A stretch of DNA of 20,562 bases from a virus. Made by a program: the position numbers and the translations under genes. The notes below the pieces were generated by a model. The model worked only from the letters and a program-made list of their open reading frames with translations, was not told the DNA's origin and did no database searches. Location: positions 1-20,562 of IMG/VR virus record IMGVR_UViG_3300042449_001680. One strand, 5' to 3'. Position 1 is the stretch's first letter. The number at the start of each line of letters is the position of its first letter. Shown here in pieces: positions 1-20,562 of the stretch.

Positions 1-2151
1 CCATCCGTCAAATCCACCTTGGAAGCAGAATGTATATTTTCTTGAGTATAAGAAGTAATATGGATTATCTTGAGTTGTTGGTTCACCATCAAAACTTGCA
101 ATACCACAAACAAACGCTGGTGTACCACTTGTTACTTCAAAGTTACTAATAGTAACAACAGTCGCTCCTGAGTCCATGTGGAAACCTTGAGTTTGGTAGT
201 TCCATGGTGCTGATTCAGTTGCAGTATCCCAACCTACTACAGGGTTTTGTTTACCTTTGTATTGTAATAAGTCAGAGTCAACCCCAAATTGTGAAGACAT
301 ACCAAGGTAAGTTCTTCTTACAACGTCACCACTTGAAGACACGATGTTTGCTCCACCGTATGTACTTCCAAATGGGGGGTCAAAGATTGTTTCACCTGGG
401 AAGAAGTACTTGTTTTTGATTACAGGGAATGGTGAAGGGTTTGATACACTATCGTAAACTCTTTCTTCAAATCCACGGAAACCACAAGGTAATGCGTCTA
501 TTGGTGCTTCATCAGAAAGTTCAATCATGATGTAAGCAGATACTAACGGAAACTCACCATTAGCAGAACCAATCTTTTTAGCAACAAAACTGTTAGAACC
601 TGGGTCCATAGTACAGTTTGTGTATTTTTCATAAACAACAGGATTTGCATCTGTGTCAAAGAAATCTCTAACTAAAACATCAAAAGTTTGATTTGAGAAT
701 GAAATGTTAGCGATTGAAATTTTAACTTCTGTGTTTGCAGAACCACCATCTGAAATTGATGCAAATCTAAATAAGTTATAAACCTTGTTACCTCTTAACT
801 CAGATACAACAAATGGAGTCTTTGGTGTTTGATATTGGTCCAAGAACCAAGCAATAGAAGTTGTTGAATTTTTATCCCTAGCTTCAGGTAAAGCAATCAA
901 ATCACAGTTTAATCCTTTAATAAATCCTTTGTTATATGCATAATTTAATAAACCTGGATATGACTCTTCAACATAAATAGGAACCTCAGTTCTTGATTTT
1001 GAGAAGTTAGTAATACCAAGAACCTTTGTGATGTAATTTGCATCAACACTACCAAATGAAGTTTCAAATTGGAATGTTTTATTTTCATAAGTAACACCAC
1101 TTAATAGGAAGGTTGAGAATGGACTATTTGTAACACCCGAATACGCTCCGGTACAAATCATATCCAAGTCAGTCAATCCTGTTACTTGATAAACAGGACC
1201 ATGATTGTTAGCATCATACACTGAAATACCTCTTGAACGAAGAGTTGCAACAACTAAGTTATTGTACTCTGTATAAGCAGTTCCACTGTAGTAATAAACA
1301 GTACCTGATAAAGTTACGTCAAAATTTCCTGTTCCACCTGTAGTGAAATCCGTAACCGCGTAATCCCAAGAAAAACCTGAGTAACTATTATTAGAATAAT
1401 TTGTGAAAGTTGCATAATACCAAGGGTCATTAACAGAATCTGTTAAATCGTTAAACAATAAGTTCATACTATCAACACTGAATACGTTACCCAAAGTTGT
1501 GTATTGTGCAGACAAGTCATTGTATTCTGTTTCAGGAATTGAACCATAAACATTCAACGTAGTACCTGTAATATTTGTGTTACCTGAAACACCTAAAATA
1601 AAATTAAAAATATCTTTGTTGTAAGTGCTTGTTGAGCCATTGTTTAACAAGTATTGAATGTTAAGATTGTCAGCAATAACGTCAGGTAATGGAGTTGTAA
1701 AGTTTAAAACATTACTAACACCTGTGTTACCAGTTACTACTGCAGTAAAGTCTAATGCTACAACATCCGTATCTACCCCGATTGTCGTACCATCTACGTT
1801 AGCGGTCACTCTAATAGACCAAGAAGGACCCGCATCATAACCTGATAAACCAAGAACTCTTGTTACGAATAATTGGTTAGATTGTTGTAGATATGCCTTT
1901 GCAATATATGCGGCTTCATATTTAGGGATTTGCGTTCCAATGAATTTTTCAGGAACGGTACCTCCGAAGAATGTTTGAAATTCGTCAAAGTTGGTTATAA
2001 AAATAGGTTCAAATGCTGGACCCTTTAATGTTTCACCAACTAGACCCAAAGTAGTTACACCTACGCTTTGGGCTACGAAAGACAAATCGGTTTCCGAAGT
2101 GTAAACACCTGGAGATACAAATACTTTCTGATTAGCTTGTGCTGTTGCCAT
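1..2151 (-). CDS. Contractile tail sheath protein (gp18-like), 3' end missing
   Basis: Open frame of 717 codons from ATG at 2151, running off the left edge without a stop. It would polymerise around the tail tube and contract to drive DNA injection. The N-terminus, after MATAQANQKV, reads FVSPGVYTSETDLSF, the typical opening of phage tail sheath proteins (SPGVYxxExD). It is followed by VGLVGET-like and FDEFQTFFGG stretches, also usual in this family. T4 gp18 has 659 residues. This protein already has 717 and still lacks the conserved C-terminal sheath domain, so the full protein is probably much larger, with surface-exposed insertions rich in Ser/Thr/Asn/Gly (roughly residues 110-350). Its start is preceded by an A-rich stretch with no Shine-Dalgarno, and a TATTTAT box lies 35 bases upstream. 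Confident for family; the size and insertions are seen directly. Confidence 0.93.
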   Translation of the reverse strand, partial: MATAQANQKVFVSPGVYTSETDLSFVAQSVGVTTLGLVGETLKGPAFEPIFITNFDEFQTFFGGTVPEKFIGTQIPKYEAAYIAKAYLQQSNQLFVTRVLGLSGYDAGPSWSIRVTANVDGTTIGVDTDVVALDFTAVVTGNTGVSNVLNFTTPLPDVIADNLNIQYLLNNGSTSTYNKDIFNFILGVSGNTNITGTTLNVYGSIPETEYNDLSAQYTTLGNVFSVDSMNLLFNDLTDSVNDPWYYATFTNYSNNSYSGFSWDYAVTDFTTGGTGNFDVTLSGTVYYYSGTAYTEYNNLVVATLRSRGISVYDANNHGPVYQVTGLTDLDMICTGAYSGVTNSPFSTFLLSGVTYENKTFQFETSFGSVDANYITKVLGITNFSKSRTEVPIYVEESYPGLLNYAYNKGFIKGLNCDLIALPEARDKNSTTSIAWFLDQYQTPKTPFVVSELRGNKVYNLFRFASISDGGSANTEVKISIANISFSNQTFDVLVRDFFDTDANPVVYEKYTNCTMDPGSNSFVAKKIGSANGEFPLVSAYIMIELSDEAPIDALPCGFRGFEERVYDSVSNPSPFPVIKNKYFFPGETIFDPPFGSTYGGANIVSSSGDVVRRTYLGMSSQFGVDSDLLQYKGKQNPVVGWDTATESAPWNYQTQGFHMDSGATVVTISNFEVTSGTPAFVCGIASFDGEPTTQDNPYYFLYSRKYTFCFQGGFDGW

Positions 2152-2186
2152 TGATTAATTTTTTCTTGTGCGGTTTTATTTTATAG

Positions 2187-2193
2187 ATAAATA
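2187..2193 (-). promoter_or_regulatory. TATTTAT box upstream of tail sheath gene
   Basis: On the minus strand the sequence reads ATATTTATCTATAAAATA, with TATTTAT 35 bases before the sheath ATG. The same heptamer lies just before several other mostly structural genes here. It is the reverse complement of the T4 late-promoter core TATAAATA minus one base. A role as a late promoter element is inference. Confidence 0.4.
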
Positions 2194-2214
2194 TTCATTT
2201 CAAATACAAAAAAC

Positions 2215-2242
2215 TTGACTTTTAAATATGTATTAATAAACT
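2215..2242 (+). promoter_or_regulatory. Possible host-type promoter for the 54-aa gene
   Basis: TTGACT at 2215-2220 and TAAACT at 2237-2242 are separated by 16 bases, about 33 bases before the ATG of the small plus-strand gene. The -35 match is good and the -10 match is weak. It is the only candidate in the 123-base gap between the sheath gene and this gene. Confidence 0.25.
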
Positions 2243-2274
2243 GGCAGATTTTTTTCTACCTTTTTTCATACTTT

Positions 2275-2439
2275 ATGAAAACTAACCATGACAATATCAA
2301 GAACCTAAAAATATCTGAAAAGGCACATACTGTATTAAAAAAGTATTGTGAGGATAAAGGTTTAAAAATTCATAAATTTGTTGAAAAACTCATCTACGAC
2401 AATTGCCAAGTGAAAAAAGACATTTACGGAGAGGATTAA
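2275..2439 (+). CDS. Small 54-aa protein, possible ribbon-helix-helix-like
   Basis: Encodes 54 residues starting MKTNHDNIKNLKISEKAH. The core (ISEKAHTVLKKYCEDKGLK, then IHKFVEKLIYDN) has a beta-strand followed by two amphipathic helices. This resembles short phage and plasmid proteins of the Arc/MetJ ribbon-helix-helix type that bind DNA as dimers. I chose ATG 2275 because an upstream extension to 2215 would add a Phe-rich stretch unlike the rest and would start on a non-ATG codon. It sits alone on the plus strand between minus-strand tail genes, and its stop overlaps the stop of the convergent gp15-like gene by four bases. A regulatory role is inference from fold and size. Confidence 0.6.
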   Translation: MKTNHDNIKNLKISEKAHTVLKKYCEDKGLKIHKFVEKLIYDNCQVKKDIYGED

Positions 2440-3482
2440 ACTAGTTTGGCGTTGTATAAAATTAACGCCTCTTCACCCACATTATCTTTCGTAATATCCA
2501 CCTGTAAAATGTCACCAGTATTCAATTGAATGGTATCTAAATTACTTCCATAAAAATCTCCATTAATTGTAACATCCCAACTACTAACGTTGTTTGTTGA
2601 TACCAAACTTAAATTAATTCTGTAATCAACTTGGTTATCAATCAAGGTTGTGTTACCCGAAGTGTAAAATAAACGATATTCAAATTCGTTAGGGTTTGGT
2701 GGAAATATTTCGGCTCTTCTACCCTTAGCAACATTAACATCGGTCTCAAATAATTGAACAACACGAGCCACTGCAGGTTTTACTTCAAATTCTTCTTCAT
2801 CAATTAAATAACCCAACATAGTGAAGTCGTAACTTTGAATATAATATTGTCTTCTCTCAATTTCAGTTACCGACTCATCAGTTATGTTATTCATAATGAT
2901 TGGAACATACTGACCTTTAATAAAAGTATATGCCTGACGAGATGAAAAAGTTTGAAGAACATTTTTGTTAAATGTATTCAACTCTCTCATTCTGTTACAC
3001 ATAATTTTTACTTGAAAATTTAAATCAACAGGAACAGGTTGTGGAATTGTATAAACATCAAACCCTTTTTGGTTTCCATTCCAAGTAGGAACCGTTGCAT
3101 AATAAAATTGTTTTCTATTTGGAATAGTGTATTGGGTTGAAGGGTTAGTTCCGTATTTTACTTCAGGTTGACGAACCACCGTAATAAACGGGAGTTGTAC
3201 GTTAAAGTCAGGGTCTTTAAAATTCCAAGTTTCTGTGAATTGAGACCATCTTTGATTAGTTATAATCTTGTCAACAACATTAATATCTTTTCCCGATACG
3301 GTAGTTTTCAATTCCGTCTTTACAAACTCCAACATACCTAAATCCAAATCAGCATGTAAAACACTTTGAGGAAGATAGGTTCCGTCTTTGTTGATAAACT
3401 CCAATAATTGTTCTCTCCTTGCCGAAAGAGTTTTTGATGGAACTAAATTAATATTCGTTTTAATTTGTTTTGGAAATGCCAT
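2436..3482 (-). CDS. Probable gp15-like tail sheath stabiliser / tail completion protein
   Basis: 348 aa. I do not see a diagnostic motif, but position and layout fit T4 gp15, which caps the tail tube and sheath and joins tail to neck. It lies directly downstream of a gp14-like gene and just upstream of the sheath gene. Residues about 90-250 hold a beta-rich stretch ending in a PVPVDLNFQVKIM segment, then FNKNVLQTFSSRQAYTFIKG and RRQYYIQSYDFTMLGYLID. This resembles the gp15 pattern in which a strand and a helix precede 'R..EY.....Y.FT'. T4 gp15 is 272 aa. The extra length lies mostly in a C-terminal 90 residues (about 258-348) of Ig-like beta character that may be an added domain. ATG 3482 overlaps the upstream stop (TAATG), indicating translational coupling. 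The alternative is another neck or baseplate protein. Confidence 0.5.
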   Translation of the reverse strand: MAFPKQIKTNINLVPSKTLSARREQLLEFINKDGTYLPQSVLHADLDLGMLEFVKTELKTTVSGKDINVVDKIITNQRWSQFTETWNFKDPDFNVQLPFITVVRQPEVKYGTNPSTQYTIPNRKQFYYATVPTWNGNQKGFDVYTIPQPVPVDLNFQVKIMCNRMRELNTFNKNVLQTFSSRQAYTFIKGQYVPIIMNNITDESVTEIERRQYYIQSYDFTMLGYLIDEEEFEVKPAVARVVQLFETDVNVAKGRRAEIFPPNPNEFEYRLFYTSGNTTLIDNQVDYRINLSLVSTNNVSSWDVTINGDFYGSNLDTIQLNTGDILQVDITKDNVGEEALILYNAKLV

Positions 3483-3997
3483 TACGTACCAAAGAATTCA
3501 TTTTGACTTACAGGTGTTGCAATAATAGTCCTGTAAAATGGTTTATAACCTCCATAAGTATGACGATTGTCTGAAACGACCCTTCCGTCATCGGCTACTG
3601 AATAGTATCTAACTTTACTTTCAGTTTCATAATAACCCAAGTAATCCCCCATTTGAATTTCAACTTGTAGTTCATCCAAATAAGATTGGTAAATAGAAAA
3701 CTTCATATTACCTGGTTCATTTTGTTCAATTCTACTTGTACCTAACTTTTGTGCTGTAGGAGCTAAGATTTGAACCAATCCTTTAATTTCTACAGGAGCA
3801 AGAAATTGGATACCTCCTTCGGGTACCTCCCCATATACATCGTCCTGTAGAGTTTTATATCTATCTATTCTATAGAGAATAACCGTAAAATTCATGTCAC
3901 CCTCAAGCCATTCCGAACCCATGGCAACATCCAAAGAGTAATCTTCACCACCAAAGAATTTACCTAATCTTGTAATAGGGACTAACTTATCTGACAT
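3482..3997 (-). CDS. Probable gp14-like neck protein
   Basis: 171 aa, first gene of a two-gene unit with the gp15-like gene, to which it is coupled by a TAATG overlap. It contains GEVPEGGIQFLAPVEIKGLV, a central acidic stretch (VEIQMGDYLGYYETE) and a C-terminal YKPFYRTIIATPVSQNEFFG. The order (a segment with a structural Phe/Tyr, a 'GDYLGYYE' loop, then PFY near the end) recalls T4 gp14, where a 'GDLIYFP' loop is followed by 'PFYQLG'. T4 gp14 (256 aa) forms the neck with gp13 below the portal. The shorter length and weak similarity make this tentative. A TATTTAT box lies six bases before the ATG; there is no Shine-Dalgarno. Confidence 0.45.
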   Translation of the reverse strand: MSDKLVPITRLGKFFGGEDYSLDVAMGSEWLEGDMNFTVILYRIDRYKTLQDDVYGEVPEGGIQFLAPVEIKGLVQILAPTAQKLGTSRIEQNEPGNMKFSIYQSYLDELQVEIQMGDYLGYYETESKVRYYSVADDGRVVSDNRHTYGGYKPFYRTIIATPVSQNEFFGT

Positions 3998-4003
3998 ATA
4001 TTG

Positions 4004-4010
4004 ATAAATA
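4004..4010 (-). promoter_or_regulatory. TATTTAT box before gp14-like gene
   Basis: The minus strand reads AATGTATTTATCAATATATG, placing TATTTAT six bases before the start codon. If it acts like a -10 element, the transcript would start at or just after the ATG, giving a leaderless or nearly leaderless mRNA. It is one of six such sites in the window. Confidence 0.4.
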
Positions 4011-4016
4011 CATTCT

Positions 4017-4023
4017 TATTTAT
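4017..4023 (+). promoter_or_regulatory. TATTTAT box upstream of helicase gene
   Basis: Plus-strand TTATTTATTATATTTAATATG in the 73-base divergent gap. The heptamer is ten bases before a short ATG reading frame of nine codons (4034-4063) and 47 bases before the helicase ATG at 4071. Weaker than the other sites because of its distance from the real gene. Confidence 0.25.
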
Positions 4024-4070
4024 TATATTTAATATGTTTGTGTATAAACCTACGTACCAATAAATACGAG

Positions 4071-5828
4071 ATGGGAATTAGTCTTACAATAGAATCCAAA
4101 GCAATTACCGCACTTGAAAGTTATGAGGGTGCAAATAACTATATTATTAACCTAAAACACAAACTCCAATTAAATCCTAAGTTTTATCCAACAAGGGCTC
4201 AGTCGGAATATATTTTAACCAACAAAGACAAGACCCCCAAGGTTGCGAAAAAGTGGGTTGTCCTTGATTCGTACTTTGCAAACAAACTTGCCAACGACAA
4301 ATTTCTTCTTCAGATTCCTGAAAGGATTTGGGTTGAAAAACTCTTGGCTGAAAAAGACAAAGCATATCATGTGTGGGGTAAGTTTTTTGAGGCCGATTCA
4401 TTTACCGATTTTTGGATTCCCAAAGCATCTTTGATTAAAGACAATAAAGTTGAAATTAAAGAAATTGATTATTCCAAGTATTCACACCGTCCTCCGTTGG
4501 ACCACCAAAAGGTTGCTATTGAAGAACTCTTAAAAAATAAGAAGTATATCTTGGCGGATGATATGGGTTTGGGTAAAACCACATCAACAATCATCGCAGC
4601 GTTGGAGACGGGGGCAAAAAAGATTTTAATTATTTGTCCGGCAACTCTTAAAATTAACTGGCAAAGAGAATTCCTACTGTATTCTGATAAGACGAGTTAT
4701 GTTTGTGATGGTAAGAACTTTTCTGAGAATCACGACATTTTGATAATGAACTACGACATCATCAAGAATTTTCACGATACAAAAGACAACGAGAAATCTT
4801 TAATTTTTAAATCAAAGTTTGATTTGGTTATTATTGATGAAGCTCACTATGTTCAAAACGTCCAAGCTCAAAGAACCAAACTAATTAATGATTTGGTTAA
4901 GAACGTGGATAGACTATGGTTGTTAACGGGTACTCCTATGACCTCACGACCCATTAATTACTTCAATCTATTGTCATTGGTGGATTCACCCGTGGCAAAG
5001 AATTGGATGGCTTACGTGGTTCGTTATTGCTCAGGTTACCAATTCAAAGTTGGAAATAGAAAAGTATGGAATGTGATGGGGGCATCGCATTTGGAAGAAT
5101 TGAGGGACAGAACCTCATCAACCGTTTTAAGAAGATTAAAAGAAGACGTGTTGGATTTACCCGATAAAATCATAACACCAGTTTACCTTAGACTTCGTTC
5201 AAAAAAATACGAGGAAGTTATGGGTGACTATTATAATTGGTACGAAAAAAACCCTGAAGAAAGTAAAAACCTTTCAATTCAGTTTACCAAATTGACCGAG
5301 GTAAGACAGGTGATTGCCGAGGAGAAGACTCAACATACAATTGAAATTGCCGAGAACATTATAGAACAAGGAAAAAAAGTTATTATTTTTTGTAACTTTA
5401 CCAAATCTTTGGAAACCATTGTTGAACACTTTGGAAAATCTGCAGTTAGACTTGATGGACAAATGTCCAAGATACAAAGACAAGATTCTGTGGATAGATT
5501 CCAAGAAGATGAAAAGGTTAAAGTTTTTGTTGGCAACATCAAAGCTGCGGGTGTGGGTATTACCTTAACATCAGGTGAGGCGGTTATTATGAATGACCTT
5601 TCATTCCTTCCATCAGACCACTCTCAAGCTGAAGATAGAGCATACAGATATGGACAAAAAAACAATGTCTTGGTGTATTATCCAATTTTTGACAATACAA
5701 TTGAAGGAATTATTTACGATATTTTAAATGTTAAAAAGCGGATTATCGGAACGGTAATGGGTGATATTCAACAGGATGATACAAATATTGTGGAAGAAAT
5801 TCTAAAGAGTATAAGTCAAAGAAGGTAA
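4071..5828 (+). CDS. SNF2-family (SMARCAL1/HARP-like) DNA helicase
   Basis: 585 aa. This is a superfamily 2 ATPase that translocates on double-stranded DNA, probably remodelling or annealing forks and recombination intermediates, the niche filled by UvsW in T4. Motifs in order: Q-like PPLDHQKVAIEELL (141-154), Walker A DDMGLGKT (163-170), ICPATLKINWQRE (188-200), DEAH (256-259), LLTGTPM (284-290), then the SNF2 second lobe with VIIFCNFTK (437-445), LDGQMSK (461-467), KAAGVGITLT (491-500) and arginine-finger QAEDRAYRYGQ (519-529). The first 135 residues form an N-terminal domain without a motif I recognise. I chose ATG 4071 over an in-frame TTG at 4038; a nine-codon frame (4034-4063) ends just before it and might act as a leader peptide. 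First gene of a four-gene plus-strand block. Confidence 0.93.
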   Translation: MGISLTIESKAITALESYEGANNYIINLKHKLQLNPKFYPTRAQSEYILTNKDKTPKVAKKWVVLDSYFANKLANDKFLLQIPERIWVEKLLAEKDKAYHVWGKFFEADSFTDFWIPKASLIKDNKVEIKEIDYSKYSHRPPLDHQKVAIEELLKNKKYILADDMGLGKTTSTIIAALETGAKKILIICPATLKINWQREFLLYSDKTSYVCDGKNFSENHDILIMNYDIIKNFHDTKDNEKSLIFKSKFDLVIIDEAHYVQNVQAQRTKLINDLVKNVDRLWLLTGTPMTSRPINYFNLLSLVDSPVAKNWMAYVVRYCSGYQFKVGNRKVWNVMGASHLEELRDRTSSTVLRRLKEDVLDLPDKIITPVYLRLRSKKYEEVMGDYYNWYEKNPEESKNLSIQFTKLTEVRQVIAEEKTQHTIEIAENIIEQGKKVIIFCNFTKSLETIVEHFGKSAVRLDGQMSKIQRQDSVDRFQEDEKVKVFVGNIKAAGVGITLTSGEAVIMNDLSFLPSDHSQAEDRAYRYGQKNNVLVYYPIFDNTIEGIIYDILNVKKRIIGTVMGDIQQDDTNIVEEILKSISQRR

Positions 5829-5844
5829 AATGGGTTCTTTCTAT

Positions 5845-5851
5845 TATTTAT
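5845..5851 (+). promoter_or_regulatory. TATTTAT box before SOD-fusion gene
   Basis: Plus-strand TTATTTATAAAG in the 39-base gap after the helicase stop, 16 bases before ATG 5868. It matches the heptamer in front of the gp13-like and sheath genes. No Shine-Dalgarno is present. Confidence 0.35.
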
Positions 5852-5867
5852 AAAGAAATAACTTACA

Positions 5868-7394
5868 ATGCAACAATTACAAGAATCAGTAGAAAAACTT
5901 GAAAAGAAGATTCTACACGAACAAAAAAAAGAAGAGGTTAAAGTTCTAATCAAAGAAATGAAAAAAATCGGAATTGAGAAACTTCCGTACGCCTATTCAG
6001 CCATCAGTAGATTTATTGACCCCGAAACAATGGATGTTCATTACAACAAACATTACAAGGGTTACGTTAACAAATTAAATCAATTACTGAAAAAAAGAAA
6101 AGGTGACCAAGACCTTGAAAAAATAATCAGAAACATTTCTCGTTACCCAAAAGGTATTAGAGATAACGCAGGTGGTGCCTTTAACCACGCTTTGTTTTGG
6201 AACATGTTAACACCAAAACAAATGAAGATTACCAAAGAGTTGGAAGATATTATCAAGAAAGACTTTGGTACCTATGAAAAATTCAAACAACAATTTGAAA
6301 CTGTAGCTAAAGAAAGATTCGGTTCAGGTTGGGTGTGGTTGGTGTTAACCAACAAGGGAACCCTTAAGATTATGTCCACTCCAAACCAAGACAACCCACT
6401 GATGAACATCATTGAAGGTGGGGGTTATCCATTATTGGGGTTGGATGTTTGGGAACACGCCTATTATCTCAAATACAAAAATAAGAGAGATGAGTATGTA
6501 AAAAACTTTTGGTCTGTGATTAATTGGGATTTTGTCACTAACTTGTACAAAATGAAAACTGAAACATCATTATTAGAATCCGTAGAAATGGGGGAACTTT
6601 TGAAAGAAGCAAAATCCGAGGGATGTTCAAGAGACGATATTGAAACTTATCGTGTTTTATTCAACGTAAACAAAAACGCAAGAAACATTTACAAAAACAC
6701 AATCATCAAAGTCCATCAAAAAGTTTTTGCTGACAAGTATCACACCAAAAGAGAAGATGGTGAAATACCCGGTGTTTATAATTTGGAAAAACCAGGTCGT
6801 TCAGTTATTAACTATATGAACACAAACTACTCGGTTTTCTGTATCGTGGTTAATGATTTGAATAAAGTCATTCAAGGTCAGATGGGTCAAGAACCAATAT
6901 CTTTTGAATTGAAAACTCCTGCCGAACAGATTACTGAAATGAAGAGAATGTGTAACTACATTGAAAAGTTCCAAGATAGAATTTTCTCTAAAACATCGTA
7001 CACATTTAAGAATATTATGGCAACTCTTAAGGAAAAAGATTCCATCGGAATCAAGAGAGAAGAGATGGCAAAAAAAGTTTTGGAAACTAAATTACCTGAA
7101 ACTACTGTTGAAATTGCTGCAGGTGCGGGTAAAGAGAAAGACGCTTATAAAAAAATTGATTTAGAAATCGTCCACAAAGGAAGAAAAATTACCGCACAGG
7201 TAAAAGGTTTTGATGAACTTATTCCCGAGGATGAAAAGTTAGTTGTCACAAAAACAGGAGAAATTGACAAATATAAAGTTGATTGGATGGTTTTTATTCG
7301 TGGTAAAAATGTTTTAGTCTTTAGAAACCGACCTGAAATAGTTCTTGGTCAGTATGTATTTGACAAGAACGACTTATTATACCACATTAAGTAA
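5868..7394 (+). CDS. Mn-type superoxide dismutase fused to a helical region and a PD-(D/E)XK-like domain
   Basis: 508 aa. Residues about 37-228 are a complete Fe/Mn superoxide dismutase: LPYAYSAI (39-46), VHYNKHYKGYV (57-67), NAGGAFNHALFW (100-111), RFGSGWVWLV (150-159), STPNQD (170-175) and LDVWEHAYYLKYKN (192-205). All four metal ligands are present (H58, H107, D193, H197), as is the gateway Tyr66. Gly at 102-103 and Gln174 match the MnSOD pattern rather than FeSOD. It should convert superoxide to peroxide and oxygen. A charged N-terminal coiled-coil stretch (1-36) precedes it. Residues 230-410 are a helical region I do not recognise. Residues about 411-508 contain KKIDLEIV (428-435) then ITAQVKGF (441-448), a D-x12-QxK arrangement like PD-(D/E)XK nucleases. 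The nuclease reading is inference; the SOD is firm. SOD proteins normally have about 200 residues. Confidence 0.92.
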   Translation: MQQLQESVEKLEKKILHEQKKEEVKVLIKEMKKIGIEKLPYAYSAISRFIDPETMDVHYNKHYKGYVNKLNQLLKKRKGDQDLEKIIRNISRYPKGIRDNAGGAFNHALFWNMLTPKQMKITKELEDIIKKDFGTYEKFKQQFETVAKERFGSGWVWLVLTNKGTLKIMSTPNQDNPLMNIIEGGGYPLLGLDVWEHAYYLKYKNKRDEYVKNFWSVINWDFVTNLYKMKTETSLLESVEMGELLKEAKSEGCSRDDIETYRVLFNVNKNARNIYKNTIIKVHQKVFADKYHTKREDGEIPGVYNLEKPGRSVINYMNTNYSVFCIVVNDLNKVIQGQMGQEPISFELKTPAEQITEMKRMCNYIEKFQDRIFSKTSYTFKNIMATLKEKDSIGIKREEMAKKVLETKLPETTVEIAAGAGKEKDAYKKIDLEIVHKGRKITAQVKGFDELIPEDEKLVVTKTGEIDKYKVDWMVFIRGKNVLVFRNRPEIVLGQYVFDKNDLLYHIK

Positions 7395-7402
7395 TTTTAA
7401 AG

Positions 7403-7409
7403 TATTTAT
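7403..7409 (+). promoter_or_regulatory. TATTTAT box before gp13-like gene
   Basis: Plus-strand AAAGTATTTATAGGTATG: the heptamer lies in the 19-base gap after the SOD-fusion stop and four bases before ATG 7414. It matches closely the sequence before the gene that starts at 12409 (AAAGTATTTATC). The position supports 7414 as the start. Confidence 0.45.
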
Positions 7410-7413
7410 AGGT

Positions 7414-8532
7414 ATGCCAGTAATACCCGAACCAGAAAGAAGTAAAATCTATACAAGGATTAAACACCAATTAGGTGCTCCCCTTAGAAGTGTAGAACTT
7501 GAGGATGAAATGTTAGATTCCTTAATGGAACTATCTGTTCAAGATTATGAACAATATACCCTTGATTGGTTAATTGAATCTAATTGGGTTAACTTAGTTA
7601 ACTTGAACATGAGTGAAAAATCAGTTGCGCAAGCTTTGATTACTCGTACCATGAATTTAGAAGACCAATTTTCGTATTCATATTCAAAAATTGTTGGATT
7701 ACAAACAAAAGGTCCTTGGGTTTTAAAGAAGGATTATTTCATTTTAAGTGCTAATACACAAACCTATGAGATTCCTGCGGGTAGGGAAGTTAATGAACTA
7801 TTATGGTTCTCAAACCAATCTTCACAAAGTTTGGCCTTGTTTGGTGGTATAGGTGGTGGATTTGGTGGCGTTGGATTAGGTGCATCTCAAGCTGGTTATG
7901 CTCAGTTTGGTAATGTTGGTTCATACTTTATGATGAGTGGTTTTGATTATCTATTAAGAGCACAAGAAGCAAACATTTTGAATAGAATTTTGGGTGGTTC
8001 ATTAACTTATCGTATCACAGGTTTACCTGATGGTAAGAGATTAATTCACTTATACAATACCCCAGGAGGAAGATTCAATTGGAATAACTACTCACTATAT
8101 GCCGGTAAAGCCGTGTGGTATTGGTATTACGAAACAACACCTGATAGTAGGGCAGATTGTTTAAGAGACAATCCTGACGTTATTAAATTACCTTCAGATG
8201 TTCCCATTCAAGACTTGACATGGGAAGAGTTAAATGCACCCGCTCAACAGTGGGTTAGACGTTGGTTTACCGCATATGCTAAAGAAACTTTAGCTCGTGT
8301 TAGAGGAAAATATAGTGGAAACTTAAAAACTCCTGACACAGAAATTGTTATGGATTACCAATCCTTATTAACAGAAGCTAAAGATGAAAAAACAAAATTA
8401 GAGGAAGAATTGAAATTAAGATTAGAAAGACTGCGTCCTGAAAACCAAATGAAGAAGGAAGCTGAAATTGCAGAAAATCTTAATAAACAAATGAAATTCC
8501 GTGCGGCACCAAGACAAATATATGTAATATAA
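7414..8532 (+). CDS. Neck protein gp13-like
   Basis: 372 aa. In T4, gp13 and gp14 form the neck that closes the head after packaging and receives the tail. The N-terminus contains YTRIKHQLGAPLRSVELED (13-31), a close match to the opening of T4-type gp13 proteins ('LGAP....VEL.D'). A Gly-rich loop (143-170, FGGIGGGFGG) is followed by a beta-rich core and a C-terminal helical part, WVRRWFTAYAKETLARVRGKY (280-300), then a charged helix (TEAKDEKTKLEEELKLRLE, 320-338). T4 gp13 is 309 aa. I chose ATG 7414 rather than the in-frame 7345 because the latter overlaps the SOD-fusion gene and lacks the family N-terminus. Unlike T4, it is on the strand opposite to the gp14/gp15/gp18-like genes. Confidence 0.8.
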   Translation: MPVIPEPERSKIYTRIKHQLGAPLRSVELEDEMLDSLMELSVQDYEQYTLDWLIESNWVNLVNLNMSEKSVAQALITRTMNLEDQFSYSYSKIVGLQTKGPWVLKKDYFILSANTQTYEIPAGREVNELLWFSNQSSQSLALFGGIGGGFGGVGLGASQAGYAQFGNVGSYFMMSGFDYLLRAQEANILNRILGGSLTYRITGLPDGKRLIHLYNTPGGRFNWNNYSLYAGKAVWYWYYETTPDSRADCLRDNPDVIKLPSDVPIQDLTWEELNAPAQQWVRRWFTAYAKETLARVRGKYSGNLKTPDTEIVMDYQSLLTEAKDEKTKLEEELKLRLERLRPENQMKKEAEIAENLNKQMKFRAAPRQIYVI

Positions 8533-8535
8533 TTT

Positions 8536-8871
8536 ATGTCTATTATAAAAAGTACACCAGCGCAAAGAGTAATTAACGGAAAATTAATTACAACTTCAGA
8601 AGTATCCGTTGTCAGTGAATCATTTTATGAAACAAATGGTGAGGCCTGTATCGTAATACGAGGTATTGACCAATGTAAAGTTAAGTTAAATGCAATAACC
8701 ACAGACCATACTGTGATTAAAGCAATGACAAATGTAACAATTGTTCCCGACCGAGGATGGATTGATGAAGAATTTGACGAACTTGTTATAGGTCGTGGAG
8801 CCTGTGTTGAATTTAGATTCTGTGCAGGTACTTGGTATATTATATCATCTGACGGTCTTAAGAATTCGTAA
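8536..8871 (+). CDS. Unrecognised small beta-rich protein, possibly a virion component
   Basis: 111 aa, starting three bases after the gp13-like stop, so almost surely in the same transcript. Residues are mostly short strands, with IVIRGIDQCKVKLNA, VTIVPDRGWIDEEFDEL and a C-terminal FRFCAGTWYIISSDGLKNS. The compact beta character, even distribution of Thr/Val/Ile, and position after a neck gene suggest a small structural or decoration protein. I recognise no family. Its stop overlaps the stop of the convergent HsdS-like gene by 14 bases. No transmembrane segment or signal peptide is seen. Confidence 0.7.
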   Translation: MSIIKSTPAQRVINGKLITTSEVSVVSESFYETNGEACIVIRGIDQCKVKLNAITTDHTVIKAMTNVTIVPDRGWIDEEFDELVIGRGACVEFRFCAGTWYIISSDGLKNS

Positions 8872-9145
8872 TAGAAATATTCTCCAAATCACTAATTCTA
8901 ATATTTTTCAAATTGGTTGTTCCGTGAGATAACTCGGCAATCTTACCTTGGCTTGCAAGATATTCAAACACATAGTAAAGATAGTCGGCCAAAACCAAGT
9001 CAGGACGGGTAATGGTCACACCGATATGTTCAGGTGAAAACTCACGAGTGGGTTTACCAACCGTGGTTTCACCACCTTTACGAATTATCCAAAATTCAGC
9101 GTCAGGATTGTTAACACTAAAGTCAACTATGTGTTTCAGTTTCAT
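8858..9145 (-). CDS. Stand-alone HsdS-like specificity domain protein (95 aa)
   Basis: The part from about SPEHIGVTI onward reads like half of a type I restriction specificity subunit (HsdS, Methylase_S). It has ITRPDLVLADYLYYVFEYL, then KIAELSHGTTNLKNIRISDLENISI, matching the HsdS pattern 'YLYYYL......I..L..GsT...I....L..l.I'. A normal HsdS has two such target-recognition domains and about 400 residues. This 95-residue protein has one shortened domain and no hsdM or hsdR partner nearby. I chose ATG 9145 because the longer frame from 9235 would overlap the polymerase gene by 113 bases. The chosen start overlaps the end of the polymerase gene by 23 bases. It could be a decoy that interferes with host type I enzymes or a partner of host HsdM; both are speculation. 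Similarity is clear to the eye but unverified. Confidence 0.65.
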   Translation of the reverse strand: MKLKHIVDFSVNNPDAEFWIIRKGGETTVGKPTREFSPEHIGVTITRPDLVLADYLYYVFEYLASQGKIAELSHGTTNLKNIRISDLENISITNS

Positions 9146-11933
9146 AACTGTAAATATACTGCTCCCAACCTTCTTCTGCCAAATCATACATATAATTTGG
9201 GGATAAACCTCGTTTATTCCAATAAGAAACTTCACCTTCCGACATACTCATAACCTCATCAAGTTCATCTTGGTCACCAGGTCCCATAGGTAAACCATTA
9301 ATGAGCTCACACTGAGCCTTGGTGAAAATACCACGTTTACTTGGGTCATCAACAATTAACTCATTACGAACATCTTGTTTGAAACACACCATCAAAGGTT
9401 CAATACGTTTGTTGAATGTAGTGATTGCCCTTGGTACATTATACTCACCTGTCAAGTCAGGATTGTTTTCCAAATCATCAGGACTGAGAATATAACAATT
9501 TAACCTAATCATAGATGTCATAGACTCGTTAGGTTCTGTACCATTATTCAAAACATAATACTCCAAATCTTCGTTTCTCCAACCACTCTTTAGTTTGTTA
9601 ACTTTTTGAACATCACCATGAGATGCTTTCTGACCGTTGTTAACATACATAATAACGTCCCCCAAGTTTACGTTCATCTTGTGGTGAAGAGCTAATTCCA
9701 TGTGAGCTTGTCTTGCCATCAAGGAACCCGCTTTGGTGGTCTGTGTACAACGATATTTGTAATCAGATAGTGTTTGTTTCACTTTAGCCCTTTGAGCAAT
9801 CTGAGCAAGTGGGATTTGTTTGTCGTAAATCTTCTGAATATATTCATAGTAGTATTCAACAAACTCCTGACCCTTACCCTCTAACAACATCTTAACTCCC
9901 TTGTCCAAGAACTTCTCAATGTAACCGGGTAGTTTCTTTGACTTAATGGAGTTACCTGTAAGTTTAATCTTACCCTTGTAATCCATAACTGCGTAGTTCT
10001 TACGGGCAAGGTTAATACAGCTCGGCCATACACCGTCCGTATCAAGAGCCATCTCACCTCTCATGAAGATGTCATTGTATTCGGCAACATCCGCTTCCGC
10101 ACCTTCATAAACCTTACCTTCTTTTACTTTCCAGTTCAGTCCACGACCAACATACTTTCTTTCATTAGCACCCTCAGCAAGTGAGAAGTTCACACCATCC
10201 GTATCCATTACAAGGGGGGTGTATCCACGAGACATAAAGAACTTAATCATCTGACGGAGATATTGTCTACCCGTACAAGTAATCTGTTCACCCATATACA
10301 TGTCGCCCCACGCATATACTTGAGGTGCGGAGAGTGCACCAAACATGGAGTTGATAAAGATTTTAATCGGTAACTGTTTGTTATTATAGGTCGCCGCTTT
10401 GTTTGGGTCGGTAGTATAACAATCCTCAGCCAACTCTTTGTATTTGATACGAGTGTCACGGAAATACTTCAACATTCCTTTCATCGCACCTGTCACGTCA
10501 CATTGGGGGAACACATCGTGTACCAACTGAATGGAAGGGTATAGTGACGAAAAGTCAAGTTTGAGTACGTCTTTTGAATACCCTACTTTAAGTAGTCGTG
10601 ATAATCCACCAACAAAGTCTGTTTTACCTTGTTTTGCGGGAATTGCCAAATTGTGTTTGTAACTCCAAGCCAACATTAACATTTTCCAAAGAGTGGCGGT
10701 ACCCATGGTAGATACCCTTTCATATGTTGTTGGAATCATTGATGCAAGAAGGAATGAACCTTGGTTGAATTCCTTATCAACTTTTAAAGTTTCTTCCAAA
10801 TCATCTTGGAGGTATCGTTCAACAATTTCAGAACCTGTTGTGAGAATATATGTATCAGGAAACTTTATATCCAAATCAACAAAGTCACCCTTTTTTCTAT
10901 ACTCACCATTTTTAATATTCAACCAATACTCTTGGTTTTCGGTATACATCTTACCGATACTGTCATGACCAATGTATACACGGTCCTCTTCTTTCACATT
11001 GATAAATTCTGCAATGTATTTCAAACCCGCAGATTTGATTGATGAGTTAATTGCCTGTGCTCTACGAACCGCGTGAATAATATCAATTACATTGTAACCC
11101 CAAATGGAAGTTTGCATAAAGTCTTCTACTTCATTCGCGAGTTTAAGAATTGTCTTCTTTTGAGTTATTGAATGTTGAGGGTGTAATGAACGACACGCCT
11201 TTCTGATATCAATACCCAATATTTTACAACGTTCAAATATCCAATACCAGTCAAAGTTTGCGGAGTTGTAACCACCGATGATACTTGGCTTTAATTCGTT
11301 AATTACGCTGAAGAACTCTAATATTCCCTTCTTCTCATCTTCCTCATTAATACACTCAATAATTCTATTAAAACCTTTATTGGTTCTAATACCTATCATG
11401 AATATACGACCGTGCTTTGGTTCAAGTGAGGTCGTTTCCAAGTCATATACCAATCGGGTTACGTCATCATAATCCTCATAACCTTTGAACAAACGTTTTT
11501 CTTTGGAAATAAAATATTGTTCTACAGGAGGTAGAATCATAATCTTGTCTTTGAACTTTTCTCCCCAAGGGTCTGCACCACCATCACGGAAAAACTGAAT
11601 TAGGTGTCTGTAACCTTTCAGTGACTTAACCATATAGGTAAGCCCATTCTCCATACGTTCATCACCATGGGTTTGAAGTTTCTCAATCACAATACCGTGA
11701 TTTGTCATGGCTTCTTTCTGAGCCCCTTTTGAGTTACCATAAAAGTTCAAACCTTTAAGGTCTCCAACCCAACAAAAAGGAATAAAAGTGTCTTTTCTAA
11801 TTTCTTTACCCTTACCAGGTATCTCTTTGATTTTGTAGACTGAATCTGAAGCGTAGTCAAATTCACAAGCCACAATAAATTCTTCGGGGTCATTACCCTC
11901 TAAGAACGATTTAATTTCGTTTGCGTCTATCAT
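9123..11933 (-). CDS. Family B DNA polymerase (gp43-like)
   Basis: 936 aa; the phage replicative polymerase with 3'-5' proofreading (T4 gp43 has 898). Exonuclease motifs: Exo I YDLETTSL with D164 and E166, Exo II GYNSANFDW with D228, Exo III Y374-x3-D378. Polymerase motifs: A KLDFSSLYPSIQ (D460, 458-469), B KIFINSMFGALSAP (524-537), C VMDTDGVNF (D577, D579). The KxY-region analogue is ARKNYAVMDY (643-652). In motif C, Gly replaces the usual Ser of DTDS, and a second DTDG occurs at 631-634. All catalytic acids I can assign are present, so it should be active. ATG 11933 has no Shine-Dalgarno; a 60-70-base leader with a small hairpin lies upstream. The gene overlaps the HsdS-like start by 23 bases. 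Confidence 0.95.
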   Translation of the reverse strand: MIDANEIKSFLEGNDPEEFIVACEFDYASDSVYKIKEIPGKGKEIRKDTFIPFCWVGDLKGLNFYGNSKGAQKEAMTNHGIVIEKLQTHGDERMENGLTYMVKSLKGYRHLIQFFRDGGADPWGEKFKDKIMILPPVEQYFISKEKRLFKGYEDYDDVTRLVYDLETTSLEPKHGRIFMIGIRTNKGFNRIIECINEEDEKKGILEFFSVINELKPSIIGGYNSANFDWYWIFERCKILGIDIRKACRSLHPQHSITQKKTILKLANEVEDFMQTSIWGYNVIDIIHAVRRAQAINSSIKSAGLKYIAEFINVKEEDRVYIGHDSIGKMYTENQEYWLNIKNGEYRKKGDFVDLDIKFPDTYILTTGSEIVERYLQDDLEETLKVDKEFNQGSFLLASMIPTTYERVSTMGTATLWKMLMLAWSYKHNLAIPAKQGKTDFVGGLSRLLKVGYSKDVLKLDFSSLYPSIQLVHDVFPQCDVTGAMKGMLKYFRDTRIKYKELAEDCYTTDPNKAATYNNKQLPIKIFINSMFGALSAPQVYAWGDMYMGEQITCTGRQYLRQMIKFFMSRGYTPLVMDTDGVNFSLAEGANERKYVGRGLNWKVKEGKVYEGAEADVAEYNDIFMRGEMALDTDGVWPSCINLARKNYAVMDYKGKIKLTGNSIKSKKLPGYIEKFLDKGVKMLLEGKGQEFVEYYYEYIQKIYDKQIPLAQIAQRAKVKQTLSDYKYRCTQTTKAGSLMARQAHMELALHHKMNVNLGDVIMYVNNGQKASHGDVQKVNKLKSGWRNEDLEYYVLNNGTEPNESMTSMIRLNCYILSPDDLENNPDLTGEYNVPRAITTFNKRIEPLMVCFKQDVRNELIVDDPSKRGIFTKAQCELINGLPMGPGDQDELDEVMSMSEGEVSYWNKRGLSPNYMYDLAEEGWEQYIYSYETETHS
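9149..9160 (-). promoter_or_regulatory. AGTATATTTACA element before HsdS-like gene
   Basis: The minus strand carries AGTATATTTACA inside the last codons of the polymerase gene, three bases before ATG 9145. The identical 12-mer precedes the polymerase gene at 11998-12009. It resembles the Bacteroidota -7 element TAnnTTTG, and a TTG lies 21 bases upstream of TATATTT. Promoter function is inference. Confidence 0.4.
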
Positions 11934-11963
11934 AATTACAATTTACCGAGTGACACATTATCT

Positions 11964-11978
11964 TCCACACCTTGCGGA
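11964..11978 (-). promoter_or_regulatory. Small hairpin in polymerase mRNA leader
   Basis: The minus-strand RNA would read UCCGCA-AGG-UGUGGA, a six-pair stem (one G-U) with a three-base loop, 30 bases before the polymerase ATG. In T4 and RB69, gp43 represses its own translation by binding a leader hairpin, but there the hairpin overlaps the ribosome site and has a larger loop. A similar role here is speculative. Confidence 0.25.
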
Positions 11979-12001
11979 GTTTGTCTTCTCATTCAATTGT
12001 A

Positions 12002-12029
12002 AATATACTACGGAAAATTGATTTGTCAA
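12002..12029 (-). promoter_or_regulatory. Promoter for polymerase gene
   Basis: The minus strand has TTGACA (12024-12029), 16 bases, then TATATT (12002-12007), a near-consensus sigma70-type arrangement about 70 bases before the polymerase ATG. Read the other way, TTG-N19-TATATTTAC also fits the Bacteroidota pattern TTG-N19/21-TAnnTTTG. It begins just after the stop of the upstream gene. It includes most of the 12-mer AGTATATTTACA that recurs at 9149-9160. Confidence 0.6.
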
Positions 12030-12031
12030 AA

Positions 12032-12409
12032 TTAACAACAAGCAGTTTCAGAAATAAAACTGTCTTCTACGTTGACATACAACTCTTCTCTAATTGGGAC
12101 AATTAAGTTACCTTGTTCATTCTTAATTAAGAATTGACCTTGGTATCTACCCGGTGTATTAGTGTCTCGTGCAGTGAATCTATAGTAGATATAATATTCT
12201 GTGGTTGCACCATCAGCCAAAATCAAACTTACGATTTGGCAAGGTGCGGAAACAATCTTAGGAATACCTGTTGAAACATTTATCATAGTAAAATAGATAG
12301 TCGCAGTTTCCAAGTCATTCATTAACTCAAGATAACCACCACGACCATCTTTTACAACTTGCATTTTCAACAAGGGTAAAGTGGCATTTTTTCTAATAAA
12401 GAATTCCAT
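12032..12409 (-). CDS. Unrecognised 125-aa beta-rich protein, possibly baseplate or fibre-associated
   Basis: Opens MEFFIRKNATLPLLKMQVV and continues with strands such as ATIYFTMINVSTGIPKIV, YYIYYRFTARDTNTPGRYQG, and IVPIREELYVNVEDSF. The pattern (a strand about a charged 'KDGR', 'D.......F.M.N', then 'D....G.Y...F.I......L..P.....V.V') resembles N-terminal domains of phage baseplate upper proteins (BppU type) in overall layout, but I would not assign it. The last residues are ACC (two Cys). It follows the glycosylation operon by 18 bases but has its own TATTTAT box, so it may be expressed separately as a late gene. No membrane segment is seen. Confidence 0.7.
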   Translation of the reverse strand: MEFFIRKNATLPLLKMQVVKDGRGGYLELMNDLETATIYFTMINVSTGIPKIVSAPCQIVSLILADGATTEYYIYYRFTARDTNTPGRYQGQFLIKNEQGNLIVPIREELYVNVEDSFISETACC

Positions 12410-12415
12410 ACAAAG

Positions 12416-12422
12416 ATAAATA
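12416..12422 (-). promoter_or_regulatory. TATTTAT box before 125-aa gene
   Basis: The minus strand reads AAAGTATTTATCTTTGTATG, six bases from heptamer to ATG, in the 18-base gap after the HtrL/GT2 gene. It also holds TATCTTTG, an exact match to the Bacteroidota -7 pattern TAnnTTTG, only one base before the ATG, which would imply an mRNA starting inside the gene or at the ATG. Confidence 0.4.
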
Positions 12423-12427
12423 CTTTG

Positions 12428-14101
12428 TTAGGACTCTTTTCTCAATTTACCATCGTAGAAATCAAATCTATCGTGTTCTGTTGGTGTCATCAACAACATC
12501 GCAGGTTTAATATTACCCTTAATTGTTTCTTGGAAAATGTAACTCATCCACGTTTGTTCAAATGGGTGGGCCCACTTTTCAGTCAAGAACATTTTTCTAT
12601 TACCATGTTTTGTAACCACTTGAGGCCAATTACAATAATAAATTTCACCATCAATAAATGAAACTCCTTGATGTGTTCTAATATGATTAAACTTGCTTCT
12701 TGGTGCGTTTGGGTCAATACCTTGTACGGGTAGTTTTGATTTACTCGGCCAATGTTGTTCTCTAAATGATTGTGGTACGTTATACCAAGACCACTGAACA
12801 CCATTGTCACCATAGAACTCAGAATAATTCATTTTCAGAAAGTCATACTGATATTTTTTTGTAATTGCTAATGTCTTGTGATATAAATCGTTTGCATATC
12901 TGTTGAAACCATTTCTACAAACTTCACCCTTTTTTGGATAAAAGAACATATCATCCTCAAAGAAGAAATAGAAATCAAATTCGTTTTCTTCTGAGTGTTC
13001 CGCAATCCATTGTCTACCACCACAGATACCTAAATTATCTTTTTTGATGTGTTCAAAACCATGTTGTTCACATAATTCTTTGTATCTATCAGTAGTTGTT
13101 AAATCAGATGAATTATCTAATAAAAACTTTTTAGGTTTACTCAAGAAGTTAGAATCATATTGATTCATTGATTCAATCAAAGTTTCAAATTGTTTTGGAC
13201 TATTAAATGTTATAACGTATAAAGCGGCATTATTCACATCTAAATCATCACTTGGAGATAGTAAATTTTCTTTGTTTTTTCTAACTAAACTATCGTTCTT
13301 TAAATCTTCAAAAAATTTACCAAATAATCCATTAGATTCTATTTCAAAATAATCTACCATGTCAGCATGTTTGTAGACCATAATTGAAAAGATACTTTCT
13401 TCGGTACCCATCAAATCTTGAGAAAGGGTTGATTGTAAAATGTTATAATAAATTGAATTAATATCACCAATGGTATTTTTAGGTCCACCAAAGAATCCAC
13501 CTCTACCAACTAATTCAACCTTAGTACCCGCAATATTATTTATTTCAGAAAACTTAAACCCATGAATTTCGTTATTTGCCTCGTATGGAAAACAAACAAA
13601 TGAAAATTTATTAATGTATTTTGGTAATTTATCTAAAACCTTATCGTGGGTGAAATATCCTTGATGTACTGTATTGGTTAATCCCGCATCAATCCAAAAC
13701 ATGTGTTCTGAATCAAATGGGTCAAACACTTTCGCATCATGTAATAAAAACACCTTTGACATGACCAAAGGATTATACATCTCAAGTCTTGCTTGAGTTG
13801 ATTCACTTAACCAACCTGATTGTGAGTACCATTTTTCATCGGTTCTGATTTTTTGTATCTTGTCAAAAAACTCATTTTTAAACCAATCGGTAGACCTTGA
13901 GATAAACAATGTATTATCTTTTGAACGTCTTTGAAAAACAAACTCCTCCAAAGAACTATCCCCAAAAATAATCATATTATTATCAACTTTTAGAAGTTGG
14001 TCAAACTTCTCTAAATAATGTTCAAAAGAACGAGACCAACCTTCACCAAGTTCATCTCTTTTAATATTCCAAAGTCCAGTGACAAGTGTTAATTTAGACA
14101 T
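12428..14101 (-). CDS. Two-domain glycosyltransferase: HtrL/YibB-like + GT2-like
   Basis: 557 aa. Residues 1-280 resemble the HtrL/YibB (WlaTC) family: LTLVTGLWNIKRDE (4-17), MYNPLVMSKVFLLHDA (108-123), FWIDAGLTNTVH (135-146). Residues about 290-557 form a second unit that looks like a GT-A glycosyltransferase: AALYVITFNSPKQFETLI (292-309), FLLDNSSDL (326-334), NLGICGGRQWIAEHS (356-370), then FFFEDDMFFYP (379-389), where EDD would bind metal and nucleotide sugar. The enzyme would add two different sugars, or one domain may position the acceptor. Last gene of the seven-gene operon; ATG 14101 overlaps the sulfotransferase end by eight bases. The donor sugar cannot be read from sequence. Confidence 0.8.
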   Translation of the reverse strand: MSKLTLVTGLWNIKRDELGEGWSRSFEHYLEKFDQLLKVDNNMIIFGDSSLEEFVFQRRSKDNTLFISRSTDWFKNEFFDKIQKIRTDEKWYSQSGWLSESTQARLEMYNPLVMSKVFLLHDAKVFDPFDSEHMFWIDAGLTNTVHQGYFTHDKVLDKLPKYINKFSFVCFPYEANNEIHGFKFSEINNIAGTKVELVGRGGFFGGPKNTIGDINSIYYNILQSTLSQDLMGTEESIFSIMVYKHADMVDYFEIESNGLFGKFFEDLKNDSLVRKNKENLLSPSDDLDVNNAALYVITFNSPKQFETLIESMNQYDSNFLSKPKKFLLDNSSDLTTTDRYKELCEQHGFEHIKKDNLGICGGRQWIAEHSEENEFDFYFFFEDDMFFYPKKGEVCRNGFNRYANDLYHKTLAITKKYQYDFLKMNYSEFYGDNGVQWSWYNVPQSFREQHWPSKSKLPVQGIDPNAPRSKFNHIRTHQGVSFIDGEIYYCNWPQVVTKHGNRKMFLTEKWAHPFEQTWMSYIFQETIKGNIKPAMLLMTPTEHDRFDFYDGKLRKES

Positions 14102-14789
14102 AATATTCTTTTACTTTTTCTTTTAATTTTAATTTGAATTCTTCATCAATGATTTTATCAATTATTTCTATTTCTTCAATAGTTAAATCACGAGGTTTTT
14201 CATTTAAATAATATTCACCCATTTCTTGAGTGTATTCTCTTGAAAGAGGAATACTTCCCGGATTCATATTTTCCCAATTATCTGGAGACTTCCAATTAAA
14301 TCTTTCACCGATAATTGATAGTATTTTATTTCTTTTTTCTTCATTTAATAAGTCTTCATAAGAAATTAAAAAAAGATTTTTTTTGAATTTATTAGGGAAA
14401 TTAATCATCCAATTCTCATGAAATTGCTTATAAACGTTAATCAGTTTTTCAAAACTAACCATACCATCACAATACATAACATCATCTTTTAACTTGATAT
14501 ACCGACTTTCATCAATATAATGAGGTAGATATTTTACAGATAACATTATGTTATGACCATCACCACATTTTCTTTTGAGAATGGATTCAACCCAAGTATA
14601 AACATTTTTATAAATTACAAATACGGGATAATCCTCCAACTCATCAACAACAATAGAATGTTTCCAAAGTGGTTGATAATTGTTATTGGTATTTTTCTCG
14701 TGAATTTTACCAAAATTTCTATTCAGTAAATTCATTAGATAATTTGTCCCACTTCTATGAATCCCAAAAACGTATATTGGTTTTATCAT
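14094..14789 (-). CDS. Sulfotransferase-like protein (PAPS-dependent family)
   Basis: 231 aa. The N-terminal IYVFGIHRSGTNYLMNLL (5-22) is a typical 5'-phosphosulfate-binding loop (GxxRSGTxxL) of P-loop sulfotransferases. A second region, YKNVYTWVESILKRK (60-74), matches the 3'-phosphate-binding segment ('RdP..w..S'), and LISYEDLLNE (141-150) the family's 'YEDL' motif. It would transfer sulfate from PAPS to a hydroxyl, here most plausibly on a sugar of the glycan made by neighbouring enzymes. It overlaps its upstream neighbour by four bases and its downstream neighbour by eight. No membrane anchor is seen, so it should be cytosolic. No PAPS-synthesis gene is in the window; the host would supply it. 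Confidence 0.78.
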   Translation of the reverse strand: MIKPIYVFGIHRSGTNYLMNLLNRNFGKIHEKNTNNNYQPLWKHSIVVDELEDYPVFVIYKNVYTWVESILKRKCGDGHNIMLSVKYLPHYIDESRYIKLKDDVMYCDGMVSFEKLINVYKQFHENWMINFPNKFKKNLFLISYEDLLNEEKRNKILSIIGERFNWKSPDNWENMNPGSIPLSREYTQEMGEYYLNEKPRDLTIEEIEIIDKIIDEEFKLKLKEKVKEYYV

Positions 14790-15472
14790 AATTTGTTAAT
14801 ATACAATTTTTGTCTACCATCAAACAATAGGATGTAACCTAATGAAAGTAAGTGTGGTGACAAATAAGCATCTTTACCCGTATCTTCAATATCAAAATCC
14901 GTATCGTCAATTAAAATAAGGTGAGTGTCTGCCAATTTAGGTTTAGCAACCTCAAAACATTCTAAATGTTTTTCTCTATACAAGTGAGTACCAGTATCCC
15001 AACCGTCTAAGAACAACACATCAATAGTTCCTTGAAACTCTTGTAAAAATTCAATACCGTCTTTTGGTATGTTAAGATGTAGATTATCAGGGAAAGGTCT
15101 TCTAATGTTTTCAAATGACCACATAGCTTGTGTTTTACAATTTGGGTCAATGTCAACTGAATGTACATCAAAACCTTCTAATGTCCAAATAATACCTCCG
15201 TGTCCGTCAGCACAACATGGTGGTGACAAAAATGGGTCTAATGAATTCTCATAATAATCTAAACATTGATTTGCTAGTGCCAATCTTGTTGCACCAATTT
15301 CAACTACGGTTTTCATACCTAATAATCTAGCAACTTGAGCAGCCGCCTTTAGATATGGTCCTGGTTTACTTCTTCTAATGTCATGGTCTTCACCGGTCAA
15401 TGACAGGGTCGTCCAATACTTTTTTGGGATTTTATTAAATTCGTTTGTTATTTCTAAAATTTGGTCTTTCAT
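14786..15472 (-). CDS. Class I SAM-dependent methyltransferase
   Basis: 228 aa. Rossmann-type methyltransferase layout: TVVEIGATRLALANQCL (55-71) is the SAM-binding loop, though with A61-T-R in place of the usual GxG. HSVDIDPN (104-111) holds the acid that binds the ribose. IDVLFLDGWDTG (150-161) and LILIDDTDF (185-193) match the O-methyltransferase/Methyltransferase_24 pattern ('iDllfiDg.H.....D'). A CCADGHGG stretch (86-93) between the first two motifs is unusual and could bind metal. Substrate is probably a sugar hydroxyl, judging from the operon. It overlaps both neighbours by four bases (ATGA). Confidence 0.75.
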   Translation of the reverse strand: MKDQILEITNEFNKIPKKYWTTLSLTGEDHDIRRSKPGPYLKAAAQVARLLGMKTVVEIGATRLALANQCLDYYENSLDPFLSPPCCADGHGGIIWTLEGFDVHSVDIDPNCKTQAMWSFENIRRPFPDNLHLNIPKDGIEFLQEFQGTIDVLFLDGWDTGTHLYREKHLECFEVAKPKLADTHLILIDDTDFDIEDTGKDAYLSPHLLSLGYILLFDGRQKLYINKL

Positions 15473-16143
15473 GATAATGGTTTTAAATATGAGTCTCCAA
15501 ACAACTCATCAATGTTTATAGACTCATATCCACAATTGTTTGTGAAGTCATCTAATATTTTTTTTGCATCTTCTTTTGACATCTGATTTTGGTAGTTGTT
15601 TTCAAAAAGAATAAATGGTTTTTTATTTAACGATTGAATCAATGGCATCATTGATTTCAAGATTTGATAATCTTGTGTTTCGGTGTCAATTTTAATAAAG
15701 TCAAATGATTCTAAGTCATTAACATATTGGTCAAAAAAATCATACCCACTAATCATTTGAACTTCATATCCTTCACTTTTGTGAATCTGAGATACACCCA
15801 TGTTAATATGGTCAGGTGTTGAATGTTCTATTGAGTGTGTTTGGAAAAAAGTTTTACCTGACCTATCTGAAATTGCGTAATCATAAATTATACAATTAGG
15901 TACGGACTGAAATTTTTCTTTGATGTATTCATTGAGTTGTGGTGCAGGTTCAACCATAACAACCTTTTCAATCTCATATTCTTTGGATAATACATCATAA
16001 AATTTACCTACATTTGCACCAATATCTATGTAACTTAATTTGGTGACATTTTTGTCACCAAAAAAATCACGTAGGTAATTTATTTCAGTACCTATATGTT
16101 TTTCTATAAGTTCGTCATCCCATTTTTTAATTAAATCTTTCAT
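15469..16143 (-). CDS. FkbM-family methyltransferase
   Basis: 224 aa. SYIDIGANVGKFYDVL (37-52) is the SAM-binding loop (DIGANxG), VVMVEPAPQLNEYI (61-74) the second motif, YAISDRSGKTFF (89-100) and FDFIKIDTETQDYQILKSM (about 147-165) the conserved FkbM (Methyltransf_21) blocks. FkbM-type enzymes O-methylate sugars or polyketides and are common in surface-glycan loci. It fits an operon that builds a decorated glycan. Both ends overlap neighbouring genes by four bases, indicating translational coupling. A perfect 10-base inverted repeat lies early in the gene (16039-16062). Confidence 0.88.
   Translation of the reverse strand: MKDLIKKWDDELIEKHIGTEINYLRDFFGDKNVTKLSYIDIGANVGKFYDVLSKEYEIEKVVMVEPAPQLNEYIKEKFQSVPNCIIYDYAISDRSGKTFFQTHSIEHSTPDHINMGVSQIHKSEGYEVQMISGYDFFDQYVNDLESFDFIKIDTETQDYQILKSMMPLIQSLNKKPFILFENNYQNQMSKEDAKKILDDFTNNCGYESINIDELFGDSYLKPLS
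16039..16062. repeat. Perfect 10-bp inverted repeat inside FkbM gene
   Basis: Plus strand TTTGGTGACA, loop TTTT, TGTCACCAAA. It lies at about codons 28-35 of the FkbM gene (minus). It is flanked by an A/T run but not by the U-run expected of an intrinsic terminator on the transcribed (minus) strand. The function is unknown. Confidence 0.8.
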
Positions 16144-16949
16144 TCAAATACGTAGTCTATTTTTTTAAATTCATCCGGTATAAAAAACTTTGGTTGAACC
16201 TTTAGTGTGTCAGGATGGTTACATCCTGTGTGCATTAATCCGTTTGTATGTCTTAACACGGGAAATGTTGTTACTCCTTGAAATTCATACCATCCTTGAT
16301 AAGAACTAACTTTTTCAATTTCAGGTTCATAAGGAACAACAAACATTTTAATTTTTTTATGTTTAAAATAGTATGACATTAACACGTCATCTGATAGAGT
16401 TTTACCTAAGAAATCTGTGAAGAAATCTTGCTCAAAATACCTAACAAAATAAGAACAAGATTTGTAATGTTGTAATTCTTTAACTCTTGAAATTTCACTA
16501 ACAGTAAGAATCCAAGAATCTCTTAAGTCACCCCATTTTGTCGGTACCAAACTTCTACCATCATACAATACAACAGCATCGGTTAGTTGTGTTTGATACT
16601 TAACGTGTTCATTAATCATATCAGGATGATAAACTAAATCATCATCAGTAACAATTAATAGAGTGTTTGGTGTTTCTCTTTGAATAGTTGGAACAACTTT
16701 AGTTGGTGGTCCCATATCTTCCATTCTAAAAACTTTAAGATGTGGGTATCGTAATTGATAATCCTCAATCCATTGAGGAATTACATACTCTTCACCTGTA
16801 ACATTATATTTGTGAGGGAGGTTTAGATGTACCTCATATGAGTCATAGTTTTGTTCACACAAAGATTTTAAACAAAGTTTAAATCCATCTTCAGGTTCAA
16901 AACTTAATCGTTGTGGGACAGTTGTTAATGTGATTACAATTTTATCCAT
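16140..16949 (-). CDS. GT2-like glycosyltransferase
   Basis: 269 aa from ATG 16949, starting MDKIVITLTTVPQRLS. A Rossmann-like N-terminus is followed by FKLCLKSLCEQNYDSYEVHL, KVFRMEDMGPPTKVVP, and LLIVTDDDLVYHPDM, where TDDD (101-104) is the metal/nucleotide-sugar DxD motif of GT-A folds. It resembles the group of small glycosyltransferases that read 'ITLTT.P.R' at the start. Donor and acceptor are unknown; it probably extends the glycan begun by the GT60-like enzyme. An in-frame ATG at 16961 would give four more residues (MLVQ); I prefer 16949 because it matches the family start and gives an 8-base overlap with the upstream gene. Its stop overlaps the FkbM start by four bases. Confidence 0.8.
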   Translation of the reverse strand: MDKIVITLTTVPQRLSFEPEDGFKLCLKSLCEQNYDSYEVHLNLPHKYNVTGEEYVIPQWIEDYQLRYPHLKVFRMEDMGPPTKVVPTIQRETPNTLLIVTDDDLVYHPDMINEHVKYQTQLTDAVVLYDGRSLVPTKWGDLRDSWILTVSEISRVKELQHYKSCSYFVRYFEQDFFTDFLGKTLSDDVLMSYYFKHKKIKMFVVPYEPEIEKVSSYQGWYEFQGVTTFPVLRHTNGLMHTGCNHPDTLKVQPKFFIPDEFKKIDYVFE

Positions 16950-17313
16950 TTGAACTAGCATGATTCATTTTAATGTCTTTATATCCTTCACCAAAAACTT
17001 CAACAACATCGTTTTTGTATCCAACACGGATTTTATTAAATTCTCTGATTTTAATTGCTCTGCGACCAACTTCTTCAAGACCCAATTCACCTTCTCTACC
17101 TTTTCTAATATCAGACTCTAAATCCCAAATCATTCCGTTAATCTCAATCAATTTATCAATTTTTTCATTAATAAACTCTTCGTGAGTTTTTTTGTAGGAT
17201 TCAATTTCTTGTGTTAAATCTTCAATCTCTTGTTGATTCTCAGCACTTGCTCTTTCTTTCTTTAATATTGCGATAGAATATCTATCTAATATTTCACCTA
17301 TGGGCATTTTCAT
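16942..17313 (-). CDS. Small coiled-coil protein (resembles DUF6165-type)
   Basis: 123 aa. Starts MKMPIGEILDRYSIAILKKE, then a long charged helical stretch (about 20-60) and IEINGMIWDLESDIRKG, EEVGRRAIKIREFNKIRVGYKNDV. The 'GE..D..SI..lK.ER' start, 'N..iWD.E..IR', and 'a..I...N..R...K..I' run resembles small helical proteins often found among glycosyltransferase genes (DUF6165-like); the similarity is by eye. It starts three bases after the GT60-like stop and overlaps the GT2 gene. It has no enzyme motif, so a partner or scaffold for a transferase is possible, but no function is assigned. Confidence 0.7.
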   Translation of the reverse strand: MKMPIGEILDRYSIAILKKERASAENQQEIEDLTQEIESYKKTHEEFINEKIDKLIEINGMIWDLESDIRKGREGELGLEEVGRRAIKIREFNKIRVGYKNDVVEVFGEGYKDIKMNHASSNG

Positions 17314-17316
17314 ATT

Positions 17317-18564
17317 TTACAAATTACCTGTTAATCTTTCGCACCAACCTTTGCTCGTTGAGTAAGGCCATACAACCCAATAAGTTGGTTTTATTTCCGT
17401 TTGGAATTCTCTCCATACTTTACCATATCCGTCAGGGTCATTCATAATTCTTTGAATTTCTGACTTATCAGCATCTTTTCTGTTGAGGGTTTCATCATTA
17501 GGTCCGTGGAAAGCAACTACCCAATATTCGTAGTCTTTTTCAGGAACAGATGCATAATTTACATCAATACAATGTTTGTAGATAGATGCAAAGTTTTTCT
17601 TCCATTCTTCTTCCGACTCAAAGTTATATGGGTTAGGCGGATAGTTCTTATCCAAAGTATATTGTTGTACTGCTCTTTTTTCAAACAAAAGACCTGAATA
17701 TTTTTCATAGTCACGTAAACTACGAACAGAACCAAATCCATAAGGTCCGTCATGACCTTTTTGTTCTTCACCATCCATACCAAAAAGTTGACGATTTGTT
17801 AAGTGAGAATGATTGTTTTTTCTAACCCATTCTTTATCATCATCCCATTGTTTGGTTCTACCCTTACGAGTGTATTCGTGCCAAATTAAAACTTTGTGTG
17901 GGTGGAATAAATCATAACCCCAAGTGTATGCTCTCGCTGCGATTGAAATTTCTTCACCGTGGAAATAGTATTCAGGATTATGTTGAACTTCGGTTGAGAA
18001 TTGTCCCAAAGTAAAACAATAGTGTGCCGAGTAAAAACGTGCGGTTACAGGTTCTTTTAATTGTTGCCAACCTGGAATTGTTTCAGGTAAGAAGAACACA
18101 GCACCCTCAGGAATAAATCTATCAAACGCCATTCTCCATGGCTCTTGCATTCTACCTGCCGGGTCATTGTCGGGGTCAAATGACGAAACATAACCTGTAA
18201 GTAATGGTTTTTTGTAACCTTTCTTTTGAAGTTGTTTAATCATCTTAATCATCTCATCGTCCCAATTGGGAGCGAATCTCATGTGAGAATCAATCTGAAG
18301 TGTATATTCTTCACCATTATAAAGTTGTTGTGTGAGATTACGAGCCCAACACACACCTTGAGATTCTTCATGAGGAATGTTTAAGATTCTAAATCTTGAA
18401 TCATTTTCATACTCAGTCAATTCATCAAACTTGTCGTCAGGATGAAATTGTCTAGCAATAGATAATCTTAAATTTTTGGGTCTTTTAGCATTCTCCAACA
18501 TATTTTTAATTGTTGGAATAAGTTGGGGGTCACGATAAGCCGCAATCTGAACAAATATTTTCAT
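17317..18564 (-). CDS. GT60-like GlcNAc-transferase (Skp1/mucin type)
   Basis: 415 aa. Features of the GlcNAc (PF11397, GT60) family: IFVQIAAYRDPQLIPTIKNML (3-23) at the N-terminus, CWARNLTQQLYNGEEYTLQI (72-91), IDSHMRFAPNWD (91-102) with the DxH metal motif of this family, and EEISIAARAYTWGYDLF (204-220) followed by HPHKVLIWHEYTR (221-233). Members put GlcNAc on hydroxyproline of Skp1 in protists or on Thr of trypanosome mucins. It is the first gene of the operon and lies directly downstream of the Thr/Pro-repeat virion proteins. The last 100 residues include WRMAFD-like and WCERL segments that vary in the family. Acting on the adjacent repeat proteins is inference. Confidence 0.82.
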   Translation of the reverse strand: MKIFVQIAAYRDPQLIPTIKNMLENAKRPKNLRLSIARQFHPDDKFDELTEYENDSRFRILNIPHEESQGVCWARNLTQQLYNGEEYTLQIDSHMRFAPNWDDEMIKMIKQLQKKGYKKPLLTGYVSSFDPDNDPAGRMQEPWRMAFDRFIPEGAVFFLPETIPGWQQLKEPVTARFYSAHYCFTLGQFSTEVQHNPEYYFHGEEISIAARAYTWGYDLFHPHKVLIWHEYTRKGRTKQWDDDKEWVRKNNHSHLTNRQLFGMDGEEQKGHDGPYGFGSVRSLRDYEKYSGLLFEKRAVQQYTLDKNYPPNPYNFESEEEWKKNFASIYKHCIDVNYASVPEKDYEYWVVAFHGPNDETLNRKDADKSEIQRIMNDPDGYGKVWREFQTEIKPTYWVVWPYSTSKGWCERLTGNL

Positions 18565-18646
18565 GTAAACTAATTTTTACAGAAAAAATATATCCAATAA
18601 TTAATTTATAAAGAGTTTTGTAATAACTTTTAAATATTTTTAATTT
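18565..18646. other. AT-rich gap with possible promoter for glycosylation operon
   Basis: 82 bases. The minus strand contains TTTATAAATTAATTATTGG and GATATATTTTTTC before ATG 18564, either of which could be a promoter element, and a small GTAAA/TTTAC inverted repeat directly before the ATG. I see no GC-rich hairpin plus U-run, so no terminator for the Thr/Pro-repeat genes. TATTTAT is absent, unlike before the structural genes. Confidence 0.35.
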
Positions 18647-19804
18647 TTAACTTGTTACGGTTGGTGTAGGTGTATTGGTAGGAGTTTCAGTTGGTGTATT
18701 AGTCGGAGTTTCCGTTGGTGTTGGTGTAGGAGTAATTCCTGTATTAACAACCAAACTAACATATACAGGTAATCCGACAGTCCAATTTGTAGTTGCGGAT
18801 TGAATTAAAATTGCAACACCTGAAGGGGTATTTGAAGGAGGAACACCTACTGCCGTGCCAAACACAAAACCATCACCTGGCACACCTGGAGGTGTACCTG
18901 TATTGGCAGACCAATATTTAAATGAATTTGTATCACCAGAATAAATTGCGGTACTACCCGTTTGAGTCATCGTTATTGTTACACTTTGACCTGTAAATTG
19001 AGTGAAGTAACTTTCCCTATCTATACCGTTAGAATCAATAGTGTTAAAATATATTCCCCTACCACTTGTCGTTAAAAGATTAGGGTTAGTTGTTCCTGTT
19101 TGGATTGCTCCCTGATTCATAATTGTATTACCTGTTGTAGGGAAGTTATATGGTAATATTATTAAATTAAAAGAATAACCTGTTACAGGCTCAGGTGTCA
19201 CGCTTGGTGTTGGTGTATTGGTTGGTGTCGTAGATGGCGTTAATGGTGGTGTTCCTGTTGGCGTAACCGAAGATGTTGGTGTTATGGTATTAGTTGGCGT
19301 AATTGTTGGAGTAACAGTGTTGGTTGGTGTAACACTATTTGTAGGAGTTACCGTTGGAGTTACCGACTCTGTTGGTGTCACAGTAACTGACGGTGTCAAA
19401 GAACTTGTTGGTGTAATTGACGGTGAATTTGTCGGCGTAACAGTAACTGAAGGTGTTAGAGAATTTGTTGGTGTGGGTGTTAAGGAATTTGTAGGAGTAT
19501 TAGTTGGTGTGTTGGTTGGTGTGTTGGTTGGCGTTGTAGATTCTGTCGGAGTAACTGTTGGAGTTGCGGATACACTAATTGATGGTGTAACTGTTGGAGT
19601 TGTTGTTGGCGTATTGGTTGGTGTTGCTGATGGCTCGAATTGACCACCATAAACAACTAAGTCCCAACTCGCATTGTTGTTAGGAGGTAATTGACCTGAA
19701 GGTACATTAGTTAATGCAATATACATGATATTTTCATATACAACAAAATCACCTTGATTATAAGATGTTCCAAAATTCCATTCACCTTCAAAACTAACGT
19801 TCAT
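18647..19804 (-). CDS. Mucin-like Thr/Pro-repeat virion or fibre protein with CBM5/12-like N-terminus
   Basis: 385 aa. Residues 8-50 (EWNFGTSYNQGDFVVYENIM, then YIALTNVPS and SWDLV) look like a carbohydrate-binding CBM5/12-type domain ('W....Y..GD.V.y....y.A......P......W'). Residues 58-205 are a Thr/Pro/Ser repeat of units such as TPTNTPT. Residues 206-355 are a beta-rich domain (ITMTQTGSTAIYSG, ILIQSATTNWTVGLPVYVSLVV), and 357-385 a second TPTETPTNTPT tail. No signal peptide is seen, so it is expected to be a virion surface protein (fibre or head/tail decoration). The repeat would be a good O-glycosylation target. The start is 12 bases after the upstream gene's stop. Confidence 0.75.
   Translation of the reverse strand: MNVSFEGEWNFGTSYNQGDFVVYENIMYIALTNVPSGQLPPNNNASWDLVVYGGQFEPSATPTNTPTTTPTVTPSISVSATPTVTPTESTTPTNTPTNTPTNTPTNSLTPTPTNSLTPSVTVTPTNSPSITPTSSLTPSVTVTPTESVTPTVTPTNSVTPTNTVTPTITPTNTITPTSSVTPTGTPPLTPSTTPTNTPTPSVTPEPVTGYSFNLIILPYNFPTTGNTIMNQGAIQTGTTNPNLLTTSGRGIYFNTIDSNGIDRESYFTQFTGQSVTITMTQTGSTAIYSGDTNSFKYWSANTGTPPGVPGDGFVFGTAVGVPPSNTPSGVAILIQSATTNWTVGLPVYVSLVVNTGITPTPTPTETPTNTPTETPTNTPTPTVTS
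18650..18736 (-). repeat. C-terminal Thr/Pro tail repeat
   Basis: Encodes residues 357-385, short TPT/ETPT units. Same composition as the longer repeat in the same protein. It ends the protein. Confidence 0.85.
19190..19633 (-). repeat. Long Thr/Pro-rich coding repeat
   Basis: About 148 residues of imperfect units such as TPTNTPT, VTVTPTESVTP and TPTNSLTPS. On the plus strand the DNA repeats GTTGGTGTA-like units. Units vary in sequence, which argues against recent simple tandem slippage and for selection on Thr/Pro composition. Confidence 0.9.
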
Positions 19805-19809
19805 ATTCT

Positions 19810-19816
19810 ATAAATA
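19810..19816 (-). promoter_or_regulatory. TATTTAT box before mucin-like gene
   Basis: The minus strand reads TAATATTTATAGAATATG: the heptamer directly follows the stop of the upstream gene and sits five bases before the ATG. Confidence 0.45.
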
Positions 19817-20562
19817 TTATATTGGGTTTGGAACGTAGTCCAATGTAATAACCGTAGTCGGACAAGTTTTAGTGTAACTGTATGAGAAATTGTTTGGTGT
19901 TCCATCACTAACTCTAACAATACCAACACCATTGGCCCCACCAAACGAAGGAGTCATGTTTATTGCTGAAGTATCGTAAATACCTACACAACCTCCACCA
20001 GAAACATTTATTGCACTACCATTAAGTGTAATTGTTGAGCCATAAGGTACCGTAATCGTGTCAGAACCACTACCCGCAATACCAAGTGCATTCTTAGTAT
20101 AAACAGATGAACCATTAACCAAGATAGAGAATGTACCTCTAGCACAAGTCTGAATAGCCCAGTTAATTGTTATTTGAGTGGTACACACACTAGGTGTTGC
20201 CGTCATAGTTGGTGTTCTTGTCGGAGTTAACGTTCTTGTTGGTGAAGAAGTAGGTGCCGGTGTTGAAGTTCTAGTTGGTGTTACCGTTGGAGTTCTTGTA
20301 GGTGTTGGAGTTCTTGTAGGTGTTGGAGTTACAGATACTGCAGGTCCTTCTTGACAAATCTCACAAGTATTGTAATCAACTTTAACTGTAATTGACGTGT
20401 CTGCAGGAATTATTGATGACCTTACAACAATATAACAACCTGAAGGAATTGTCGAACCTTGAACATATACAACATCAAGTGTTGGTGCTCCTACAATTGC
20501 AAAGTTACCGAAATAACTTTCACCACCACCAGGACATTGGGAAAGTTCATAAACCAATTCAG
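19817..20562 (-). CDS. Second Thr/Pro-repeat virion protein, 5' end missing
   Basis: Open frame from the right edge (codons before TTG 20557 are also open), so the N-terminus lies outside. Visible order, counted from 20557: a beta-rich domain (about 1-70) with four Cys, including CEICQE (65-70); a Thr/Pro/Arg repeat (76-123) of PTRTPT units; and a C-terminal beta-rich domain (about 125-246) with ITINWAIQTCARGTFSIL, SGSDTITVPYGSTITLNG, NFSYSYTKTCPTTVITLDYV. The spaced Cys could form disulfides or bind metal in a surface fibre. The repeat differs from that of the next gene by frequent Arg. It looks like a paralogue of the downstream protein in layout. No known family is recognised. Confidence 0.72.
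   Translation of the reverse strand, partial: ELVYELSQCPGGGESYFGNFAIVGAPTLDVVYVQGSTIPSGCYIVVRSSIIPADTSITVKVDYNTCEICQEGPAVSVTPTPTRTPTPTRTPTVTPTRTSTPAPTSSPTRTLTPTRTPTMTATPSVCTTQITINWAIQTCARGTFSILVNGSSVYTKNALGIAGSGSDTITVPYGSTITLNGSAINVSGGGCVGIYDTSAINMTPSFGGANGVGIVRVSDGTPNNFSYSYTKTCPTTVITLDYVPNPI
20189..20332 (-). repeat. Thr/Pro/Arg coding repeat
   Basis: 48 residues of PTRTPT, TVTPTRTS and similar units between two beta-rich domains. Same kind of linker as at 19190-19633. Confidence 0.88.

Follow-up and report, generated by a model that had tools for sequence, protein, structure and literature searches.

A GT60-type glycosyltransferase and Thr/Pro-repeat proteins point to a probable modular, mucin-type O-glycosylation system encoded by a phage

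Introduction

Several described systems resemble parts of the locus reported here. In mycobacteriophages, virion glycans are produced by phage-encoded glycosyltransferases and are located on the C-termini of capsid and tail-tube subunits (Freeman et al. 2023, as cited in PMC12619734). Moraphages, which are large aquatic phages with predicted Bacteroidota hosts, contain four core glycosyltransferase groups without a settled role (PMC12619734). For the jumbo phage XacN1, at least two virion glycoproteins were detected by proteomics, which were unnamed in the main text, and no link between GT60 and Thr/Pro (TP) repeats was drawn by the authors (PMC5852040; public virion mass-spectrometry data, PXD008065).

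Polypeptide GalNAc-transferases of family GT27 initiate mucin glycosylation in animals and Toxoplasma. The GT60 alpha-GlcNAc-transferases, retaining enzymes that act on Thr/Ser or hydroxyproline of polypeptides, include Skp1 Gnt1 of Dictyostelium and Toxoplasma and the mucin GlcNAc-transferase of Trypanosoma cruzi, the mucins of which are Thr/Pro-rich. Both families perform O-glycosylation of Ser/Thr in polypeptides, and the DxH motif is their signature (PMC7185993). In titles and abstracts of the literature, no functional study of a phage or bacterial GT60 or of PF11397 was found.

Here, a viral DNA stretch of 20,562 nucleotides (IMG/VR record IMGVR_UViG_3300042449_001680, hereafter the window) was analysed. 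Its likeness to moraphages is taken as that of large aquatic phages with glycosyltransferases, and not as membership of the group. As in mycobacteriophages, phage-encoded glycosyltransferases would act on virion proteins. What sets the window apart from mycobacteriophages, with their glycans on capsid and tail-tube C-termini, is a GT60 accompanied by long TP-repeat proteins and by a cassette that varies.

Results

Organization of the locus

A reading made from the sequence only had described a seven-gene enzyme operon downstream of two TP-repeat proteins. All seven enzyme-side ORFs were found at the coordinates given there, all on the minus strand, with neighbours overlapping or separated by a few bases. 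In the order of transcription, the TP-repeat genes come first and are followed after 82 nt by the GT60 gene. The features are:

19817..20562, minus strand: Thr/Pro-repeat protein 2, C-terminal part only; 5' end outside the window, whole gene in the relative L003
18647..19804, minus strand: Thr/Pro-repeat protein 1, 385 aa, with TP repeats spanning aa 53-214 and 345-385; candidate acceptor
17317..18564, minus strand: GT60-type glycosyltransferase, 415 aa, from PF11397, phrog_24687, AF2 model and PDB fold matches; candidate initiating polypeptide Thr/Ser O-glycosyltransferase
16942..17313, minus strand: small coiled-coil-like protein, 123 aa, cassette; weak matches only
16140..16961, minus strand: GT2-like glycosyltransferase, 273 aa, cassette; Glycos_transf_2, E 1.8e-4, just under cut-off
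15469..16143, minus strand: FkbM-family methyltransferase, 224 aa, cassette; PF05050, E 2.2e-11 (above Pfam cut-off), TIGR01444, E 5e-18
14786..15472, minus strand: class I methyltransferase-like protein, 228 aa, cassette; Methyltransf_24, E 4.4e-5, just under cut-off
14094..14789, minus strand: sulfotransferase-like protein, 231 aa, cassette; Sulfotransfer_3, E 7e-4, under cut-off, covering the N-terminal P-loop
12428..14101, minus strand: HtrL_YibB plus GT-A two-domain glycosyltransferase (HtrL-GT), 557 aa; PF09612, E 2.3e-18; invariant far end of the cassette
12032..12409, minus strand: conserved protein of 125 aa, its gene lying between those of HtrL-GT and DNA polymerase B

Of the enzyme families named earlier, GT60, HtrL_YibB and FkbM exceeded the Pfam cut-offs, whereas the sulfotransferase, class I methyltransferase and GT2 labels stayed just below them and the 123-aa protein has no family. 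An antisense ORF with Val/Gly repeats (19218-19643) was rejected as a gene, because it mirrors the TP repeats.

The GT60 enzyme

The product of 17317-18564 matched PF11397 with an E-value of 2.8e-65 (221.5 bits, cut-off 21), both ends of the profile being covered, and phrog_24687 with an E-value of 1.9e-167; the HMM search thus bore out the proposed GT60 assignment. The DxH motif was found as D92-S93-H94, and H229 was also invariant. D92 and H94 were conserved in all 22 phage members, including the two most divergent. The GT60-like proteins of L282 and L213 were too divergent to be placed in the tree, and their counts are independent of placement.

The AF2 model (pLDDT 92.6) showed a GT-A fold. 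Because a search of PDB chain sequences, many GalNAc-transferases included, with the GT60 profile gave no match at E ≤ 1, a fold search was needed. Nearly all of the best matches among its top 40 were polypeptide GalNAc-transferases, the exceptions being TarS and RmlT. With the eukaryotic GT60s the window enzyme shares PF11397 over nearly the whole profile, the DxH motif and the GT-A fold; it differs from them in being encoded by a prokaryotic virus, in one operon with the putative acceptors, and in having an extra C-terminal beta domain of ∼90 aa. GT27 enzymes gave the best structural match and have the DxH motif in common with it, but membership of GT27 was rejected, since there was no significant sequence match to GalNAc-transferases among PDB chains and no lectin domain was found by Pfam. 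Judged from the model, the phage GT60 is an enzyme that probably works like the GT27 polypeptide GalNAc-transferases but is not one of them. The fold and the DxH motif indicate a polypeptide acceptor.

HtrL-GT and the variable cassette

Residues 3-251 of HtrL-GT matched PF09612 with 67.2 bits (cut-off 24.1), falling short of the narrower YibB equivalog cut-off. Its AF2 model (pLDDT 91) contained two GT-A domains, and fold matches in the PDB were LH3, LARGE1, COLGALT1 and K4 chondroitin polymerase. The C-terminal domain also showed a weak match to TAGT (20.6 bits, cut-off 27.5) and one to the HMC-glucosyltransferase phrog_842 (24 bits). Together with the DNA polymerase B gene adjoining the locus and with thymidylate-synthase family genes in seven of nine records (in a search that did not separate thymidylate synthase from dCMP hydroxymethylase), these matches would suit DNA hypermodification, in which sugars are transferred onto modified bases of the phage genome. 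We regard this as highly improbable. No Tet_JBP match was found in the nine records by a search run without a positive control, and the available sequence of two GT60 records (G001 and G010) contained no gene of the thymidylate-synthase family. Moreover, DNA modification would leave the co-occurrence with TP repeats and the chromosomal versions in bacteria unexplained.

It was observed directly that GT60 and HtrL-GT bracket a variable cassette, for which 96 gene clusters were obtained across loci. Among the annotated clusters, sugar transferases, methyltransferases, sulfotransferases, carbamoyltransferases and aminotransferases predominated. There were 53 gene sets among 133 loci, and 26 of the 47 pairs with GT60s 95–98% identical had no cassette family in common, so that cassettes had been exchanged between close relatives. 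Relatives of the 123-aa protein were located inside two other cassettes (L146 and L078). With sugar-building and decorating genes that can be swapped in this way, the phage may carry a sugar coat that varies. The gene mix is also like that of LPS/O-antigen loci, and passages in PMC4172580 and PMC10327509 mention HtrL-type genes for lipooligosaccharide outer-core loci; the cassette might accordingly alter LPS or capsule on the infected host, with seroconversion or superinfection exclusion as the result. This is very unlikely, because the fold and motif of GT60 speak for polypeptide acceptors, no flippase, polymerase or ligase occurred among the 25 Pfam families most frequent in the cassettes, and repeat-protein genes are linked to the locus.

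The Thr/Pro-repeat proteins

In the product of 18647-19804, 203 of 385 residues were in Thr/Pro-rich segments. It contains 74 Thr and 43 Pro, with all four codons of each in use, and an N-terminal CBM5/12-like domain (CBM_5_12, E 2e-4, below cut-off). For 19817-20560, the value was 66 of 247 visible residues. The earlier description of two repeat proteins was correct as to the repeats, which are real in both, but the second ORF is incomplete, the contig edge leaving only the 3' end of its gene: in the relative L003 (98%) this gene is whole and encodes ∼1383 aa, with 977 residues (∼70%) in TP-rich segments. TP-rich ORFs near GT60 were counted with a composition window, since repeats in the window clade are irregular and a strict (TP)4 regular expression missed part of them. 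Homologues of the 125-aa protein with TP repeats were found in four relatives (L071, L078, L157 and L158), suggesting that this protein may be a further acceptor.

Linkage and co-occurrence of GT60 and Thr/Pro repeats

A TP-rich ORF was found within 3 kb of 44 of the 52 distinct window-type GT60s, and in 34 it was the immediately upstream gene; related phages thus keep the pair together, as the follow-up of the first reading had asked. TP-rich ORFs made up 79 of 330 within 3 kb of GT60 and 25 of 556 farther away, as compared with 10 of 1332 in control viral contigs, the only ones there to reach the 30-residue threshold; many of the loci are related, so these counts are not independent. With sister-clade isolates as negative controls, (TP)n coding repeats were present in 15 of 15 GT60 phage records and in none of seven GT60-less jumbo phages, among them the sister clade of XacN1, which refuted independent sorting of repeats and GT60. 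The converse was weaker: GT60 occurred in 6 of 50 whole records with TP repeats (controls 0 of 50), and at 8 of 120 TP loci as compared with 0 of 118 control loci (Fisher p 0.007). It was present in four of the five repeat-bearing records of at least 100 kb; among short viral contigs bearing TP repeats, the majority had no detectable GT60. A PolB-anchored scan of close relatives supplied no GT60-less controls, because nearly every contig with enough flank had a GT60.

Within single genomes of the window clade, the proximity of GT60 and repeats was modestly above random (nominal P 0.02–0.20). On whole records, a position-only test was weak per genome and failed in two XacN1-like records; co-occurrence and local enrichment were therefore relied on instead. 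In the XacN1-like clade, repeats were 6 kb (G008), 93 kb (G007) and 119 kb (G006) from GT60.

GT60 and full-length HtrL-GT matched the identical 3 of 50,697 phage records, including XacN1. The jumbo phages XacN1, RAS14 and CM1 have both enzymes as bookends like the window (the GT60 of XacN1 is ORF334). XacN1 and RAS14 also carry variable genes between these bookends, and both have TP repeats; in contrast to the window, the TP genes are dispersed, and the XacN1 cassette contains a carbamoyltransferase. In XacN1, 13 ORFs have TP runs, one of which adjoins baseplate wedge genes. The virion glycoproteins of XacN1 and the fold match of GT60 to GalNAc-transferases lend added support to protein glycosylation.

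Bacterial counterparts and the acceptor

A TP protein, GT60 and HtrL-GT were found together in Saprospiraceae (L302), Jiulongibacter (L308), Gemmatimonas (L309) and Halieaceae (L343). At bacterial GT60 loci, 5 of 142 adjacent ORFs were TP-rich, compared with 3 of 698 farther away (p 0.005). The TP-repeat proteins paired with chromosomal GT60 and HtrL-GT were often Tat-like; the one next to GT60 in Jiulongibacter sediminis has 262 aa. GT60s were also present in bacterial type VI secretion loci without TP repeats, implying that TP is not the sole possible acceptor of the family.

The main acceptor on the virion could be the capsid, the sheath or the neighbouring collagen-like Gly/Ser/Thr repeats, the TP segments being plain stalks. 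Proteins with GTSGSSG repeats adjoin the TP genes in L003 and other relatives. In L049 and L055, LamG-like and small repeat-less proteins precede GT60, and the TP gene lies past HtrL-GT. The known glycans of mycobacteriophages, on capsid and tail-tube subunits, fit such acceptors as well. But the co-occurrence of GT60 with TP in unrelated phages and the TP neighbours in bacteria single out TP, and we consider another main acceptor unlikely.

Discussion

These results support the first reading of the locus as one of glycosylation, and we consider it probable that a phage-encoded, mucin-type protein O-glycosylation system gives the virion a variable glycan brush. In the mechanism that we infer, the TP-repeat proteins, probably tail or baseplate appendages, would be produced first. 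GT60 would then act in the cytoplasm, using UDP-HexNAc (GlcNAc or GalNAc) to place the first alpha-linked sugar onto Thr/Ser of the repeats, and the two-domain HtrL-GT would follow with one or two conserved sugars. Extension and capping of the chain may fall to the exchangeable cassette, which in the window consists of the GT2, two methyltransferases, the sulfotransferase-like protein and the small protein. The virion would thereby acquire a glycan brush that varies in the manner of serotypes. Its benefit might be that receptors or ligands vary, or that the extended stalks are protected. Glycosylation of phage proteins has been described before; the variant proposed here, modular, mucin-like and started by a GT60, appears to be new.

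On a wider scale, prokaryotes might own a mucin-type O-glycosylation system of GT60, HtrL-GT and a Thr/Pro acceptor, which in bacteria frequently bears a Tat-like signal for export. Bacterial chromosomes and several jumbo-phage lineages that are unrelated to each other would have exchanged it, and in the phages it would build mucin-like virion appendages with glycans swapped serotype-like by cassette exchange. We hold the chances for and against this wider proposal to be about even.

If the proposed system is real, some of the largest aquatic phages would be coated with self-made mucin-like glycoproteins, whose sugar structures change by cassette exchange even between phages with GT60s 95–98% identical. 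Variation of the virion surface would then have a concrete mechanism that can be tested. It may give a role to the core unexplained glycosyltransferases of large aquatic phages (PMC12619734) and could account for the glycoproteins of XacN1. It would also point to a counterpart in bacteria of mucin initiation in animals and trypanosomes, and be a source of soluble bacterial enzymes for mucin-type glycosylation.

Gene content of the locus

The right end of the window, a 20.6-kb IMG/VR virus contig, carries nine ORFs on the minus strand with no real gaps between them, in this transcription order:

ORF 1 (19817-20562, minus), Thr/Pro (TP)-repeat protein, cut by the contig end
ORF 2 (18647-19804, minus), second TP-repeat protein
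ORF 3 (17317-18564, minus), GT60, secure (PF11397, E 2.8e-65)
ORF 4 (minus), small protein of 123 aa
ORF 5 (minus), GT2-like, match just below the Pfam cut-off
ORF 6 (minus), FkbM methyltransferase, secure (E 2.2e-11)
ORF 7 (minus), class I methyltransferase, match just below the Pfam cut-off
ORF 8 (minus), sulfotransferase-like, match just below the Pfam cut-off
ORF 9 (12428-14101, minus), HtrL-GT, secure (HtrL_YibB, E 2.3e-18)

Next come a conserved 125-aa protein and DNA polymerase B. The sequence-only reading had catalogued these genes correctly, several of the assignments in the cassette (the variable genes between GT60 and HtrL-GT) being sub-threshold, except that its final repeat gene is truncated; in the related locus L003 (GT60 98% identical) the uncut gene encodes 1383 aa, of which 977 residues lie in TP-rich segments.

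Relatives of the 125-aa protein (12032-12409) in L071, L078, L157 and L158 are fused to TP repeats. Collagen-like GTSGSSG repeat proteins, which may be a further type of appendage or acceptor, were observed near the same locus (L003:1-1326, L047:1820-2737 and L063:1-843). Elsewhere in the window, 5868-7394 encodes an Fe/Mn superoxide dismutase (E 1e-40) extended by ~280 aa at its C-terminus, and the product of 1-2151, with no match in Pfam or PHROGs, is a putative contractile tail sheath protein, judged by eye from its SPGVYTSE start.

Motif and predicted structures of the two transferases

D92 and H94 were invariant across 22 diverse phage GT60s. It was reported that DxH takes the place of DxD in GT27 and GT60, both classed as polypeptide Ser/Thr O-glycosylation families (PMC7185993). 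The AlphaFold2 model of GT60 was confident (mean pLDDT 92.6), and nearly all its best Foldseek matches in the PDB were polypeptide GalNAc-transferases, many of whose structures were determined with mucin peptides. Since the matches aligned only in part, at a query TM of about 0.4-0.5 and with high long-range rmsd, the predicted structure supports kinship of fold and catalysis, not identical specificity. The HtrL-GT model (pLDDT 91, pTM 0.58) showed two GT-A domains, like such two-domain enzymes as LH3, LARGE1, COLGALT1 and K4 chondroitin polymerase; overall TM was low, as the domains are arranged differently.

HtrL-domain relatives in Synechococcus phages Bellamy, B23, DSL-LC02 and SynMITS9220M01 were 27-34% identical over the N-terminal part only, and these phages gave no GT60 match.

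Association of GT60 with Thr/Pro repeats in phages

Window-type phages among related viral contigs shared one layout: TP genes, GT60, variable genes, HtrL-GT, the 125-aa protein and polB. Upstream sequence of at least 3 kb was present for 52 distinct window-type GT60s; a TP-rich ORF lay within 3 kb in 44 of them and was the immediately upstream gene in 34. Among the eight others, a TP-rich ORF lay 4.7-5.9 kb off in L047, L049, L055 and L080, and short TP runs were visible on inspection in L059 and L069.

(TP)n coding repeats were present in 15/15 GT60-bearing records examined; three of these (L201, L213 and L235) were found via the repeats themselves, and therefore the unselected count was 12/12. 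No such repeats were found in seven jumbo phages lacking GT60: RaK2, GAP32, CBB, BF, Atu_ph07, SCTP-2 and phage G. All of these except phage G fall in the group described as the sister clade of jumbo phage XacN1 by its authors (PMC5852040). Conversely, GT60 was found in 8/120 viral stretches fetched by the TP DNA pattern and in 0/118 new stretches fetched by the reversed pattern as control (Fisher p 0.007). For whole records the counts were 6/50 repeat-bearing versus 0/50 control, a contrast favoured a little by the somewhat shorter average length of the controls; 4/5 repeat-bearing records of at least 100 kb had GT60. GT60 and full-length HtrL-GT matched the same three of 50,697 phage records.

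Counts within one lineage are not independent, and many GT60 contigs are fragments. In the GT60 tree, phage enzymes occupied several separate places, with starred branches forcing at least five label changes, and the association therefore does not reflect one ancestry. Position within one genome is only a moderate argument for the link; in two XacN1-like records, about 93 and 119 kb separated GT60 from the closest TP pattern.

XacN1 itself carries GT60 (ORF334), a carbamoyltransferase, an HtrL-like protein and a full-length HtrL-GT (ORF330). TP runs occurred in thirteen of its ORFs, including the 3313-aa ORF325, directly after baseplate wedge genes, and the six-gene array ORF232-237. XacN1 virions are reported to contain at least two glycoproteins. 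Its authors recognised ORF334 as a glycosyltransferase and made no connection to the repeats, and their main text names no specific glycosylated proteins (PMC5852040).

Bacterial counterparts

The bacterial GT60s nearest to the window clade, also by placement in the tree, were from Saprospiraceae (70% identity). On that contig, which also carries UvrB and Omp85 genes, a TP-repeat protein with a T9SS sorting domain adjoins GT60, HtrL-GT and a sulfotransferase. In Jiulongibacter, a 262-aa TP protein is grouped with GT60, a carbamoyltransferase and HtrL-GT, and Gemmatimonas and Halieaceae have similar units. Bacterial ORFs were TP-rich in 5/142 cases adjoining GT60 versus 3/698 three or more genes off (p 0.005). 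The N-termini of these TP proteins contain RR motifs with hydrophobic stretches after them; read by eye, they are putatively Tat-like, which would suit cytoplasmic glycosylation before export.

The chromosomal units are small and come from several bacterial phyla, with the TP protein beside GT60 and usually HtrL-GT; one has a PqqD-like domain and another a T9SS tail:

L302:8507-13089, Saprospiraceae
L308:8944-15142, Jiulongibacter
L309:8391-13002, Gemmatimonas
L343:7766-9986, Halieaceae
L359:7468-10518, bacterial chromosome

Enterobacterales GT60s, and probably those of Burkholderiaceae, lie instead beside a fimbrial-tip-like protein within type VI secretion loci; the family therefore has other contexts. 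The gene order in such clusters (L372:4904-13149 and L330:8890-11380; similar in L364-L381 and L319-L348) was TssF, TssG, ImpA_N, fimbrial/MrkD-like protein, GT60 and OmpA/DotU-like protein. To our knowledge, no glycosyltransferase has been described as the partner of a fimbrial-tip-like protein at a type VI secretion locus.

Cassette exchange and proposed pathway

The cassette genes fell into 96 clusters (30% identity), those annotated comprising methyltransferases, GT2/7/10/25/34 and PLOD-type transferases, sulfo- and carbamoyltransferases, aminotransferases and HAD proteins. Gene sets exchanged quickly: 53 sets were found among 133 loci, some loci overlapping the same contig between scans, and 26/47 locus pairs with 95-98% identical GT60 had no cassette family in common. 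Serotype loci behave in this way.

The GT60-like enzyme beside TP-repeat proteins, as first noticed, was confirmed. Phage protein glycosylation as such is already known; the proposal that this locus performs O-glycosylation gains support from the comparisons made here and awaits chemical proof. The reaction, the sugar, the residues that accept it and the place of the glycan on the virion are inferred. In the proposed pathway, GT60 would start the sugar chain, HtrL-GT would extend it, the cassette enzymes would vary and cap it, and the TP stalks would carry the glycan.
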